Positions 1 to 64,000 of a stretch of DNA of 64,000 nucleotides are shown here, in pieces. Below the pieces are notes generated by a model that was given only the letters and a program-made list of their open reading frames with translations, did not search any database and was not told where the DNA came from. How positions within the stretch are numbered: the first letter of the stretch is position 1; each line of letters begins with the position of its first letter. The stretch covers positions 1 through 64,000 of the forward strand of contig JAKZES010000005.1 of NCBI GenBank assembly GCA_022548915.1. Reading direction: 5' to 3'. Source of the DNA: Verrucomicrobiaceae bacterium E54 (GTDB lineage: Bacteria > Verrucomicrobiota > Verrucomicrobiia > Verrucomicrobiales > Akkermansiaceae). The translations under genes and the position numbers were made by a program.

Positions 1-76
1 CCAGCCATCGCATCCCGCAGACGATGAACACCCCGTAGATGAGAATCAGCCACAGATGACGCCGAATCCAACGCAT
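1..76 (-). CDS. Partial hypothetical membrane protein (cut by window edge)
   Basis: A minus-strand frame starts at ATG 76 and runs off the left edge after 25 codons. The visible residues begin with Met-Arg-Trp and further arginines, followed by a hydrophobic stretch, as expected for the first membrane segment of a small inner-membrane protein. It has the same orientation as the ORF at 219-809 and is separated from it by the attC-like palindrome at 170-218, so it may be the next cassette ORF of an integron array. Nothing can be said about function, and the frame may not be real because so little is visible. Confidence 0.35.
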   Translation of the reverse strand, partial: MRWIRRHLWLILIYGVFIVCGMRWL

Positions 77-169
77 GATCTCTCAGCAGAACGTCAAAAC
101 TGAGGCGATCCCGGTAACCGCACCAAGAGAGCCACGAGCATCCAATCAGCTCCCGATGCTGACGGCAAG

Positions 170-218
170 AACGCAACAAAGCCGCTGATAGGGGTCGCCC
201 TCCAGTGCCTTGTTCGCT
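170..218 (-). repeat. attC-like recombination site (candidate)
   Basis: Read on the minus strand this 49-nt stretch begins AGCGAACAAGGC and ends GGCTTTGTTGCGTT, giving outer arms that pair imperfectly around an inner CTGGAGGG / CCCCTATCAG hairpin. Integron attC sites have this architecture: an AAC-containing left core (R''), a GTT-containing right core (R') and an imperfect palindrome with unpaired bases. It starts one base after the stop codon of the ORF at 219-809, the usual cassette layout, and lies on the cassette side of the integrase at 1021. The cores deviate from the consensus RYYYAAC/GTTRRRY and 49 nt is short for the family, so this is a candidate only. Confidence 0.45.
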
Positions 219-809
219 TCATTGTTTCTCCCCACCTTCTGGGCCCTCATCTGGTTCAAGATTGGATCTGAAATCGAAGCGATTGCGATGGGCAGCTGTC
301 TTCTCTGCGTCTCGTGGATGCAGTCCTGTAATCGGTGAATGCCAGAACTCGCCGGAACTAAACGCGGGATTCCCCGTCACCTCAGAGCCGTGATAGCTAC
401 GCGCCAAGGACCTGGCGGTCTGGGCGCCAGTAGCAATCAGGACGAAATAGACTAACGGGATTGCAAACTTCCATTGATGGATGAGCCAAGGCAGCGAGGC
501 CGCCGAAAGCCCAAACACCCACCCGATGGTCATAGGCGGGCTACCCTCGTAGCACTTGTGGTAACCGGCGAACAAGAAGGATTGAAGCACCGTAAGAAGC
601 AAAACTATGGATACGATCGACTTCGTCCACCCGGTCAGTCGCCACCAAAGGATCCCTGTCGACACCAATCCGATGCCGAGGACGATCGGGTCGAGTATCG
701 ATGGTTGAAATGCCACGGCACCGAAGAAGGAGTATTCCAGAGCGAACAGTTTTATTCTCGGACTCGATGGTAATATCAGAACTGGTTTTGGGGTGTCAAT
801 CGCGGTCAT
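219..809 (-). CDS. Hypothetical membrane protein, possible integron cassette ORF
   Basis: The 196-aa product is not recognised. It has about four hydrophobic segments (near residues 40-57, 64-82, 94-111 and 114-130) and a polar C-terminal tail of about 60 residues rich in charged residues, so it is probably an inner-membrane protein. The DNA is clearly more AT-rich than the operons to the right, suggesting recent acquisition. It is transcribed away from the integrase gene at 1021, its stop codon abuts the attC-like element at 170-218, and about 210 nt separate its start from the integrase. Together these suggest that it is the first cassette of an integron array; the function is unknown. Confidence 0.6.
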   Translation of the reverse strand: MTAIDTPKPVLILPSSPRIKLFALEYSFFGAVAFQPSILDPIVLGIGLVSTGILWWRLTGWTKSIVSIVLLLTVLQSFLFAGYHKCYEGSPPMTIGWVFGLSAASLPWLIHQWKFAIPLVYFVLIATGAQTARSLARSYHGSEVTGNPAFSSGEFWHSPITGLHPRDAEKTAAHRNRFDFRSNLEPDEGPEGGEKQ

Positions 810-947
810 TGACTCGGACCTTATCAGTTGACAGTCAATGGATTAGTGAAATTGAAGCAGTGAATCAGGAAGCTTGATACGTTCTGACATTCACAAACCC
901 CGTAGCTTTTGGAGAGGTGATTTTGGCTTTGTTGATGATTTCGATAT

Positions 948-978
948 TTGGAAATCAGGAAAAGCGAAGCACTAAAAA
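948..978 (+). promoter_or_regulatory. Putative intI promoter
   Basis: TTGGAA at 948-953 and TAAAAA at 973-978 are separated by 19 nt and end directly against the LexA box at 979-992, so LexA binding would block transcription. The match is only moderate. The rest of 810-1020 is AT-rich and presumably holds the attI site and cassette promoter, but no clear attI core was found. Confidence 0.35.
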
Positions 979-992
979 TGTTCGTGCGAACA
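979..992 (+). promoter_or_regulatory. LexA operator (SOS box) upstream of integrase
   Basis: The 14-mer TGTTCGTGCGAACA is a perfect match to TGTTC-N4-GAACA, the palindromic LexA-binding motif established for Verrucomicrobium spinosum. It lies 28 nt before the integrase start codon and directly behind a putative -10 element. A second overlapping dyad (GAACAGTGTTC, 988-998) shares its right half-site. SOS control of integron integrases is established for proteobacterial integrons; that it applies here is inferred from the site. Confidence 0.8.
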
Positions 993-1020
993 GTGTTCAT
1001 GCGAGTTTTTTGGGGACGCT

Positions 1021-2277
1021 ATGAGTGATGGAACTTCAAAAAGGCAATGGGATTGGCGTGAGGATCTTGAGGCGTCACGTGATCTGTCCGACCACGAGAA
1101 GCGGGGGTTCGGCTATTTTCTGGGCTGGTTTGAAAGCTGGCGGCTTCGGTTTCGGCGGACGGCGGATCTTGAGACGGCTCGAACGTTTTGGAGGGAGGTG
1201 GTGATGGGCAAGGCGCGTCAACCGTGGCAGTTGGAACAGTGGCCCGCGGCGATGCGGTGGTATCTCCGCTGGTTGGAACTGGCACGAAAGACAGGCGAGG
1301 ATCACCGGTCGCTGGCCGAGCGGGTTCGTGATGCCGTGGAGTCGGCCGGTGCCCGCCGGGGATTGGCGATCCCCACCCGCCGGGCCTACGGGTCATGGGC
1401 GGCACGGTTCGCTGCCAGCGTGAGCACGCCGGAGGAAGTGATGGATGAGGATCGGATGTCGGACTGGCTGGGGCGCCTGGTCAGCGAGTCGAAGATTGCG
1501 TTTTCCACCCAGAAGCAAGCTCTCAATGCCCTGGTGTTTTTCTTGAAGGACGTGTGTGGTCGCGACGAGGTCAGGTTGAACGTGAGGATGCGGAAGCGGA
1601 CACCGAGAATTCCGATTGTTCCCCACAAGAAGGAGGTTCTGGAGCTGATCGGCAAGCTTGAGGGCATCTACAAGACGGCGGCCCAACTTCAGTATGGGGC
1701 GGGCCTGAGGATGAATGAGTTGGTGTCGTTGCGGGTGAGGAATCTCGATCTGGAGCGTGGCACCATCACGATCAAGAGCGGCAAGCATGACCGTGACCGG
1801 GTGACGGTGATTCCCGAGAGTTTGCGGGAGGCGCTTCTGGCACAGATCGATCATGCCCGGATGCTATGGGAGGCCGACCGCAAGGAGGGTCGGCAGGGGG
1901 TGGCCTTGCCGAATGCGCTTGCGCGCAAATGGCCGAGGGCGGGAGAGAAATGGGAGTGGTTTTGGTTGTTTCCAGCGAGGGGTGAGTCGAAGGATCCGGA
2001 GAGCGGAATCATCCGGAGGCACCATCTCCACCCAAAAGTTTACGGAAGGGCCCTGAAACGTGCGGTCGAGTCGGCGGAGCTGGACCGGGGAATCACTTCG
2101 CACGGGCTGCGCCATGCGTTCGCCACGCATTTGCTGGAGTCCGGATGTGATCTGCGGACCATCCAGGATTTGCTGGGGCATGCCGATGTGAAGACGACGG
2201 AGATCTACACCCACGTCGCCAAGGGCGCGAACGGCTGCGGGGTGACGAGTCCGCTGGACCGGATGGAGCCGGGGTGA
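1021..2277 (+). CDS. intI: Integron integrase (IntI-type tyrosine recombinase)
   Basis: This 418-aa tyrosine recombinase would catalyse cassette integration and excision at attI/attC sites. Catalytic residues are visible: R230 (GAGLRMNEL), K254, H361 and R364 (SHGLRHAF), H387 (LGHADVKTT) and the nucleophile Y396. The IntI-specific insertion that separates integron integrases from XerC/D lies at about 295-317 (ALPNALARKWPRAGEKW), as in IntI1. The first roughly 100 residues are extra compared with the 337-aa IntI1; an N-terminal SAM-like domain (about 115-180) follows. ATG at 1021 is preceded by TGGGGA. A perfect LexA box lies just upstream, and the ORFs to the left run divergently, as cassettes would. 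The gene looks intact. Confidence 0.92.
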   Translation: MSDGTSKRQWDWREDLEASRDLSDHEKRGFGYFLGWFESWRLRFRRTADLETARTFWREVVMGKARQPWQLEQWPAAMRWYLRWLELARKTGEDHRSLAERVRDAVESAGARRGLAIPTRRAYGSWAARFAASVSTPEEVMDEDRMSDWLGRLVSESKIAFSTQKQALNALVFFLKDVCGRDEVRLNVRMRKRTPRIPIVPHKKEVLELIGKLEGIYKTAAQLQYGAGLRMNELVSLRVRNLDLERGTITIKSGKHDRDRVTVIPESLREALLAQIDHARMLWEADRKEGRQGVALPNALARKWPRAGEKWEWFWLFPARGESKDPESGIIRRHHLHPKVYGRALKRAVESAELDRGITSHGLRHAFATHLLESGCDLRTIQDLLGHADVKTTEIYTHVAKGANGCGVTSPLDRMEPG

Positions 2278-2306
2278 CCCGCGGGGAGACCCGAACCTCC
2301 CATTGC

Positions 2307-2334
2307 CTGCATTTCTCACCCGTGAGAAATGCAG
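2307..2334. repeat. Perfect 13-bp inverted repeat (hairpin)
   Basis: CTGCATTTCTCAC and GTGAGAAATGCAG form a perfect 13-bp hairpin with a two-base loop, between the convergent integrase and penicillin-binding protein genes. It has no adjacent T-run, so it may be a REP-like dispersed element rather than a classical terminator. Confidence 0.6.
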
Positions 2335-2425
2335 ACTACCGCCCGTCGCTTCGAAGCGCACGCCAGACGCGGATCGGCAGCATGAAGCCTCGCGGTGACG
2401 CATCGGCGGTTTCGCCTTGGCGGAT

Positions 2426-2443
2426 GCCGGTTTCATAACCGGC
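2426..2443. terminator. Hairpin between convergent genes
   Basis: GCCGGTT and AACCGGC pair perfectly around a TCAT loop, followed on the plus strand by GCTCCTTTTG. It could end the integrase transcript, or act on the oncoming minus-strand PBP transcript; the T-run is weak. Confidence 0.4.
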
Positions 2444-2456
2444 GCTCCTTTTGAGT

Positions 2457-4166
2457 TCAGCTCCCGAGCCTGGACGCGAGCTCATCGAGCAGTTTCTTGA
2501 CGCGGGCGCCGGATGCGATGGGGGCGGGGTCGTCGAAGCCGATCCAGATGGCGGTGGAGCCGCTTGGACCGACACGCAGCAGCCAGGCGTCGCGCTCCGA
2601 TCCGGTGAATCCCTGGAAACAGCGGCCGCTGCCGCGGTCATGGAAGAGCTCCAGCGCATTGGTGGCGGCGTGACGGGTCACGGCCTGCGACAGGTCGGGC
2701 TTGCGCCGGTAGAGTTCCTTGCCATCGGCATCGGTGACGAGGCTCACGAAGTAGGGCACCGGGCGTTTGCCTCCATTCGCAAGGGTCGCGAGGGCGGTGG
2801 CGGTCTCGGCCGGGGTGGCGGCGGCACTGCCGCGGAAAAGGTCCTCGGTTTCGAGGAAGGGACCGCCGAGTCCGCAGCGGCGGGCGATGCGGGCGGTTTC
2901 CAGCGGGCCGATCTGGCGCCCGGTGAGCAGCGGGCGTCCGGGGAGGACCCGCTTGTCCCGTTCGGCGGCGGCGGTGGCGATCCACGGTTCGACGGCGGTT
3001 CCCAGGTCTCGCCGGGCACCCGTCGCCCGGTCGAATCGTGAGTCGAGGAAGTCTCTTCCACCGATCCAGGCCAGGACCTCGCCGCTGTCGGAATCGAGCG
3101 TGACCGCCGCGCATTGGACGTAGGCCGGATCGGAGCCCGGTTCATGTTCGGCGTGGCGCGGGTGTTCCCAGGAACGGCTCTTCTCGGCTTCGAGCAGGAC
3201 TTTTGAGAGGTCGGATTCGAGGCGGAGCTGCCAGCCCCGTTCCAGGGTGGTGTGGACGATGAGCCCATCGGATCGAATGTCGTTGGCCTCGAGAATCGTC
3301 GACAGCTCGTCCCGGACCATCTGCAGCGCGTATGACCGATCGGGACTCTGCTGTTCGTCCGGGATGATGCGGATCGGCAGCTCGCGGATCCGTTTGCCTT
3401 CGGCCTCGTCGATGCGTCCCATGGCGATCAGTCGCTGGAGGACCTCGTCCTGCTGGTCGCGGGCACCCTTCAGATTGCGGGAGGGCGAGAAGATGTGGGG
3501 GCCGCGGATGATGCCGATGAGCATTGCGCACTCGCCCTCGTGGAGGTCGGACACGGATTTCCCGAAATAGGTCCGGGCCGCCTCCTCGATGCCGTGGCAG
3601 CCGGCCCCGAAGTAGATCCGGTTGAGGTAGTGGGTCAGGATCTCGTCCTTGGTGTATCGGCTTTCAATCCGCAGAGTGAGGGCGATCTCCAGCAGCTTGC
3701 GGTGGATCGACTTGGCGCGCATGTCGTAGGTGTTGCGCGCGAGCTGCATCGTCAGGGTCGACGCCCCCTGGGTGAAATCCCGGTCCTTGATGTTGCGCAG
3801 CGTGGCCCGGGCCAGTCCGCGGAAATCGACACCATGATGAGTGAAGAAGCGGGCGTCCTCCCGCGCCTCGAGCGAGCTGACCAGGAATTCGGGAAGGTCC
3901 TGCCGCCGGGCGAGGTGGCGGGAGGCACCCCAACCGACCTCGATGGGGACGCCGTTGCGGTCGACGATGGTGGTGCGCGAGGGAAGCTCGGCGACCTTCT
4001 CGATGTCGTAGTCCGCCGCCTTCATCAGGTAGTAGAAGGCGATCGCGGCGAAGACCACCGCGAAGACGATCAGCGCCCGGATCAGCCAGCGCAGGGGCTC
4101 GTAGAGCCAATCCGGCAGCCAAGAAAGCCAGCGGGGAAAGCGTGAGACGGGACGCCAGGTCGACAC
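2457..4166 (-). CDS. Class A PBP-like glycosyltransferase with degenerate transpeptidase domain
   Basis: The 569-aa protein has an N-terminal membrane anchor (about 29-49) and a GT51 peptidoglycan glycosyltransferase domain with catalytic motif E103-D-A-R-F-F-T-H-H-G and QGASTLTMQLARN (133-145). The C-terminal penicillin-binding region aligns with the neighbouring PBP (4189-6582) but has lost its catalytic motifs: the neighbour's GSTFKP is GTAVEP here (serine to threonine, lysine to glutamate), the SxN segment is missing and KTG is FQG. It should therefore polymerise glycan strands but not crosslink them. It ends the two-gene PBP unit, 22 nt after the upstream gene. A wholly regulatory role is possible, but the glycosyltransferase site is intact. 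Confidence 0.85.
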   Translation of the reverse strand: MSTWRPVSRFPRWLSWLPDWLYEPLRWLIRALIVFAVVFAAIAFYYLMKAADYDIEKVAELPSRTTIVDRNGVPIEVGWGASRHLARRQDLPEFLVSSLEAREDARFFTHHGVDFRGLARATLRNIKDRDFTQGASTLTMQLARNTYDMRAKSIHRKLLEIALTLRIESRYTKDEILTHYLNRIYFGAGCHGIEEAARTYFGKSVSDLHEGECAMLIGIIRGPHIFSPSRNLKGARDQQDEVLQRLIAMGRIDEAEGKRIRELPIRIIPDEQQSPDRSYALQMVRDELSTILEANDIRSDGLIVHTTLERGWQLRLESDLSKVLLEAEKSRSWEHPRHAEHEPGSDPAYVQCAAVTLDSDSGEVLAWIGGRDFLDSRFDRATGARRDLGTAVEPWIATAAAERDKRVLPGRPLLTGRQIGPLETARIARRCGLGGPFLETEDLFRGSAAATPAETATALATLANGGKRPVPYFVSLVTDADGKELYRRKPDLSQAVTRHAATNALELFHDRGSGRCFQGFTGSERDAWLLRVGPSGSTAIWIGFDDPAPIASGARVKKLLDELASRLGS

Positions 4167-4188
4167 GAAGAAGGGGGGGTAGGAGGGA

Positions 4189-6582
4189 TCAATCGACCGG
4201 GACCGCCCGCGGCACGGGCTCGTCGATCGGCACCGCGCGCGGAGGGCGGGAGGGGTTCACGGGTTGCGCCCTCGGGGGACGGGGTGCGGGTGGCTCGACC
4301 GGCACGGCGCGCGGCGTCGAGTTCACCGGTTGGGCCTTGGGCGCCTCCTCGACCGGCCTGGCTTTGGGCGGCGGTCCGCCGGAATCCGAGGGGGTTCCGG
4401 CGTGGTCCGGGCAGAGGGCATTGGCCGGTGGCAGCAGGTCGTGGGGTACGCTGTCGGTGTAGGCCTCGCCGGCGATCTCGCAGCCCTCGGTGGCGCGCTT
4501 TCCCGAAATCCGGCAGAGCCGCACGTCGGAGAACGACAGCTTCGAGCGCAGGCCCTCGGCCTTGTAGTCGAGGCGGTCGGCGGTCTTCATCACCTCGGTC
4601 CACACCGGCAGCGCCAGCACCGAGCCGTATCCGCGGTCGATGATCTTCTTCGGCTGGTCGAACCCGACCCACACCGCGCAGGACAGGCTGGAGGTGAATC
4701 CCGTGAACCACGCGTCCTTGTAGTTGTCGGTGGTGCCGGTCTTGCCGCCGCACGGCTTGGTGAAACCGAGGCGGCGAACCGAGGCCCCGGTGCCGCTGTC
4801 GATCACGTCGCTGAGGATCTGCGAGGTGGTCCAGGCGGCGCCGTGTCCGCAGGCCTGATAGGAAAGCCGCGGGTTGCTGTACTGGACCTCGCCGCTGCGG
4901 TCGCGGATTTCCGAGATGATCCGCGGTGGAAAGCGCTGGCCGCCATTGGGAAAGATCGTGTAGGCCGAGGCCACCTCCTCGGGTGAGGCGTCGAGGGTGC
5001 CGAGAAAGGAGGTCGGGTAGGGCTGGACCTCGTTCTTGAAGCCGACCTGCTTGGCCAGCTCGGTGACCTTTTCGAGTCCGGCGTAGTTGCCGACCCTCAC
5101 CGTCATCGTGTTGCGCGAGCGGATCAGGCCGTAGGAGACCGTCTGGTAGCCGTTGAAGGTGCCGTCGGAGTTCGCCGGCGACCAACTGCCGGCGCGGCGG
5201 ATTTCACCGCGCCGCAGCGGGTCGTCGCTGACCAGCATGTCGGGCCGCAGCCCGGCATCGAAGGCGGCGAGATACACGAAGGGCTTGAAGGTCGATCCCA
5301 CCTGGCGCTTGGCCTGGGTCGAGCGGTTGAACTTCGATTCGTCGGGGTCGCGTCCGCCGACGGTGGCGACGATCGCCCCGGTCAGGTTCTCGATCACGAC
5401 CACGCTGCCCTGCAGGTATTCGGGAACCGGTCGCGGCTCCGGGAGTTCCTGCCAGGCCGCGCGGGTCTGGTGCGGGTAGCCGCGGCGGCGCTCGATACTC
5501 CGGAGGTGGGAGTTCAGCGCCTCCTCCGCGCGTTTCTGGAGAAGCGAATCGATGGTCGTCGTGATCTGCAGTCCGCCGAACTCGATGTCTTCGTCCTCGA
5601 GGATCCGTTCGAGTTCGCGCCGCACGGCATCCATCGCCCAGCTGTCGTGGAAGACGCGCCGCCACTCGGGCCGGACGTTGATCTCCTCCGCTTTCGCGGC
5701 CGCGGCCTGTTTCGGCGTGATGAAATCGGCGATCACCATGCGGTCCAGGGTCGCGTCGCGCTCCCTCAGCGCATCCGACAGGTCCTTGAAGGGCGAGAAG
5801 GCATTCGGCCCGCGGACGATGCCCGCCAGCAGCGCAGCCTCGGACAGCGTCAGGTCGCTCGCCGACTTCTCGTAGTAGGTGCGGGCGGCCTCCTCGATGC
5901 CCCGGATCGTGTGCCCCCAGAAGATGCGGTTCACGTAGTGCTCGAGCACCTCCTCCTTGGAGTAGTTGCGCTCGATGCGGAAGGCGACGGCGATTTCGAG
6001 AAACTTGCGGTCGAGCTCGCGCAGTGTGTCGGAGAACGACAGCCACGGCGCGTAGAGGTCGTAGCTGTTGCGGGCGAGCTGCATCGTCAGGGTCGAGGCG
6101 CCCTGGGTCATGTCGCGGTCCTTGAGGTTGCGCAGGGTCGCGCGGCCGAAGCCGATCCAGTCGACGCCGCGGTGGCGGAAGAAGCGCTCGTCCTCGCGCG
6201 CCAGGATCGCGTAGATGAAGTCCTGGTCGATCTGGGAGAAATCGATGATGTCGCGCTTTTCGCCATGGATGCGGCCGAGTTCCCGGCCGCGGCGATCGAG
6301 GATCACGCTGCGCTCGGGCATTTCCTCGACCTTCGCCATGTCGTAGCCGCGGGCCCGCGCGTGGTAGATGGCGGCCAGCGGCAGGATGGCGTAGAGCGCC
6401 AAGATCGCCGGATAGCCGAAGATCCGCGAGATCCAGCGGGCCGCACCCGGAAGCGGCTCGGTCAGGCGGCCGAAGAGCAGCATCGGCCAGAACAGCAGGA
6501 TCGTGCCCAGCCCCCGCTTCTTGCGCCGCGTGGTGCTGCGTTTCCCCTTCCTGGAATTGGCCTTCGAATTGCGTTTCGCCAT
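4189..6582 (-). CDS. Bifunctional penicillin-binding protein 1A family
   Basis: This 797-aa class A PBP polymerises and crosslinks peptidoglycan outside the inner membrane. A lysine/arginine-rich cytoplasmic tail (1-24) precedes the membrane region (about 25-75). The GT51 domain has E130-D-E-R-F-F-R-H-R-G and QGASTLTMQLARN. The transpeptidase domain has all three motifs: S430-TFK, S489-R-N and K614-TGT. The last 75 or so residues form a proline-rich low-complexity tail of repeated A[QV]PV-type units, absent from ordinary PBP1a and perhaps a wall or partner-protein linker. It is the first gene of a two-gene unit with the crosslinking-deficient paralog downstream. Confidence 0.93.
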   Translation of the reverse strand: MAKRNSKANSRKGKRSTTRRKKRGLGTILLFWPMLLFGRLTEPLPGAARWISRIFGYPAILALYAILPLAAIYHARARGYDMAKVEEMPERSVILDRRGRELGRIHGEKRDIIDFSQIDQDFIYAILAREDERFFRHRGVDWIGFGRATLRNLKDRDMTQGASTLTMQLARNSYDLYAPWLSFSDTLRELDRKFLEIAVAFRIERNYSKEEVLEHYVNRIFWGHTIRGIEEAARTYYEKSASDLTLSEAALLAGIVRGPNAFSPFKDLSDALRERDATLDRMVIADFITPKQAAAAKAEEINVRPEWRRVFHDSWAMDAVRRELERILEDEDIEFGGLQITTTIDSLLQKRAEEALNSHLRSIERRRGYPHQTRAAWQELPEPRPVPEYLQGSVVVIENLTGAIVATVGGRDPDESKFNRSTQAKRQVGSTFKPFVYLAAFDAGLRPDMLVSDDPLRRGEIRRAGSWSPANSDGTFNGYQTVSYGLIRSRNTMTVRVGNYAGLEKVTELAKQVGFKNEVQPYPTSFLGTLDASPEEVASAYTIFPNGGQRFPPRIISEIRDRSGEVQYSNPRLSYQACGHGAAWTTSQILSDVIDSGTGASVRRLGFTKPCGGKTGTTDNYKDAWFTGFTSSLSCAVWVGFDQPKKIIDRGYGSVLALPVWTEVMKTADRLDYKAEGLRSKLSFSDVRLCRISGKRATEGCEIAGEAYTDSVPHDLLPPANALCPDHAGTPSDSGGPPPKARPVEEAPKAQPVNSTPRAVPVEPPAPRPPRAQPVNPSRPPRAVPIDEPVPRAVPVD

Positions 6583-6683
6583 GGACGTGGTAGAGGCTAG
6601 GGGGAAGCGGGCCCGGGGGCCACGATGAACTCCGATTGAAGACGAAGCGGCCCGAATGCGTCGCTAGGACGTGTGAGAAAGCG

Positions 6684-7682
6684 ATGAAGATATCCGAAAT
6701 TTTCCATGGGATCGCGATTTTCGCGCTGCTGACGGTCTCCGCGCTAGCGCGGGAGCCGGTGACTTCGCTGAAGGATCTGGCGGCACTCGAAACCCGCACG
6801 GCGGCGTTGGTCAAGCGGACGATGCCCGCCACAGTGGCAATTCTTTCGCCCTCGAGCGGGGCGTCGGGCTCCGGCGTGATCGTTGATAAGGACGGCCTGA
6901 TCCTGACCGCGGCCCACGTGACCGACGGCGCCGAGGAGGTCGACATCGTCTTTCCCGACGGCAAGCAGACCAAGGCGAAGGTGCTCGGTTCGAACTACTC
7001 CAAGGATGCCGGGATGGCGCAGATCGTCGATCCGGGCCCGTGGCCCTTCGTCGAGCTCGGAGAATCCGGGGCGCTGAAGGCGGGGGACTGGGTGGTGGCC
7101 CTCGGTCACAGCGAGGGCTACGATCCGGCGAGGACGCCCCCGGTGCGGTTCGGGCGCGTGGTCTCCGAAGGTCCGGGCAATTTCCTGACCACCGACTGCA
7201 CGCTGATCGGCGGCGATTCCGGGGGGCCCTTGTTCGATCTCGATGGGAGACTGGTCGGCATCAATTCCTCGATCGGCGAGGCGCTCGACAACAACAACCA
7301 CGCCGGCATCGACGGCTTCCGTGAGGACTGGAAGCGGATGCTTGCGGGCGAGAGTTGGGGAGAACTCCAGCTCAACCCGCTGGCCAATCCCGAGCGCCCG
7401 GTGATCGGCATCATGATGGGCCTCGAACTTCGCGACGGCGGGGTTCCGGTCGAGCAGGTCACGCCGCGATCGCCGGCGGCCAAGGCGGGCATCCGGCCCG
7501 GTGACATCATTCGAAGCGTCGATGGAGAGCGCGTCAGGGGCGGTCGCAGCCTTGGCATGCTGCTCGCGAAATACTCGGCGGGAGACGTGGTCGAGATCGG
7601 CGTGCAGCGCGGACGCGAGACGACGAAGTTCTCGCTCGAGCTGATGAGAATGGATCAACTTGCAGAAGAATTGAAGCGATGA
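6684..7682 (+). CDS. HtrA/DegP-like serine protease, exported, with PDZ domain
   Basis: This is a trypsin-fold S1C protease followed by one PDZ domain, probably periplasmic. The ATG at 6684 is preferred over the in-frame ATG 48 nt upstream because it gives a clean signal peptide (MKISEIFHGIAIFALLTVSA) after a purine-rich GAGAAAG. Triad residues are visible: His in LTAAHVTDG, Asp in SKDAGMAQI and Ser in GGDSGGPLF. The PDZ domain is in the C-terminal 100 residues (about 240-330). Its stop overlaps the start of the catalytically degenerate paralog at 7679 by 4 nt, so the two are translationally coupled. An equivalent pair lies at 48999-50979. Quality-control proteolysis is the likely role; the substrate is unknown. 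Confidence 0.88.
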   Translation: MKISEIFHGIAIFALLTVSALAREPVTSLKDLAALETRTAALVKRTMPATVAILSPSSGASGSGVIVDKDGLILTAAHVTDGAEEVDIVFPDGKQTKAKVLGSNYSKDAGMAQIVDPGPWPFVELGESGALKAGDWVVALGHSEGYDPARTPPVRFGRVVSEGPGNFLTTDCTLIGGDSGGPLFDLDGRLVGINSSIGEALDNNNHAGIDGFREDWKRMLAGESWGELQLNPLANPERPVIGIMMGLELRDGGVPVEQVTPRSPAAKAGIRPGDIIRSVDGERVRGGRSLGMLLAKYSAGDVVEIGVQRGRETTKFSLELMRMDQLAEELKR

Positions 7683-8863
7683 GGAAAGCGGTAATCGGAT
7701 TATTGGCAGGGGTGCTGACCACGGCGGTCGTCGCCCAGGACGTTCCGCTGCAGCGCGCGGAAGAGCGCCGTGCCACGCGGCAGCAGTCGCAGGAGGTTTA
7801 CGATGCGATCCAGCCGGCGGTGCAGGCGGTTTCCGGCTCGACCGTCTGGGTCTGGGCAAACCGCCGTCAGGTCGCCATGGGAACCGTGGTCGGGCAGGGG
7901 GACAAGGTGCTCACCAAGTGGAGCGAGATCGCCTTTTCCCGGACACCGGTGCAGGTCGTTGGGGGCGACGGCCGGACGGCCACCGCGACGGTGCTCGGGG
8001 TCTATCAGGATGACGACGTGGCGCTGCTGCAACTCGAAGGCGCCAGGTTCACGCCGGTCCAGTGGAGCGACCAGCCGTCTCCCAAGCTCGGTCGATTCCT
8101 GATCGCCGCGGGAGCGGACGGTTCGGCGTTGAACATCGGGGTGGTCGCCGTCGAGGAGCGCCCGCTCCGCGACTCCGACCAGGCATTCATCGGCATCACC
8201 CTCGATCCCTCCTACGAGGGCGAGGGGATCCGGGTGCTCGATACCGCCGAGGGCGGCGGAGCGGCCAAGGCAGGACTTCGACGCGGGGATGTGGTGCTGA
8301 AGATCGACGGGAAAGGCGTTTCCAGCCCGTTCGAGTTGCGGAACGCCCTGCTCGATTTCTCCCCCGGCGATGAGGCGGCGATCACTTTCATCCGCGACGG
8401 TTCCGAATCGAAGGTCTCCGTCGAGCTGACCGGACGCCCCGAGTTTCCCGGCGTTCCCGAGGGCCGCCTGCGGACGATGCGGCAGATGGGCGGACCGATC
8501 AGTCTCGTGGGCCGTGGATTTCCCACCGCCATCCAGACCGACATGCAGCTCAAGCCCCACCAGTGCGGCGGACCCGTGGTCGATCTCAACGGTGAGGTGG
8601 TCGGGATGAGCATCTCCCGCACGGACCGGACCCGGAGCTTCATTCTCCCGGCCTCGAGGATCGACCAGATCCTGAACGAAGATCCCATGGACCCGACGCT
8701 GGCGCAGTTGCCGCGTCAGGCATCCCGGCCCCAGGCTCGTGCCGGCCGCGGCGGCGCGGTTCCGATGAATCCCCGCGCGGCCGGGCGCCTTCGCCGTCAC
8801 CTCGAGGAAATGAGCCGCTTTCTCGACCGCCTCGATCGCGAGACGAGCCGGATCGGCGAATAG
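7679..8863 (+). CDS. Degenerate HtrA-like protein with PDZ domain (pseudoprotease)
   Basis: The 394-aa protein has a signal peptide (MRKAVIGLLAGVLTTAVVAQ), a trypsin-like region, a PDZ domain (about 160-255) and a further trypsin-like barrel half after it, so the PDZ seems inserted between barrel halves. The catalytic His position (LTAAH in active relatives) reads LTKWS and the nucleophile motif GDSGGP reads HQCGGP; only the Asp (DDDVALLQL) remains. It is therefore probably not a serine protease and may scaffold, sense or inhibit its upstream partner, with which it overlaps by 4 nt. The protein at 49975-50979 shares the same altered motifs, so the changes are conserved rather than random decay. 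Confidence 0.8.
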   Translation: MRKAVIGLLAGVLTTAVVAQDVPLQRAEERRATRQQSQEVYDAIQPAVQAVSGSTVWVWANRRQVAMGTVVGQGDKVLTKWSEIAFSRTPVQVVGGDGRTATATVLGVYQDDDVALLQLEGARFTPVQWSDQPSPKLGRFLIAAGADGSALNIGVVAVEERPLRDSDQAFIGITLDPSYEGEGIRVLDTAEGGGAAKAGLRRGDVVLKIDGKGVSSPFELRNALLDFSPGDEAAITFIRDGSESKVSVELTGRPEFPGVPEGRLRTMRQMGGPISLVGRGFPTAIQTDMQLKPHQCGGPVVDLNGEVVGMSISRTDRTRSFILPASRIDQILNEDPMDPTLAQLPRQASRPQARAGRGGAVPMNPRAAGRLRRHLEEMSRFLDRLDRETSRIGE

Positions 8864-8865
8864 GG

Positions 8866-9696
8866 TCAGAGGCAGACCCGCTTGAACAGCTCGGCCAGCG
8901 GAAGCTGCATGCCGATGTAGAAGTCGCCGAACTCACCGAAGCGGGCGGAGACCTCGTCAAAGCGCATTTCGTAAACGATCGCCTTGATGTCGATGGTGTC
9001 CTTGGCGAGCAGCGTGACTCCCCACTCGTGCTCGTCGAGGCCGGTGGAGCCGGTGATGAGTTGGAGGATCCTTCCCGAGTAGGTGCGTCCGGTGCGGGCA
9101 TGGCCACCCATCAGCTTCTTGCGCTCCTCGAAGGGCAGGCTGTACCAGTTGTCCTTTCCCTCGCGGCGCTTGCTCATCGGGTAGAAGCAGATGGCCGGCC
9201 AGTCGGGCAGGACCGGATAGAGGCGGTGATGGAGGTATTTCTCCATCCGCTCCTTGAACTCCTTCATCGCCTCGGCGAACTCCGGGCTGTCCTCGGACAG
9301 GCCGCGCTCACCCTTCAGCGTGTCCTCGGCATACTGTTCCGGGGTGGTCGTGTATTCGGAGCTCTCGGTCTGTGATAGGTAGGAATACACCGGCGACAGG
9401 ATCTCTGGTCCGAGCGAAAGGGTGAGCTGCTTCTCGTAGGCGGTCGCGACCTGCAGGTCGGGGGTGAGGAGCATGAAGCCGACATCCGCCTTCGGCGTGG
9501 CGACGGCGAAGACGAGCAGGTGCGTGTCGGGCGTGCTGCGGATCTGCTGCACGAGTTCGGTCAACCTCGTCTTGGCGGCCCGCTGGTCCTCCTCGGTTAG
9601 GAGACTCCACTGCGCGTGGTCGATCTGATAGAACAGGTGGATGACATGCCAGCCCTCGCGGGGCACGAGGGGGGAGATGGGGTTCGCTTCGGTCAT
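8866..9696 (-). CDS. hemQ: Coproheme decarboxylase (HemQ/ChdC), chlorite dismutase family
   Basis: HemQ converts coproheme to heme b in the coproporphyrin-dependent heme pathway in the cytoplasm. The 276-aa length fits the family. Diagnostic features are FYPMSKRR, WYSLPFEERKKLM and GGHARTGRTYSGRILQ, the last carrying the proximal heme-ligand histidine, and the C-terminal GSTGLDEHEWGVTLLAKD. The N-terminal half is the noncatalytic ferredoxin-like repeat of the family. It is convergent with the gene ending at 8863 (2-nt gap) and 9 nt downstream of a membrane-protein gene transcribed in the same direction. The glutamine distinguishing true chlorite dismutases was not checked by alignment, but motifs and length favour HemQ. 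Confidence 0.9.
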   Translation of the reverse strand: MTEANPISPLVPREGWHVIHLFYQIDHAQWSLLTEEDQRAAKTRLTELVQQIRSTPDTHLLVFAVATPKADVGFMLLTPDLQVATAYEKQLTLSLGPEILSPVYSYLSQTESSEYTTTPEQYAEDTLKGERGLSEDSPEFAEAMKEFKERMEKYLHHRLYPVLPDWPAICFYPMSKRREGKDNWYSLPFEERKKLMGGHARTGRTYSGRILQLITGSTGLDEHEWGVTLLAKDTIDIKAIVYEMRFDEVSARFGEFGDFYIGMQLPLAELFKRVCL

Positions 9697-9705
9697 GGAA
9701 AGAAA

Positions 9706-10632
9706 TCAGCGCTGTGCGGGGGAAACTGGGATGGTGAACATCGACTTGAACCGGCTTCCCGATGCATCGGCCCCCGGGCTTTCGAAGATCTCGATCTTCC
9801 AGCGGTCTCTGCCGACGCGGTAGCCATTCATGTCTCCCTCCGTCTCGTAGCCGTCGGTCGCGGGAAATTCGATGGTGTCGGAGCGGTTGGCCACGAATTT
9901 CCCGTTCTCGAAGGCCTGGGTGATCGTGTCGCCGACGAAGTCCCCGGTGTGGGTGCGGAAAACCGCCCGCAGCGCCCCGGTGCCGCCGGACAGCTTCACG
10001 GAAACGACCGGAATGTAGGAGACCTCGGGACGGGCCACATCGCGGTTTTCGCCCTCCCGGACGGGTTCGCGCCAGTAGGTGGTCGCGGCCTCGACCTCGG
10101 CGTAGTCGCCCTTGATCGGGAGGTCGGGTTCATCGCCGCCGATGCGGGTCGTCGGGATGTCGGAGAAAAGGCCGGCGATCCACCAGATGGCGAGGCCGAG
10201 GAACACCGCCGCGACGATGCCGAGATTGATCAGGTCGCGGCGGCCCGGAAGCTCGAGTTTGGTTGCGGGAGGAGTGGCCGGGTCTTTGGGTTTGGGCGAT
10301 GGCTTCGGCGACTCCGTGTCGGCAGGAGCAGCGGAAGCTTCCGGCACCGAGATTTCCGTGGGAGCGATCTCGGCCGAGCTCTCGGGTGCGGGCTCCGCGG
10401 TGGCAGGCGACTCGTCGGGCGCCTCGGAAGCCGGTTCTTCGTCCGCAATCGTCTCGGTTGGCGACCCGGGGGACTCGGGGGTTTCCTCATCGACAGCGGG
10501 TTCTTCGACTGCTTCGGCGGGCTCGTCGTCGAGGTCCCAAAGGTCGTCCTCGGTCGTTTCGCGCGACAATTCGCTCAGGCGCGGTCGGCTGCTGCGCGGC
10601 TGGGAAGGAGGGGGGGTGGAATCGTCGGGCAT
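9706..10632 (-). CDS. Hypothetical single-pass membrane protein with acidic, Pro-rich N-terminal region
   Basis: The start is placed at ATG 10632 (MPDDSTPPPSQ), giving 308 aa; the frame stays open further upstream but over noncoding-looking DNA. Residues 1-125 are low-complexity, acidic and rich in Pro, Ser, Glu and Ala, and presumably disordered in the cytoplasm. One membrane segment follows (about 138-158, LGIVAAVFLGLAIWWIAGLF), then an extracytoplasmic domain of about 150 residues rich in beta-type sequence. The family is not recognised. It may be co-transcribed with hemQ, 9 nt downstream, and is divergent from the ferredoxin gene at 10763. Confidence 0.75.
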   Translation of the reverse strand: MPDDSTPPPSQPRSSRPRLSELSRETTEDDLWDLDDEPAEAVEEPAVDEETPESPGSPTETIADEEPASEAPDESPATAEPAPESSAEIAPTEISVPEASAAPADTESPKPSPKPKDPATPPATKLELPGRRDLINLGIVAAVFLGLAIWWIAGLFSDIPTTRIGGDEPDLPIKGDYAEVEAATTYWREPVREGENRDVARPEVSYIPVVSVKLSGGTGALRAVFRTHTGDFVGDTITQAFENGKFVANRSDTIEFPATDGYETEGDMNGYRVGRDRWKIEIFESPGADASGSRFKSMFTIPVSPAQR

Positions 10633-10762
10633 CGGCGTCGACCGTTCATAGGGAAGCACCCGAGGGCTTGGCCAGAGCAAATCACGCTGCATGCATGCGG
10701 GAAAAGGAGTTGCAAGCCACGGCCGTTCGGGCGATTTGAACGGCGGACCGAATTCTGACGCC

Positions 10763-10999
10763 ATGGCTGATCGAGAAGACAAGAACGAAGAGAACGTTGC
10801 GGGCAAGTTTTACGTCGACGCCCAGTGCATCGACTGCGACCTGTGCCGGGAGACCGCGCCGAACAATTTCCAGCGCTCGGACGACGAGGGGTATTCCTAC
10901 GTCTTCAAGCAACCGGAGAACGACGAGGAGGAGGAACAGTGCCGTGAGGCCATGGAGGGCTGCCCGGTCGAAGCCATTGGCGACGACGGCGACGCGTAG
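10763..10999 (+). CDS. Small 4Fe-4S ferredoxin
   Basis: The 78-aa acidic protein carries C22-x2-C25-x2-C28 and, near the C-terminus, C67-Pro (GCPVEAIG), the four ligands of a single [4Fe-4S] cluster as in Bacillus-type ferredoxins. Cys60 is an extra cysteine in the position where some relatives form a disulfide. The start at 10763 (MADREDKNEENV) is chosen because upstream codons do not resemble coding sequence. It is a soluble electron carrier; its partner cannot be read from the sequence. It heads a run of four closely spaced plus-strand genes ending with folB at 12757. Confidence 0.88.
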   Translation: MADREDKNEENVAGKFYVDAQCIDCDLCRETAPNNFQRSDDEGYSYVFKQPENDEEEEQCREAMEGCPVEAIGDDGDA

Positions 11000-11001
11000 G
11001 C

Positions 11002-11373
11002 ATGGCCCGCGACGGACGGCTGGAGCGGATCCGTCGCTCGATCCTGCGGGAATGGCGGGGCGGGGACGATCCGGTTGAGCTGGACGACCACCTTCATCGG
11101 GCCACCGATTTTCTCGGTGCCATCCTCAGGGAGGCACAGGTCTCCGAGGGCATCGACGAGGAGCGGCTGCGCGAAATGTGGGTCGAGATCGCCGGTGATT
11201 TCATCTCCCGCCATGCCTCCCCGGATTCACTTCGCGGGGGGTGTCTGACCTTGAAGGTGCTGCAGCCCGCGATGCGCTTCCAGCTCGAGCAGATGAAGCC
11301 CCGCCTGCTGGCAAACCTTGAAAGGGTGGCCGGCAAGGGAGTGGTGAAGTCGATCCGCTTTTCCCTCGGCTGA
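11002..11373 (+). CDS. DUF721 / DciA-like protein
   Basis: The 123-aa protein fits the DUF721 family, whose best-studied member DciA loads the replicative helicase DnaB. The signature is in the second half: W-x-E-I-A-G at about 53-58, then S-P-D-S-L-R-G-G-C-L-T-L-K-V, MRFQLEQMKPRLLANL and a terminal SIRFSLG. It begins 2 nt after the ferredoxin stop and its stop overlaps the next start (TGATG). The helicase-loading role is inferred from the family. Confidence 0.72.
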   Translation: MARDGRLERIRRSILREWRGGDDPVELDDHLHRATDFLGAILREAQVSEGIDEERLREMWVEIAGDFISRHASPDSLRGGCLTLKVLQPAMRFQLEQMKPRLLANLERVAGKGVVKSIRFSLG

Positions 11374-12413
11374 TGTTTCGCAACCTCATCTTCGACTGGT
11401 CGGGGACGCTGGTGGACGACCTGCCGCCGGTGCTTGATGCCACCAACCGGGTGCTGGAGGTCTATGGCAAGCCTCCGCTGGATCGCGAAGAGTTCCGCGA
11501 CCGCTTCCGGCTGCCCTATCGGGAGTTCTACGAGGAGGTCCTGCCCGGCGTTCCCCTGGAGGAATTGGAGAAGCACTTCCGGGCGGCGTTTTCGGCCTCG
11601 GAGGCACCCGTCACCGTCCTGCCGCACACCCGCGAGAAGCTTGAATGGTGCCGGCGTCATGGCATCCGGAGTTTCGTGCTCACCAGCATGGATGCCGATG
11701 CCTTTCGCCAGCAACTCGAGGCCTTCGGTCTCGGTGCCTTTTTTGAAGCCACTTATTCCGGCGTGCTCGACAAGCGGGAGCGGATCTTGGAGATCCTCGA
11801 AACCCACGGACTCGATCCGGCCGACACCGCGTTTGTCGGCGACATGGTCCACGACGTCGATACCGCCCGCCATGCGCAGGTGACCTCGGTCGCCGTGCTC
11901 AGCGGATACACGCGGGCGGAGCCGCTGGCCGCGTCGTCGCCCGACATCACCCTCAAGGACATCCGGGGCCTGCAGAAGCTGATGGAGCGGCCGCTGGACC
12001 GTCGCGCACCGGTGGCGACCGTCGGTGCCCTGATTGAAGACGGGGAGGGCCGCTACCTGATGGTGCGGACTCACAAGTGGGGGCACCGGTGGGGGATCCC
12101 GGGCGGCAAGATCGAGCGGGGGGAAAGCTCCGAGGACGCCCTGCGCCGCGAGATTCGCGAGGAGACCGGACTCGAGATCGGGGAGTTCCGCTTCGTGATG
12201 GTCCAGGACTGCATCGATTCCGAAGAGTTCCAGCGCCCCGAGCACTTCCTGCTGTTGAACTACCACGCTCGGCGGCGATCGGGTGAAGTGATTCTCAACG
12301 ACGAGGCCGAGGAGTTCCGCTGGGTGACGGCGGATGAAGCGGCTTCGATGGATTTGAACCGTCCCACCCGTGTTCTTCTGGAGGCGGTGGTCGCAACCCG
12401 ACCGACAGCATGA
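11373..12413 (+). CDS. HAD-superfamily hydrolase fused to NUDIX hydrolase
   Basis: The 346-aa protein has two enzymatic domains. Residues 1-205 are a phosphoglycolate phosphatase-like HAD domain: DWSGTLVDD at 8-16 (nucleophile Asp8; the general acid Asp10 of DxD is Ser here), the motif II region SFVLTSMD, and the acidic motif FVGDMVHDVD. Residues 215-340 are a NUDIX domain with a complete box, GGKIERGESSEDALRREIRE followed by ETG. Fusion of phosphatase and pyrophosphohydrolase suggests nucleotide or phosphorylated-metabolite housekeeping. The serine in place of the second HAD aspartate may reduce phosphatase activity. It overlaps folB by 4 nt; HAD and NUDIX enzymes act in folate synthesis in various bacteria, so a role in pterin phosphate removal is a reasonable guess. 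Confidence 0.88.
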   Translation: MFRNLIFDWSGTLVDDLPPVLDATNRVLEVYGKPPLDREEFRDRFRLPYREFYEEVLPGVPLEELEKHFRAAFSASEAPVTVLPHTREKLEWCRRHGIRSFVLTSMDADAFRQQLEAFGLGAFFEATYSGVLDKRERILEILETHGLDPADTAFVGDMVHDVDTARHAQVTSVAVLSGYTRAEPLAASSPDITLKDIRGLQKLMERPLDRRAPVATVGALIEDGEGRYLMVRTHKWGHRWGIPGGKIERGESSEDALRREIREETGLEIGEFRFVMVQDCIDSEEFQRPEHFLLLNYHARRRSGEVILNDEAEEFRWVTADEAASMDLNRPTRVLLEAVVATRPTA

Positions 12414-12757
12414 ACCGGATCCACGTTCGCGGTCTCGAAGTTGAAACCCGCATCGGCGTGCCCGATGAGGAGCGGGCCGAAGTCCAACTTCTCAAGGTCG
12501 ATCTGGAAATGACCCCGGCCGCGGACTTCGCCGCCATGGGGGACGAGGTCTCGGCGACGATCGACTACCACCAGGTGTGCCTCGAGGTCTGCCGTCTCGC
12601 CGGGGAAGGGGAGCGAAAGCTGATCGAGACGCTGGCATCGGAGATCGCCGATCTCGTTATCGACCGCTTCGGCGCGGTCCGGGTCCGGGTGCGCATCCGC
12701 AAGTTCATCCTGCCCGAGACCGAATGGGTGGGAGTCGAGTGCGTGAGAGAGGCCTGA
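12410..12757 (+). CDS. folB: Dihydroneopterin aldolase FolB
   Basis: FolB cleaves 7,8-dihydroneopterin to 6-hydroxymethyl-dihydropterin in tetrahydrofolate synthesis. The 115-aa length matches the family, as do HVRGLEVETRIGVPDEER (start of the T-fold with its conserved Glu), DEVSATIDYHQVC, LIETLASEIADLVI and the C-terminal strand VRVRIRKFILPE. It overlaps the HAD/NUDIX gene by ATGA and is the last gene of the ferredoxin-DciA-HAD/NUDIX-folB run; a hairpin element (12766-12825) follows. Confidence 0.88.
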   Translation: MNRIHVRGLEVETRIGVPDEERAEVQLLKVDLEMTPAADFAAMGDEVSATIDYHQVCLEVCRLAGEGERKLIETLASEIADLVIDRFGAVRVRVRIRKFILPETEWVGVECVREA

Positions 12758-12765
12758 GCTTGGAA

Positions 12766-12825
12766 ACGGACCGCGGGCTAGAGCCGCTATTCCGCCACTG
12801 GAGCGAGCTGAAGCTCGCGGTCCGT
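12766..12825. repeat. 60-bp inverted-repeat element (REP-like / hairpin)
   Basis: ACGGACCGCG and CGCGGTCCGT form perfect 10-bp ends about 40 nt apart, with a second small dyad GAGCTGAAGCTC inside. It sits between folB and the oppositely transcribed GH3 gene, so it could terminate both, but there is no T-run and the nested layout resembles dispersed REP-type elements. Confidence 0.55.
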
Positions 12826-12855
12826 CTGTGAAGGCATTTTACGGAATCGTCGGAG

Positions 12856-13833
12856 TCATGCCTTGAGAAGCTTTCCGGCGGTGGTCTTCCAGCGATCTTC
12901 GGACCACGGAGGTGGGAAGGCCAGCTTCTTGCGGAAGCGTTCGATCCGGATCTCGGCGTCCTGACGCTGGGGTGCGAGAGTTTTCGCAAGGCAGGCGGCG
13001 GCCTGCTCGAGCTCCGTTGAATCGCGGGCGACGATGGCGAGGTCGTTTCCTGCGGCCAGCGCAGCCGGCAGGGCTTGATCCAGTGGAAACTGCGATCGAA
13101 ACGCGTCGTGACTGAGGTCGTCGGAGAGGACCAGGTGTCGGTCGAAGCCGAGTTGGTCGCGCAGCAAGGCGGAAACGATTCGCTTCGACAGGGATGCCGG
13201 TCGCTCGGGGTCGAGGGCGGGCAGGGATTGGTGGCCGACGACGATGGCGTCGAGTTCGGTCATCAGCGCCGTGAAGGGGATCAGGTCCCCGGCCAGCAAG
13301 TCGCGGAGCGTGACCGGTGACCCCGAGCTGCGTCCGCCTGCCGGGAAGTGCTTGGCCGCCGAGCGGATCTCTTGCTTGCGCAGCCAGCGGTTCCACATGC
13401 CGGCATGATCGATGATCCGCTGCACGTCGCGGTGCCAGCAACGTTCTTCGGTGGGGTTGGACGGATCGTGATCGAGCACCGGGGCCAGGTTCAGGTTGAT
13501 GCCCAGAAGCGACAGCAGGACGCCGGTGGCGGCGCCGTGTTCAGCGATGGATCGCGGCGTTTCCCGGGCCCCGAGATGCGCCGGGGTGGGGGTCGGGTGC
13601 ACCAGTCGGCCAAGATGGGAAAAGCGACCGCTTTCCTCCTCAACCGCGATGATGGGAGGCAGCCCGGGGTCAAGCTCACGCAACGAATCGGTCAGCGAGC
13701 GAATCTGCCCGGGCGTTTCGAGGTTCCGCTCGAGCAGCAGGAACCCGGCAGGTTGAAGGTGCTCGATCCGCCGCCGGTCGGTGTCGGTCAGGGAGGTCGA
13801 CTCCAGACCGATGATCAACGGTGCCGCGGCCAT
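12856..13833 (-). CDS. Glycoside hydrolase family 3-like protein (NagZ-related), altered active-site loop
   Basis: The 325-aa single-domain GH3 protein resembles beta-N-acetylhexosaminidase NagZ, which trims GlcNAc-anhydroMurNAc during wall recycling. The nucleophile motif is retained (LSDDLSHDA, Asp238). The KHFP motif is at 161-164, but the following loop, normally GHG...D-S-H and carrying the Asp-His acid/base pair, reads AGGRSSGSP: both the GHG and the histidine are gone. The substrate strand AIDQEGGR of true NagZ is AVEEESGR. It may be inactive or use another mechanism. It lies 3 nt downstream of the khpA-like gene. Confidence 0.72.
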   Translation of the reverse strand: MAAAPLIIGLESTSLTDTDRRRIEHLQPAGFLLLERNLETPGQIRSLTDSLRELDPGLPPIIAVEEESGRFSHLGRLVHPTPTPAHLGARETPRSIAEHGAATGVLLSLLGINLNLAPVLDHDPSNPTEERCWHRDVQRIIDHAGMWNRWLRKQEIRSAAKHFPAGGRSSGSPVTLRDLLAGDLIPFTALMTELDAIVVGHQSLPALDPERPASLSKRIVSALLRDQLGFDRHLVLSDDLSHDAFRSQFPLDQALPAALAAGNDLAIVARDSTELEQAAACLAKTLAPQRQDAEIRIERFRKKLAFPPPWSEDRWKTTAGKLLKA

Positions 13834-13836
13834 GAC

Positions 13837-14136
13837 TCAGGAGCCGGCTTCCTCGCGGGCCAGCATCTCTGCCTCCTCCTCGTGGGAGTGGACCTGAAGG
13901 TTCACCTGCACGTCGGCGCGTTCGGCGGCGGCCTTGAGCACGCCGCGGATCGCGGAGGCGCTGAAGCCGTTGCGACCGATCAGCAGGGCGACGTCGGAAC
14001 TCTCCAGGACCAGCTTGAAGCGAAGTCGCTTGGGACCGAGTTCGGCAACCTTGAGCTGCGCGCGCTCCGGGTGCTCGATGAACTGGACCGCGATGTATTG
14101 GAGAAAGTTCCGAATCTGATCCGTGACGGCCTGCAT
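13837..14136 (-). CDS. khpA: KH-domain RNA-binding protein (KhpA-like)
   Basis: The 99-aa protein is a single KH domain with the RNA-binding G-x-x-G loop (ALLIGRNGFSASAIRGVLKAA) and the N-terminal MQAVTDQIRNFLQYIAVQFI helix typical of KhpA/YlqC. ATG 14136 is chosen because it matches the family start; the frame stays open 36 codons upstream without family similarity. KhpA proteins bind small and messenger RNAs and in Gram-positive bacteria affect cell division and elongation. The acidic tail (EEEAEMLAREEAG) is slightly longer than usual. It precedes the GH3 gene by 3 nt and is probably co-transcribed with it. Confidence 0.82.
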   Translation of the reverse strand: MQAVTDQIRNFLQYIAVQFIEHPERAQLKVAELGPKRLRFKLVLESSDVALLIGRNGFSASAIRGVLKAAAERADVQVNLQVHSHEEEAEMLAREEAGS

Positions 14137-14322
14137 GGAGACACTCTGGATCCTTGCGCGTTCCGGATCAACCGAGAATCGGAACGTGGATGCGAGTGAC
14201 GCCGTTCCATGAAACTCTGGAGCTGTTGCGGAGTTGGTCAGCATGGCCCGGAGGGCCTTCGGAGATTAGCCGGTGGGGATGCGGCAATCGATTCCGTCCC
14301 GGAGGGTCGGCGGAACGCTCGA

Positions 14323-14359
14323 CAAACAGAAAAGGCCCGCCCCCCGAAGGGAGCGGGCC
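14323..14359 (-). terminator. Intrinsic terminator downstream of the Hsp20 genes
   Basis: On the minus strand GGCCCGC and GCGGGCC pair around a short loop, followed by TTTTCTGTTTG. It lies 27 nt after the stop of the Hsp20 gene at 14386 and separates that unit from khpA. Confidence 0.8.
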
Positions 14360-14385
14360 TGGGATGGGAGCAACCGCGCTCCAAC

Positions 14386-14784
14386 TCAGACAATTTCGAT
14401 GCGCTTTGGCTTCGCCGCCTCGACCAGGGGGATGGCGAGGCGGAGCAGGCCCGACTCCAGTCGGGCGCTGAGCGCACTCCCGTCGAGCGAGTTTCCGAGG
14501 CGAAGTTCGAGCCGGTAGCCGTCGGGTGCCGGTTCGCCGTGGATGAGCCGACCCGGGGAATTCGCGGATCCGCGCTTGGCCTCGACCACGAGGCGGGAGC
14601 CGCTGACCTCGACGTTGAGGTCCTCCTTGCGGACGCCCGGCAGGGCCACCTCGATGTCGGCGCCGTCTTCACGCCGGGTGGCGTTCCATGCCGGCTCGGC
14701 AAGGCGGGTGGGCCGCTCCTCGCGGGTGGTGATGGCGGTGTTCTCCGTCGCCGGAGATTCGCAGCAATTGGTTTCGTTGTTCAT
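14386..14784 (-). CDS. Hsp20 / alpha-crystallin family small heat shock protein
   Basis: The 132-aa chaperone has an alpha-crystallin domain at about 40-130: a DGADIEVALPGVRKEDLNVEV strand region and a C-terminal GLLRLAIPLVEAAKPKRIEI, where LAIPL stands for the A-x-x-x-G-V-L-x-I-x-x-P core and the tail ends in the I-x-I motif (IEI). It starts at ATG 14784 (MNNETNCCESP). It follows the other Hsp20 gene by 13 nt; tandem small heat shock proteins often co-assemble. It binds unfolded proteins without ATP in the cytoplasm. Confidence 0.87.
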   Translation of the reverse strand: MNNETNCCESPATENTAITTREERPTRLAEPAWNATRREDGADIEVALPGVRKEDLNVEVSGSRLVVEAKRGSANSPGRLIHGEPAPDGYRLELRLGNSLDGSALSARLESGLLRLAIPLVEAAKPKRIEIV

Positions 14785-14797
14785 GATGGATTTCAGG

Positions 14798-15154
14798 TTA
14801 GTGGATTTCGATTCGATGGGTGTCACGGGTGGCGTCGGCCTTCGGAAGCCGGATCGCCAGCACGCCGTCCTCGAAGCGGGCCGCGACGGCACCGACATCG
14901 ACCTTGTCGCCAAGCGGCAACCGGTAGCGGGTGTCGTCCTTCACGCGGAGGTGGAGGGCCTTTTCCTTCAACTCGAGGTCGAGTTCGTCGCGGCTGACAC
15001 CGGGGAAGTCGACTTCGAGACTCCAGCCATCGTCGTCCTCATGGACGCGAAGGTCGGCCGGAGTGGTGACCACGCCGCGCAGGGCGGCATCGAACAGGCG
15101 ACCGAAGTCGCTGAGCCAGGGGCTCGTGTTTCTCAAGTGTTGGGCAAGGATCAT
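14798..15154 (-). CDS. Hsp20 / alpha-crystallin family small heat shock protein
   Basis: The 118-aa chaperone is the first gene of the Hsp20 pair. The alpha-crystallin domain contains WSLEVDFPGVSRDELDLEL, RYRLPLGDKVDVGAVAARFEDGVLAI (the conserved A-x-F-x-x-G-V-L motif) and ends in the I-x-I-type IEIH. The start at ATG 15154 (MILAQHLRNTSPWLSDFGRL) is chosen because the Trp-Leu-rich N-terminal helix fits the family; upstream codons do not. A possible sigma-54-type promoter lies 33 nt upstream; no CIRCE element is visible. Confidence 0.87.
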   Translation of the reverse strand: MILAQHLRNTSPWLSDFGRLFDAALRGVVTTPADLRVHEDDDGWSLEVDFPGVSRDELDLELKEKALHLRVKDDTRYRLPLGDKVDVGAVAARFEDGVLAIRLPKADATRDTHRIEIH

Positions 15155-15186
15155 GGTGTGTTGGTTTGGTTGTCGGGAAGTTACTA

Positions 15187-15203
15187 GGCAGGCGGAATGC
15201 CAG
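15187..15203 (-). promoter_or_regulatory. Possible sigma-54-type (-24/-12) promoter for the Hsp20 genes
   Basis: On the minus strand CTGGCA and CTGCC place the invariant GG and GC exactly 10 nt apart, the sigma-54 spacing, 33 nt before the Hsp20 start. Three of the flanking consensus positions do not match, so this is weak. The rest of 15155-15380 shows no convincing sigma-32-like promoter. Confidence 0.25.
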
Positions 15204-15380
15204 ACGCTTTTGGTTTGGTGCAAGTCGCTGAAAATGAACGGAGTAAAAGGTTTGTTGCTCGCGACGATCATTGCACTCACTTGGAACAAATTGACGCGGC
15301 TGCGACAGCTTGTCGGGTCGGGCTGTCGCGCCGCTCTCCCCCGGGCTTGCGGGCCGCGTGAAGGTGGCTAGCGTGGCGCG

Positions 15381-16610
15381 GTGGCAACGGAACGGAGTCC
15401 GGCGGGGATGATGGGGCGGCTGTCGGCGATGTTTTTCCTGATCGGGATGTCGCCGGGCTTCTACGTGCCGGTGCTCACCAACATCCTGCTCAAGGCCGGG
15501 CTGGACAGCAGCGAATTGCAGTGGGCCTGGCTGGCGTTCCCGCTGGCGTCGATGATCTCGCCGCTGTGGATCGGGGCGCTGGCAGACAACCGGTTCTCGG
15601 CCCAGCGACTGCTGGGATGGGCCGGGCTGGTCAGCGCACTGCTGCTGGGAGCCGGGTTCGTCACCTTGGACGCGGGCATGGGTCCGTGGTGGTTTCTGGG
15701 CCTGTTCTTTGCCAGCTCGGTGATCGGGGCATCGATGTGGAGCACGCTCGCGGTGATCTGCATGCGGCACCTGCGGCACAGCGAGCGCGACTTTCCCGTG
15801 GTGCGGCTCGGCGGGACCCTCGGCTGGCTTGCGGCGGGCTACGTGACGAGTCTGGTGCTCAATGCCGACGCCTCACCGGTGGCGGGCTATGCCGCCGCGG
15901 TTGTGCGGTTGCTGGGAGGTCTTCTCGCTTTCACACTCCCCGACACGCCCCCTCCGGGACGCTCCCGTTCGTGGCGGACCTTGATGGGCTTCGATGCGTT
16001 CCGCCTGCTCCGCGAAAGGGACCATCTGGTGTTCTTCGCGACCACCGCGCTGCTTTCGATGCCCCTGGTTGCCTTCTACATGTGGTTGCCGCGGCATCTC
16101 GAGGAAACGGGCGACACGCGGGTCGCGGCAACGATGGCGATGGGGCAGTGGAGCGAGATTGCGGCGATGCTGCTCATGGCGGCCCTGATGAGCCGCTTCC
16201 GGGTCAAGACCCTGCTGCTGACCGCCTTGCTTCTATCAGTCCTGCGCTACGCGCTTTTCGCCTGGTCCGGATATTCGGGGGAGCGGACCGGGCTGCTGAC
16301 GGGCATCGCCTTGCACGGACTGTGCTACACGCTGTATTTCATCACCGCCCAGCTTTTCCTCGACCGCCGGGTGGCACCGGAGTTGCGGGGTCAGGCGCAG
16401 GGCCTGCTTTCGCTGGTCTCGAATGGCATCGGCTCGCTGGCCGGGACGATCATGGTGCGGGTCTGGTATGACCAGACCGCCGGCACGGATGGGGGGAGCT
16501 GGCTGTCCTACTGGGCGTGGCTTGGGGCTTTCATCGCGGTATTGACCCTCGCCTTCGCCTGGTTCTATCGCGGGCTGCCGGCCGGAGGGCGAGGCAGTCC
16601 GGGATCGTGA
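15381..16610 (+). CDS. MFS transporter, nucleoside:H+ symporter (NupG-like) type
   Basis: The 409-aa membrane protein has about 12 hydrophobic segments. The pattern (RLSAMFFLIGMSPGFYVPVL at the start, ALADNRFSAQRLLGW between helices 2 and 3, and YFITAQLFLDRRVAPELRGQAQGLLSL in the second half) is that of the NupG/XapB-like nucleoside symporter branch of the major facilitator superfamily. Import of a nucleoside or related small molecule is likely but the substrate is uncertain. The frame opens with GTG at 15381; ATG at 15408 (MMGRLSAMFF) is an alternative start closer to the first helix. Its stop is 13 nt from the end of a convergent gene. Confidence 0.8.
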   Translation: MATERSPAGMMGRLSAMFFLIGMSPGFYVPVLTNILLKAGLDSSELQWAWLAFPLASMISPLWIGALADNRFSAQRLLGWAGLVSALLLGAGFVTLDAGMGPWWFLGLFFASSVIGASMWSTLAVICMRHLRHSERDFPVVRLGGTLGWLAAGYVTSLVLNADASPVAGYAAAVVRLLGGLLAFTLPDTPPPGRSRSWRTLMGFDAFRLLRERDHLVFFATTALLSMPLVAFYMWLPRHLEETGDTRVAATMAMGQWSEIAAMLLMAALMSRFRVKTLLLTALLLSVLRYALFAWSGYSGERTGLLTGIALHGLCYTLYFITAQLFLDRRVAPELRGQAQGLLSLVSNGIGSLAGTIMVRVWYDQTAGTDGGSWLSYWAWLGAFIAVLTLAFAWFYRGLPAGGRGSPGS

Positions 16611-16622
16611 CCATCCGGAGAC

Positions 16623-17891
16623 TCAGTTCTCCCGCTGGCCGAGCTCGGTCATCCGTCGCTGGAGATAGCCGTCGACCTTCTCGGGGAGTTGGGCACCGGA
16701 AATCCAATTACTGGCGGCATCGTAGTCGCGTCGCAGCCAGCCATCGAGCATCCTCCGGTAGGTGCGGTCACGATCGTTGGGGTCCTGGATCATGGCGATG
16801 TAGTCGGCACCGACGGCGGGATCCTGGCTGAAGGAATGCCAGGCGAACTGGCGGTAGACGTTGTCGTCGGCATCGGCCGCGTGCCGGTCGAGGAAGCTGG
16901 CGGCGGCGGCCGGATCCTCGAGGGCCATCTGGTTGGTCAGTCCGCGCAGGGCACTGGTCCGGAGATCGCCGCTCGGCAGGCTCTGGAAGTAGCTCTGCGC
17001 GGCCGCTTCGTCCTCCCTGGCCCAGATCGAGATGACGTCATCCATCGAGCGCATCGCGCCGTTGCCGGGATTGGCCACCAGCCAATCGGCGGTGCCGGCG
17101 GGGTCGAGACGCGCGAGATCCTCGGCGGCTCGGCGGACCGCGCCGTCGCGGAGTTGTTCGTCGGTGATGCCCGCGATCCATGCCTTGGCGGCGTCCGGCC
17201 CTTGCGCCATCATCTGCGGCATGATGGCGGCGAGCGCGCGTCCTCGCTCTTCAGAGTAGGGCATCTCGCTCATCAGTTGCGTGGCGCGGGTGGGGTCGGT
17301 GGTGGCGAGTCCCTTGATCACGCCGACCATCCACGGATTGGCCCCGTCGCCGTCGTGATTCGTCTTCGCCCAGAGGATCGCGCCCTCGGCATCGGTCTGG
17401 GCCCATGCGGCGAGGATCGTGTTGCGGGCGAAAGGCGAGCCCGTGTTTTCCTTGGCGTAGTCGAGGGCGGCGTAGGGATCGACTTTCGCCCAGGCGGTGA
17501 GGACCAGCGCGTAGGCTTCCATGTTGGCGGTTTGCAGACCCTTCGCGCGCATGTCGGCGATCACCGCCTCGAACTCGTCGGCTCCCAGCGAGTTGACGAA
17601 ATCAAGCCACGCCTGGGTGCGGGACAGCGGATCCGATCCGTTGAGGATGCGCACCATTTCCTCGGCTGCCGACTCGCGGTCGACCCGCGGCAGGGCCTCG
17701 GGGCGGCTACGCGTGCTGCCTTTCGCCGATTCCTGCACCGCGGCCGCGGTGGGTCGATCGGGCCGGGGCGGGATGCCGTCGGAACCGGAGCCAGCGGCAT
17801 TGGAAGCGCTGGGAGCCGTCATGCGGCCGACGATGAAGGCGATGGTCGCCGCACCGATGGCGACGGCGGGGAGCATGAGTGATGGTTTCAT
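16623..17891 (-). CDS. Exported helical-repeat protein
   Basis: The 422-aa protein begins with a signal peptide or anchor (MKPSLMLPAVAIGAATIAFIV), then a low-complexity Ser/Pro linker to about residue 70. The rest consists of about 35-residue helical units built around a W-A/L pattern and D-P-x-A-A (for example AWAKVDPYAALDYAKE, LATTDPTRATQLMSEM, ALEDPAAAASFLDRHA), resembling an HEAT/TPR-like solenoid. Such exported repeat proteins are common in Verrucomicrobia and have no assigned function. It is convergent with the MFS gene and 12 nt downstream of ndh, with which it may share a transcript. Confidence 0.8.
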   Translation of the reverse strand: MKPSLMLPAVAIGAATIAFIVGRMTAPSASNAAGSGSDGIPPRPDRPTAAAVQESAKGSTRSRPEALPRVDRESAAEEMVRILNGSDPLSRTQAWLDFVNSLGADEFEAVIADMRAKGLQTANMEAYALVLTAWAKVDPYAALDYAKENTGSPFARNTILAAWAQTDAEGAILWAKTNHDGDGANPWMVGVIKGLATTDPTRATQLMSEMPYSEERGRALAAIMPQMMAQGPDAAKAWIAGITDEQLRDGAVRRAAEDLARLDPAGTADWLVANPGNGAMRSMDDVISIWAREDEAAAQSYFQSLPSGDLRTSALRGLTNQMALEDPAAAASFLDRHAADADDNVYRQFAWHSFSQDPAVGADYIAMIQDPNDRDRTYRRMLDGWLRRDYDAASNWISGAQLPEKVDGYLQRRMTELGQREN

Positions 17892-17903
17892 GGGTCAGGG
17901 ATA

Positions 17904-19223
17904 CTACGGAGGAGTGGGTGCCGAATGTTTCGGTTCGGTTCCCGGGGGATGGACGATGATGCGCGCCCCCGGGCTGTTGCGCAGGTAGGCGAAGGCCCAG
18001 CTCAGAAGCACGGCGAGTTTGTTGCGGAAGCCGATGAGGAAGAGGATGTGAACGAGCAGCCACGCCATCCATGCGGCATAGCCGCGCAGGCGGAGCTTGC
18101 CCGATTTCACGACCGCGTGGTTCTTGCCGATGATTGCCATCAGTCCCTTGTCCCGATAGCGGAACCCGGGGCGGAGTTCGTGCTTCCGATCCGCGAAACG
18201 CGTCTTTTCCAGCCGCAGTTCTTCCTTCAACACCTTCGCCACGTGATCCCCCATCTGCACCGCGGCGGGTGCCACCCCGGGGACCGGAACTCCGTCGATG
18301 TCCTTCATGCGCACCAGGTCGCCGACCACGAAGACATCGGGGTGGCCGGGGAGCGAAAGATCCGGGAGCGGCTCGAGGCGTCCCCCGCGATCCGCCGGTT
18401 CGACGTCGAACTGACGGGTCAGCGGGCTCGCCTGCACCCCGGCGGCCCAGATGATGGCCGATGCCTCCAGCGTCCGTCCGTCGGTGAAGACCAGCTTCTC
18501 GTGCTCCACGCCGCAGACCCTGCGACCGGTCCAGACGTCGACTCCGAGGGATTTCAGGCGTACCCGGGCATACTCGCTCTGGTCCTCGTCGTAGGCCTCG
18601 AGGATCCGCGACGATCCCTCGATGAGGATGATCCGGAGCGTGGAGGTGTCGATCTGACGGAATTCGCTGCGCATGGAGCGGTGGACCAGATCGGCGAAGG
18701 CTCCCGACAGTTCGACCCCGGTCGGTCCGCCGCCGACGATGGCGACGGTCATCAGGCGGCGGCGCTCCGCCGGATCACCGGTCAGCTCGGCCTGTTCGAG
18801 GTTGGACAAGACCGTGCGCCGGATCCGTTGCGCTTCCTCCAGAGTCTTGAGGCCGAGCGTGTTCCTTTCCCAGTCGTCGTTGCCGAAAAAGGAGGTCTGC
18901 GCGCCGGTCGCGAGGACCAGATAGTCCCATTCATACTGTCGCCCTGATTTTCCCGTCGCCGTCTTCGCCCCGGTGTCGATGGCATCGATCTCGTCCATGA
19001 AGGCCGTGACGTTGGAGGCCTTCTCGAGGATCTGCCGCAGCGACCGGGCGATGTCGGGGGCGGCGAGCGAGGCGGTGGCGACCTGATAGAGCAGGGGCTG
19101 AAACAGGTGGTGGTTGGTGCGGTCGATCAACGTCACCCCGAAGCGCTTGTCGTTGGCGAGCTTCCGGGCACACGAGAGGCCGGCAAATCCACCGCCGAGA
19201 ATGAGGACGCGTTTCGGTTCCAT
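17904..19223 (-). CDS. ndh: Type II NADH:quinone oxidoreductase (NDH-2)
   Basis: NDH-2 oxidises NADH and reduces membrane quinone without pumping protons. The roughly 439-aa protein has the FAD-binding ILGGGFAGLSCARKL at the N-terminus, the NADH-binding VAIVGGGPTGVELSGAFAD near 165-185, the FAD motif FVVGDLVRM, and the quinone-site region VAPAAVQMGDHVAK (A-Q-x-A-x-Q-x-x type). A C-terminal hydrophobic region (YAAWMAWLLVHILFLIGF) anchors it in the membrane. ATG 19223 (MEPKRVLILGGG) is preferred over ATG 19232. Together with the complex I operon at the right edge, the cell has both coupled and uncoupled NADH entry routes. Confidence 0.9.
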   Translation of the reverse strand: MEPKRVLILGGGFAGLSCARKLANDKRFGVTLIDRTNHHLFQPLLYQVATASLAAPDIARSLRQILEKASNVTAFMDEIDAIDTGAKTATGKSGRQYEWDYLVLATGAQTSFFGNDDWERNTLGLKTLEEAQRIRRTVLSNLEQAELTGDPAERRRLMTVAIVGGGPTGVELSGAFADLVHRSMRSEFRQIDTSTLRIILIEGSSRILEAYDEDQSEYARVRLKSLGVDVWTGRRVCGVEHEKLVFTDGRTLEASAIIWAAGVQASPLTRQFDVEPADRGGRLEPLPDLSLPGHPDVFVVGDLVRMKDIDGVPVPGVAPAAVQMGDHVAKVLKEELRLEKTRFADRKHELRPGFRYRDKGLMAIIGKNHAVVKSGKLRLRGYAAWMAWLLVHILFLIGFRNKLAVLLSWAFAYLRNSPGARIIVHPPGTEPKHSAPTPP

Positions 19224-19325
19224 GCGCCGCATCCTCGCATGGGCCTCCGCATCCGCAAGTAGGGGTGGGGGACGCCATGGCTGCGAACCCGGGTGATTGA
19301 CGACGCACCGATGGCGTGCCGGGGA

Positions 19326-19754
19326 TCACGCCTTCTGGACGCGCCGGCGCAGTTTGCGCCGGAGGGCGGGGTCGCCTTCCAGTTCCTCGCAGATGGCGGT
19401 GAGGACCTTGAGGGTCGGCCGGCTGATGTGGTGCTCCATGCCCTCGACGTCGCGATAGATGATGTCCTCCGGCAACTCGAAGGCGCGCAGCAGGCGGGTG
19501 AGCAGGTCGTGCCGGACGACGATGCGCTCGGCGACCTTGCGGCCGTGGTCGGTGAGGGTGATGCCGCGGTATTTCTCGCGCACCACGAAGCCGTCCTGGT
19601 CGAGCTTCTGGAGCATGTTCGACACGCTGGCCTGGGCCACGCCGAGATTCTCGGCGATCTCGACCGCCCGGGCGTAGCCCTTGCCCTCGATGAGTTGGTG
19701 GATCTGCTCGAGGTAGTCCTCCACTGCCGGGGTTGCCACTTGTGCCTCCGTCAT
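19326..19754 (-). CDS. mntR: MntR-like manganese-responsive repressor (DtxR family)
   Basis: The 142-aa protein equals B. subtilis MntR in length and keeps its metal ligands: Asp and Glu in VEDYLEQI, His in VVRHDLL, and Glu, Glu, His in RDVEGMEHHIS. A winged helix (ARAVEIAENLGVAQASVSNMLQKL) binds DNA. Start ATG 19754 matches the family; the frame stays open upstream to 19922 without similarity. It is divergent from the metal ABC transporter operon beginning at 19858, and the 103-nt gap holds a dyad that may be its operator. It probably represses metal uptake when the metal is abundant. Confidence 0.88.
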   Translation of the reverse strand: MTEAQVATPAVEDYLEQIHQLIEGKGYARAVEIAENLGVAQASVSNMLQKLDQDGFVVREKYRGITLTDHGRKVAERIVVRHDLLTRLLRAFELPEDIIYRDVEGMEHHISRPTLKVLTAICEELEGDPALRRKLRRRVQKA

Positions 19755-19820
19755 GACGCGGGAGCCTGACCGAAGATCGCTCGTCCTGCAAAAACTTTTT
19801 GTGTCTTCAGAAATTTTGGT

Positions 19821-19830
19821 TTGCCAGCAA
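19821..19830. promoter_or_regulatory. Possible MntR operator dyad
   Basis: TTGCCAGCAA has TTGC/GCAA arms around a CA centre and resembles the core of MntR boxes (TTTGCC...GGCAAA), in the 103-nt gap between mntR and the transporter operon. A second AT-rich dyad, CAAAAACTTTTTG, lies at about 19783-19795. Neither is a full consensus match. Confidence 0.35.
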
Positions 19831-19857
19831 GACTGGTAGCACCTACGGAAATTAGCC

Positions 19858-20856
19858 ATGACTAAGAAAAGCAAGTTCACGCGGCTCGGGCTCGGCTTGG
19901 CGGTGCCCGGTGTGCTGTTCACCGCGGGTTGCGAAAGTGAGCAGGCATCGGCGGCTTCGGGCGGTCCCGCGGGCTATCCCTATCGGATCGTGACGACGGT
20001 GGGAATGGTGGCCGACGTCGCGCGCGAGTTGGCCGGACCGCGGGCCGACGTGACGGGAATCATTGGGGAGGGGGTCGATCCCCACCTCTACAAGCCGACC
20101 AGCACGGATGTGAAACGCCTGCAGTCGGCGGACGTGGTATTCTACAACGGCCTGAGGCTCGAGGGGAAGATGGGCGACGTGCTGGTCAGCGTGGCCCGGC
20201 GGGGGAGGCCGGTCTTCGCCGTGACCGAGACGATCGCGGAACAGGGGGACTACGTGATCGTCGACTCCGAAAGTCATCACGACCCCCACGTCTGGATGGA
20301 CGTGCGGGGATGGATGAAGGGTGTCGAGGTGATCGAGAGGGCCCTCTCGCAATTCGATCCGGACAACGCCGGGGAGTATTCGGACAGGGCGGACGCGTAT
20401 CTCGAGCAGTTGGAGAAGCTGGATGACTACGCCCGGCGTTCGCTGGCCTCGATTCCCGAGGGGCAGCGGGTGCTGGTGACCGCGCACGATGCCTTCGGCT
20501 ACATGGCGAGGGCCTACGGGATCGAGGTGCGTGGGATCCAGGGACTCAGCACCGAGTCCGAAGCCGGCGTCCGCGACATCGAGGAGTTGGTCGCCTTTCT
20601 CGTCGAGCGCAAGATCCCGGCGGTCTTCGTCGAGAGTTCGGTATCCCACCGGAACGTTCGCGCCCTTATCGAGGGGGCGCGGGCGAAGGATCACGACCTG
20701 GTGATTGGCGGCGAGTTGTTTTCCGATGCCATGGGCAAGGCGGGCAGCTATGAGGGCACCTACATCGGCATGATCGACCACAACGTGACGACCATCACCC
20801 GCGCCCTGGGCGGCGAGGCCCCCGAGCGGGGCTTGAACGGCAAACTTTCCCACTGA
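19858..20856 (+). CDS. Metal ABC transporter substrate-binding lipoprotein (TroA/YtgA type)
   Basis: The 332-aa lipoprotein (lipobox LFTAGC, Cys25) captures a transition metal outside the inner membrane and delivers it to the ABC permeases. Expected ligands are His76 (GVDPHLYKP), His144 (HDPHVWMD), His210 (VTAHDAFGYMA) and Asp307 (MIDHNV). This three-His/one-Asp set matches TroA and chlamydial YtgA rather than the Mn-type set with Glu in third place, so Fe, Mn and Zn are all possible. A short linker with HH follows the second strand region but there is no long His-rich loop. It is the first gene of the operon and follows the MntR-type divergent promoter. Confidence 0.9.
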   Translation: MTKKSKFTRLGLGLAVPGVLFTAGCESEQASAASGGPAGYPYRIVTTVGMVADVARELAGPRADVTGIIGEGVDPHLYKPTSTDVKRLQSADVVFYNGLRLEGKMGDVLVSVARRGRPVFAVTETIAEQGDYVIVDSESHHDPHVWMDVRGWMKGVEVIERALSQFDPDNAGEYSDRADAYLEQLEKLDDYARRSLASIPEGQRVLVTAHDAFGYMARAYGIEVRGIQGLSTESEAGVRDIEELVAFLVERKIPAVFVESSVSHRNVRALIEGARAKDHDLVIGGELFSDAMGKAGSYEGTYIGMIDHNVTTITRALGGEAPERGLNGKLSH

Positions 20857-20867
20857 ATTTCGCCGGC

Positions 20868-21695
20868 ATGAAGACTTTGATCCGAACCATGTCGCCCCGC
20901 GGTGACGCGGCGGGCGAGGGGCTTTCCGCACACCCTTCGAACGTGCCGCTGGCGATCCACGACCTGACCGTGGCCTATCACCGCAAGCCGGTGATCTGGG
21001 ATGTGGACCTCAACATCCCCGAGGGGAAACTGGTCGGCATCGTCGGACCGAACGGCGCGGGCAAGAGCACGCTGATCAAGGCCTGCCTCGACCTGATCCC
21101 CAAGACTTCCGGCGAAGTGGCGATTTACGGGAAAAGCTACCGCAGCCAGCGGCGCATGGTGGGATACGTGCCGCAGCGGGAAAGTGTCGACTGGGACTTT
21201 CCGGTCAGCGCGCTGGACGTGGTGGCGATGGGAACCTACCGCCAGCTGGGTTGGTTCAAGCCCGTCGGCCGCAAGCAGCGCGAGGCGGCGATGGAGGCGC
21301 TGGATCAGGTCGGCATCGCGCATCTGGCCAAGCGCCAGATCCGCCAGCTTTCGGGCGGCCAACAGCAGCGGGTCTTCCTGGCCCGGGCGCTGGCCCAGGA
21401 CGCGCGGGTCTATTTCATGGACGAGCCCTTCGCCGCCGTGGACGCCGCGACCGAGGAGGCGATCGTCCGCCTGCTGCAGGCACTCAACGAGCGGGGCAAG
21501 ACCTGCCTGGTGGTGCACCACGACCTGGCGACGGTATCGAGCTACTTCGACTGGCTGGTGCTGCTCAACATGCGGGTGGTGGCGAGCGGGCCGACCCGCG
21601 AAACCTTCACCGCCGCCAATCTCGAGAAGACCTACGGCGGGCAACTGAACCTGATCGACGATGCGGTGCGCGCCTTGAGAAATGCGACGGATTGA
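20868..21695 (+). CDS. Metal ABC transporter ATPase
   Basis: The 275-aa ATPase has Walker A (GPNGAGKST), Q-loop (YVPQRESVDWDFP), signature (LSGGQQQR), Walker B (ARVYFMDEPF) and the switch His (LVVHHD), as in the MntB/TroB/YtgB family. It powers metal import through the two permeases encoded next. About 28 extra N-terminal residues precede the domain; an internal start near 20943 could give the usual length, but ATG 20868 lies 11 nt after the upstream stop, as expected in an operon. Its 3' end overlaps the permease gene by 14 nt. Confidence 0.92.
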   Translation: MKTLIRTMSPRGDAAGEGLSAHPSNVPLAIHDLTVAYHRKPVIWDVDLNIPEGKLVGIVGPNGAGKSTLIKACLDLIPKTSGEVAIYGKSYRSQRRMVGYVPQRESVDWDFPVSALDVVAMGTYRQLGWFKPVGRKQREAAMEALDQVGIAHLAKRQIRQLSGGQQQRVFLARALAQDARVYFMDEPFAAVDAATEEAIVRLLQALNERGKTCLVVHHDLATVSSYFDWLVLLNMRVVASGPTRETFTAANLEKTYGGQLNLIDDAVRALRNATD

Positions 21696-23088
21696 TCCAA
21701 TCCGGTGCGGGTGCCTGTTTGCCTTGTGCCTGATCGTTCCGGCCCTCGCGGCGTCCGGGTCTGCGGAGGGCGGGGCGGGGTTCCATTGGCTGGACGTGCC
21801 GCTGCTGCGCAACCAGAACACGCGGTGGGTGGTGCTTTCGACGGCGTTGCTGGGGGTGGCTTCGGGAATCATCGGATCGTTTCTGCTGCTGCGGAAGCGT
21901 TCCCTGATGGGCGATGCCCTGTCGCATGCAACCCTGCCGGGGATCGGCATCGCGTTCGGCCTGATGGTGGCCATGGGCGGCGAGGGGAAATGGCTGCCGG
22001 GGCTCCTGCTCGGGGCCACCATCTCGGGGGTCATCGGCCTGCTCGTGATGCTTGCAATCCAGCGCACGACCCGCCTGCGGGACGACGTGTCGATGGGCCT
22101 GGTACTCAGCGTGTTCTTCGGCCTCGGCGTGGCGGTCCTTGGCGTCGTCCAACGGCTTCCGAACGCGGCCGGACTGGAGGACTTCATCTACGGCAAACCC
22201 GCGTCGATCGTCGAAGCCGACTTTGTCATGACCCAGTGGCTTGCCGCGGTGGTGGCGGTGCTGGCCGTGGTCCTTTTCAAGGAGTTCAAGCTGCTGTGTT
22301 TCGACGACGGCTTCGCGGCCTCGCAGGGATGGCCGGTGCTGGCGCTGGACATCCTGCTGCTGGGCATGGTGACGGCGGTGACGGTGATCGGACTGCAGTC
22401 GGTCGGCTTGATTCTGATTATCGCCTTTCTGATCACGCCACCGGCGGCTGCCCGTTTCTGGACCAACGACCTGCTGGTGATGATGGTGCTGTCGGGCGTG
22501 ATCGGGGGAATCAGCGGCTGGCTCGGCTCGGCCGTGAGCGCGCTGGCGCCCCGGCTGCCGGCGGGGGCGGTGATCGTGGTCGTGGCCGCTGTGATCTTTC
22601 TTCTCAGCATGTTCCTCGCGCCGAGGCGGGGGGTGCTCGGGCGTTGGCTCCGGCACCGTCGACTTCGTCGAAAGATCGGACGTCAGCACGTGCTCCGGGG
22701 TGCCTACGAGATTCTCGAGGCGGGGCATGCCGTGCCGGACAACCGTCCGTTTTCCCGCCGCGAGCTGGCGGAGAAGCGCACCTGGACCTCGCGGGGACTG
22801 GAGCGAATTCTCCGGCGCGAGCGCCGGACGGGTCATCTGGAGATGCTGCCCGGTTCCCGGCTGCGTCTGACCGAGGAGGGCTTTGGCGAGGCCGCGCGGA
22901 TCACCCGCAATCACCGCCTGTGGGAAATGTATCTGGTGACCCATGCCGACATCGCCCCGAGCCACGTCGACCGCGATGCGGACATGGTCGAGCACGTGCT
23001 GGAGGCGGATCTCGTGCAGCGGCTTGAGACGGCCCTGCGGGCCGACGGGGTCTGGGTGCCGCAACCCCGCAGTCCGCACCGAATCTGA
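21682..23088 (+). CDS. Metal ABC permease fused to a C-terminal DtxR-like repressor domain (YtgC-R type)
   Basis: Residues 1-315 are an ABC-3 family permease (FLLLRKRSLMGDALSHATLPG, then about eight hydrophobic segments). Residues 330-460 form a cytoplasmic DtxR/MntR-like module: a winged helix (FSRRELAEKRTWTSRGLERIL) and a dimerisation/metal region with His411 and D-A-D-M-V-E437-H438, matching the E-x-x-E-H pattern of MntR. In Chlamydia the same fusion (YtgCR) is cut to release an iron-dependent repressor of its own operon. Gene order here (binding protein, ATPase, permease-repressor fusion, permease) equals ytgABCD. Unlike Chlamydia, a separate mntR is also present. Cleavage here is inferred only. 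Confidence 0.88.
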   Translation: MRRIDPIRCGCLFALCLIVPALAASGSAEGGAGFHWLDVPLLRNQNTRWVVLSTALLGVASGIIGSFLLLRKRSLMGDALSHATLPGIGIAFGLMVAMGGEGKWLPGLLLGATISGVIGLLVMLAIQRTTRLRDDVSMGLVLSVFFGLGVAVLGVVQRLPNAAGLEDFIYGKPASIVEADFVMTQWLAAVVAVLAVVLFKEFKLLCFDDGFAASQGWPVLALDILLLGMVTAVTVIGLQSVGLILIIAFLITPPAAARFWTNDLLVMMVLSGVIGGISGWLGSAVSALAPRLPAGAVIVVVAAVIFLLSMFLAPRRGVLGRWLRHRRLRRKIGRQHVLRGAYEILEAGHAVPDNRPFSRRELAEKRTWTSRGLERILRRERRTGHLEMLPGSRLRLTEEGFGEAARITRNHRLWEMYLVTHADIAPSHVDRDADMVEHVLEADLVQRLETALRADGVWVPQPRSPHRI

Positions 23089-23102
23089 TTGGAGAAGGCA
23101 CG

Positions 23103-24029
23103 ATGTCCTGGAGCACATTTGACACATGGATCGTGGTGGCCGGCGCCCTGTGCGCCGTCGCCTGCGCGTTGCCGGGATGCTTCCTCGTGCTGCGGCGGAT
23201 GAGCATGATGGGGGATGCCATCAGCCATGCGGTCCTGCCGGGCCTCGCGGCGGCATTCCTGCTGACCGGCTCGCGGACGAGCCTGGTCATGTTTGTCGGT
23301 GCCGCGATCGTGGGCGTGCTCACGGCGGTGTTCACGCAATGGATCAGCCGTTTCGGAAACGTCGACCGGGGGGCTGCCATGGGAATCGTCTTCACGACCA
23401 TGTTCGCCGTGGGGCTGATCATGATCGTCCAGGCGGCGGACCGGGTCGACCTCGACCCGGGATGCGTGCTCTACGGGGCACTGGAATTGACGCCGCTCGA
23501 CACCTGGCGCGTGGCGGGCCTCGAGTTCCCCAGAGTGGTCGGCGTGATGGCCGTCATCACCGCCCTCAACCTCGGAGTCATCGCCATCCTGTTCAAGGAA
23601 CTGCGGCTCAGCACCTTCGATCCCGGCCTCTCGGATACCCTGGGGTTTTCATCGCAACTCATTCATTATCTCCTGATGACCATGGTGGCCGTCACCACGG
23701 TCGCGGCCTTCGAGGCGGTCGGGAGCATTATCGTGATCGCGATGCTGATTGTTCCGGCGGCGACGGCCCTGCTGGTGACGCGGCGTCTGGTTCCGATGCT
23801 GGTCATTGCCTGCGGTGCGGGAGTGTTGGCGGCGGCGGCGGGCCACTGGATGGCGGTCGCGGTGCCGGCCTGGTTCGGGGCCGATGCGACCAGCTCCTCC
23901 GGGATGATGGCGGTGGCTTCGGGCCTGATCTTCGCCCTGGCGTGGCTGTTCGGGCCAGCCGGGGGACTCCTGGCCGGCATTTTTCACCGCCCGCCTGACG
24001 GGCGCTCCATCACCAACAACGAAACCTGA
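23103..24029 (+). CDS. Metal ABC transporter permease (YtgD/MntD type)
   Basis: The 308-aa ABC-3 family permease, eight to nine hydrophobic segments, pairs with the fused permease upstream. Family motifs include CFLVLRRMSMMGDAISHAVLPG near the N-terminus and EAVGSIIVIAMLIVPAATALL in the second half. It starts 14 nt after the fusion gene with GGAG just upstream and is the last gene of the four-gene importer. The short hydrophilic tail has no extra domain. Confidence 0.9.
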   Translation: MSWSTFDTWIVVAGALCAVACALPGCFLVLRRMSMMGDAISHAVLPGLAAAFLLTGSRTSLVMFVGAAIVGVLTAVFTQWISRFGNVDRGAAMGIVFTTMFAVGLIMIVQAADRVDLDPGCVLYGALELTPLDTWRVAGLEFPRVVGVMAVITALNLGVIAILFKELRLSTFDPGLSDTLGFSSQLIHYLLMTMVAVTTVAAFEAVGSIIVIAMLIVPAATALLVTRRLVPMLVIACGAGVLAAAAGHWMAVAVPAWFGADATSSSGMMAVASGLIFALAWLFGPAGGLLAGIFHRPPDGRSITNNET

Positions 24030-24033
24030 CGCC

Positions 24034-24057
24034 GCCGCTTGTGAAGCCGCTTGTGAA
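24034..24057. repeat. Tandem 12-bp direct repeat
   Basis: GCCGCTTGTGAA occurs twice head to tail directly after the metal transporter operon. The repeated CTTGTGAA resembles a Rex half-site but in direct, not inverted, orientation. No promoter was assigned in the 163-nt gap to the next gene. Confidence 0.5.
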
Positions 24058-24192
24058 GTTTGCAAGATCTGGAAACGATGGAAGCGTAGCGTGATCTCGC
24101 TGTGCTTCTTTGGCCGATCCTGCGGGTCGGCTCGAGGATTTTGACCGGGGATTGCTTATTGCACCCCAATCTCAATTAGGTAGCTTGCCGCC

Positions 24193-24948
24193 GTGAGACT
24201 GATCACCCCGTGCACCGGAGCCCTTCTGCTCGCGATTTCCGTGGTGCATGCTGCCGAAGAGGCGGCGGTGGTGGAGCTGCGGGAGACGATCTCGAAGGTG
24301 GTCGACACGGAGGCCCGGATCTCGGAGGAAAAGTCCGACTGGGAGGCGCGCAAGGCGTCGATGACGGAGCTGCTGGCCCTGCACCGTCGGGAGCTGGAAT
24401 TGCTGGCGGAGGAGTTGGACAAGTCCGGCGGATCGGCCGACGAGTATCAGGCGCGGAGGGATGCCGGACTCAATGAGATCGAGAGGCTCAAGGCTGCGCG
24501 TGAGAAGGTTCGCGAGGCGGTGGCGGGCGTCCGGCCGCGGATGCTGAGGCTCGCGCAGCGGTTCCCGAAACCGCTGGCCGAGGAGGTCGAAGGAGATCGT
24601 CTGAGATTGGAAACATGGCGCTCGGAGGAGGAGCCCCGCCCGGCGCTGCAAGCCATCCTCGCGATGGTCGGTGCGGCGGAGCAGTTCAACCGGCGGATCA
24701 CCCGATCGATCGAAGTCCGCGAGAATCGCGAGGTGGAGGTGCTCTATCTCGGCCTCGCCCGCGGCTACTACGCCGATCGTCGAGGCAATGCGGGCGTGGG
24801 GGTTCCGTCGACCGATGGCTGGCAGTGGACGGAGCGGGCGGAGCTTGCGACCGAGATCGTCAGCGCCTTCGACCAACTGGATCGCAAGCGCCCGCCGGAA
24901 CTGGTCGAGCTACCGGTTGCGATCGAGCGGGAAGGAGGCGGCCGATGA
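24193..24948 (+). CDS. DUF3450-type periplasmic coiled-coil protein of a TonB system
   Basis: The 251-aa protein begins with GTG 24193 and a signal peptide (MRLITPCTGALLLAISVVHA), followed by a long coiled-coil (about 25-115, rich in Glu, Arg and Leu), then a globular C-terminal half (WRSEEEPRPALQAILAMVGAAEQFN; EVEVLYLGLARGYY). This architecture and the position before exbB fit DUF3450, which accompanies ExbB-ExbD-TonB clusters in Gram-negative bacteria. Its role is unknown but it is thought to act in the periplasm with the energising complex. Its stop overlaps the next start by ATGA. Confidence 0.8.
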   Translation: MRLITPCTGALLLAISVVHAAEEAAVVELRETISKVVDTEARISEEKSDWEARKASMTELLALHRRELELLAEELDKSGGSADEYQARRDAGLNEIERLKAAREKVREAVAGVRPRMLRLAQRFPKPLAEEVEGDRLRLETWRSEEEPRPALQAILAMVGAAEQFNRRITRSIEVRENREVEVLYLGLARGYYADRRGNAGVGVPSTDGWQWTERAELATEIVSAFDQLDRKRPPELVELPVAIEREGGGR

Positions 24949-26282
24949 GGTGGCTTGCGGCATTGCTCACGATCTCGTTCGCACACGGGGCCGTCGACAT
25001 GGACGCGGCGCTGGAGAACGCCAGGTCGGACCTTAAGGGCGCGCTCGAGCGCCTTGCTGAAGTGCGGCAGGCGATCGCCGAGGAGAAGCCACTGCTGGCC
25101 AGGGAATTCGAGGAAGTCGAGCTGGAGCTGCGACAGCAGCGCCGGCTGGTTCGCATCGCACGCACCAGCCGCGAGGATCGGGAGATGGAGATGCGCGAGC
25201 TCGAGCGCGACCGGGCGACCCGGGAGCGTGATGCCGGCTACCTGGCCGGGCTGCTCAAGGATCATGCACTGAGAATTCAAACCGTGTCCGGACCCGGCGA
25301 GCCCGAGTTGCGGGTGGCCCCGGAGGTGATGGCGGGCGAGGCCGACGATCCGGCGGCCGCGGTGCAGGAGCGGCTGGTCGTGCTCGAGGCAAGCCTCGAT
25401 AGGCTCGAGGCATTGATGGGGGGCTCGACGGCACCCGGTGAAGCGGCGTCCCCGACCGGTGCGGTGGTGGGCGGGACCTTCGCGGCGGCGGGACCCTCGA
25501 TGTGGTTCACCGGCGAAGGCGTCGCCGGAGCGGTCGTCCGTGACCGGGCCGGCGCCAGACCGCGGGTGATTTCCGAGAGTCCCGGGTCGGTGGCCGACCT
25601 GGTCGCCGGCAAGGAGGTGGTGCTGGGTCTCGACGTCACCGGGGGCAAGGCACGGGCGCTTGAGGAGGTGGGTGGGGGACCGCTCGCGCTCATCCGCAAG
25701 GGAGGGCTGTGGATCTGGCCGATCCTTTTCCTCGCGGTGCTGAGTTTTGCCTTCGGTGTGGTGAAACTGATCGGCTTCGCCCGCTACCGCGACCCCGGCG
25801 AGGCGTGGGTCGGCGCGATCTCGGGTGCCCTGCGCGGGGGTGATGCCGCCAAGGCCGCCGAGCTTGCCTCCCGGCCATCGCATCCGGCCGCGGAGGTGAT
25901 GACGACGCTGGTGGAGCGCGCCTCATCGCCGGTCGAGCTGGTCGAGGAGACGCTCTACGAAAAACTCATGGGCGTGCAGCAGAAGGCGGGTTCGCTGCTG
26001 CCGGTGATCGCCGTGACCGCGGCGACGGCTCCTCTGCTGGGCCTGTTGGGAACCGTCTCGGGAATGATCCGCACCTTCAACCTGATCACCCTGTTCGGCT
26101 CCGGGGATCCGAAACCCCTGGCCGGGGGGATTTCCGAAGCGCTGGTGACCACGCTCTTCGGCCTGATTGTGGCGATTCCGGCGCTGATCCTTCACGCCTT
26201 CCTCGCCCGGCGGAGCCAGGGCATCGTCCAGACCACCGAGCGACTCGGACTGTCGTTCATCAACTCGCTGAGGAAGGAATGA
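24945..26282 (+). CDS. Large ExbB/TolQ-like proton channel protein with periplasmic coiled-coil extension
   Basis: ATG 24945 (MRWLAALLTISFAHG) overlaps the upstream stop and opens a 445-aa protein. Residues 1-17 are a signal peptide, 20-110 a coiled-coil, and 110-245 a linker and small domain. The MotA/TolQ/ExbB domain follows (about 250-445): first membrane helix GGLWIWPILFLAVLSFAFGVV, then VTAATAPLLGLLGTVSGMI and LVTTLFGLIVAIPALILHAFL, the conserved second and third helices. With ExbD it forms the proton-driven motor that energises TonB. The DUF3450 protein upstream resembles the extension, so they may bind each other. Confidence 0.87.
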   Translation: MRWLAALLTISFAHGAVDMDAALENARSDLKGALERLAEVRQAIAEEKPLLAREFEEVELELRQQRRLVRIARTSREDREMEMRELERDRATRERDAGYLAGLLKDHALRIQTVSGPGEPELRVAPEVMAGEADDPAAAVQERLVVLEASLDRLEALMGGSTAPGEAASPTGAVVGGTFAAAGPSMWFTGEGVAGAVVRDRAGARPRVISESPGSVADLVAGKEVVLGLDVTGGKARALEEVGGGPLALIRKGGLWIWPILFLAVLSFAFGVVKLIGFARYRDPGEAWVGAISGALRGGDAAKAAELASRPSHPAAEVMTTLVERASSPVELVEETLYEKLMGVQQKAGSLLPVIAVTAATAPLLGLLGTVSGMIRTFNLITLFGSGDPKPLAGGISEALVTTLFGLIVAIPALILHAFLARRSQGIVQTTERLGLSFINSLRKE

Positions 26283-26794
26283 AGAACGCGATCCTCACCA
26301 CCCTGGACGAGGGAGGGCTCACCTTGTGGGCGCTTCTGGTGGTCGCGGTGATGATCTACTCACTGGTGGCGGCGGTGTGGTGGCGCGGGCGCGGGCTCCG
26401 CCGCGAGCTGGCTGGACTGGATCTCGAGCGGAGCGATCCGCGCGAGGTGCAGCGGCGGGTGGCCGCCTTCGAGCTCGACCGGATCGCTTGGGTCGAGCGG
26501 CGCCTGCCGTTCCTTGCGGTGCTGGTGGCCATGGCACCCCTGCTGGGCCTGCTCGGAACCGTGGCGGGAATGCTGATCAGTTTCGACGGGCTCGCGGGCT
26601 CTTCCGGAGGGGAGCCCATCGACACGATTTCGACCGGGATTTCCAAGGCCCTGGTGACGACCCAGGCGGGATTGGTGATCGCGATTCCGGCGGCGTTTCT
26701 GCTGGCACTCCTGAAGCGCCAGGCGCAGTCGACCCACCTCGAACTCCACAAGCTTCTCCATCGCGGCCTGGCGGCGGGGACACCCCGGGCATGA
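26279..26794 (+). CDS. ExbB/TolQ-like proton channel protein (short)
   Basis: The 171-aa protein has the three ExbB helices: LTLWALLVVAVMIYSLVAAVWW, VLVAMAPLLGLLGTVAGML and LVTTQAGLVIAIPAAFLLALL. It overlaps both neighbours by 4 nt. Two ExbB-type proteins in succession, one with a large periplasmic extension, are characteristic of DUF3450-containing TonB operons. It is likely a subunit of the same motor. Confidence 0.9.
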   Translation: MKNAILTTLDEGGLTLWALLVVAVMIYSLVAAVWWRGRGLRRELAGLDLERSDPREVQRRVAAFELDRIAWVERRLPFLAVLVAMAPLLGLLGTVAGMLISFDGLAGSSGGEPIDTISTGISKALVTTQAGLVIAIPAAFLLALLKRQAQSTHLELHKLLHRGLAAGTPRA

Positions 26795-27195
26795 GACGCT
26801 ATCGACATTCGACCGCGGAAGTGTCGGCGACGAGTCTCGACATCTCGCCGCTCATCGACGTCGTGTTCCTGCTGCTGATCTTCTTCATTGTCACGACCGT
26901 CTTCGTGAAGGAGACGGGGATCGAGGTTTCGAAACCCCGGGCGGCAAGTGCGGAGGATCTTCAGAAGCGGGCGATCCTGCTGGCGGTGACCGACGAGGGA
27001 CGGGTCTGGCACGGCGGACGCGAGATCGGCATGGACGGTGTGAGGTCGGTCGTCTCGGCCTTGCTTGAAGAGGATTCCGAGCTTCCCGTGGTGATCCGGG
27101 CGGATGCCGCCGCCGCGACCGAGGACACCGTCGCGGTCGTCGATGCCGCGAAGCTCGCGGGTGCGATATCGGTATCCCTCGCCACGGAGAAATGA
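26791..27195 (+). CDS. ExbD/TolR-like protein
   Basis: ATG 26791 overlaps the exbB stop and gives a 134-aa protein with a short cytoplasmic N-terminus, one membrane helix (SPLIDVVFLLLIFFIVTTVF) bearing the essential proton-carrying Asp of the LIDVVFLLLIFF motif, and a periplasmic domain (VIRADAAAATEDTVAVVDAA). It is the stator/rotor partner of the ExbB proteins. The open frame extends upstream to 26326 but that part overlaps exbB in another frame and is not coding. Confidence 0.92.
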   Translation: MRRYRHSTAEVSATSLDISPLIDVVFLLLIFFIVTTVFVKETGIEVSKPRAASAEDLQKRAILLAVTDEGRVWHGGREIGMDGVRSVVSALLEEDSELPVVIRADAAAATEDTVAVVDAAKLAGAISVSLATEK

Positions 27196-27887
27196 AGTTC
27201 ACGACCACAGTGCTGGGCCTGGCGATGGCGGCGGCGTTGCTCGCGCTGCTGGGCCTGACGCGTCTGGTCATGCCGCAGGTCCCCACCACCGACTTGGAAT
27301 TGAGGGAGGTTGAGATCGCGGCCCTGCCCGAACCGCCGCCACCGCCACCGGAGGATCCGCCACCCGAACAGCCGCCGCCACCACCGGCCCTCGCCAACAT
27401 CACCGAGGTGCCGGACCCCACCCGAGTGGCCATTCCCAAGGTCGATGTCCCGCTCGACCTGGAAATGCCGGTGGACACCTTTTTCACCGACATCGAACCG
27501 GCGCCGCTGCCGCAACCGGTCGTCCGCCGGGTGGCGCCGAAGCCAAGGCCGACCGCGAGGCCTTCGCGGCCCTCGCCTCCGCCGGCGGTGACCAAGTCGA
27601 TCTACTCGATCAACGAACTCGACTCGAAGCCGCGCTTGCTGCGCCACGGATCCGCGGCCTTCCCATCATCGCTCGCGCGGCGCGGGGTCACGCAGGGCAC
27701 GGTGAACTTCGAGGTCGAGCTGAGCACCAGCGGACGGGTGAACGTCCGGCGGGTCGTTTCCGCCACCCATTCGGAGTTGGTTTCGCCGGCCCGGCGGATT
27801 GCGGGTTCGGCAAGGTTCACCGCACCGACGCGCAACGGCAAACCGGTCAAGGCCGTGATGCGCTGGCCGATCACGATCCGGAAATGA
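27192..27887 (+). CDS. tonB: TonB energy-transducing protein
   Basis: The 231-aa protein has an N-terminal anchor (MKFTTTVLGLAMAAALLALLGL), a long Pro-rich periplasmic spacer (about 45-135, with PPPPPPEDPPPEQPPPPP) and a C-terminal TonB domain (about 150-231: SLARRGVTQGTVNFEVELST, TAPTRNGKPVKAVMRWPITI). It carries proton-motive energy to outer-membrane TonB-dependent receptors, none of which is in the window. It overlaps exbD by 4 nt and its stop overlaps the start of the inserted four-helix-bundle ORF. Confidence 0.9.
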   Translation: MKFTTTVLGLAMAAALLALLGLTRLVMPQVPTTDLELREVEIAALPEPPPPPPEDPPPEQPPPPPALANITEVPDPTRVAIPKVDVPLDLEMPVDTFFTDIEPAPLPQPVVRRVAPKPRPTARPSRPSPPPAVTKSIYSINELDSKPRLLRHGSAAFPSSLARRGVTQGTVNFEVELSTSGRVNVRRVVSATHSELVSPARRIAGSARFTAPTRNGKPVKAVMRWPITIRK

Positions 27888-28300
27888 GGGGGAATCAATA
27901 TCCAACAGCCAACAAGAAATATCCAATGTCCAAGGAGCGAGGCTATGATCTTGAGGAGAGGTTGATCGACTATTCGGTCAGGGTGATTCGGTTGTCCGAA
28001 GCGCTGCCTGACTCACGGGCGGGACGTCATGTCGGCGGACAAATGCTCCGTAGTGGCACCTCGCCGGCACCGAACTATGGTGAGGCTCAAGCGGCGGAGT
28101 CGCGGAAGGACTTCATCCACAAACTAAAGATCGCACTCAAGGAACTTCGTGAAACCAACATCTGGCTGAAGGTCATCCGGAAGTGGGAAATGGTCAGCCC
28201 CGTTTCGCGCATCGAACCCCTGATCGATGAAACCGACGAGTTGATCGCCATCATTTTCGCATCGATCCGCACTGCCCAAAACAATCAGGAGGAATCATGA
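27884..28300 (+). CDS. Four-helix-bundle protein (23S rRNA intervening-sequence type), inserted in the TonB operon
   Basis: The family body (YDLEERLIDYSVRVIRLSEALP, GTSPAPNYGEAQAAESRKDFIHKLKIALKELRE) is that of four-helix-bundle proteins encoded in 23S rRNA intervening sequences and as stand-alone ORFs. Translation could start at ATG 27884, coupled to the tonB stop, or at ATG 27926 (MSKERGYDL), the more family-like start; the residues between are encoded by a repeat. Inverted repeats flank it at 27897-27927 and 28318-28348 (26 of 31 positions matching). Its stop overlaps the next gene's start by ATGA, so the insert keeps the operon coupled. The molecular function is not established. Confidence 0.85.
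   Translation: MRGNQYPTANKKYPMSKERGYDLEERLIDYSVRVIRLSEALPDSRAGRHVGGQMLRSGTSPAPNYGEAQAAESRKDFIHKLKIALKELRETNIWLKVIRKWEMVSPVSRIEPLIDETDELIAIIFASIRTAQNNQEES
27897..27927 (+). repeat. Left inverted repeat of the four-helix-bundle insert
   Basis: This AT-rich 31-nt stretch (AATATCCAAC...AAATATCCAAT) is the inverse of 28318-28348, with the outermost 18 positions nearest the gene identical. It overlaps the candidate start codon at 27926. Confidence 0.85.
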
Positions 28301-29652
28301 CGCGTGCCGCCTTGGTTATTGGATATTTCTTGTTGATCATTGGCTATTGGGTCAATGCGGATGAGCCTTTGCCGGTTTCGAAGTCGTTTTGGCAGGACGA
28401 TGCCTTCGTGAAATCATTCAACGGCAGCTACCGGATCGAGGCGCGGATCGAACCGGTGGTTTCCACCGAGGAGAGGGGGCTGCTGTTGGAGGTGCAGAAG
28501 CTGATGGCGGCGGGAAACCGCGATGGGGCGTTGAAGAAGGTCGAGGACAGCAAGCTGACGTCGGATTCGGCGGCGTTGCTCTTCAATCTCGGAAACCTCC
28601 GGTTCGAGGAGGGCGAACTCGAAAAGGCCGGGGAGGCCTACGCCGCGGCGATCGAGAAGTATCCGGCGTTCCGGCGGGCCCATCGCAACCTCGGCCTGGT
28701 CCGGGTGAGGGAAGGGGACATCGAGAAGGGGCTGGAATCGCTGCTGGAGGCCGTGCGCCTCGGTGACTCCGACGGCACGACCTACGGCATGCTCGGCTTC
28801 TGCCGGCTGCAACGGGGGGAGTATGCGAGTGCCTTGCAGGCCTACCGGATGGCGCAGCTCGGCCAGCCGGAGTCAGCGGAATGGAAAGCCGGAGTGGCCC
28901 AGTGCCTTCAGAACCTGGATGCCCGCGCCGAAGCGGTGGCGCTGCTCGACGAAGTGATTCGCCAGCGTCCGACGGAGGCGGGATACGCCGTCCTGCAAGC
29001 ATCCCTGCTGATGGATCTCGATCGCCCGGAGGATGCGGTCAAGACCCTCGAACTGCCCCGGCGCCTCGGAGTGCTCGATCCCGATGGCCATCTGCTGCTC
29101 GCGGATCTTCACCTGAGGGCGGGGCGTGTTGAGAACGCGACGGAGATGGTCGAGGCGGCCTTCGCCGGTGAACGGAAGCCCGCGCTCGACCGGACGCTGG
29201 GGCTCGTCGCCGTCGCGATGAGCCAGGCCGAGTGGAAGCTCGCAGGAGACCTCATCGGCAAGGCGACGCCGGAAGAGGGGGACGTCCCGGTGGCGCTCAC
29301 CCGGCTCTCGGCCCAATGGATGATCGAATCGGAAACCGATGCGGAAGCCGGCGCGGAGATCCTGCGCGAGCTGCTTGCCAGGGACCCGAGCGACGGGACG
29401 TCCTCACTGGTTCTCGGAAAGCACGAGCTTGCGGCCGGCAATCCCGAGCTTGCCGAGACCCTGCTGCAGCGGGCGACCGCCGATTCGCTCTCCGCCTTCG
29501 ACGCCTGGATCGAACTCGCCCGTCTGCGGGTGTCCGGGGACCGCTATGCAGGTGCCCTTGAGGCCGTGGATGCCGCGCTCGAGATCGAGACCTCCACCGA
29601 GCTGCAAGCCTACCGCGAGAGCCTGGCCCGCCTGGTGGACGCCGCCCGCTGA
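28297..29652 (+). CDS. Exported TPR-repeat protein at the end of the TonB operon
   Basis: The 451-aa protein has an N-terminal export signal (MTRAALVIGYFLLIIGYW) and at least eight TPR-like helical hairpins from about residue 60 to the end (for example LFNLGNLRFEEGELEKAGEAYAAAIEKYPAF, LGLVRVREGDIEKGLESLLEAV). TPR proteins close many DUF3450-ExbB-TonB operons and probably scaffold the complex in the periplasm. The signal peptide is encoded by the right inverted repeat of the upstream insert, so the mobile-looking sequence replaced or created it. ATG 28297 overlaps the previous stop. Confidence 0.85.
   Translation: MTRAALVIGYFLLIIGYWVNADEPLPVSKSFWQDDAFVKSFNGSYRIEARIEPVVSTEERGLLLEVQKLMAAGNRDGALKKVEDSKLTSDSAALLFNLGNLRFEEGELEKAGEAYAAAIEKYPAFRRAHRNLGLVRVREGDIEKGLESLLEAVRLGDSDGTTYGMLGFCRLQRGEYASALQAYRMAQLGQPESAEWKAGVAQCLQNLDARAEAVALLDEVIRQRPTEAGYAVLQASLLMDLDRPEDAVKTLELPRRLGVLDPDGHLLLADLHLRAGRVENATEMVEAAFAGERKPALDRTLGLVAVAMSQAEWKLAGDLIGKATPEEGDVPVALTRLSAQWMIESETDAEAGAEILRELLARDPSDGTSSLVLGKHELAAGNPELAETLLQRATADSLSAFDAWIELARLRVSGDRYAGALEAVDAALEIETSTELQAYRESLARLVDAAR
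28318..28348 (+). repeat. Right inverted repeat of the four-helix-bundle insert
   Basis: This sequence (ATTGGATATTTCTTGTTG...) is the inverse partner of 27897-27927 and lies inside the 5' end of the TPR gene, where it encodes VIGYFLLIIGY of the signal peptide. Confidence 0.85.
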
Positions 29653-29725
29653 CCCGCGACCGGGGAATTGCTGCCGTCCGTCCCTTGAAAATCGCGCTTG
29701 CGCCGGACGAGCGCTGCGGTGAGGG

Positions 29726-30643
29726 ATGGACGTGACCGAGATGGATGGCAGTGAAAACCGGCGGCCGCGGCGCGGCGTGGTGATTTTTCTGAGCCTGCTG
29801 CCCCTGTGGCTGGTGATCTCGACGGGGATCGGTCTGTGGCTGTGGAACCGCGGCGGGGAGAACCAGCCCGAGCAGGCGAAGTTCAAGACGCCGATCTCTG
29901 CCGAGGGACTCGAAAGCGACCTGCGCAAGATCGTCGAGATCGCCGGCCCCCGTCATCTGGGGTCCGACCGCGGCCACATCGGCCTGAAGCGGGTCTCGGC
30001 GATGATCCGGAGTTCGCTCGGTCCCGAGAATGCCGGCTACGCGCTGGAGATGCATCCGGGACCGACCACGCCGGAGGGAACCTGGCCGCTGGTCCTTGCC
30101 CGCTTGCCGGGCGAGGGCAAGCCTCTGGCGGTGGTCGCCGGCTACGATTCCCGTGAGGGCAGTCCGGGAGTCGAGGCCAATGGCACCGGGTTGGCGTCGG
30201 TGCTCGCGATTGCCCAGGCCATGGCCGGCGAGACCCTTGGTCGCCCGGTGACCTTCGCCTTCGTACCCCACGCCTACGATCTGGACGCACCTGTGCGGGA
30301 GGTCGGCCGGCAATTGATGGATCAACTCGGCGATGTCGAACTGATCATCGTGGTCGAGGCGACCGGAACGGCGGCCGACCTGATCGTGTCGGCCAGGAAC
30401 ACGGCGCTGCTGGAGAGCTTCGAGAACCGGGTGCGGATTGCCGGGGCGGAAACCATCTGTCTTGGTGAGGATCACGATCCCGCCTCCTTGCTTGAAGAAC
30501 TGGGAGCCCCCGCCGTGAGGCTTTCGACCCGGGCGATGGTCCTCCCCAGCGAGCAGGACGACGTTCTTCCGGGCCCCGGCGTGCATGCGCAGGCCACCGC
30601 CCATCTTGCCACGCTGGTGCGGATTCTGGCAGGCGCGCGGTAG
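29726..30643 (+). CDS. Membrane-anchored M28 peptidase-like protein lacking metal ligands
   Basis: The 305-aa protein has one membrane helix (about 18-40, VVIFLSLLPLWLVISTGIGLWLW) and an extracytoplasmic domain that follows the M28 aminopeptidase pattern: VVAGYDSREGSPGVEANGTG corresponds to the family's A-H-Y-D-S...P-G-A-D-D-N-x-x-G. The zinc-ligand His is Gly139, and the bridging Asp pair is Glu150-Ala151, so the di-zinc site is probably absent. It may be a binding or structural relic of an aminopeptidase. It stands between the TonB operon and tRNA-Ala. Confidence 0.65.
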   Translation: MDVTEMDGSENRRPRRGVVIFLSLLPLWLVISTGIGLWLWNRGGENQPEQAKFKTPISAEGLESDLRKIVEIAGPRHLGSDRGHIGLKRVSAMIRSSLGPENAGYALEMHPGPTTPEGTWPLVLARLPGEGKPLAVVAGYDSREGSPGVEANGTGLASVLAIAQAMAGETLGRPVTFAFVPHAYDLDAPVREVGRQLMDQLGDVELIIVVEATGTAADLIVSARNTALLESFENRVRIAGAETICLGEDHDPASLLEELGAPAVRLSTRAMVLPSEQDDVLPGPGVHAQATAHLATLVRILAGAR

Positions 30644-30657
30644 CCGGGAAATTCTTC

Positions 30658-30686
30658 TTGCGCCGGTGGGGGGATACTCCTATCAA
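30658..30686 (+). promoter_or_regulatory. Promoter of tRNA-Ala
   Basis: TTGCGC (30658-30663) and TATCAA (30681-30686) are 17 nt apart and end 32 nt before the mature tRNA, a standard sigma-70 layout. Confidence 0.55.
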
Positions 30687-30718
30687 CCGCCACCTCGCCG
30701 GGGGAAAGTCCGGGTTCA

Positions 30719-30794
30719 GGGGCGTTAGCTCAGTTGGTAGAGCACCTGCATGGCATGCAGGGGGTCAGCGGTTCGAATCCGCTACGCTCCACCA
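30719..30794 (+). tRNA. tRNA-Ala (anticodon GGC)
   Basis: The 76-nt sequence folds into a complete cloverleaf: acceptor GGGGCGT/ACGCTCC with the alanine-identity G3-U70 pair, D arm (GCTC AGTTGGTA GAGC), anticodon stem CCTGC/GCAGG around loop ATGGCAT (anticodon GGC), and T arm AGCGG TTCGAAT CCGCT. The 3' CCA is encoded. A 17-bp inverted repeat begins on its last bases. Confidence 0.97.
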
Positions 30795-30838
30795 CCCTCC
30801 GCTCCGGCAAGCGAAGCGCGGCCGGAGCGGAGGGTGGT
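30791..30838. repeat. 17-bp inverted repeat overlapping the tRNA 3' end
   Basis: ACCACCCTCCGCTCCGG (30791-30807) and its exact inverse (30822-30838) flank a 14-nt loop. The left arm includes the discriminator and CCA of tRNA-Ala, so a copy of the tRNA end lies inverted downstream. There is no T-run, so it is not a simple terminator. Confidence 0.8.
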
Positions 30839-30902
30839 GCCCCCCATAGCTCGCAGAGCGTCGGGGGGCTTCGAGGCCCGGAGCTACGGGTGGCAGGCCA
30901 CC
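30839..30902. repeat. Two further hairpins in the gap after tRNA-Ala
   Basis: GCCCCCC/GGGGGGC (30839-30869) and GGTGG-CAGG-CCACC (30889-30902, arms overlapping slightly) follow the 17-bp repeat. The rest of the gap to 31027 shows no gene; a REP-like cluster or transcription terminator is possible. Confidence 0.5.
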
Positions 30903-31027
30903 ACAGGGTGCAGATGAGCCAGCGCTTTGGATCTCTGCTTGGCAGTGATGCGAGGCGTCCCGGAGGCCCCGGATTTTCCCGGAATTGAAGGGTTGGCCTC
31001 CTGACTTCGGGCGCTAGAGTTTTGCCG

Positions 31028-33556
31028 ATGCAAGCCCCGAAACTCGAGGCCTTTGGCGAAAGGGAACTGCTGGCCTCCGGCAGCAGCGGTGCGGTCTTTC
31101 GTGCCGTCAAGCCCGACGGCACCGTGACGGCCGTCAAGCTGCTCGACGGCATGGCCGTCAACCGCTCGCTCCTGCAGCAGGCCTCCGAGCGCTTGGAAAA
31201 GGCCGGATGGCCCGACGGGATCCTGCCGATTCTCGAAGGAGATTTCCACTCGAGGCCGGCGGTGCGGGTGACCGAATGCCTGGCGGATCCCACCGAAGAC
31301 GGCAATTGGCGGCCGCGCAGTCTGCAGCACCGGATCGGGGAATTCCCGGGTGATGATTCATGGGACGTGGTGCTGGGCATCCTCGACGGGCTGGCGTCGC
31401 TTCACGCCTGCCAGGTGGCCCACGGCAACCTCAAGCCCGGCAATGTGTTCTTCGACGAGCAGGGCCAGGTGCTGCTGATCGATTGGGCTCTCGGCAACAT
31501 GCCGGGAATCGCGACTCTCGATTTCACGGATGCCTGTCTCTATCAACCGCCGGAACAGCTGCGGCACCCGCAGGGATACCTGGAAGAGGAGGGTTACCGC
31601 TGGGACGTTTTCAGTTTCGGCGTGCTGGCCTTCCGGCTGCTCACCGGATCATTTCCGCGCTGCGACGAGACCTTCCAACAGGTCGCTCCGCTGGAGGGGG
31701 AGATCAGCCGCGACGGGATCGCCGCGGATCTGGGCAGGATTGCCACGACCCTCGAGGGGCACGCGGCGATCGAGTGGCCGGACGAGCCGGCCAACGAACT
31801 CGACCGACGCTACCGCGAGATCATCGATGCCTGCCTTTCGCTCGACGCCCAGGCGCGCCCGGCGAATGCGTTGGAAGTCCGGCGTTCGATGCGCGAGGCC
31901 GAGGTGGCGATCGACGAGGAGGAACGGCGCGACGCCGTGCTCGACCAGCGCCGGCGCTCCCAGCGGGCCGCCTGGCGGGCGAGCATCGCAGCCGGGTTGC
32001 TGGCGGCGGCGCTGGTGACGATGGTGTTCCTCTGGCAGTTGGTGAAGAGCCAGCTCACCCGCGAGGTGACGGAGCGGGCCTCCGAAATCGCGGGCCTGCA
32101 GCAGGAACTCGGCACCGCCGTGTCGGCAAGAGAAGCAGCGGAAACGGATGCCGCCGAGGCGCGACGCGTGCTGACCACGGAGCGCTCGACCTGGCTTGCC
32201 CGGATCGAGGAGTCGCGGGAAATCGGCGACCGGCTGTTTTCCTGGGCCATGGCCGAGGGTCATCGGCAGTTGCCGCCGCTCGACGGGCGGGAGCTGAGGC
32301 TGTCGCGGTTGGAGGACTACTTCGAGCGTTTCATCGAAAGGACGGCGGACGTGGAGGAACTCGAACCGGAGCGGGCGAGAGCCCGGCTGCAGCTTGCCGA
32401 GATTTCCCTCGCAAAGGGCGAGCCCGACGAGGCCTCGGAGCGCATCGAGTCGGCGATCGAATCGGCGCAGGTTCTGGACGAAGGGCCGGAGCTGGATCTC
32501 CGGCTGGCGACGGATCGGCTGGTGCTCGCCCTGCTGATGCAGGAGCGGAATGATGCGGATGCCGGTCGCGCCTTCGCGGAGGCGCGGGCGGAGCTCGAGG
32601 CCTTGCCGCAGTCCGAGATCGACGGTGACCGGGTGGCCTATCTGCTGGCCACGCTGGATCTCCACGAATCGATGCTGCTCGCCGACGGGGGCGAAGAGGG
32701 CCGTGCGCTGGAACAGCTCCACCGCGCGACCGAGTCGCTCAACATGCTGGCCGACTCGCGACCGGATGCGGCCATCCTGCGCTCGGAGCTGGTGGACTGC
32801 TATCTTTCCTCGGCCGACATCCTGGACGGGATGGGCGAGATGGGGGATGCCCGCTCGCTTCGCAAGCTGGCGGCCGACGCGCTGCTGGAAATGATCAAGG
32901 AGCACCCGGAAAACATCGGCCTGAGGCTGGACCTGGCGGGTTGCTACGGCGCGATCGCCGAGTCGGCGATCCTCGCCGGGGATGTTTCCAATGCGGAGGC
33001 CATGTCGAAGGGCGCGGTGAAGCTGCTGACCGAGATTCTCCCCCAGCGACCGGACAGTGCGGTCGCGCGCTCGCGCCTGGCCGCCCAGCGAGGCCTGATG
33101 GCCGGCATCCTGCGCGACCGGGGCGAATCGGAGGAGGCGATGGCGCTCTACGAGGAGGGGCTGCGGCTGCTGGAGGATTTGGCGGTCGGTGAGGATGGCG
33201 ACCCGATGGCCCGCTACCGCTACGCGCTGCTGACTTGGGAAAAAGGGCGGATGCTCGGCTTTTCCGGTGACCGGGAAGGGGAGATCGTCGCCGAGGAGCG
33301 GGCGGTGACCATGCTCGAGGGACTACTGGACACGCCGTACGGCATTGCCCGTGGCGAGCAGATCCGGCGCTCGCTCGGCTACGTCCTCGGGGATCTCGGG
33401 CACGCCGCCCAGATCGCCGAAAAGGAGGAGCTCTCGGCCAGCGCCTTCACCCGTGCGGTGAAGGTTTGGGAGGGCCTTTCGCGTGAGCGGCCGGGCAGTG
33501 ACGAGTACGAGGAGGCGCTCGCCTGGAACCGGCAGAGGCTGGCCAGCTTTGAATGA
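31028..33556 (+). CDS. Membrane protein with protein-kinase-like domain (probable pseudokinase) and helical-repeat C-terminus
   Basis: ATG 31028 (MQAPKLEAFGERELL) gives 842 aa. Residues 8-290 are a Hanks-type kinase fold: glycine loop LASGSSGAVFRA, Lys37 in TAVKLL, and LIDWALG for DFG (Asp152 kept). The catalytic loop HRDLKPEN reads HGNLKPGN, so the catalytic Asp is Asn134 and the Arg is Gly. Phosphotransfer is thus unlikely. A membrane helix (about 317-338) separates this cytoplasmic domain from a coiled-coil (345-400) and TPR-like repeats to the end, probably outside the membrane. It overlaps the squalene synthase-like gene by 4 nt. A sensor or scaffold role is inferred. Confidence 0.85.
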   Translation: MQAPKLEAFGERELLASGSSGAVFRAVKPDGTVTAVKLLDGMAVNRSLLQQASERLEKAGWPDGILPILEGDFHSRPAVRVTECLADPTEDGNWRPRSLQHRIGEFPGDDSWDVVLGILDGLASLHACQVAHGNLKPGNVFFDEQGQVLLIDWALGNMPGIATLDFTDACLYQPPEQLRHPQGYLEEEGYRWDVFSFGVLAFRLLTGSFPRCDETFQQVAPLEGEISRDGIAADLGRIATTLEGHAAIEWPDEPANELDRRYREIIDACLSLDAQARPANALEVRRSMREAEVAIDEEERRDAVLDQRRRSQRAAWRASIAAGLLAAALVTMVFLWQLVKSQLTREVTERASEIAGLQQELGTAVSAREAAETDAAEARRVLTTERSTWLARIEESREIGDRLFSWAMAEGHRQLPPLDGRELRLSRLEDYFERFIERTADVEELEPERARARLQLAEISLAKGEPDEASERIESAIESAQVLDEGPELDLRLATDRLVLALLMQERNDADAGRAFAEARAELEALPQSEIDGDRVAYLLATLDLHESMLLADGGEEGRALEQLHRATESLNMLADSRPDAAILRSELVDCYLSSADILDGMGEMGDARSLRKLAADALLEMIKEHPENIGLRLDLAGCYGAIAESAILAGDVSNAEAMSKGAVKLLTEILPQRPDSAVARSRLAAQRGLMAGILRDRGESEEAMALYEEGLRLLEDLAVGEDGDPMARYRYALLTWEKGRMLGFSGDREGEIVAEERAVTMLEGLLDTPYGIARGEQIRRSLGYVLGDLGHAAQIAEKEELSASAFTRAVKVWEGLSRERPGSDEYEEALAWNRQRLASFE

Positions 33557-34470
33557 TGAGCCGTCCGGATCTCCGGCTGCTGCGCGAGGTCTCGCGATCG
33601 TTCTATCTTTCGATCCGGGTGCTGCCACGTCCGATGCGGGGGGCGGTGGCGCTCGCGTACCTGCTGGCCCGGGCAAGCGACACCCTGGCCGATACTCCGG
33701 GAGTGGCACCAGCGCTCAAGCGGTCGCTGCTCGAGGGCTTCGCCGGAGAACTCGGAGGTGGGGATCAAGCATGGCGGGACGATCTGGGTGAATTCCGTGA
33801 ACGCCAGGAGCATGCCGGGGAACGCGCGTTGATCGGACGGATGGTATCGCTCTTCGATCAACTGGCCGGCTTGCCCGACGAGGAGCGGACGCACGTCACG
33901 GCGGTCGCGACGACGATCATTTCGGGCCAGCGGCTCGACGTCGAGCGATCGGCATCCGGCCAGCACCGGATGCCGGATGCCGATTCCCTCGAGGACTACT
34001 GCCACCGGGTGGCGGGGTGCGTCGGCCTGTTCTGGACGCGGATCGGCTTTGCCACGCTCGGCGCGCGCTTTTCCCGCTCCGATCCGGGAGAGCTCGAAGC
34101 CATGGGGGAGCGGTTCGGGCGGGGCCTGCAGTTGGTGAACATCCTTCGCGACCTGCCCGGCGACCTCGAGCAGGGGCGATGCTACCTGCCGGCCGAGCCC
34201 AAGCCGGATGCGATCCTGGTGGAATCCGCGCGCTGGCGAGAGGTGGCGCGCGCGAGGATGGACGATGGCCTGAACTATGCCCGCCGCCTGCGCACGCGCC
34301 GGCTGAGGATTGCCGTCGCTCTTCCGGCGCTGTTGGGGATCGAAACCCTCGACCGTCTCGACGCCGCCGATTGGTCGATGCTTCAGCGGGGGGTCAAGGT
34401 GACTCGACGCACGGTGCGGATGTGTTTCTGGAAGGCACTCGGGCTTTCCAGGCGGGGCACCGGAGCATGA
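33553..34470 (+). CDS. Squalene/phytoene synthase family protein
   Basis: The 305-aa enzyme belongs to the head-to-head prenyl synthases, which join two prenyl diphosphates to squalene or phytoene. The first Asp-rich motif is DTLAD (about 43-47) and the second is NILRDLPGD (about 196-204), followed by GRCYLP, all typical. A serine-rich N-terminus (SRSFYLSIRVLP) matches squalene synthases. Start ATG 33553 overlaps the pseudokinase stop; ATG 33556 is equally possible. No other isoprenoid genes lie nearby, so squalene versus phytoene cannot be settled; squalene for hopanoids is the likelier product in this phylum. Confidence 0.82.
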   Translation: MMSRPDLRLLREVSRSFYLSIRVLPRPMRGAVALAYLLARASDTLADTPGVAPALKRSLLEGFAGELGGGDQAWRDDLGEFRERQEHAGERALIGRMVSLFDQLAGLPDEERTHVTAVATTIISGQRLDVERSASGQHRMPDADSLEDYCHRVAGCVGLFWTRIGFATLGARFSRSDPGELEAMGERFGRGLQLVNILRDLPGDLEQGRCYLPAEPKPDAILVESARWREVARARMDDGLNYARRLRTRRLRIAVALPALLGIETLDRLDAADWSMLQRGVKVTRRTVRMCFWKALGLSRRGTGA

Positions 34471-34622
34471 ATTCAGCGGGATCGGGGCCGTCAGCCGGCA
34501 TGTTCCGATTGGGTGGCCCTGCTTGAATTCGGGGATTGGCCGCGTCCGCCTACTTTGAGTGGCACGCCGAAGCGGCTCCACCCTTGACCCGGCACCCGCC
34601 CGAACGTTTGCTACCGCCGCCC

Positions 34623-35249
34623 GTGGAGCGGATCGACATACCCAAGAAGGCGATTTACCGGCTTTCGATCTACAACCGCTGCCTGCAGCGGTTGGTGGAG
34701 AACGGTCAGGAAACGGTCAGCTCCTCGACTCTGGCGAAGGCGGCGGGAGTGAAGCCCTCGCAATTGCGCAAGGACCTGGCCTACTTCGGGCAGTTTGGAA
34801 CGCGGGGGCTGGGTTATCCGGTCGAAACGCTGGCGTCGATGATCCGGGACGTGCTCGGGCGCGAGCGGCTGCAGCCCGTGGTGCTTGTCGGGGCGGGAAA
34901 CCTGGGTTCGGCGCTGCTGCGTTACCAGGGCTTCGGAAAGGAAGGCTTCGAGGTCATCGCGGCGTTCGACGCCGAACCGGACGCGGTCCGGGAGCGGGGT
35001 CTCGGCGTACCGATTCACCATGAATCGAAGCTGGAGGAGTTCATTCAGGCCGAGGGAATCCGCCTGGTGATCCTGTGCGTGCCGGCCGGGGTGGCCCAGA
35101 CGATTGCGAACCGGCTGGTGGCGGTGGGCGTGACCGGCATCCTGAACTTCTCCCCGGTGGTGCTTGAAGTGCCGTCGGAGATCCAGGTGAACAACGTCGA
35201 CCTGGCCCTGGAGCTCGAACATCTGAGCTTTTTCGTCCGGCAGGAATGA
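34623..35249 (+). CDS. rex: Redox-sensing transcriptional repressor Rex
   Basis: Rex binds DNA when NAD+ is high and lets go when NADH rises. The winged helix is IPKKAIYRLSIYNRCLQRLVENGQ... with STLAKAAGVKPSQLRKDLAYFG; the NAD(H) Rossmann motif is VVLVGAGNLGSALL. GTG 34623 gives 208 aa, the usual Rex length; the frame is open to 34536 (TTG) but the extra residues are not family-like. The stop overlaps the ECF sigma gene by ATGA. A perfect Rex operator lies upstream of nuoG at 63952-63973, making complex I a probable target. Confidence 0.92.
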   Translation: MERIDIPKKAIYRLSIYNRCLQRLVENGQETVSSSTLAKAAGVKPSQLRKDLAYFGQFGTRGLGYPVETLASMIRDVLGRERLQPVVLVGAGNLGSALLRYQGFGKEGFEVIAAFDAEPDAVRERGLGVPIHHESKLEEFIQAEGIRLVILCVPAGVAQTIANRLVAVGVTGILNFSPVVLEVPSEIQVNNVDLALELEHLSFFVRQE

Positions 35250-35851
35250 ATCGGGATGAAAATTTCCCCAAGGAATCCCCGGAGTCGGGCGTTCCGGTGC
35301 CAGGAACGCCGCCTCCGCGGCCCGGAACCGAGATGGTCGAAACCCGTGAGCAGTTCATCGAACGAGCGCTGGCCGAGTATGAGTCACCGCTGATCGGCTA
35401 CGCCTACGGCTTCGTCCGCGATCTCGACCGCGCGCGGGACGTCGTTCAGGACACCTTCATCCGGCTCTGCCGCCAGGATGTCGAGAAGGTCCGGGATGGC
35501 CTGAAGAGCTGGCTCTTCACGGTCTGCAGGAACCGCGCCCTCGATGTCCTGCGCAAGGAATCCCGGATGGGGGAGCTCAATGAAGACGAACGCGGCGGGC
35601 TGCCGTCGGAGGCGATCGGCCCCGACGACGAGGCCGACCGCAACGAGCGCGTGGCCGAGGTCATGCGCTACCTCGACCGCCTCTCCGAAAACCAGAAGAC
35701 CGTGATCCTGATGAAATTCCGCGACGGACTGAGCTACCACGAGATCTGCGAGCAGACCGGCCTCAGCAACGGCAACGTCGGCTTCCTGATCCATGCCGGG
35801 CTGAAACGGCTGCGGTCGATCCTTCCACCGGACCTTTTCGACTCCCAATGA
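35246..35851 (+). CDS. ECF-family RNA polymerase sigma factor
   Basis: The 201-aa protein has sigma region 2 (LIGYAYGFVRDLDRARDVVQDTFIRL, with SWLFTVCRNRALDVLRK as region 2.4) and region 4 (LSENQKTVILMKFRDGLSYHEICEQTGLSNGNV, a helix-turn-helix). About 30 Pro-rich residues precede region 2. It overlaps rex by 4 nt upstream and the anti-sigma-like gene by 4 nt downstream, so sigma and regulator are co-expressed. The regulon is unknown. Confidence 0.92.
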   Translation: MNRDENFPKESPESGVPVPGTPPPRPGTEMVETREQFIERALAEYESPLIGYAYGFVRDLDRARDVVQDTFIRLCRQDVEKVRDGLKSWLFTVCRNRALDVLRKESRMGELNEDERGGLPSEAIGPDDEADRNERVAEVMRYLDRLSENQKTVILMKFRDGLSYHEICEQTGLSNGNVGFLIHAGLKRLRSILPPDLFDSQ

Positions 35852-37089
35852 TGATGAACATTCGACCCGACGATCCCCGGATCACAGCCTACCACCTCGG
35901 CGAGTTGTCGAGTGAGGAGGCGCGGCAGATCGAGCGCGCCGGTGCCTCGGACCCGGCGGTGGGCATGGCCCTGCGCGAGGCGGGTGTGATGACCGGTTTT
36001 CTCAAGGACACGCTGGGGCCGGAAGGGGCCGTGGAGCTGCGTCCGGCACAGCGGGAGGCAGTGCTCCGTGCGGGCCGGGAGGAAACTTCCGGGAAGATCG
36101 TCGAACTTCGTTCGGCGAAGCGGTCGCGTCTGCCCTGGCTCACCGGTCTGGGTGCGGCGGCGGTGGTGGCTTTCACCGCGGTGTTGATGAGCCGGCTCGG
36201 GGACGGGCCCGGGCGGGTCGAGGGGCCGACGGCGCGCGAGGTCGCGCTGCTTCCCCAGCCCGGACCGACTCCCGGACGAGGCGTCACCGGCGCTGCGGCA
36301 GGTGGGGCCCATGCGACCACCGGCGGTGGTGGCGCTTCCACGGCGAGTGGCGATTTTCTGGAATCCGTCGCGCGCGAGCTTTCGCAGGGTCCCTTGCCGG
36401 AGGCGACCGAACTCCCGGCAACCACCAACCAGAGTTCGTTCAGCAACTCCGCGGTGCTGCGCCTTCCGGTGGCGGTGGGAACGGCAAGCCCGACCTGGGT
36501 TCGCCGCTGGATCGAGGAGAAGGGGGAACTGCCACCGGCGGGCGCCGTCAGGGTCGAAGAGATGGTCAACTCGGTGACGCTGCCAACCGATCGCGAGGTG
36601 GGCGGCCTGAAATTGGGGCTGTACCGTCTCGACTGGGGCGGGTCGCGCTGGATCGGGGTTCAGCTTGCCACGGGCGACGAGGCCGTCGACGACCTGAAGG
36701 TGCTTTCCGAAAGCAGGAGCAACCGCCGGGTGGTCGGGTCGTTCGGAACCCGCGACGACGATGCCCTCGAGGTCGGGTTGTCCGCTGGTCGCTCGACGCT
36801 GATCCTCGTCGAGTTCGATGACGAGACGGCCGACCCCGGGCAACTGACTGTGCTGATGGGATCCGCGATGCAGTCCTTCGAACTGGCGGAGGCTTGCACG
36901 ATGGGGAATCCCGGAATGCACCACGCCGTGGCCACTGCCGTCTTCGGGCGCTGGCTGCGCGCCGAGGCCGATGAGGATCAGCTTCGGCAGGCGCTCGCCC
37001 TCGCGGGCCGGGGCGAGGTGGATCCCATCCACCGCGAAGACCACCGCTTGATGCGGCGGGCGCTCGAATTGTCCGTTTCGGATGATTGA
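35848..37089 (+). CDS. Putative membrane anti-sigma factor with VWA_N-like region
   Basis: The 413-aa protein pairs with the ECF sigma factor. Residues 1-90 resemble a short zinc-less anti-sigma domain (DPRITAYHLGELSSEEARQIE), then a membrane helix (about 96-116, LPWLTGLGAAAVVAFTAVLMS). The outer region includes WVRRWIEEKGELPPAGAVRVEEMVNS, matching the segment that precedes VWA domains in YfbK-like proteins, and a C-terminal part like the end of those proteins, but no VWA domain with a MIDAS motif lies between. Anti-sigma activity is inferred from position and the N-terminus. Confidence 0.72.
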   Translation: MMMNIRPDDPRITAYHLGELSSEEARQIERAGASDPAVGMALREAGVMTGFLKDTLGPEGAVELRPAQREAVLRAGREETSGKIVELRSAKRSRLPWLTGLGAAAVVAFTAVLMSRLGDGPGRVEGPTAREVALLPQPGPTPGRGVTGAAAGGAHATTGGGGASTASGDFLESVARELSQGPLPEATELPATTNQSSFSNSAVLRLPVAVGTASPTWVRRWIEEKGELPPAGAVRVEEMVNSVTLPTDREVGGLKLGLYRLDWGGSRWIGVQLATGDEAVDDLKVLSESRSNRRVVGSFGTRDDDALEVGLSAGRSTLILVEFDDETADPGQLTVLMGSAMQSFELAEACTMGNPGMHHAVATAVFGRWLRAEADEDQLRQALALAGRGEVDPIHREDHRLMRRALELSVSDD

Positions 37090-37145
37090 GGAAGGCCGCG
37101 GGAATCCGCTTGGCAGAAAGCGGGTCGGCTGCGATCTCCGGTGGC

Positions 37146-37496
37146 ATGTCCGATTCGATCCGCGAGCTGACCGGCCGCATCCGTGAGTTTTCCGCCGCCC
37201 GCGACTGGGACGCCTACCACAACGCCAAGGACATGGCCGTCGCGATCGCGGCGGAGGCGGGGGAATTGATGCAGCACTTCGTCTGGCAGCAACCGGAGCA
37301 GATCGATGCCCGGGTCGCGGCGAAGCGGGCTGAAATTGGTTCGGAGATGGCCGATGTCGGGATTCTGTTGTTGGAAATGGCGGATCGGCTCGGCTTCGAC
37401 CTCGGTGCCGAAATGGCGGCCAAGATCGACCGCAACGAGAAACGTTACCCCGTCGAGAAAGCCAAAGGGAACAACCTCAAATACAACGAACTGTAA
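37146..37496 (+). CDS. MazG-like nucleotide pyrophosphohydrolase
   Basis: The 116-aa all-alpha NTP pyrophosphohydrolase has the metal-binding pattern E-x-x-E...E-x-x-D (AAEAGELMQHFVW and EMADVGILLLEMAD), and RDWDAYHNAKDMAVAI at the start, like the dCTPase/RS21-C6 group. It removes pyrophosphate from noncanonical or surplus nucleotides. ATG 37146 (MSDSIRELTGRIREF) fits the family; upstream codons to 37086 do not. Confidence 0.87.
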   Translation: MSDSIRELTGRIREFSAARDWDAYHNAKDMAVAIAAEAGELMQHFVWQQPEQIDARVAAKRAEIGSEMADVGILLLEMADRLGFDLGAEMAAKIDRNEKRYPVEKAKGNNLKYNEL

Positions 37497-37534
37497 GCCT
37501 GCGCTTCAGACGCGGGGGAGCGAGGCCGCCGGGC

Positions 37535-37586
37535 AAAAAGAAAGACGCGAGCTGGATTCCCCCCGGATTCGCAACTCGCGCCTTTT
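37535..37586. terminator. Bidirectional intrinsic terminator
   Basis: CGCGAG (37546-37551) and CTCGCG (37575-37580) form the base of a hairpin, flanked by AAAAAGAAAG on the left and CCTTTTC on the right, so each strand ends in a T-rich run. It lies between the convergent MazG-like gene and the gene at 37780. The remaining 190 nt to 37779 include an AT-rich stretch (37698-37750) with no assigned feature. Confidence 0.6.
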
Positions 37587-37779
37587 CTGAGCCCAATCCC
37601 GAACGAGCTGCACCGCTCAGCGACCTCCCCCCGGAGTCCGAATAAGCGGCTGGTTGCATGCCCGATCTGGTGGACCGGTGCCGAAGCACGCTGGAAAGAT
37701 GCCAATTATTTTAGAAAAATAAAGCATAAAATGATACGAACTTCTACCTAAGCGAGACAATCAAGCTCGCCGGGCGGGT

Positions 37780-38697
37780 TCAGGGGCCTTTCTCGAAGGA
37801 AATTCCCAGCCCGCGGGACCGCCAGTACGCGGCCAGTGACTTCTCGAGATCGCTCGTTGTATCTCCCAGACGGTCAAAGCTTTGAGGATTCTCGACGGGC
37901 CTGGCGGAGAAGCATTCCTCAAGTGCTTTCCTGCGCTCGGTGCCATGCAGGTGGTAGTGGGTGAGGAGCAGCGCGGACATGTAGCCATGGTAGCGAATTT
38001 CCGCCGGAATCCGGAACATCAGCCTCAGCCAGGCCCTGTGGTCGAGGCCGACGATCTGGTCGAGCGGCAGGGCTGGAATGACCTCGACCTCGTCGCCGAA
38101 GCGCCTGCGGACGTGTCGGCGGATCTGGCGGTCCATGTCGCGGAAATCGAAGCGGCCACCGCCGAGGTGAGCGGCGGCGTAGTATTCGCAAATCCCCTCG
38201 CTGAACCACTGGGACAGTTGCCCCTGCGATCCGTGCATGCAAAGATGCACGATTTCATGAACGACGGTGGCTTCGTCGGGCATCGGCCGGAGCCGACTTT
38301 GGGGATCGACCGGTGGAAACAGGTGCCCGGCGTCGAGTGCGACCGCCGCTTCGCCCCAGACGTAGGATCCCGCACTGCCCGGAGCCCCGCCGCCGTTCTC
38401 GTAGCTCTCCGCGTCGCGAAAGATCCGCAGCTCGGGCCGGTGATGCCGGGGCGGATCAAACCACGCGATCGGGTGGGCCCCGACCGCACGGGCCGTCGAG
38501 TCGGCAACCACCGCGAGCCGGTGGAGGTCGAACTCGGGCAGGTCGACTTCCGAGACGATGCGGAAATGGCGGGTGTCCCAGGTGCGGGTCTCACCTTTCA
38601 CCGGCTCGCACCGCAGCGGCGTGGGGCGGAGCACCTCGAGACCGCTGACCGTCGTCAGGAAGCCGGCGGCGGCCATGAGGAGGAAGCCCTTCATCAC
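37780..38697 (-). CDS. Exported HExxH metallopeptidase-like protein
   Basis: The 305-aa protein has a signal peptide (MMKGFLLMAAAGFLTTVSG) and a gluzincin-type zinc site: H147-E-I-V-H151 and, 16 residues on, W-F-S-E167-G (WFSEGICEYYA), as in many exported DUF1570-like peptidases of Planctomycetes and Verrucomicrobia. Zinc ligands and catalytic Glu are all present, so it may be active. The substrate is unknown. It is convergent with the MazG-like gene and divergent from the pilB-like gene. Confidence 0.78.
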   Translation of the reverse strand: MMKGFLLMAAAGFLTTVSGLEVLRPTPLRCEPVKGETRTWDTRHFRIVSEVDLPEFDLHRLAVVADSTARAVGAHPIAWFDPPRHHRPELRIFRDAESYENGGGAPGSAGSYVWGEAAVALDAGHLFPPVDPQSRLRPMPDEATVVHEIVHLCMHGSQGQLSQWFSEGICEYYAAAHLGGGRFDFRDMDRQIRRHVRRRFGDEVEVIPALPLDQIVGLDHRAWLRLMFRIPAEIRYHGYMSALLLTHYHLHGTERRKALEECFSARPVENPQSFDRLGDTTSDLEKSLAAYWRSRGLGISFEKGP

Positions 38698-38847
38698 GGC
38701 GCAGACTACCGCGGATTCCGCGGGAAGGCTTGAGAAATCCGTCTCGCGACCGCGAGCACCGATCTCGGGGGGCTCGGATCGATGGGCGGATTTTCCAGAG
38801 ACAAGGTTGCAGGCCGGGTGGTTTTAAAGGAGAAGACGTCCAGCCGA

Positions 38848-40557
38848 ATGACCGAACTTCTGATCGAACCCGCCCGCCGCAGCGGCTGCCAGGACCTCGG
38901 AAAGGTCGAGGAGGTGCTGGAATCGGCATCTCAGCGACAGCGCTCGCCCATCGACGACCTGCTCGATGCGGGCGTCGTGGACGAGGAGGCCTACATGCGC
39001 GAACTGGCGGAGGCGATCGGGATGGAGTGGCTGAGCAGCATTCCCCAGCCCGAGGCACCGCTGCCATTGCGCGAGGCCTGCGGACCGCGGGTCGCGCTGA
39101 AGTACCGCCTGCTGCCGGTCGAGATCCTCGGCGACGAGGAGAACCCACGGCTCAAGCTTGCCACCTTCGATCCCTTCAACCTGGTCGCGCGCCAGGCCGT
39201 GGCGCAGGAAATCGAGATCCCGGTCGAGTGGTGCATGGCCTCCCGCCGGCGGGTGCACGAAGCCGTGCGTCGCCTCTACGGGGTGGGTGCCGATACTTTC
39301 GAGCAGATTCTCGAGGGACGGGAGATGGATTTCGCCAACCTCGAGAATGCCGACGAGGCGAACGTCATCGACGATGACGAGGATGAGGAGGCCAGCGTCG
39401 TGAAGTTCGTCAACCAGATCATCCGCGAGGCGCTCGACCAGCAGGCGACGGACATCCACGTCGAGCCGCTGGCCGACAACCTGCGCATCCGCTACCGCAT
39501 CGACGGTGGTCTGGTCGAGGTCGCGGTTCCCGAGAACATCAAGGCCCTGCAAAGCTCGGTGATCGCGCGACTCAAGATCATGTCGCGCCTCGACATTGCC
39601 GAGCGCCGGCTTCCGCAGGACGGCCGGATCAACCTGTCCTTCGAGGGCACCACGATCGACGTCCGGGTCGCGACCGTGCCGACCGTCGAGGGCGAGAGCG
39701 TCTCGCTGCGTCTCCTCAACCAGCAGCGTTTCAATGTCGACCGCCTCGGCATGGAGCCCTTCGTCCGGCACAAGATCGAGCAGCTGCTGGATCTGCCGAA
39801 CGGCATCATTCTCATCACCGGTCCGACGGGTTCCGGCAAGTCGACCAGCCTCTACTCCTTCCTCAGCGAGATCAACCGGCCCGACCAGCGGATCGTGACG
39901 ATCGAGGATCCGGTCGAGAACAAGTTGCCGGGCGTGATGCAGATCGCCGTGAAGTCGGACATCGGCCTGACCTTTGCCGCCGGCCTGCGGTCCATCCTCC
40001 GTGCCGACCCGAACATCGTGATGATAGGTGAGATCCGGGACCTGGAAACGGCCGAGATTGCGATCCGCGCCTCGCTCACCGGTCACCTGGTCTTTTCCAC
40101 CCTGCACACGAACGACGCGCTCGGCGGCATCAGCCGTCTGACCGACATGGGGGTCGAGCCTTTCCTGGTGTCGGCCGCCGTCCGTGCCTTCCTGGCCCAG
40201 CGCCTCGTGCGTCGTCTGTGCGATCACTGCAAGACCCCCCGCGAGTTGAGTGAGCAGGATCGGCGCGATCTCGGCATCCCCCTCAACCTCGAGGGCCAGG
40301 CGTATTCCGCGAACGGCTGCGACCGTTGCCGTGACACCGGCTTTTCCGGTCGACTCGCGATCTACGAGGTCGTGGTCCTGAGCAATGCGATGCAGGAACT
40401 GGTGGCCCACAGTGCGCCCGCCCCGGAGATTCGGATGCAGGCGGTCAAGGACGGCTACGTCCCGATGCGCGGATACGGATGGTACAAGGTGATGCAGGGG
40501 ACGACGACGATCGAGGAAGTGATCTCGGTGACGGCGACTGATACCGGCGGAGAGTAA
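38848..40557 (+). CDS. PilB/GspE-type secretion or pilus assembly ATPase
   Basis: ATG 38848 (MTELLIEPARRSGCQDLG) gives 569 aa. An N-terminal MshEN-like domain precedes the AAA-like ATPase: Walker A GPTGSGKST at about 325-333, Asp box TIEDPVENKLPGVMQ, Walker B IVMIGEIRDLETA and His box LVFSTLHTNDA. A zinc-binding C-x2-C...C-x2-C (CDHCKTPRE; CDRCRDTG) follows. It drives pseudopilus or type IV pilus extension from the cytoplasm. It is 6 nt before pilC-type gene 40564, but no pilins, PilT or secretin are in the window, so pilus versus type II secretion cannot be decided. Confidence 0.92.
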   Translation: MTELLIEPARRSGCQDLGKVEEVLESASQRQRSPIDDLLDAGVVDEEAYMRELAEAIGMEWLSSIPQPEAPLPLREACGPRVALKYRLLPVEILGDEENPRLKLATFDPFNLVARQAVAQEIEIPVEWCMASRRRVHEAVRRLYGVGADTFEQILEGREMDFANLENADEANVIDDDEDEEASVVKFVNQIIREALDQQATDIHVEPLADNLRIRYRIDGGLVEVAVPENIKALQSSVIARLKIMSRLDIAERRLPQDGRINLSFEGTTIDVRVATVPTVEGESVSLRLLNQQRFNVDRLGMEPFVRHKIEQLLDLPNGIILITGPTGSGKSTSLYSFLSEINRPDQRIVTIEDPVENKLPGVMQIAVKSDIGLTFAAGLRSILRADPNIVMIGEIRDLETAEIAIRASLTGHLVFSTLHTNDALGGISRLTDMGVEPFLVSAAVRAFLAQRLVRRLCDHCKTPRELSEQDRRDLGIPLNLEGQAYSANGCDRCRDTGFSGRLAIYEVVVLSNAMQELVAHSAPAPEIRMQAVKDGYVPMRGYGWYKVMQGTTTIEEVISVTATDTGGE

Positions 40558-40563
40558 GAGTTC

Positions 40564-41832
40564 ATGCCCGCGTTCACCTACAAAGCTCTCGGCCCCGGCG
40601 GAGGCGTGCAGACCGGCAAGCTGGATGCCGGCGACCGCAACGAGGCGCTGCGCCTGCTCGACCGCAAGGGCCTGCAGCCGGTTTCGATCAAGCAGGCATC
40701 CGCCGAAATGTCCAACCGTCCCGCGCCGCGCAAGGCGAAGGCGAACAAGGAATCCTCGGCGACCACCGGCGCCGACGGGCTGATCCGGCTGAAGCAACCG
40801 GAGGTCGTTCTCTTCACCGAGGAACTGGCCGACATGCTGGCGGCCGGCCTCCAGTTGGAGCCGGCGCTTCGGGCCATGGAGAACCGGCAGGAGCTGGGAT
40901 CGCTCAAGGAGGTCGCCCAAAGCATCCGCCACATGGTGCGCGACGGAACCAACTTCTCGGTCGCGCTCAAGCGGACCAGCCCGAGCTTCGGGCCGCTCTA
41001 CTGTTCGCTGGCGGCGGCGGGCGAGGCATCGGGGGCGCTGGACACGATCCTCAACCGCCAGGCCCACTACCTCAAGACGCTCTCGGAACTTCGGTCACGG
41101 CTCATCCTCGCGATGATCTATCCGGCTTTCCTGATCCTTGCGGTGGTCGGGGTGATCGTGATTTTCGTCACCATCCTCATCCCGCAGCTCACCCAGCTCA
41201 TTGAGACCACGTCGGGTGGCAAGCTCCCCGGTCCGATCGTCGCACTGGTCGCGGTGACCGATCACTTCGGGCAGTTCTGGTACGTCTACCTGATTCTTCT
41301 CGTGGCCGGGGGATTGTTCTTCAAGGCGTGGAAGGACAACGAGGAGAACCGCCCGACATGGGACGGGATGAAGCTCAAGATCCCTCTCGTCGGCCGGGTG
41401 ATTTCGAGCCGCTTCTACGTCCAGTTCCTGGAAACGATGGCCAACCTGGTGGGGAACGGTCTGACTCTCCTCCGGGCACTCGAACTCTCGCGCGACGCGA
41501 CCCAGAACCATTCGTTGCGGGTCGCGCTCAATGAGGTGATCGAGCAGGTCGGCGATGGTCGGTCGCTTTCGAAGGCGATGATCCGGACCGGCAACTTCCC
41601 GGCGCTGCTGATCGACATGGTGTCGGTGGGCGAGCAAACCGGAAAAATCGACCAGTCGCTGCGTCGCGCGGCGGAGCGCTACGACAAGGAGCTCAACAAT
41701 GACTTGAGCCGGATCATGGCCCTGATCATGCCGGTGATCCTCATCGTGATGGCCATGGTCATCGGCTCGGTCGTTTACCTGATGATCAGCGCGATCTTCC
41801 AGACGATCTCGAACTTGAACTCGCGATCCTGA
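40564..41832 (+). CDS. PilC/GspF-type inner-membrane platform protein
   Basis: The 422-aa protein begins with the family start MPAFTYKALGPGGGVQTGKLDAG and has two GspF domains (FTEELADMLAAGLQLEPALRAM; FLETMANLVGNGLTLLRALELSR), each followed by a membrane helix (LILAMIYPAFLILAVVGVIVIF; IMPVILIVMAMVIGSVVYLMIS). It is the platform on which the upstream ATPase acts. A low-complexity Lys-rich linker (about 50-75) separates the first short region from the rest. Confidence 0.92.
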   Translation: MPAFTYKALGPGGGVQTGKLDAGDRNEALRLLDRKGLQPVSIKQASAEMSNRPAPRKAKANKESSATTGADGLIRLKQPEVVLFTEELADMLAAGLQLEPALRAMENRQELGSLKEVAQSIRHMVRDGTNFSVALKRTSPSFGPLYCSLAAAGEASGALDTILNRQAHYLKTLSELRSRLILAMIYPAFLILAVVGVIVIFVTILIPQLTQLIETTSGGKLPGPIVALVAVTDHFGQFWYVYLILLVAGGLFFKAWKDNEENRPTWDGMKLKIPLVGRVISSRFYVQFLETMANLVGNGLTLLRALELSRDATQNHSLRVALNEVIEQVGDGRSLSKAMIRTGNFPALLIDMVSVGEQTGKIDQSLRRAAERYDKELNNDLSRIMALIMPVILIVMAMVIGSVVYLMISAIFQTISNLNSRS

Positions 41833-41877
41833 GCGGAATTGACCGAATAGATCCGGCCGGTTGCCCGTTTCATCGTT

Positions 41878-42252
41878 ATGATGAAAGCGATGTGGCTGAT
41901 GCTGGTGCTGGTGCTGCTGTGGATGGGCAAGGCCCGGGGCGAGGAATTCTCCGAGGCGATGGCCCGCTCGCTCATCGCCGAGGCAATCGAGATCCGCGAA
42001 AGCGGGATCCGCATCGCCAGCATCGTCGAGGGCTCGAAGAAGAGCGAGGATGGCTTCGAGGCCCGCACCGTGATCCGGGTCACGGCGGTGCATCCGGTGA
42101 TAGGAGACAAGGGACTGGGTCGCCGGGTCCGGTGCTACGACTTCACGCACTCACCCCGCTACGGGTGGTTCCATCAGGAGATCCGCGAGTCGCGCGGCGG
42201 GGAAGAAGTCTGGATCTGGAGTGAAAACGAAGGCCGGGTGATCGTGCGCTGA
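41878..42252 (+). CDS. Small exported hypothetical protein
   Basis: The 124-aa protein has a signal peptide (MMKAMWLMLVLVLLWMGKARG) and a soluble domain of about 100 residues with alternating strands (EARTVIRVTAVHPVIGDKGLG). No family is recognised. It lies 45 nt after the platform-protein gene and could be cotranscribed, so a role near the secretion/pilus machinery is possible but unsupported. Confidence 0.65.
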   Translation: MMKAMWLMLVLVLLWMGKARGEEFSEAMARSLIAEAIEIRESGIRIASIVEGSKKSEDGFEARTVIRVTAVHPVIGDKGLGRRVRCYDFTHSPRYGWFHQEIRESRGGEEVWIWSENEGRVIVR

Positions 42253-42272
42253 GGTCAGGCCGGGCGCCCTTC

Positions 42273-44420
42273 TCAGGACTCCGCCTCGGCCAGTTCCTGG
42301 CAGCCCTTGAGGTCGAGCTTGCCGGAGGCGAGCACCGGGATCTCGCTGACCGGAAGGATCGCCCGGGGGCACCACAAGCTCGGCAGGCCGGCATCCATGA
42401 GCTTGTAGCGCAGATCGATGCATTCCTGCTCGAGGGCCCGCCCGGCCACGGTGGAAAGGAGGATGATCGCCTCGCCTTTCTTTTCGTCGGGCACGCCGAC
42501 GATGGCGATTTTCCGCTCGGCTTCCGAGTCGAGGCCGAGGGCCTTGTTGACCGCGGCTTCGACGGTCTCGTGGGGGACCATTTCACCCCCGATTTTCGAG
42601 AAGCGGGAAATGCGGCCCTCGATGTAAAGGAAGCCGTCGGCGTCGACACGGCCGACATCCCCGGTGCGGAACCAGCCGTCGCCGTCGAGCACCTGGGCGG
42701 ACTTCTTGGGGTCGTCGAGGTAGCCGGGAAAGATGTTCGCGCCCTTGAGCCAGATGATGCCCTGCTGGTCCAGCGGGCAGGGTTCGTCGGTCGCCGGATT
42801 GGTCAGGCGCACGGCGATGCCCGGCAACAGGTGGCCCACCGATCCGGGACGCGAGGAAGGCACGACCGTTTCGCCTTCGCCGCCCGTGGGCGAGGGGAGG
42901 TTGACGTTGGTGGCCGGCGAGGTCTCGGTGAGTCCGTAGCCTTCCTGCGGGGCGAGGCCGAAGCGTTCCTCGAAGGACTCGGCAAGGTTGCGCGGCAGCT
43001 TCTCCGCCCCGGTGACCACCAGTTCCAGCGACTTCAGCTGCTCGGGTTTCACCCGCCGCATGTAGCCGCGGAGGAAGGTCGGGGTGGCGAGCAGGAAGGT
43101 GACGCCGTGTTTCTGGATCAGCTCGCCGAGCCGCTTCGTGTCGAGCGGGTTCGGGTAGGTCACGAGGTCGAGGCCCTCGATGACCGGATACCAGAGGGTA
43201 ACGGTGCAGCCGAAGGAGTGGAACAATGGCAGACAGCCGAGGATCTTCGAGCTGGACGGGGCCTGAAGCCGGGTGGCGAACTGACAAACGTTGCCGAGCA
43301 CGTTGCGATGGGAAAGGGGCACGCCCTTGGGTTCTCCGGAAGAGCCCGAGGTGAAGAGGAGCACCGCCTCGTCGTCACCTCGTTGTTTGCCGATCCGGAA
43401 CAAAGTGCGGATCACGCCGGCCGGGAGCAGGCGCGAAAGGATGGCCCACGTGATGATCTTCTTCTTCAGCTTGGGCAGCACCCGCTCAACGAAGATGAGG
43501 TCGCGGTTCGGTGGCCACGGGAAGGAGGGAACTTTCCGGACGAAGGGATCCGCCGTGATGAAGCGGTCGAGCTTGGCCTGACGCATGGCCGACCGGATCG
43601 CCTCGTGGCTGGCGGTAAAGTTCAGGTTCACCGGAACCTTGCCGGCGAAGATCACCGCGAGGTTGGCGACCATGCCCGCCTTGCCCGGAGGAAGGATGAT
43701 GCCGACGCGGGGGTTGTCGGTCTCCTCGCGGATGTAGCGCGAAAAGACCAGGGCGGCCGCCAGCAGGCGGTCGAAGCCGAGCGACGAGTCATCCGCCCCG
43801 TCGCGGATCTTTGTCCGCGTGTGGCGCTTGAGGCCATTGAGCAGGGCCGTGCCGAGCGAAGAACCGAGCAGCGGGCGCTGCGAGAAGGCTTCCTCGGCGG
43901 CGGTGAAGAGCGACTCCTGGATGCGGGCCGCGGACACGCGGTCGGCGGCGATCGGCTGACCGACCGAGATGATCGCACCGGGAAGGTTGGCATCGTGCTC
44001 GATGCTCAGGGTCGACTCGCGCGGGTATTCGACGGCCAGCGGCAGCGTGGGGAGTCCGAACTTGCCGAGGGTGGTCAACACGGGGCCCGGGATGTGGCAG
44101 GGGGTCGAAGCCCTCGCAACGCTTCTTCCGTGAACGAAGATCAGCACCCCGCCATCGTCGATCGACTCCCGGAGCTGAAGGCCGGCGGTCGCGGGATCGG
44201 CGTCGTCAGCCGAAAAGACCGCCCCCGATCCGGACTTTGCAAGAAAGGCCTCGATCGGTGCATCCAGGGTGGTCTCTTCTTCGATCAGCCAGGTGATCGT
44301 CCGGCCGGCGAAGAGCTGCTCCAGATGCAGCAGTTCGTGGAAGGCCACACGACCCGGCACCACCAGGCATCCGGTGGTTGGGATCCGGTCGGCGTGCAGT
44401 ATTTTGACGGCCTGGCTCAT
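42273..44420 (-). CDS. Aas-like acyl-ACP synthetase with degenerate acyltransferase domain
   Basis: The 715-aa protein resembles 2-acylglycerophosphoethanolamine acyltransferase/acyl-ACP synthetase (Aas). The C-terminal two-thirds is an adenylate-forming enzyme: P-loop TSGSSGEPKG (357-366), GYGLTETSPATNV, GWFRTGDVGRVDADGFLYIEGR and GKLDLKGCQ with the catalytic Lys. The N-terminal roughly 200 residues align with the PlsC acyltransferase domain, but the catalytic H-x4-D (NHxSxxD in active relatives) reads GRVAFHE, so acyl transfer to lysophospholipid is unlikely. It probably activates fatty acids. Confidence 0.8.
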   Translation of the reverse strand: MSQAVKILHADRIPTTGCLVVPGRVAFHELLHLEQLFAGRTITWLIEEETTLDAPIEAFLAKSGSGAVFSADDADPATAGLQLRESIDDGGVLIFVHGRSVARASTPCHIPGPVLTTLGKFGLPTLPLAVEYPRESTLSIEHDANLPGAIISVGQPIAADRVSAARIQESLFTAAEEAFSQRPLLGSSLGTALLNGLKRHTRTKIRDGADDSSLGFDRLLAAALVFSRYIREETDNPRVGIILPPGKAGMVANLAVIFAGKVPVNLNFTASHEAIRSAMRQAKLDRFITADPFVRKVPSFPWPPNRDLIFVERVLPKLKKKIITWAILSRLLPAGVIRTLFRIGKQRGDDEAVLLFTSGSSGEPKGVPLSHRNVLGNVCQFATRLQAPSSSKILGCLPLFHSFGCTVTLWYPVIEGLDLVTYPNPLDTKRLGELIQKHGVTFLLATPTFLRGYMRRVKPEQLKSLELVVTGAEKLPRNLAESFEERFGLAPQEGYGLTETSPATNVNLPSPTGGEGETVVPSSRPGSVGHLLPGIAVRLTNPATDEPCPLDQQGIIWLKGANIFPGYLDDPKKSAQVLDGDGWFRTGDVGRVDADGFLYIEGRISRFSKIGGEMVPHETVEAAVNKALGLDSEAERKIAIVGVPDEKKGEAIILLSTVAGRALEQECIDLRYKLMDAGLPSLWCPRAILPVSEIPVLASGKLDLKGCQELAEAES

Positions 44421-44513
44421 CGAGTGGGTGGGTGACGGGCGGATTCTGACCGTCCTTGCGTTGGAATCACGGGAAAAGCGACTTCGGGCGGGAAAATTCG
44501 CCGGAGGGCGGGG

Positions 44514-44939
44514 TCAGGCGCTTTCCATCCATGGATTGATCAGGCGAAGCCCGCAGGACTCGAAGTCGGCGATGTTGCGCGTGGCAAGAGCGGCGTTCGC
44601 GTTGCGGGCCACCGCAGCGATCATCATGTCAATGGGATCGGCGTGGAGGCCCTTGGCTTCCCGCAGTCGGCACAAGTCGCCGTAGAGCGTGGCGCAGTCT
44701 TCGTCGAAGGTGAGGATGCGTCCTCCGAAGCCTCGTCCGACAAAATCGCCGAACCGCTGCTCAAGATCCGCTCGGCGGCGACCGGCGGGAAGGCGCTTCA
44801 GGCCGCGCTGGATCTCGGCGATGGTGATGGTGGAGAGGGCGAGATCGAAGAGCTTCTTTCCCTGCAGCCAGGCATGCACCCGGGAATCGGGAGTGGCGCG
44901 CATCGCTTCGGAAATGACGTTCGTGTCGAGCACGATCAT
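44514..44939 (-). CDS. vapC: VapC/FitB-like PIN-domain toxin
   Basis: The 141-aa PIN-domain ribonuclease has its acidic site: Asp5 in IVLDTNVISE with Glu11, the Asp/Glu pair near ILTFDEDCA, and Asp in ADPIDMMIAA. NIADFESCGLRLINPW at the end is typical of FitB-like VapC proteins. It would cleave RNA when free of antitoxin. It overlaps the antitoxin gene by 4 nt. Confidence 0.9.
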   Translation of the reverse strand: MIVLDTNVISEAMRATPDSRVHAWLQGKKLFDLALSTITIAEIQRGLKRLPAGRRRADLEQRFGDFVGRGFGGRILTFDEDCATLYGDLCRLREAKGLHADPIDMMIAAVARNANAALATRNIADFESCGLRLINPWMESA

Positions 44940-45184
44940 GGCGCGAAATCAACCGGCGGGCGCTTGGTCGCGCGAGGGGCCATTTCCAGGTCCACCCCGT
45001 GGTCCGGGCCGAAGCACTCCCGGCTGATGTCCGCCAGAGTGGATGACGGGGCGACACTTGCCGTGGAGGCCGCTCGGAGGATTTGCCGCGCGTAGGCTTC
45101 GAGCGAAATCCCCGCTTGGGCGGCTCGGCGGCGGAGCCCTTCCTTGGTGCTGTCGGGCAGGTCGCGGATGGTGATGCTGGCCAT
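44936..45184 (-). CDS. vapB: FitA/VapB-like ribbon-helix-helix antitoxin
   Basis: The 82-aa protein starts at ATG 45184 with a ribbon-helix-helix fold (MASITIRDLPDSTKEGLRRR, AAQAGISLEAYARQIL) that binds DNA and dimerises; the C-terminal 40 residues would wrap the VapC toxin. The open frame extends upstream to 45358 across the promoter and is not coding there. A strong promoter lies 14 nt before the start, and autoregulation by the toxin-antitoxin complex is expected from the family. Confidence 0.88.
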   Translation of the reverse strand: MASITIRDLPDSTKEGLRRRAAQAGISLEAYARQILRAASTASVAPSSTLADISRECFGPDHGVDLEMAPRATKRPPVDFAP

Positions 45185-45197
45185 GGTGATCTGCCGG

Positions 45198-45226
45198 AGA
45201 TTAGTGGATGCAATCAATGATGTCAA
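45198..45226 (-). promoter_or_regulatory. Promoter of the vapBC-type pair
   Basis: On the minus strand TTGACA (45226-45221) and TAATCT (45203-45198) are exactly 17 nt apart, close to a consensus sigma-70 promoter, ending 14 nt before the antitoxin start. The spacer contains the dyad-like TCATTGATTG and may include the operator. Confidence 0.75.
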
Positions 45227-45278
45227 ATTTCCGCCAGCCGACCATTTCGCCACGGGTTGCTCTGAGAGGCCGGGGCCT

Positions 45279-46355
45279 TCAGCGGCTTCCGGCCTCGGCG
45301 AGGCGCTCCGCCATTTCCGCACGCTGGAGCGCCTCGGTGATCTCCTCGAGGGCACCATCGAGGATGCCGTCGAGGTTGTGGGTCGTGAGCCCGATCCGGT
45401 GGTCGGTGATGCGGCTCTGCGGAAAATTGTAGGTGCGGATCTTTTCCGAGCGGTCTCCGGATCCGATCAGCTTGCGGCGCTCGGCCGAGTATTTTTCCTG
45501 CTCCTCGCGGACCTTTTGCTCGTAGAGCCGGCTGCGCAGGATCTGGAGTGCCCGCTCCTTGTTCTGCGTCTGCGAGCGGCCGTCCTCGCAGCGGATCATG
45601 ATTCCGGTGGGAAGGTGGAAGACTTGGACGGCGGATTCGGTCCGGTTGACGTGCTGGCCGCCGGCGCCACCGGCACGGCAGACCTCGATGCGGAGTTCAT
45701 CCGGACGGATATGCACGTCGACCTCCTCGGCCTCGGGGAGGACCGCGACCGTCACCGTCGAGGTGTGAATGCGGCCCTGGGTCTCGGTCGCCGGGACCCG
45801 TTGCACCCGGTGCACGCCACTCTCGTACTTGAGGAAGCGGAAGACCTCCTCGCCGCTGACGCGCAGGGCGACCTCCTTGAATCCTCCGACTTCGGACGGG
45901 CTGCTGCCAAGATGCTCGGCCTTCCAGCCGCGGTTCTCGGCATGGCGCTGGTACATCCGCATGAGTTCGGCGGCGAAGAGGGAGGCCTCGTCACCTCCGG
46001 CCCCGGCACGGATCTCGACGATGGCGTCGCGGTCTTCGTCGGGATCCGCCGGCAGCAGGGCATACTGGAGCTTTTCTTCGAGCTGCGGCACTCTCGTTTC
46101 CAGCTCCGGGATCTCCTCGCGCGCGAGTTCCGCCAGTTCCTCATCCTCGCCCCGGGCGACTTCCTGATGGTCGGCGAGTTCCTCCTTCACGCGGTTGAAT
46201 TCCTCCCACAGGTCGAGCGATTCCTTTACGCGGCGGTGTTCGCGCATTACCTCACCCGCGCGTTTCGAATCGGCGAAAAGGGAAGGGTCCTCGATCGCTT
46301 CCGAAAGCTCGGCGAAGCGGCGTCGGCGTTGTTCGATGAGCGCGGCGAAATCCAT
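45279..46355 (-). CDS. prfA: Peptide chain release factor 1
   Basis: RF1 ends translation at UAA and UAG. The 358-aa protein has the GGQ loop (RAGGAGGQHVNRTESAV), which triggers peptide release, and PAT (RVPATETQGRIHTS), the RF1 stop-codon tripeptide rather than the SPF of RF2. The C-terminal VREEQEKYSAERRKLIGSGDRSEKIRTYNFPQ is family-typical. ATG 46355 (MDFAALIEQRRRRF) is chosen as in other RF1s. It lies downstream of rpsP, with an intrinsic terminator between them. Confidence 0.97.
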   Translation of the reverse strand: MDFAALIEQRRRRFAELSEAIEDPSLFADSKRAGEVMREHRRVKESLDLWEEFNRVKEELADHQEVARGEDEELAELAREEIPELETRVPQLEEKLQYALLPADPDEDRDAIVEIRAGAGGDEASLFAAELMRMYQRHAENRGWKAEHLGSSPSEVGGFKEVALRVSGEEVFRFLKYESGVHRVQRVPATETQGRIHTSTVTVAVLPEAEEVDVHIRPDELRIEVCRAGGAGGQHVNRTESAVQVFHLPTGIMIRCEDGRSQTQNKERALQILRSRLYEQKVREEQEKYSAERRKLIGSGDRSEKIRTYNFPQSRITDHRIGLTTHNLDGILDGALEEITEALQRAEMAERLAEAGSR

Positions 46356-46399
46356 GGACGGGAGGAGCTTGCGGAGCGCGGATCCAACCCGCAATCCCG

Positions 46400-46440
46400 G
46401 AAAAGAAATCGGCCGCGGACCCGGAGGGAGCGCGGCCGAT
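46400..46440 (-). terminator. Intrinsic terminator of rpsP
   Basis: On the minus strand ATCGGCCGCG and CGCGGCCGAT form a 10-bp stem, followed by TTTCTTTTCC. It lies between rpsP and prfA, so prfA may need its own promoter or read-through. Confidence 0.85.
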
Positions 46441-46463
46441 CGAAAGAATGCGTGGGACCCGGA

Positions 46464-46718
46464 TCAGGCCTCCGCCTTGGCCGCGGTGCGCGCCTTGCGG
46501 ATGATGCTCTTGACCGTGTCGGAGGGCTTGGCGCCCACGGCGAGCCACTTGTCGGCCTTCTCCAGGTCGATGGTGTAGTTCTCGCCGTCCTGCATCGGAT
46601 CGTAGGTGCCGAATTGCTCGATGTAGCGGCCGTCACGGCGCTTGCGGCTGTCGACAGCAACGATCTTGTAGTAGGGACGATCTTTCGTGCCCTTGCGGTT
46701 GAGACGGAGAGAAACCAT
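46464..46718 (-). CDS. rpsP: 30S ribosomal protein S16
   Basis: The 84-aa protein is S16 in full: [41 protein letters not shown] and [19 protein letters not shown]. It binds 16S rRNA during 30S assembly. The frame stays open upstream but ATG 46718 is the family start. A terminator follows at 46400-46440. Confidence 0.97.
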
Positions 46719-46896
46719 AGCGAATCTGGAATTGGACCGGACCGTCAGGCCGACGGCGGGCGCGGAAAATGCATGGGACGACCCCGCTTGCCAAGCAGAA
46801 TCCTCACAAATATCGGGATCCTGAAACATTCGGGCGGACGGGGTGAGGGATTGGCTTTGACCGGGAAATCGACGCTTTCTAGCGTTGACGGCAGTG

Positions 46897-47457
46897 ATGA
46901 GGTGTCCGAGTTGCGTGCAAGCGATCCATGCGGGGGCGTCGTCATGCCCGCATTGCGGATTCGACCTCGCGCGATCGGACGAGCGTTTCAGCGATTTTCC
47001 CCGGTCGTGCCGCCTGCTGGAGGACCGGGCGGGCTTGATCCGGAGTGCGGAGCGCAAGCGGGTGATGCGGTTGATGTCCGGCTTTTCCGCCCGCTTCCCC
47101 CAACTGTCGTTCGCCCTGCACACCGGCAGTGGCGCGGGGAAGGATCTTCGGGAGTTCGGCTTCTGGCTCATCAACCGGGCCAGTTTCGAGGATTTGCCGG
47201 AGGATCGGGACGCTTCGGGGCTGGTGCTGCTCGCGATTGATGCCGATGCCCACATGGCGACGCTTTGCTGGGGCTACCGGATCGACGGCCATCTCTCCGA
47301 GTCCGACACGTTTCAGATCCTCAGCCGGGCGCATGCCTACTGGGTCGAGGAGCGCTACGGCGAGGGGGTCGAGCGGGTGATCGAGCAGCTGGCCTTCGTG
47401 CTGGTCCGGCGATCGAGGAAGGCACGCCGCCTCGAGCGGAAAGGGGGAGGCGCGTGA
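46897..47457 (+). CDS. Zinc-ribbon protein with TPM-like domain
   Basis: ATG 46897 gives 186 aa. A zinc ribbon ([20 protein letters not shown], cysteine pairs C-P-S-C and C-P-H-C) precedes a roughly 130-residue domain of the TPM type ([59 protein letters not shown]). TPM domains occur in membrane-associated proteins such as YgcG and in the photosystem II repair factor TLP18.3. The frame opens 12 nt earlier with TTG but the Met is better placed. It overlaps the next gene by 4 nt. Confidence 0.7.
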
Positions 47458-48314
47458 GAGGGGCGCTGCTGGTTTCGATCGCCCTCGGATGGCTGGCGGC
47501 GCAAACCGCGCCGGCCCAGGTGGATCTCATGGTGCCCGACCAGCACCTGGAAACCTACTTCGGGCGCAAGCCGGACACCTTCCTCGCGGATCCCCAGCGG
47601 CTGCTTTCCAACAGCGACCGGCGGCAGCGGGAGGAATTCCTCGCCTATCATTCCGAGGACTCGGAGATCGATTTTTATCTTCTGCTGTTTGACAAGGAAC
47701 AGACGATTCCCCCCGACGTCCGGGTCGAGGAACTCGGTGAGCGGTTCTTCGGCGAAGGCCGGCCGTCGCTGATCGCACTGTATTTCCTCGGCCAGCCGGA
47801 TCGCGTGAAACTCATCCTCAGCCCGCGGATTGCCGAGGTGCTCCAACCCGCCGAACTTGAGCGCTTGCGACGCCAGGCGGTCCAGGCGGCGGAGGCGAAG
47901 ACGGTCGCCGCCGAGCAACTCGAGGAGTTCTGCATTCAGCTCGCGATCGGCATTTTCTGGATCGAGCAGGAGGCGGGTCTGGAAGGCGGGCCCTCGGGTG
48001 CCGGGCCGGGCGAGAAACGGGGCGACGGGACGCCGGGGCGGCAGCCGGAGAACAGCCTCATGGCGCTTCTCGATCAGTGGGTCACCGACTGGGGCGTGCC
48101 GATCGGAGTCGTCGCCGGTGGCATTCTCGCCGCCTCGCTCGCAACTTTCGTGCTCCGTCGGCGCGCCCGATACCGCTTTCCCGAAAGACTCCCGCCACCC
48201 CGACTGGGGGGTAAATGCGGGGCCGGGGTGGGGGCGGTGATCGATTTTCGGAGCAGCACCCAATCGCCTTCGCGGCAGAAGGGGGACCCCAACGACTCGC
48301 TTGGCGGGCTGTGA
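47454..48314 (+). CDS. Exported protein with C-terminal membrane anchor, TPM-like neighbour
   Basis: GTG 47454 overlaps the previous stop and gives 286 aa with a signal peptide ([22 protein letters not shown]). The domain at about 25-175 (EDSEIDFYLLLFDKEQTIPP, PSLIALYFLGQPDRVKLILS) may be a divergent TPM domain, like its upstream neighbour. A membrane helix (about 222-242, VPIGVVAGGILAASLATFVL) and a basic cytoplasmic tail follow. Cytoplasmic zinc-ribbon and exported partners may act together; the function is unknown. Confidence 0.65.
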   Translation: MRGALLVSIALGWLAAQTAPAQVDLMVPDQHLETYFGRKPDTFLADPQRLLSNSDRRQREEFLAYHSEDSEIDFYLLLFDKEQTIPPDVRVEELGERFFGEGRPSLIALYFLGQPDRVKLILSPRIAEVLQPAELERLRRQAVQAAEAKTVAAEQLEEFCIQLAIGIFWIEQEAGLEGGPSGAGPGEKRGDGTPGRQPENSLMALLDQWVTDWGVPIGVVAGGILAASLATFVLRRRARYRFPERLPPPRLGGKCGAGVGAVIDFRSSTQSPSRQKGDPNDSLGGL

Positions 48315-48338
48315 TCGCGGCTTGCCTCGCGGGAGAGT

Positions 48339-48944
48339 GTGAACGACTGCTGTGCCGTGAGCCGGAATTGGGAAGACCACTGGATGGCGGGCGACACCCC
48401 GTGGGACAAGGGCGAGGCGGCCCCGCCCTTGCTTGAGTATCTGGACGAGTGGGACGACGGCTTTGTCGACGGCGCGAGAATCCTCGTGCCGGGGTGTGGA
48501 TCCGGTCACGACGTCCGGGCGCTGGCGGCGGCGGGGGCGCGGGTCACGGGCCTCGACCTCTCGCCGACTGCCGTCGAGGTCGCGCGCTCGCACCCCGCCA
48601 TCAACGGCGAGGCATACGTGCAAGGGGATCTCTTCGACTGGTCGGACGACTCCAGCTTCGACGCCGTGTGGGAGCACACCTGTTTCTGCGCCATCGAGCC
48701 GGAAGACCGTTCGCGTTATGCCGAGGCGGTCGCCCGCTGGATCAGGCCCGGCGGACGCCTGATCGGAGTTTTTTACCTGGATCCGGACAACCCCGACGGC
48801 AGTCCGCCCCACCCGAGCAGCAAGGCGGAGATCGAGAGACATTTGGCACCATCGTTTTCGCTAGAAAGGGGAAAGGTGCCGGACCGGGCCTTCCCCTCGA
48901 GACTGGGGCGGGAATGGCTGGCCCAATTTGTTCGGCACGGCTGA
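48339..48944 (+). CDS. TPMT-like S-adenosylmethionine-dependent methyltransferase
   Basis: The 201-aa protein matches the thiopurine/thiol methyltransferase family: NWEDHWMAGDTPWDKGEAAPPL at the start, SAM-binding ILVPGCGSGHDVRALA, GLDLSPTAVEVA, and WEHTCFCAIEPEDR (E-H-T-x-x-C motif). It probably methylates small thiols, halides or similar compounds. GTG 48339 is preceded by GGGAG; GTG 48357 is an alternative. It is not obviously linked in function to its neighbours. Confidence 0.85.
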   Translation: MNDCCAVSRNWEDHWMAGDTPWDKGEAAPPLLEYLDEWDDGFVDGARILVPGCGSGHDVRALAAAGARVTGLDLSPTAVEVARSHPAINGEAYVQGDLFDWSDDSSFDAVWEHTCFCAIEPEDRSRYAEAVARWIRPGGRLIGVFYLDPDNPDGSPPHPSSKAEIERHLAPSFSLERGKVPDRAFPSRLGREWLAQFVRHG

Positions 48945-48998
48945 ACTCACCACAGGGTTGCGGACCCGCGCTCTCGTGGGTAATTTCCACCTGTTGAA

Positions 48999-49985
48999 AT
49001 GATGAAGAAATGGTTCCCGACCTGCCTCGCAGCGCTCTTGAGTCTGCTCCCGCTGCATGCGGAGCGGCCAGCGATCAACGACAAGAGGGCACCTGTCGGC
49101 CGAGAGGATCTCGAGAAGATCCAGGGCCTGCTGCGGTCGGCCTTGCCGGCGGCGCGGGCCGCCACCGTCTGCATCGAGCTCGGCCAGGGCTCGGGAAGCG
49201 GGGTCGTGATCAGCAAGGAGGGACTGATCCTGACCGCCGCGCACGTGACCGGCGGTGTGGGGAAGAAGTTCACCGTGCGATTCGAAGATGGCCGGAAGGT
49301 CGAGGCGGAGTCCCTCGGGTTGAACTCGGAGAACGACGCGGCCATCGCGAAAATCATCGATGAGGGGACCTATCCCTTCGTGCCGATTGATCGCGAGGAT
49401 CGGACCCGGTTGGCCGACTGGGTGTTCGCCCTCGGGCACTCCGGGGGATTCGACAAGGACCGCGGAAGCGTCGTGCGGCTCGGCCGCTTGGTGCGCATTT
49501 CCGATTCCACCTACCAGTCCGACTGCAATCTGATCGGCGGCGATTCGGGCGGGCCGCTCTTCGACCTGACGGGGACATTGATCGGGATCCATTCCCGGGT
49601 GGGTCAGCGCCTGCCGGAGAACATGCACGTCCCGATAAGTGCGTTCCTGGAGAGCTGGGATGACATGATGGGAAAGGAGTTCATCGGCGAAGGTCCCTTT
49701 GCCAAGAAGCCGAGGAAGGGGAAGGGCTTCCTCGGACTGCTCGCCGAGGAGCATGAGGGCGATGGGGTGCTGGTCAAAAAGGTGGGCAGGGAGTCTCCCG
49801 CCGAGGTCGCCGGCATCCGCAAGGGCGATGTGCTGCTGAAGATGAACGGAACCGACCTCTCCAGCTTCGATGACATCAAAGAGCTTCTCAAGGAGCTGGC
49901 TCCGGACGACGAGGTCGCGTTCGACATCCTCCGTGATGGAAAGCCGGAGACGATCACGTTTAATCTCGGAGACCGTGACAGCTAG
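48999..49985 (+). CDS. HtrA/DegP-like serine protease with PDZ domain, second copy
   Basis: The 328-aa protease parallels the one at 6684: signal peptide (MMKKWFPTCLAALLSLLPLHA), triad His (LTAAHVTGG), Asp (SENDAAIAKI) and Ser (GGDSGGPLF), then a PDZ domain (about 235-325, ESPAEVAGIRKGDVLLKMNG). It would degrade or check exported proteins. Its last codons overlap the start of a degenerate paralog, the same layout as the first pair, so the pair as a unit appears to have been duplicated or kept together. Confidence 0.88.
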   Translation: MMKKWFPTCLAALLSLLPLHAERPAINDKRAPVGREDLEKIQGLLRSALPAARAATVCIELGQGSGSGVVISKEGLILTAAHVTGGVGKKFTVRFEDGRKVEAESLGLNSENDAAIAKIIDEGTYPFVPIDREDRTRLADWVFALGHSGGFDKDRGSVVRLGRLVRISDSTYQSDCNLIGGDSGGPLFDLTGTLIGIHSRVGQRLPENMHVPISAFLESWDDMMGKEFIGEGPFAKKPRKGKGFLGLLAEEHEGDGVLVKKVGRESPAEVAGIRKGDVLLKMNGTDLSSFDDIKELLKELAPDDEVAFDILRDGKPETITFNLGDRDS

Positions 49986-50979
49986 ATTTTCCATGTTCTG
50001 CCTGCTGCTGGCAGCCGCCCCGGCGGCACCGGCCGCGAATTCACTCGAGACCACCTACCGGACGGCGGGGCCGGCGGTTCATGCCGCCTTCGAGGATGCC
50101 CGCGAGTTCCTGCAAGCCAGCAGCGCCGTCTTTCGGCGCGGACGGACCGAGATCATTTTCGGCACGGTGGTCTCGCCCGAGGGTCACATCCTGACCAAGG
50201 CCAGTGAGCTGGGCGACCTCTCGGATCTGACCGTGACGGTGGACCGGGAGAGCTACGACGATCCGGTTCTGATCGCCGAGGATCCGACCTGGGACCTCGC
50301 GCTGGTGAAGATCGAGGCCGAGGGGCTGGTTCCGGTGGATCTGTCGGAGGCGACCGATCCTGCACACGGCACCTGGGTGGTGGCCAACGGGGCCACCACC
50401 CGGAGCAAGCGGCGGGTCCAGGTCGGGGTCGTCGCCGCGAATTCCCGTGAAGTCTTCTCGAAGGGAGGAACGGTGCTCGGGGTCGCCTTGAAGAATGACG
50501 ACGAGGCGATCATCGTGGATGCCGTGGAGGAGGGCACGGGGGCCGCGAAGGCCGGCCTCGAAGAAGGCGACCGCATCGTTTCCTTCGATGGCGAGGAGGT
50601 CTCCAAGCGTGAGGCCCTGCTCGAGTTGCTCAAGAAACGCCGCGTGGGCGAAGTGGTGAAGATCGGGATCAGGCGCGGCGACGAAACCCTGGAGGTCGAG
50701 GTCGAGCTTTCCGGCCGGGTGGACGTCTTCGGCGAGGAAACCACCCGCAACGATGCGATGAGCGGTGAGTATTCCGAGCGTCGCACGGGCTTTCCCCGGA
50801 TCATGCAGCACGACATCATGGGCAACCGCCACTTCATGGGCGGTCCGGTCTTCGACCTCGACGGCCATTGCGTCGGCATGAACATCGCCCGCTTCAGTCG
50901 CTGTGAGACCTACGCCATCCCCGCCGCCGAACTCCGGCAGTTGGCGCAGGACATGATGGCGCAGGAAGTGAAGGAATGA
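49975..50979 (+). CDS. Degenerate HtrA-like protein with PDZ domain, second copy
   Basis: GTG 49975, with GGAG just upstream, gives 334 aa and a signal peptide (MTARFSMFCLLLAAAPAAPA); ATG 49993 is an alternative. The catalytic His is lost (LTKASEL) and the nucleophile motif reads HFMGGP; the Asp (WDLALVKI) stays. The PDZ domain (about 175-255) is inserted before the last barrel part, as in the protein at 7679. The shared LTK-x-S-E and H-x-x-G-G-P signatures point to a defined pseudoprotease family working with the upstream protease. Confidence 0.78.
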   Translation: MTARFSMFCLLLAAAPAAPAANSLETTYRTAGPAVHAAFEDAREFLQASSAVFRRGRTEIIFGTVVSPEGHILTKASELGDLSDLTVTVDRESYDDPVLIAEDPTWDLALVKIEAEGLVPVDLSEATDPAHGTWVVANGATTRSKRRVQVGVVAANSREVFSKGGTVLGVALKNDDEAIIVDAVEEGTGAAKAGLEEGDRIVSFDGEEVSKREALLELLKKRRVGEVVKIGIRRGDETLEVEVELSGRVDVFGEETTRNDAMSGEYSERRTGFPRIMQHDIMGNRHFMGGPVFDLDGHCVGMNIARFSRCETYAIPAAELRQLAQDMMAQEVKE

Positions 50980-50998
50980 CCGGCGGGGATCCGTGCCG

Positions 50999-52108
50999 TC
51001 ATTCGGCCAGCCAGGCATCGATGCCGCCAGCGACATTGACGGCCTGATCGATGCCCTGGCGTCGGAGAAATTCGACCGCCTGGGCCGACCGCCTGCCCGA
51101 CTTGCAATGGAGATAGACGGGACCGTCGCCGGGAAGCTCGCGAAGTCTGGCGGGGAGTTCGGCGAGGGGGATCAGGCGGCTTCCGGGAATCGCCGCACGG
51201 GCGTGCTCCTCGGGCTGGCGGACGTCGACGAGGACGGTCGCGGGATTCGCCGAAAGGATCGCGCGGAGTTCGGCGACGGAAACGGACGGACACTCCAGCC
51301 CGCATCCCTGCGGCGCCCCGGTTTCCGGATTCGAAAGGGAACGGATGCTGGCCGGGTCGCCGCACAGCCGGCAGCGGGGATCGCGGTCGATCCTCACGTC
51401 GCGGAACGAAGTACGAAGTGCGTCGTAGCAAACGAGCTTTCCCAGCGGAGGGCTTCCCAGGCCCGCCAGCAGCTTGATCGCCTCCATCGCCTGGAGCGAA
51501 CCGATCACCCCCGGCAGGACGCCCAGCACCCCGGCCTCGGCGCAACTTGGTGCCGCGCCCGGGGGTGGCAACTCGGGAAGCATGCAGCGGTAGCAGGGTC
51601 CGCCCCGATGCGGCGCAAACACCCCGACCTGGCCCTCGAAGCGGAAGATCGACCCGTAAACCAGTGGCTTCCCCGCGAAATAGCAGGCGTCATTGCTCAG
51701 GAACCGTGTCGGAAAATTGTCGGAGCCGTCGACCACCAGGTCGTAGTCCGCGACCAAGCCGGCCGCATTTTCAGGAGTGAAGCGCACCGGGTGGCCGACG
51801 TAGTCGACATGGGGGTTGATCTCCCGCAGCGTGCGGATCGCACTGTCGAGTTTCGGCTGCCCGACGGAGGACTCGCCGTGAAGGATCTGCCGCTGCAGGT
51901 TCGAGCGTTCAACACGATCGTCGTCGACGAGGCCGATGCGGCCCACGCCGGCGGCCGCGAGATACATGGCGGCCGGGGAGCCGAGACCCCCGGTGCCGAT
52001 CAGGAGCACCGAACTGTCGCGCAGGCGGCGCTGTCCCTCCTCGCCCACTCCCGGGATTTCCAGGTGGCGGGCGTAGCGCTCGCGTTCGGCATCGGACAAG
52101 GCTGGCAT
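50999..52108 (-). CDS. MoeB/ThiF-type adenylyltransferase fused to a rhodanese domain
   Basis: The 369-aa protein adenylates the C-terminus of a MoaD- or ThiS-like sulfur carrier (LIGTGGLGSPAAMYLAAAGVG ATP site; Cys in APSCAEAGVLGVLPG; two C-x2-C zinc pairs, CYRC and CRLC). The C-terminal rhodanese domain (about 270-369) has an active cysteine in YLHCKSGRRS and can pass sulfur to the carrier, as in MoeZ/MOCS3. ATG 52108 (MPALSDAERERYARH) is the family start. It would serve molybdopterin, thiamine or thiolation pathways; no partner gene is in the window. Confidence 0.9.
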   Translation of the reverse strand: MPALSDAERERYARHLEIPGVGEEGQRRLRDSSVLLIGTGGLGSPAAMYLAAAGVGRIGLVDDDRVERSNLQRQILHGESSVGQPKLDSAIRTLREINPHVDYVGHPVRFTPENAAGLVADYDLVVDGSDNFPTRFLSNDACYFAGKPLVYGSIFRFEGQVGVFAPHRGGPCYRCMLPELPPPGAAPSCAEAGVLGVLPGVIGSLQAMEAIKLLAGLGSPPLGKLVCYDALRTSFRDVRIDRDPRCRLCGDPASIRSLSNPETGAPQGCGLECPSVSVAELRAILSANPATVLVDVRQPEEHARAAIPGSRLIPLAELPARLRELPGDGPVYLHCKSGRRSAQAVEFLRRQGIDQAVNVAGGIDAWLAE

Positions 52109-52191
52109 CGGGCGCGAGCCTACCGGCCCGCCCGAGATTGGCAACGGAATCGCGTCTTGACGCCATCGTCGTGCGGGCGGATGGGATGGGC

Positions 52192-52770
52192 ATGGCTGAA
52201 ACCCCCTCCACCTTCATGCTGAAGCCGGGCGACCTTGCGCCGGCGTTCCGATTGCCCGATCCGTCCGGGCGGGATCATGCCCTGGCCTCCCTCGCAGGTC
52301 CCAAGGGGTTGCTGGTCGTCTTCGCCTGCAATCACTGCCCCTACGTGATCCATCTGGCGGACCAGCTCGGTGAACTGGCCGCCCAGTGGAAGGAGCAAGG
52401 CATCGCCACCGTGGCCATTTCCTCCAACGACGTGGAGAACTACCCGCAGGACGCGCCGGACCTGATGGCGGAGTTCGCCACGAGGTATGGCTGGGATTTC
52501 CCCTACCTCTACGACGAGTCGCAGGAGGTGGCCAAGGCTTACGGAGCTGCCTGCACCCCGGACTTTTTCCTCTTCAATGCGGAACTGAAACTCTTCTACG
52601 CCGGACAATTCGACGATTCCCGGCCCCGCAACGGGCAGTCGGCGGATGGATCGAGCCTCGCCGCCGCCGTCGAGGCTCTGCTTCAGGGTAATCCAGCGCC
52701 CGCCGCGCTGCCGAGCACCGGCTGCAACATCAAGTGGAAGCCGGGCGGGGCTCCTCCCTATTTCGGCTGA
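52192..52770 (+). CDS. Thioredoxin-fold redoxin domain protein
   Basis: The 192-aa cytoplasmic protein is of the AhpC/TSA-like redoxin type: KPGDLAPAFRLPD, then LLVVFACNHCPYVIH with C46-x2-C49, and AYGAACTPDFFLFN with the cis-Pro region. It resembles thioredoxin-like proteins with the N-H-C-P-Y motif, thought to be disulfide reductases or peroxidases. ATG 52192 follows a family-like start; ATG 52186 and an upstream TTG are open alternatives. It is divergent from moeB. Confidence 0.85.
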   Translation: MAETPSTFMLKPGDLAPAFRLPDPSGRDHALASLAGPKGLLVVFACNHCPYVIHLADQLGELAAQWKEQGIATVAISSNDVENYPQDAPDLMAEFATRYGWDFPYLYDESQEVAKAYGAACTPDFFLFNAELKLFYAGQFDDSRPRNGQSADGSSLAAAVEALLQGNPAPAALPSTGCNIKWKPGGAPPYFG

Positions 52771-52847
52771 TTGCCGGCCTTCCGGGTCGACTGATTGCGG
52801 ACATCCGGCGTTGCCCGACAGGCGGCCTCCGGCATAGGCTCTGGTCA

Positions 52848-53891
52848 ATGGACGCGCTGATTCAGAAACTCGATGCAGGGGAGGACCTCACCGACCGGGA
52901 GGTCAGGGCGGGGGCGGAGCTGCTTCTCAATGAATCGGCCCCGGACTCAACCAAGTTCCGGTTCCTCGAGTCGCTTTCCCGTAAGGGCGAGACGGCGCAG
53001 GAGATTGCCGAGTTTGTTCAAGCCTTCCTCGAGCATGCGGTGGATCCGCATGCAGGCCTCGCGGAGGTCGATGGCCCGACCATCGATGTCTGCGGTACCG
53101 GCGGCGACCAGTTGAACCTCTTCAACGTCTCGACCACGGCCATGTTCCCGGTGGCGGCGGCGGGCGGCGTGGTGGTCAAGCACGGCAACCGCGGCATCAC
53201 CTCGAAGAGCGGGGGCGCGGACGTCCTGGAGGCTCTTGGGGTCCGCATCGATCTGCCGGCCGAGGGCTTTCGGCGCTGTCTCGAGGAGGCGGGAGTCGGA
53301 TTCCTGTTCGCGCCCGCCTACCACCCGGCATTCAAGGCCGTGGTCGGGGTGCGCAAGCAACTCGCCGCCAAGGGTGTCCGCACCATCTTCAACCTCATCG
53401 GCCCTCTGCTCAACCCCGCCCGTCCGCAGTGCCAGCTGGTGGGGGTGTTTTCCCGGGAATGGTGCCCGGCCTTCGCCGAAATCCTCCAGCGACTCGGTCG
53501 CGAGAGTGCCTGGGTGGTGCACGGCACGACGGGCGACGGCCGCTCGGTGGACGAGGTCAGCCTGATGGGCTCCACGCGCATCTTCAAGGCGGGCAGCATG
53601 CAGGAGATGGAGGATGAGGAAATCCGGCCGCGCGACTTCGACATGAAGCATGCCGAGGTGAACGATCTGGAAGGGGGCGACGCGAAGACCAATGCCGCCA
53701 TCCTCGAGGCCATCCTCGACGGACGCGAGACCGGGCCCAGGCGTGACATGGTGCTGCTGAATGCGGGGGCCGCGCTGGCCTGCTGCGGCCTCGCCGACGA
53801 CGTGGGCGGCGGCATCGATTTGGCCCGCGAGGTGATCGACGATGGATCGGCGCTCGACCGGCTGCGGAAGCTCCAGGCGGCTTCGGCCTAG
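52848..53891 (+). CDS. trpD: Anthranilate phosphoribosyltransferase
   Basis: TrpD joins anthranilate and phosphoribosyl pyrophosphate in tryptophan synthesis. The 347-aa enzyme has the PRPP-binding CGTGGDQLNLFNVSTTA, KHGNRGITSKSGGADVLEALG and FAPAYHPA, and the metal-site motif region SVDEVSL. ATG 52848 (MDALIQKLDAGEDLTDRE) is the family start; the open frame upstream lies in the preceding gene's 3' end. No other trp gene is in the window. It converges with nuoN. Confidence 0.95.
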   Translation: MDALIQKLDAGEDLTDREVRAGAELLLNESAPDSTKFRFLESLSRKGETAQEIAEFVQAFLEHAVDPHAGLAEVDGPTIDVCGTGGDQLNLFNVSTTAMFPVAAAGGVVVKHGNRGITSKSGGADVLEALGVRIDLPAEGFRRCLEEAGVGFLFAPAYHPAFKAVVGVRKQLAAKGVRTIFNLIGPLLNPARPQCQLVGVFSREWCPAFAEILQRLGRESAWVVHGTTGDGRSVDEVSLMGSTRIFKAGSMQEMEDEEIRPRDFDMKHAEVNDLEGGDAKTNAAILEAILDGRETGPRRDMVLLNAGAALACCGLADDVGGGIDLAREVIDDGSALDRLRKLQAASA

Positions 53892-53913
53892 AGGGTGATT
53901 CGCCCGCCGCCTC

Positions 53914-55398
53914 CTATCCGCCCATCACCCACAGGATCGGCTGCGGCCAGACACCGAGGAGAAGGATGGCGCCGGTCAGCGCATAGACGCTGATGCGGGA
54001 GATCTGCGGGAGCTCGATTGCCGGAGCATCGCTGGGACCGTCGTCCCACCACATCGCGCGGATCACCTTGAAGTAGTAGTAGAAACCCGCGGCGGCACCG
54101 ATGAACGCGACGCCGACGCCCCACCACAGGCCCTGTCGGACGGCCACCGAAAAGACGAAGAACTTGCCGACGAAGCCGGCCGTGAGGGGGATGCCGACCA
54201 GCGATGCCATGATCACGGTCATCATTCCCGCAAGCTGGGGCGATCGCTTGCCGAGGCCATCGAAGGCATCGATGTCTTCGGAGTCCCGCGCGATGCGCAC
54301 CTGCCCGAGAATGAAGAAGGCCGCCAGCGTCATCACCAGGTAGGTCGCCAGATAGAAGCCCACGGTGCCCTTCGAGCCGGGATCGGTGGCGGATGCGGGC
54401 TCGCTCCACGCCGCCAGCGCCAGCAGGATGAAGCCGGCATTGGCGATGGAGGAGTAGGCGAGCAACCGCTTGAAGTTGGTCTGGCCGAGCGCCGCGAGAT
54501 TCCCGAAGAGCAGGGTGGCCACCGCCATGATCAGCAGCAGGCCGAGGATGTGGCCCTTGAGTGCCTCCGCCTGCATGAAGGGCTCGAGGAAGCGGATCAG
54601 GAGGACGAAGCCGGCCGCCTTGGAACCCACCGAAAGGAAGGCGGTCGTGGGTGTGGGCGCGCCCTGATAGACATCGGGAATCCACATCTGCATCGGCACC
54701 GCGCCGATCTTGAATGCCAGGCCGACCAACACGAGGCCGATGCCGAAAAGGAGGCCGAAGGACCGCCCCATGGTAGGGGCGTCGCTGGCGATCTGCTCGA
54801 AGCTCATCGTCCCGGTCATGCCGTAAACCCAGGCGATGCCATAGACGAGGAATCCGGTGCTCAAGGCACCGAGGATCAGGTATTTCACACCGGCCTCGAG
54901 CGAGCCGACCTTGCGGCGCGTGTAGGCGACGAGCACGTAGAAGGTGACGGTGACCAATTCGAGCGCGACAAACGCGCCGACAAGATCCTTTGCCGAGGCC
55001 ATCCACATCATCCCGGCGCAGGCGAAAACCGGCAGCGCGAAATACTCGCCCGTGCCCGCCTCCGACTCCGGATTGTCGGTGAACTGGGCGAGAACGGAGC
55101 GGTAATCGATCGCCATCAGGATGACGAGGATCGTGCAGACCAGGGCGAAGGCCTTGTAGAAGCGCGCGGTATCGTCAAACGCGTAGAAATTCTCCCAGAT
55201 GGGCCAATCGACCCACTTGGCCCCCTCGCGGGCATCGTCGGGCCCGATCGCGAAGAAGCCGAAGACGAGGATGATGGCCAGGCCGGAGGCGGCAAACAAA
55301 CCCCGGAATCGTTTGCTGTGCTCGGGCCCGAAAGCCTCGATCATCAGGAGGATGATGCCGAGGGTGACGGTCAGGGCTTCAAGGTAGTAGGCGGGCAT
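53914..55398 (-). CDS. nuoN: NADH-quinone oxidoreductase subunit N
   Basis: NuoN is one of three antiporter-like proton-pumping subunits in the complex I membrane arm. The 494-aa protein has about 14 hydrophobic segments and family motifs such as ALELVTVTFYVLVAYTRRK, GAVPMQMWIPDVYQGAPTP (with Lys/His-line region) and LLAYSSIANAGFILL. ATG 55398 (MPAYYLEALTVTLG) is used. It is the last gene of the nuo operon, 37 nt after nuoM across a repeat-like sequence. Confidence 0.96.
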   Translation of the reverse strand: MPAYYLEALTVTLGIILLMIEAFGPEHSKRFRGLFAASGLAIILVFGFFAIGPDDAREGAKWVDWPIWENFYAFDDTARFYKAFALVCTILVILMAIDYRSVLAQFTDNPESEAGTGEYFALPVFACAGMMWMASAKDLVGAFVALELVTVTFYVLVAYTRRKVGSLEAGVKYLILGALSTGFLVYGIAWVYGMTGTMSFEQIASDAPTMGRSFGLLFGIGLVLVGLAFKIGAVPMQMWIPDVYQGAPTPTTAFLSVGSKAAGFVLLIRFLEPFMQAEALKGHILGLLLIMAVATLLFGNLAALGQTNFKRLLAYSSIANAGFILLALAAWSEPASATDPGSKGTVGFYLATYLVMTLAAFFILGQVRIARDSEDIDAFDGLGKRSPQLAGMMTVIMASLVGIPLTAGFVGKFFVFSVAVRQGLWWGVGVAFIGAAAGFYYYFKVIRAMWWDDGPSDAPAIELPQISRISVYALTGAILLLGVWPQPILWVMGG

Positions 55399-55403
55399 GG
55401 GGA

Positions 55404-55438
55404 GAAATGACAAATGATGAAATCCGAATGCCGAATCA
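55404..55438. repeat. Solo dispersed-repeat-like sequence between nuoM and nuoN
   Basis: GAAATGACAAATGATGAAAT...CGAATGCCGAATCA fills the nuoM-nuoN gap and supplies the nuoM stop codon. It resembles the translatable repeats found next to four-helix-bundle and similar small ORFs in many genomes, but only one copy occurs here, so this rests on pattern recognition. Confidence 0.4.
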
Positions 55439-56878
55439 CTTTGGGAGAAGGGAGAGCAGCAGGTTGGGGCAGATGCCAACGATCAGCAGGACGACGGCGA
55501 GCAGAACCGCCGGAATCCGGTCGGTCATCCCGAGGTCGGCGGCTTCCTCGGTGGACGGGACGACCTCGCCTTGGAACACTTTCCGGTAGGCCCGGAGCAT
55601 GTAGATGGCGCTGATAACCACGCCCCATATGGAAAGGATGCAGGTGATCTGCACCGGGCCGAGTCCCGCGGTCGGCTCGTAGTTGGCGAAGGATGCGATG
55701 AAGACCATCACCTCGCCGGCGAAGTTGGCCAGGCCCGGAAGGCCGATGCTGGCCATCCCGACGAGGCCGAAAAGGAAGGCCAGCGACGGGGCGGATTTTG
55801 CGAGCCCGCCGAGCTTGTCGAGGTCGAGGGTGCCGGTGGCCCGCTCGATCTTGTCGGCGAGACCGAAGAGCATCGCGATCGACACTCCGTGGGCGAACAT
55901 GAGCAGCACGGCGGCCGGCAGCGCCCACTCGTTGGTCATGCCCTCGGGCACGGCCACCAGCGCGGCGACGGCGAGAAAGATGTAGCCCATGTGCATCACC
56001 GAAGAGTTCCCCAGCATGCCGTCGAGACGCTTCTGGCTGATGGTCACGAAGCCCACCCACAGGATGTTGCCGAGCAGCAGCACGCACAGCGGCACCAGCC
56101 ATGCCCCGAGGCCGTCGGGGACGAGCGGCACGGCGAGCCGGAGAAGGCCGTAGAGCCCGAACTTCTTGAGCACGCCGGCGTGGAGCATCGCCGTCGGCGC
56201 CGGAGCACTGGCGTAGGCCGGGGCCGCCCAGGAGTGAAAGGGAAAGAGGGAAACGAGAATGCCGAACCCGACGATCAGAAACGCGGCGATGCTCTTCTGC
56301 GCGGACGGATCGATCACCTCGGCGTCCTGCATCGCGATCATGTCGAAGGTGCCGGTCGCCGCAGCCAGCCACACCAGGCCGGCGAGCAGCACCAGCGACC
56401 CGAAGCCAAGGTAGATGGTGATCTTCCAGGCCGCGGCCTTGCGCTCGCCGCGGCCCAGGATGCCGATCATGAGGAAGGTCGGGATCAGCGCCAACTCGTG
56501 GAAGGCATAGAAGAAGAACAGGTCGGTGGCGACGAAGGCGCCGATCGCCCCGGCGGCGATGAGCAGGGAGGACCCGTAGTAGAGCTTCTCCCGGCCGTCG
56601 GGAGCGGTGCCGGTGAGCGACGCGGCGAAGGCGACGATCACCGAAAGCAGCAGCATGACCACGCTCATGCCGTCGATGAAGCCAAGCGAAAGATGGATCG
56701 CCGGAGTGGAGAGCACCGGAACCGTGAAGCCCCACAGGGCGGCCTTCCACGAGAAGGCGGCGGCCAGGCCGAGGACCAGGTTGACGCCGCTGGCGATGAC
56801 CGCCGTCTGGCGCGCCTTGGCACCACCGAGGATAGCGGCGAAGGCCAGCAGGGGAATGAGGACAAGCAGGAGGAGCAT
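55436..56878 (-). CDS. nuoM: NADH-quinone oxidoreductase subunit M
   Basis: NuoM is the second antiporter-like subunit, 480 aa with about 13-14 helices. Motifs include FFYAFHELALIPTFLMIGI (essential Glu/Lys helix), PFHSWAAPAYASAPAPTAMLHAGVLKKFGLYGLLR and LPGLANFAGEVMVFIASF. It starts 3 nt after nuoL ends. The stop codon lies in the repeat-like sequence at 55404-55438. Confidence 0.96.
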   Translation of the reverse strand: MLLLLVLIPLLAFAAILGGAKARQTAVIASGVNLVLGLAAAFSWKAALWGFTVPVLSTPAIHLSLGFIDGMSVVMLLLSVIVAFAASLTGTAPDGREKLYYGSSLLIAAGAIGAFVATDLFFFYAFHELALIPTFLMIGILGRGERKAAAWKITIYLGFGSLVLLAGLVWLAAATGTFDMIAMQDAEVIDPSAQKSIAAFLIVGFGILVSLFPFHSWAAPAYASAPAPTAMLHAGVLKKFGLYGLLRLAVPLVPDGLGAWLVPLCVLLLGNILWVGFVTISQKRLDGMLGNSSVMHMGYIFLAVAALVAVPEGMTNEWALPAAVLLMFAHGVSIAMLFGLADKIERATGTLDLDKLGGLAKSAPSLAFLFGLVGMASIGLPGLANFAGEVMVFIASFANYEPTAGLGPVQITCILSIWGVVISAIYMLRAYRKVFQGEVVPSTEEAADLGMTDRIPAVLLAVVLLIVGICPNLLLSLLPK

Positions 56879-56881
56879 GGC

Positions 56882-58729
56882 TTACTTCCAGAAAGTGGTG
56901 AAATAGACGACGAGGATCACTCCGAGGCCGAAGGTGAAGGCATAGCCCTGGAGGTTTCCGTTCTGAACCCGGCGGAACAACAGGCCGAAGGACACGGCGA
57001 GCCGGCTGGCGCCGCCGACAATCAGGCCGTTGATGATGAATTCATCGAAGAAGTGGACGAGGGCCGCGGCACCGTTCTGGACGCCGCGGACGATCACCCG
57101 GTCGTAGATCGCATCGATGTAGAACCGCTCGCGGAACAGCGGGATTGAAACGGGATCCTTGTCGCGGTTGCGATAGAGCAGAACGGCTGGAACCACCCCG
57201 GCGATCAGGGCGCCGAGCGAAATCCAGAAGAGGGCGTTGGGGTGGAACTCCCCGGCGTGCTCGGGGGTCGCCGGGGCGATGCTGTGGATGCCCGGATAGG
57301 CGCTCAGGATGGCCAGGACTCCCAGCACGGCCAGCGGCACCCACATGACCGGGCGCACTTCCTTGGCGTGATCCGAGTCGTCGCCGCGCGGCTTGCCGAG
57401 AAAGGCCACCATGATGACCCGCGTCATGTAGAAGGGCGTGAGCACCGCCACGACCACGGCCAGCCAGAACAGCGCCTGATTGTGCTCGGCGGCGTGAAGG
57501 ATTGCTTCCTTGGAAAAGAAGCCGGAGGTGAAGGGGACGGCGATGAGGGCAGCCGTGCCGGTGACGAAGGTGGCCCCCGTGATCGGCATCTTCTTCAGCA
57601 GGCCGCCCATCTTCCAGATGTCCTGCTCATGGTGGCAGGCGTAGATGACCGCTCCGGCAGCGAGGAAGAGAAGACCCTTGAACCAGGCGTGCGTGTAGAG
57701 GTGGAACATCCCCGCCTCGCCGCCGCCGAGCCCGGTGGCCATGACCATGTAGCCGAGCTGCGAGAGAGTGGAGTAGGCGAGCACGCGCTTGATGTCGTTC
57801 TGTTGGGTCGCCATCAGTGCGGCGAACAGCGCGGTCAGCCCGCCGACCCATGCGATGACGTCACCGGCGAAGGTGAAGGCGAAGTCCTCGCCGATGGAGA
57901 GCTGCACGCGGAAAAGCATGTAAACGCCGGCTGCCACCATGGTGGCGGCGTGGATCAGCGCCGAGACCGGCGTCGGACCCTCCATGGCATCGGGCAACCA
58001 CACGTGCAGCGGCATCTGGGCGGACTTTCCGATCGCGCCGCAGAACACGCAAAGCAGGGCCGTGCCCAGAATGATGCTGAATGCCGCCGAGTTCTCGGTG
58101 AAGAAGGCGGCGTGGTCGGCCTCGAAGCTCGCCAGGCCTTCCCTCATACCGTCGAAGACAAAGGTTCCGGTGATCCCGAAGAGCAGGAGGATGCCGATCA
58201 GAAAGCCGAAGTCGCCGATGCGGTTGACGATGAAGGCCTTCTTCGCGGCATCGGCGGCGGAGTCCTTCTGGTACCAGTGACCGATCAGCAGGTAGGAGCT
58301 GAGTCCGACCAACTCCCAGAAGATGAAGGTCATGATGAAGTTTCCGGCGAGCACGATGCCGGTCATCGAGAACATGAAGAGGGAGAGGCCGGTGAAGTAG
58401 CGGGCTTTCGCCGAATCGCCGGCCATGTAGCCGAGCGAGAAAATGTGGACCAGCATCCCGATGCCCGTGACCAGGGCCATCATCCCCGTGGCGAGTGGAT
58501 CGAGCTTCAGCGTCAGGTCGATGCCCACGCCGTCGCCGACCGCCATCCATGAGAACGAGGCCGCCGATGGTTCGTCCAGCCCCCACAGCACCAGGGCGAT
58601 CACGAAAGTGACCACCACCGATCCGGTCGACACCATCGACGCAATGAAGGCATTGCGCTTCAGATACAACTGGTTGGCCGCCGCGGCGAGCAGCGGGAGA
58701 AGGAGGAGGATCCAGGGGAAAAGCGACAT
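56882..58729 (-). CDS. nuoL: NADH-quinone oxidoreductase subunit L
   Basis: NuoL, 615 aa, is the distal antiporter-like subunit with the long lateral helix near the C-terminus. Motifs: MTFIFWELVGLSSYLLIGHW, AQMPLHVWLPDAMEGPTPVSALIHAATMV and FLFRRVQNGNLQGYAFTFGL. The GxxExxY insertion lies between it and nuoK upstream (505 nt from nuoK stop to nuoL start), which may affect its expression relative to the proximal genes. Confidence 0.97.
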   Translation of the reverse strand: MSLFPWILLLLPLLAAAANQLYLKRNAFIASMVSTGSVVVTFVIALVLWGLDEPSAASFSWMAVGDGVGIDLTLKLDPLATGMMALVTGIGMLVHIFSLGYMAGDSAKARYFTGLSLFMFSMTGIVLAGNFIMTFIFWELVGLSSYLLIGHWYQKDSAADAAKKAFIVNRIGDFGFLIGILLLFGITGTFVFDGMREGLASFEADHAAFFTENSAAFSIILGTALLCVFCGAIGKSAQMPLHVWLPDAMEGPTPVSALIHAATMVAAGVYMLFRVQLSIGEDFAFTFAGDVIAWVGGLTALFAALMATQQNDIKRVLAYSTLSQLGYMVMATGLGGGEAGMFHLYTHAWFKGLLFLAAGAVIYACHHEQDIWKMGGLLKKMPITGATFVTGTAALIAVPFTSGFFSKEAILHAAEHNQALFWLAVVVAVLTPFYMTRVIMVAFLGKPRGDDSDHAKEVRPVMWVPLAVLGVLAILSAYPGIHSIAPATPEHAGEFHPNALFWISLGALIAGVVPAVLLYRNRDKDPVSIPLFRERFYIDAIYDRVIVRGVQNGAAALVHFFDEFIINGLIVGGASRLAVSFGLLFRRVQNGNLQGYAFTFGLGVILVVYFTTFWK

Positions 58730-58750
58730 CGGTTGGTGGTCGGATTGGGG

Positions 58751-58775
58751 AACCGCAGATTACGCAGATTAATGG
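58751..58775 (-). repeat. Inverted repeat, nuoL side of the GxxExxY insert
   Basis: The 25-nt AACCGCAGATTACGCAGATTAATGG is the inverse of 59196-59220, with 23 of 25 positions matching. The stop codon of the GxxExxY ORF lies inside it. Confidence 0.85.
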
Positions 58776-59185
58776 GATTGACGGGAATCGTGACGCCGTC
58801 GCTGATTGATTACCCGACGCATCTCCAGCGAAGGCCTTCCAAAATTGAGGATCAAGCCCACTTCGAGGTTGGTCACCGCCAAATAGCTCAGAACCTGGGC
58901 GATGTGGGTTTCGTGAATAGAAGACGTGACCTTGTTTTCCAGAACCACTCTGTCATCGACGATCAAGTCCGTGATCAAGCGACTGACCACATGGCCACGG
59001 TAATGGACCGGGAAAGCCTGCTGCTGAGTGAAAGCAATCCCGTTTTCAGCCATTTCGATGCACATGGAGTTCTCGTAACTCTTTTCATCGAGTCCCGGGC
59101 CATGTTCACGATGCACACGCATCGCGAACCCGATCAATTGCTCGGTCAGGTCAACGTGAGGCGCGTTTGTCGGGTTTGGGTTCAT
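58769..59185 (-). CDS. GxxExxY-family protein inserted in the nuo operon
   Basis: The 138-aa protein (ATG 59185, MNPNPTNAPHVDLTEQLIG) has the family core GFAMRVHREHGPGLDEKSYE (G-x-x-E-x-x-Y) and a C-terminal half like a PD-(D/E)xK nuclease fold (LIVDDRVVLENKVTSSI; AQVLSYLAVTNLEVGLILNFG). A longer start at 59227 would translate the flanking repeat. Inverted repeats lie at 58751-58775 and 59196-59220. It is on the same strand as nuo, between nuoK and nuoL, so it rides on the operon. The function is unknown; a nuclease acting in its own spread is a guess. Confidence 0.85.
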   Translation of the reverse strand: MNPNPTNAPHVDLTEQLIGFAMRVHREHGPGLDEKSYENSMCIEMAENGIAFTQQQAFPVHYRGHVVSRLITDLIVDDRVVLENKVTSSIHETHIAQVLSYLAVTNLEVGLILNFGRPSLEMRRVINQRRRHDSRQSH

Positions 59186-59195
59186 GAATGGAAAT

Positions 59196-59220
59196 CCATC
59201 AATCTGTGTAATCTGCGGTT
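59196..59220 (-). repeat. Inverted repeat, nuoK side of the GxxExxY insert
   Basis: CCATCAATCTGTGTAATCTG and the following CGGTT form the inverse partner of 58751-58775. It lies 10 nt before the GxxExxY start codon and 13 nt after nuoK. Confidence 0.85.
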
Positions 59221-59233
59221 TCAGCAACTTGCC

Positions 59234-59551
59234 TCAACCCCGCATGCTGTTGAGGTCGTCGGTTTGGATCGTCTGCCGCGAGCGGTAGAGCGCGACGATG
59301 ATGGCGAGGCCCACCGCCACCTCGGCGGCGGCCACGGTGATCACGAAGAAGACGAGCATCTGGCCGTGGTAGTCGGGCAACCCATCCACCAGGTTGAAGC
59401 GGGAAAAGGCAATGAGAGTCAGGTTGGCCGCACTGAGCATCAGCTCGAGGCACATGAACATCACGATGATGTTGCGCCGGAGCACGACACCGGACAGACC
59501 GATCACAAACAGCAGACCGGAGACGAGCAGGTAGGAATGAAGGCCGGCCAT
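59234..59551 (-). CDS. nuoK: NADH-quinone oxidoreductase subunit K
   Basis: NuoK is a 105-aa three-helix membrane subunit: SYLLVSGLLFVIGLSGVVLRRN, IIVMFMCLELMLSAANLTLIAFS (with the conserved membrane Glu) and MLVFFVITVAAAEVAVGLAIIVALYR (second Glu). ATG 59551 (MAGLHSYLLV) is the family start. It follows nuoJ by 4 nt; the repeat-flanked insert follows it. Confidence 0.96.
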   Translation of the reverse strand: MAGLHSYLLVSGLLFVIGLSGVVLRRNIIVMFMCLELMLSAANLTLIAFSRFNLVDGLPDYHGQMLVFFVITVAAAEVAVGLAIIVALYRSRQTIQTDDLNSMRG

Positions 59552-59555
59552 CGGT

Positions 59556-60131
59556 TCAGGTGGGTTGACGCTTGGACAGGACCACGACCCCGACCGTGGC
59601 GACGAGGAGCAGCACGCCGATGATCTGCAGGGGGAGGTTGTACTGGGTGAACATGAGCTGGCCCACCAGGTTGACGTCCGGGATGCGCTCTTCGCCGGCC
59701 TCGTGGGCCGCCTCAAGCTTCTTGCTGATGCCCGGGCTGATCTCGGCGTAGTGGGCGGCTCCGGCCTCGAGATCGAGCGGCGGCGGTTCCGATGAGGGTG
59801 TATTGCCGAGCACGCCGATCAACTGGATGGTGAAGGCCAGCACGATGCCCAGCCCTCCCACGATCGGCACTGCCTTGGGCGCGCGCCTTTCCTCGGTCTC
59901 CAGATCGAGGAGCATGATGATGAAGATGAACAGCACCATGATGGCGCCGGCGTAAACCAGGATCTGGATGATGCCGACGAGGTAGGCATTCAATCCGATG
60001 AACAGCCCGGCGAGGCCGACAAAGGAAGTCACCATTGCGAGCGCGGCGGCCACGGGATTGCGCAGGATGACGACCGCCAGGCCGCCGGCCAGCATCAGGA
60101 CCGCGAAGAACCAGAAGAGGGGGAGGGGCAT
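59556..60131 (-). CDS. nuoJ: NADH-quinone oxidoreductase subunit J
   Basis: NuoJ, 191 aa, has five helices: PLFWFFAVLMLAGGLAVVIL, NPVAAALAMVTSFVGLAGLF, VGIIQILVYAGAIMVLFIFI (YAGAIMVLF is diagnostic), VGGLGIVLAFTIQLIGVL, and a C-terminal IIGVLLLVATVGVVVL. It lies 5 nt after nuoI. Confidence 0.96.
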   Translation of the reverse strand: MPLPLFWFFAVLMLAGGLAVVILRNPVAAALAMVTSFVGLAGLFIGLNAYLVGIIQILVYAGAIMVLFIFIIMLLDLETEERRAPKAVPIVGGLGIVLAFTIQLIGVLGNTPSSEPPPLDLEAGAAHYAEISPGISKKLEAAHEAGEERIPDVNLVGQLMFTQYNLPLQIIGVLLLVATVGVVVLSKRQPT

Positions 60132-60136
60132 GGCAG

Positions 60137-60703
60137 TTACTTCAACTCATTCCACTTGTTGACGAGGCCGACGCGCTTGCCGCCGATCTCGTAGAGCTTC
60201 TTCTTGTCGTGGACCATTTCCTCCCGGCTCGACCCGCTGATGAGGTAGTCCTTTCTCAGGTAGATGGCCTGCTCCGGGCAGACCTCCTCACACATCCCGC
60301 AGTAGATGCAGCGGATCATGTCGATCTCGAATTCCTTCGGGCGCTTCTCGACCTTCGCCCAGGGATCGTCGGAGGGAATCTCACCCGGCACGATCCTGAT
60401 GGCCTTGGGCGGGCAGATGAACTCGCAGAGCTGGCAGGAAACGCAGCGCTCGCGGTCCTGCTCGTCGGTCACCAAGGCCGGTGCCCCGCGATAGTAATCG
60501 GGCATGGAGTCATCCCAACGCTGCTCGGGAAACTGCATGGTGGCCCCGAGTCCCGATGAGCCCATGGCTTTCGCCCCGCGGGTCTTGCCCCGCAACGAGT
60601 CGATGGCGTGCTTGAGCGTCACCAGGAAGCCCTTGAAAAGGGCGCCGAGGTAGAGCTTCTCGCCGGTGCGGAGATCGGGACGTTTGATTTTGACGACTGC
60701 CAT
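60137..60703 (-). CDS. nuoI: NADH-quinone oxidoreductase subunit I
   Basis: NuoI, 188 aa, carries two [4Fe-4S] clusters that pass electrons to the quinone site. The two motifs are C-V-S-C-Q-L-C-x3-C-P (RERCVSCQLCEFICPPKAI) and C-I-Y-C-G-M-C-x3-C-P (RCIYCGMCEEVCPEQAI). It lies 10 nt after nuoH. Confidence 0.97.
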   Translation of the reverse strand: MAVVKIKRPDLRTGEKLYLGALFKGFLVTLKHAIDSLRGKTRGAKAMGSSGLGATMQFPEQRWDDSMPDYYRGAPALVTDEQDRERCVSCQLCEFICPPKAIRIVPGEIPSDDPWAKVEKRPKEFEIDMIRCIYCGMCEEVCPEQAIYLRKDYLISGSSREEMVHDKKKLYEIGGKRVGLVNKWNELK

Positions 60704-60713
60704 GGAGATTCGG

Positions 60714-61967
60714 TCAGCTTTGGCCGAGCAGGCCGCTGTTGGGTGAGGATTCGGGTTCGCTGGTCTTGAGAACCCAGATCAGCCCGCCGGTGACGATGCC
60801 GAGGAGAACCAGACCGACGATCGTGCTGATCCAGCCGAGGTCCGGCGCGGCGATGACGAAGGCGGCGAGGAACACATTGATGAGTGCCGCCTCGAAAAAG
60901 ATGACCCAGCCGAGCCGCATCAACTGGTCGTAACGGAAGCGGGGGACGGTCCAGCGGACGAGGATGAAGAACAGGATGAAGGCGATCAGTTTGGCCATGA
61001 AGACGCCCATGTGGATCAGGCCGCCGAAGGGAAGGGCGGAAATCGAGTCATCGAGCCCGAAGCCCAGCGACCAACCGCCGAGGAACAGCGTGACGACCAG
61101 CGCCGATCCGATGACCATCGCCGCATACTCGCCCATGAAGAACATCGCGAACTTCATCGAGGAATACTCGGTGTGGTAGCCGCCCACGAGCTCGGTCTCG
61201 CACTCCGGAAGGTCGAAGGGCATGCGGTTGGTCTCGGCGAAGATCGAGGTGGTGAAGATGACGAAGGCGATGAGGGCCGGAACCAGGAAAAGCAGCTTTT
61301 CAGCGAGCGGAGGTCCCTCGGCGTGCCCCCACAAGGGCAGCAGCAGCCAGCCGTGGTCGGCCTGGAACTGGACGATCTTGGAAAGGTTGAGCTCCCCATA
61401 GTAGAGGAGCAGGGGAATGATCGAGAGACCGAGCGCGATCTCGTAGGAGATCATCTGCGCGGTGGAGCGGACACCGCCGATGAAGGGGTATTTGGAATTC
61501 GACGCCCACCCGGCGAGGGTGATGCCGTAAACCGTGAGCGACGACACCGCGAAGACGAACAGCGGGCCGACGTCGAGATCGGCGATGACCAGCTTGATCT
61601 CCTCGCCATTGACCGTGATCGGAGAACCGAAGGGAACGACACAGACCGTGACGAGGGCCGGAATGACGGTCAGGGCCGGCGCCAGCCAGTAAAAGGACTT
61701 GCGGACGTAGTTCGGGGTGAAGTCCTCCTTCAGGAACAACTTGAGCCCGTCGGCCATGGGTTGAACGAGCCCGAACAGGTGGAAGTCCTTCTTGGCGCCA
61801 AACAGCGTCAGCGGAATGCCGACCCGGTTCGGTCCGACCCGGTCCTGGATGATCGCCGAAAACCGACGCTCGAAGTAAACCGACAGCGGCACGAGCGGCA
61901 GCACCACCATGAAGGTCAGACCGATGACCTTGGCGAGGATGATGGCGAGATCGATGAGGAGTTCCAT
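60714..61967 (-). CDS. nuoH: NADH-quinone oxidoreductase subunit H
   Basis: NuoH forms the quinone-binding chamber with the peripheral arm. The 417-aa membrane protein has ERRFSAIIQDRVGPNRVGI, GWASNSKYPFIGGVRSTAQMISYEI and FAETNRMPFDLPECETELVGGYHTEYSSMKFAMFF, the invariant family blocks. ATG 61967 (MELLIDLAIILAK) is preferred over 61976. The 144-nt gap to nuoG shows no gene, only a TTGCCAGTTATC stretch that may be repeat debris. Confidence 0.96.
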   Translation of the reverse strand: MELLIDLAIILAKVIGLTFMVVLPLVPLSVYFERRFSAIIQDRVGPNRVGIPLTLFGAKKDFHLFGLVQPMADGLKLFLKEDFTPNYVRKSFYWLAPALTVIPALVTVCVVPFGSPITVNGEEIKLVIADLDVGPLFVFAVSSLTVYGITLAGWASNSKYPFIGGVRSTAQMISYEIALGLSIIPLLLYYGELNLSKIVQFQADHGWLLLPLWGHAEGPPLAEKLLFLVPALIAFVIFTTSIFAETNRMPFDLPECETELVGGYHTEYSSMKFAMFFMGEYAAMVIGSALVVTLFLGGWSLGFGLDDSISALPFGGLIHMGVFMAKLIAFILFFILVRWTVPRFRYDQLMRLGWVIFFEAALINVFLAAFVIAAPDLGWISTIVGLVLLGIVTGGLIWVLKTSEPESSPNSGLLGQS

Positions 61968-62111
61968 GGATACCAAGTGAATCGTTGCCAGTTATCCGTG
62001 ATGGGGCTTCGAGGCAGCCTGACGGGACCTGAGACCCTCAAGGCGGTTGTCCTGACCGCTCGCGACTCGGGCTGTGAATTCGGTAACCATGAACAAAGTA
62101 GCAGCTAGCGA

Positions 62112-63878
62112 TTAACCAACGATCTCCCCGGCGGCCTTGCGGGCGCGTTCGTCTTCGAGGAGCGGGATGGTGACGTCGGTCTCGGTCACCGGCAGGCCGA
62201 GATCCCCGATTTTCGACAGGTTCAGGCCCTTGAATTCGGGGATGGCGGCGGCCATGTCCCGGAACACGTCCTCGATCAGGTGCGGGTAGTCGGGGCTGGT
62301 GGACGGCAGGTCGTCGACGAGGGCGATGAGGTCGCGCAGGATCTCCCAGTCGTCGCGGGCCCGGCCGTGGGGCTCGACGGCGCGATTCAGGCGTTGGAGG
62401 CGCCCGGTGACGTTGATCATCGACCCTCGCTTCTCGGCGAAGGCGGCACCGGGCAGGACCACGTCGCTGGCCTCGGCCGTGGGTCCGGCGAGAAGCAGGG
62501 AGGAGGCGAGGAAGTCGAGCTTCAAGAGGTCTTCGGCGGTGAAGCCCGCTTCGGCGGTCAGCTCCTCGCCGAGGACCAGCAGGCGCTTGATCCTGCCCTC
62601 GCGAACCATGTCGCGGATCCCGCCCAGGCGGAATCCGGGATCCTCGCGCCGCCAGACGACCTTCACGCCCTGCGTGTTGGGATTGCGGTCGGCACTGATC
62701 AGGATGCCGTCGGGCTCGCCGAGGCGCGGGACCACCGTGAGATGCTCGGTGCCGAGCGATTCAGTCAGCGCTTTGGTGAGAAACAGCTCCTCATTGGTCA
62801 TCCGGGCGGAGGCGATGATCGCGAGTTCAGAGGGGTCGCCGGTCCTCAAACCCTCGACGGTGCGCCGGATCGCGTCCGGCCAGTCCGCCTCGCGATGGCG
62901 GCCGTCCTCCTTGACCAGCGGTTCGGTGAGTCGCTCCTCGCTGTCGATGTAGTGGAAGTTCAGCCGGTGCGAATCCGGCATCCAGCAGGAGTTCACCTCG
63001 TCGTTCTGGCGCGGGGTGATCCGGTAAACCGTCTCGCCCCGGGTCCAGATGGTGATGTTGGTGCCGGTGCCGCAGTTGACATCGATGCTCGGGGTTTCCT
63101 TGAGGAACCACACCCGCATCTGGAAGCGGAAGTCGTTGCTGGTCAGGGCGCCCACCGGGCAAATGTCGACCGTGTTCAGAGAGTAGTTCGAGTCGAGCCG
63201 GCGCCCCGGATGCACGGTGAGCGTGGTGTGGGTGCCACGCTGGGTGAAGCCGAGCACCGGATCGCCGGCCACTTCATCCATGAAGCGGATGCACCGGCTG
63301 CACATGATGCAGCGCTCGTCATCGAGCCGGATGCGCGGGCCGATATCGACGTTCTTCGGCTTCTTGACCTTCATGTCGACGAAGCGCGACTCTCCGCGTC
63401 CGTAGCCGACCGAGAGTTCCTGAAGCCGGCATTCCCCGGCCTGATCGCAGATCGGGCAATCGAGCGGGTGGTTGATGAGGAGAAACTCCATCACGCCCTC
63501 GCGAACGCTCTCGACGAGCTCGCCGCCGGTCCGGATGCCCATGTTTTCGGCCACCGTGTTGGCGCAGGCGATGATCGGGCGCGGCATCCAGCCGATCGGC
63601 TGAAAACCGTCGTCGTCGTAGGTGGGATCCTGGCCCGGCGCCGGGCGGGGCGGCATGCCCATCTGGACCAGGCACATCCGGCAGTTGCCCGGCGAGGAGA
63701 GCTTCGGATGATAGCAGTAGTGGGGGACGATCGTGCCGAACATCCGGCAGGCCTCGATCATGCGGGTCCCCTTCGGGACCTGTCGCCAGACGCCGTCGAT
63801 CTGCACGTTCACAAGGCCCTTCTCGGCGGCAAGATCCTTGGGAAGCTTGGCTTCGGAGGTGGAGGCTTCAGCACTCAT
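62112..63878 (-). CDS. nuoG: NADH-quinone oxidoreductase subunit G
   Basis: NuoG is the large iron-sulfur subunit of the NADH arm. The 588-aa protein has the [2Fe-2S] site (HYCYHPKLSSPGNCRMCLV), the His-Cys3 cluster (HPLDCPICDQAGEC) and the [4Fe-4S] site (CIMCSRCIRF...CPVGAL). A further Cys pair (VNCGTGTN, EVNSCWMPDSHR) begins the molybdopterin-like region, which is shorter than in E. coli NuoG (about 900 aa). It is the first visible nuo gene; nuoE/F are not in view. A Rex operator lies upstream. Confidence 0.94.
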   Translation of the reverse strand: MSAEASTSEAKLPKDLAAEKGLVNVQIDGVWRQVPKGTRMIEACRMFGTIVPHYCYHPKLSSPGNCRMCLVQMGMPPRPAPGQDPTYDDDGFQPIGWMPRPIIACANTVAENMGIRTGGELVESVREGVMEFLLINHPLDCPICDQAGECRLQELSVGYGRGESRFVDMKVKKPKNVDIGPRIRLDDERCIMCSRCIRFMDEVAGDPVLGFTQRGTHTTLTVHPGRRLDSNYSLNTVDICPVGALTSNDFRFQMRVWFLKETPSIDVNCGTGTNITIWTRGETVYRITPRQNDEVNSCWMPDSHRLNFHYIDSEERLTEPLVKEDGRHREADWPDAIRRTVEGLRTGDPSELAIIASARMTNEELFLTKALTESLGTEHLTVVPRLGEPDGILISADRNPNTQGVKVVWRREDPGFRLGGIRDMVREGRIKRLLVLGEELTAEAGFTAEDLLKLDFLASSLLLAGPTAEASDVVLPGAAFAEKRGSMINVTGRLQRLNRAVEPHGRARDDWEILRDLIALVDDLPSTSPDYPHLIEDVFRDMAAAIPEFKGLNLSKIGDLGLPVTETDVTIPLLEDERARKAAGEIVG

Positions 63879-63951
63879 GAGGCGGAAATTCGGCGGGAAA
63901 AGTCCAACGCGCGCGAGAATATGAAAACCGCTCCGACCAGCGGCAAGCGCC

Positions 63952-63973
63952 CTTTGTGAAAAATTTCACAAAG
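63952..63973. promoter_or_regulatory. Rex operator upstream of nuoG
   Basis: A perfect 22-bp palindrome contains TTGTGAA-N4-TTCACAA (63954-63971), the consensus Rex-binding site. It lies 74 nt before the nuoG start, upstream of a possible promoter on the minus strand (TTGCCG, 17 nt, CATATT). rex is encoded at 34623-35249. Confidence 0.85.
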
Positions 63974-64000
63974 TCGGAGAATCGCCCGCGGATCGGCCGG

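Follow-up and report, generated by a model that had tools for sequence, protein, structure and literature searches.

The window, i.e., the whole stretch of 64,000 nucleotides that we analyzed, contains a small open reading frame (ORF) of the GxxExxY family at the junction between nuoK and nuoL, on the same strand as both genes and enclosed by a pair of 25-bp inverted repeats, which we refer to as arms. This arrangement had been predicted from the letters of the sequence alone, and our analysis confirmed it: the arms match at 23 of 25 positions and lie 420 nt apart, and the stop codon of the ORF (TAA, 58769-58771) falls within one of them, just as proposed. The original prediction also placed the start of the ORF just outside the other arm, and although a TTG codon does exist there, at 59227, the ATG at 59185, which lies inside the arms, is the likelier start. 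Read along the minus strand, nuoK is followed by 13 bp, the first arm, the GxxExxY ORF, the second arm, 21 bp, and nuoL (Table 1). The repeats exceed chance; the arm pair has a score of 19, and when the 64-kb window was subjected to 20 dinucleotide shuffles, the highest score at spacings of up to 800 bp was 16.

Table 1. Features of the nuoK-nuoL element, its host genes, and the second element present in the window.
Feature	Position	Strand	Details
nuoL, downstream host gene	56882..58729	-	PF00361 E 1e-78, PF00662
Gap between element and nuoL ATG	58730..58750	-	21 bp
Arm at 3′ end of ORF	58751..58775	+	AACC + CGCAGAT (58754-58760) + CGCAGAT (58763-58769)
GxxExxY/PDDEXK_3 ORF	58769..59185	-	138 aa from ATG 59185; alternative TTG 59227
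Arm at 5′ end of ORF	59196..59220	-	AACC + CGCAGAT (59211-59217) + CACAGAT (59202-59208)
Gap between nuoK stop and element	59221..59233	-	13 bp
nuoK, upstream host gene	59234..59551	-	PF00420 E 1e-30
PF05635 element	27896..28349	+	ORF from probable ATG 27926 to stop 28300
PF05635 match (23S_rRNA_IVP, four-helix bundle)	27965-28255

The ORF is a member of the PDDEXK_3/GxxExxY family above both curated cut-offs, matching PF13366 (E 3e-34, 118 bits against a cut-off of 22) and TIGR04256 (E 2e-37, 128 bits against a cut-off of 35). The best structural match of the protein model (pLDDT 89, pTM 0.81) was Cas4 SSO0001 (Foldseek E 2e-4, TM 0.46; Z 9.7 over 100 residues), with lambda exonuclease and LHK-Exo as the next matches, i.e., the modelled GxxExxY protein resembles Cas4/RecB-type PD-(D/E)XK nucleases. 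The D, ExK, and QxxxY positions, which we take to be the named motif positions of Cas4/RecB-type nucleases, are present, and D, K, Q, and Y are invariant or nearly so across homologues, in a comparison that left out L150, which has an internal stop, as well as L120, L124, L132, L142, and L154. In the GxxExxY motif itself, G and E are invariant and Y nearly so among 17 sequences including the window copy. A search of the PDB by sequence returned a single weak, unrelated match and none that was convincing. Comparison of the window gene with PADLOC and PHROGs yielded no match to either, and on this basis we rejected a reading of the ORF as a defence or phage gene.

A second small ORF between inverted repeats, belonging to a different family and with a different repeat, had also been predicted in the window, and it is real: a PF05635 ORF lies between arms located at 27896-27935 and 28310-28349, which are 83% complementary. 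Tandem-repeat inverted arms were present around 29 of 40 PF05635 genes and in 0 of 39 controls, and these arms consist of unspaced units, e.g., AGTGGCT and AGAGAAC. Judging by these examples and by the junctions described below, the PF13366 and PF05635 families have a common plan and common junctions, with a different arm pitch. One further genome (G003) contains a PF05635 gene between nuoJ and nuoK, with arms of 44 nt.

The prediction that relatives would contain empty sites was borne out at the nuoK-nuoL junction, which is short and apparently empty in 25 of the 29 relatives' loci that we fetched, with 10-72 bp between the nuoK stop codon and the start of the NuoL match. The junction in the window measures 34 bp once the element is subtracted, which is inside this range, and a gap of 36 bp was found at a contig end in L040. 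The four longer junctions contain a PF05635 gene between arms with a score of 14 (G031), a stretch of 182 bp whose arms are weak (score 10; G006), and inserts of no assigned class (G025 and G033). We also matched the metH junction in 17 of 18 genomes of the genus (L369-L385), with metH fused in six of these and split in 11; a cassette, a remnant, or a scar is present in 9 of the 11 split genomes. Two split genomes have short junctions of 22 and 24 bp, five contain GxxExxY cassettes of three arm types, two contain remnants of 165 and 213 bp that lack an ORF, one contains a 74-bp stretch that retains an arm end, and one (G004) contains a PF05635 cassette. Read as variants of one junction, these sequences comprise empty, full, deleted, and scar alleles, and insertion may have caused the metH split.

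Profile searches identified nine PF13366 copies in the window's genome, and our first scan located inverted arms of 23-35 bp at eight of them, with the ninth copy (L003) having a weaker arm pair of like design (score 11). We extended this survey to 146 PF13366 copies, taken from the window's genome, its genus, 80 named contigs, and 29 phylum loci. Arm scores of at least 12 were found at 124 of the 146 copies, with copies at contig ends scored as misses, vs 5 of 125 outer-flank controls, and scores of at least 15 at 113 copies vs a single one of the 125 controls. The value of 124/146 does not describe a random sample of PF13366, because the named loci were the best 80 of 547 by similarity to the window's clade and the phylum loci were picked by best profile score. 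The named contigs, among which L162 and L166 are a single sequence under two records, carry MAG labels of Planctomycetota, Hydrogenedentes, Omnitrophota, Acidobacteria, Bacteroidetes, Kiritimatiellia, Lentisphaerae, Neomarinimicrobiota, and Deltaproteobacteria, beside Verrucomicrobiota. PF13366 was also present in 3 of 14 control genomes from other bacteria and archaea. The window cassette appears to be a member of a widespread family of tiny mobile elements, seemingly undescribed so far, that insert between genes in many bacteria.

The PF13366 copies within the window's genome are divergent, with the others just 32-44% identical to the window copy and no pair among the nine reaching at least 75% identity, and because of this divergence the gene-bearing copies do not burst as insertion sequences do. 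Eight plasmids and a single phage, the latter present as two records, carry distant relatives, and hence no transfer vehicle was found. Two PF13366 copies on different contigs of another genome (L350 and L351 in G068) are 85% identical, a possible recent within-genome move, and this is the only within-genome pair of such high identity that we saw.

The arms of PF13366 copies, as read by eye, often begin with AACC and continue with two or three short units, mostly of 7 bp (for example CGCAGAT, CACGGAT, CGCAAAG, CGCCAAG, CACGAAT, and ACAGGAT), at a pitch of about 8-10 bp. The letters vary between copies while the plan is constant, and one further arm type repeats GGAT. Integron attC sites came into consideration, as the arms start with AACC and finish with GGTT, and were set aside because the ORF sits inside the inverted pair. 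Boundary repeats of at least 5 nt, the sign of target-site duplication that we looked for, were present at 6 of 85 anchored elements (7%), equal to mismatched controls, in a test that could miss very short or degraded duplications. Many elements in one genome, G126 (L281-L298), are edged by T-runs and A-runs. The string CTGCCTCTCCGCC was found 10-14 bp outside one arm of a few G126 elements, and we dropped its reading as a target site since most flanks are without CTGCCTCTCCGCC.

Arm similarity was correlated with protein identity among 113 elements (r = 0.60, permutation maximum 0.19) and equally so among the 8027 pairs without flank homology (r = 0.59, permutation maximum 0.12). By these correlations, arm type follows PF13366 protein type, even at unrelated loci. 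A separate comparison of protein identities, which gave the cross-phylum pairs below, covered 20 added loci and L280, of which the flank-free correlation took those with stored edges; L349, L359, and L364 duplicate L200, L191, and L210 in this comparison, in the flank-free correlation, and in the same-site comparison, with L335 also duplicating L215 in the comparison of protein identities. Proteins that are 80-90% identical occur in MAGs of different named phyla, where mis-binned contigs are possible; for example, L117 (Hydrogenedentes) and L122 (Verrucomicrobia) share 88% protein identity. Nucleotide homology stops no more than 10 bp past either arm in 703 of 760 element pairs, and in 49 pairs it extends beyond the arms, as expected for a shared site. 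The homology edge lies in the arm zone on the left in 48 and on the right in 73 of the 760 pairs, and because homology in most pairs ends before the arms, its extent does not define the boundary of the element.

Twenty-nine pairs of relatives, one of which duplicates another, share an insertion site, and between the two members of such a pair the unit can change in both arms at once, e.g., CACTGAT in L113 and CACGGAT in L115. Arm identity within an element was higher than identity between arms of the same side in 25 of the 29 pairs, a figure that is favored by choosing arms via their left/right match. Joint changes of the units of both arms are also seen in the same-site pairs L083/L089 and L155/L158.

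A genome-wide search for the repeat had been suggested as a check, and it located further copies, including ORF-less pairs of the window's arm type. These short pairs are present in the window's genome, where 10 of 12 candidate ends from six ORF-less loci match the 3′ end of the window element at 23-28 of 34 positions (the other two at 5 and 17) vs 8-19 of 34 at best for seven other copies there that carry the gene, the compared ends having been picked by arm-like pattern, which favors a match. One ORF-less element of the window's arm type (L019; G000:C200:132851-132956) is located directly upstream of a nuoK-like gene by the second NuoL homologue of this genome.

ORF-less pairs are numerous in G126, which contains 129 arms and three PF13366 genes. 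Among the 100 of these 129 arms that were listed, 32 neighboring pairs lie within 600 bp of each other, 26 of them convergent and 0 divergent; 25 of the convergent pairs span 71-223 bp, and the remaining one, of 495 bp, contains a PF13366 gene. All 18 of the ORF-less pairs that we read have the arm type of this 495-bp gene-bearing element. Six of the 18 also match it at 16-19 of 20 inner nucleotides, vs 1 of 900 in a shuffled control, and the other 12 share arms alone, with 9-11 of 20 inner nucleotides matching. Another genome (G245; C189:4915-5405, C198, C219, and C236) has same-orientation arms, many of them ~110-125 bp apart, resembling tandem ORF-less arrays.

At the level of whole genomes, a search of 240 genomes with a pattern that covers GAT/GAG-type arms only identified 1820 arms, whereas the same pattern reversed gave 34, of which 28 are in G041, a genome that is included in the presence, within-family, PF05635, and Y1 comparisons below and excluded from the count of 46 genomes. 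At least two arms were present in 93 of 135 PF13366-positive genomes vs 4 of 105 PF13366-negative genomes, and 31 of the 135 positive genomes had no GAT/GAG-type arm. The excess of arms in PF13366-positive genomes consists partly of the genes' own arms. Within families holding both states, the corresponding values were 47 of 67 and 2 of 92, a difference matched by none of 20,000 permutations. The 46 PF13366-positive genomes with at least 10 arms contain 1532 arms vs 187 gene copies, however, and 43 of the 46 exceed two arms per gene copy.

With regard to the orientation of insertion, the 104 elements with enough flank included 28 clear cases, of which 22 are co-directional with both neighbors and none is antisense to both. 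At a smaller ORF margin, 30 elements were co-directional with both neighbors, 2 antisense to both, and 11 mixed (n = 43), and at zero margin these values were 55, 6, and 43 (n = 104).

On balance, and with slightly better than even confidence, we take the region in the window to be a minimal mobile cassette of ~470 bp, consisting of an arm, the GxxExxY gene, and an inverted arm, and inserted co-directionally with transcription. Mobility of the arm-gene unit is well supported by these comparisons, because the gene keeps its arms at loci that are unrelated, because one studied junction occurs empty, full, and deleted, and because ORF-less arm pairs abound in genomes that have the gene. We further infer that the nuclease itself moves the cassette. 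In such a process, a single-domain, Cas4/RecB-like PD-(D/E)XK nuclease would bind the repeated units of both arms, draw both ends of the element together, and cut at or near them, and the element would then be joined to a new site by host repair. ORF-less elements with like arms would be moved in trans by the same protein, by analogy with the proposed role of RAYTs in moving REPINs. Expression of the GxxExxY gene would depend on the host operon, and this would account for co-directional insertions located close behind stop codons. Against this explanation stand the finding of no target-site duplication at the 85 elements, the 12 ORF-less elements in G126 that share arms alone, and the existence of PF05635 elements of like design without the PF13366 nuclease. 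The divergence of the gene-bearing copies within the window's genome, the PF13366-negative genomes with 5-20 arms, the PF13366-positive genomes with no GAT/GAG-type arm, and the less uniform orientation under looser ORF criteria also count against it. More tentatively, as a proposal that we judge somewhat likelier to be wrong than right, GxxExxY proteins could be a new class of DNA-mobility enzyme, a single-domain nuclease of Cas4/RecB fold for which two or three short, spaced units mark each end of the element, and which would mobilize both its own gene and, in trans, ORF-less derivatives without target-site duplication, the units of the two arms changing jointly as protein specificity drifts.

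The original prediction proposed a mobility mechanism shared by both elements and needing a helper in trans. The idea of two families holds, as they have plan and junctions in common and may share a mechanism, but an extra helper is not required by these data, although an unlinked or host factor may still take part: because arm type and abundance track PF13366, the enclosed gene seems to determine specificity for its own arms, and help would be needed by the ORF-less copies instead. The helper candidates tested were PF01797 and PF05635 only. Among PF13366-positive genomes, at least two arms were found in 89 of 124 with PF05635 vs 4 of 11 without it (p 0.04); we dropped the PF05635 protein as a helper for PF13366 arms, since PF13366 accounts for arms with or without PF05635.

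In the alternative that corresponds to this helper, an unlinked enzyme, e.g., a transposase of the Y1/RAYT type, would move a family of miniature inverted-repeat elements, with the GxxExxY gene as its cargo or as a partner. We consider this less likely, but it has several points in its favor: PF05635 elements have the same architecture and junctions without the nuclease, Y1 genes (PF01797) are present in 176 of the 240 genomes, and RAYT-like genes with terminal inverted repeats and matching repeat families are described in the accessible part of a published study (PMC3733652). In addition, three PF13366-negative genomes (G150, G177, and G186) hold 5-20 arms, for which gene loss, a missed gene, or another driver are possible reasons. 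However, at least two arms are as common in PF13366-positive genomes without Y1 (11 of 15) as in those with Y1 (82 of 120), and they are rare in PF13366-negative genomes whether Y1 is present (3 of 56) or absent (1 of 49). A Y1 transposase is therefore not needed as a helper, and the tracking of PF13366 protein type by arm type also speaks against an unlinked enzyme.

A less probable alternative, which we regard as improbable, is an RNA-level element comparable to the intervening sequences (IVS) of 23S rRNA, whose arms would pair in the transcript and be processed by RNase III, and which would spread via RNA or recombination. Co-directional insertion in operons would fit such an element, as would the likeness to the ORF bounded by inverted repeats in the Coxiella IVS, as far as it is described in the accessible part of PMC4990558. 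The window ORF is not an IVS protein, however, and an Rfam search of 58600-59400 returned zero matches. The arms themselves also argue against this alternative. Mismatches between left and right arms of 85 elements occurred at 76 of 1645 unit positions vs 110 of 316 spacer positions, a contrast that disappears or reverses once the mask is shifted as a control, and 43 of the mismatches were G.U-compatible vs 54 A.C, hence without G.U bias. RNA pairing was rejected as the selected feature of the arms because G.U mismatches are not enriched, and the concentration of mismatches in spacers, without such a bias, fits protein recognition of units better than RNA pairing. That the region is not mobile, i.e., a conserved regulatory hairpin module or an ordinary gene with chance repeats, vertically inherited, is very improbable: relatives do share some insertions at the same site, but 25 of 29 nuoK-nuoL junctions are short, the empty and full alleles at metH already contradict a vertical-only reading, proteins 80-90% identical occur across named phyla (mis-binning aside), and arms are largely confined to PF13366 genomes.

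Returning to the mobile cassette, we compared it with systems already described. It is like the 23S rRNA IVS (S23, PF05635) in having a single small ORF between inverted repeats, and the second element in the window contains PF05635 itself; the nuoK-nuoL cassette differs in its PF13366 ORF and in its site between protein genes rather than in rRNA, so neither the rRNA location nor the PF05635 ORF of an IVS is found there. Miniature inverted-repeat transposable elements (MITEs) are alike in that ORF-less elements with terminal inverted repeats are present and share arms, and some inner ends, with a gene-bearing element of the same genome. MITEs with autonomous insertion sequences differ, as the window family has no known transposase and no target-site duplication was found. 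The heptamers of TAACTGA type in Beggiatoaceae are intergenic tandem repeats with a patchy distribution across phyla, according to the accessible sections of PMC4679880; that paper describes direct repeats and a single indirect repeat, and inverted arms around an ORF are unmentioned in those sections.

Full-text literature searches yielded nothing on inverted arms or mobility for GxxExxY, which is weak evidence as most subscription journals are outside the search, and, with the same limit of journal coverage, no paper on PDDEXK_3; arm-like strings returned matches on other subjects only, judging by titles. If the reading as a mobile cassette is true, it would provide a function for a family annotated by its GxxExxY motif alone, and many of the short inverted repeats that occur in Verrucomicrobiota and in further environmental genomes, a large class, would have an explanation. 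The few enzymes that move DNA may also gain a member of the PD-(D/E)XK nucleases. The joint change of the units of both arms at the same site raises the question of how paired recognition sites change with their protein.

REPIN/RAYT systems (REPtrons) and TIRtrons share with the window family a small number of protein genes, many short ORF-less inverted pairs, and a link between repeat type and protein. The accessible part of the literature describes RAYTs as Y1 tyrosine transposases whose REPs are typically palindromic and GTAG-tagged; the window family differs in having PF13366, with its Cas4/RecB-like model, and arms of spaced units. The ORF of the window element contains PF13366 only, with no Y1/HUH transposase, and arms are abundant in genomes without PF01797. 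By eye, the arms contain no GTAG/CGTC-tagged palindromes and consist of AACC and short non-palindromic units, and REPIN-like inverted doublets are present as the convergent pairs of G126. Two Y1 genes in the window's genome (L065 and L069) are themselves located between REP-like inverted repeats of 39-46 bp.
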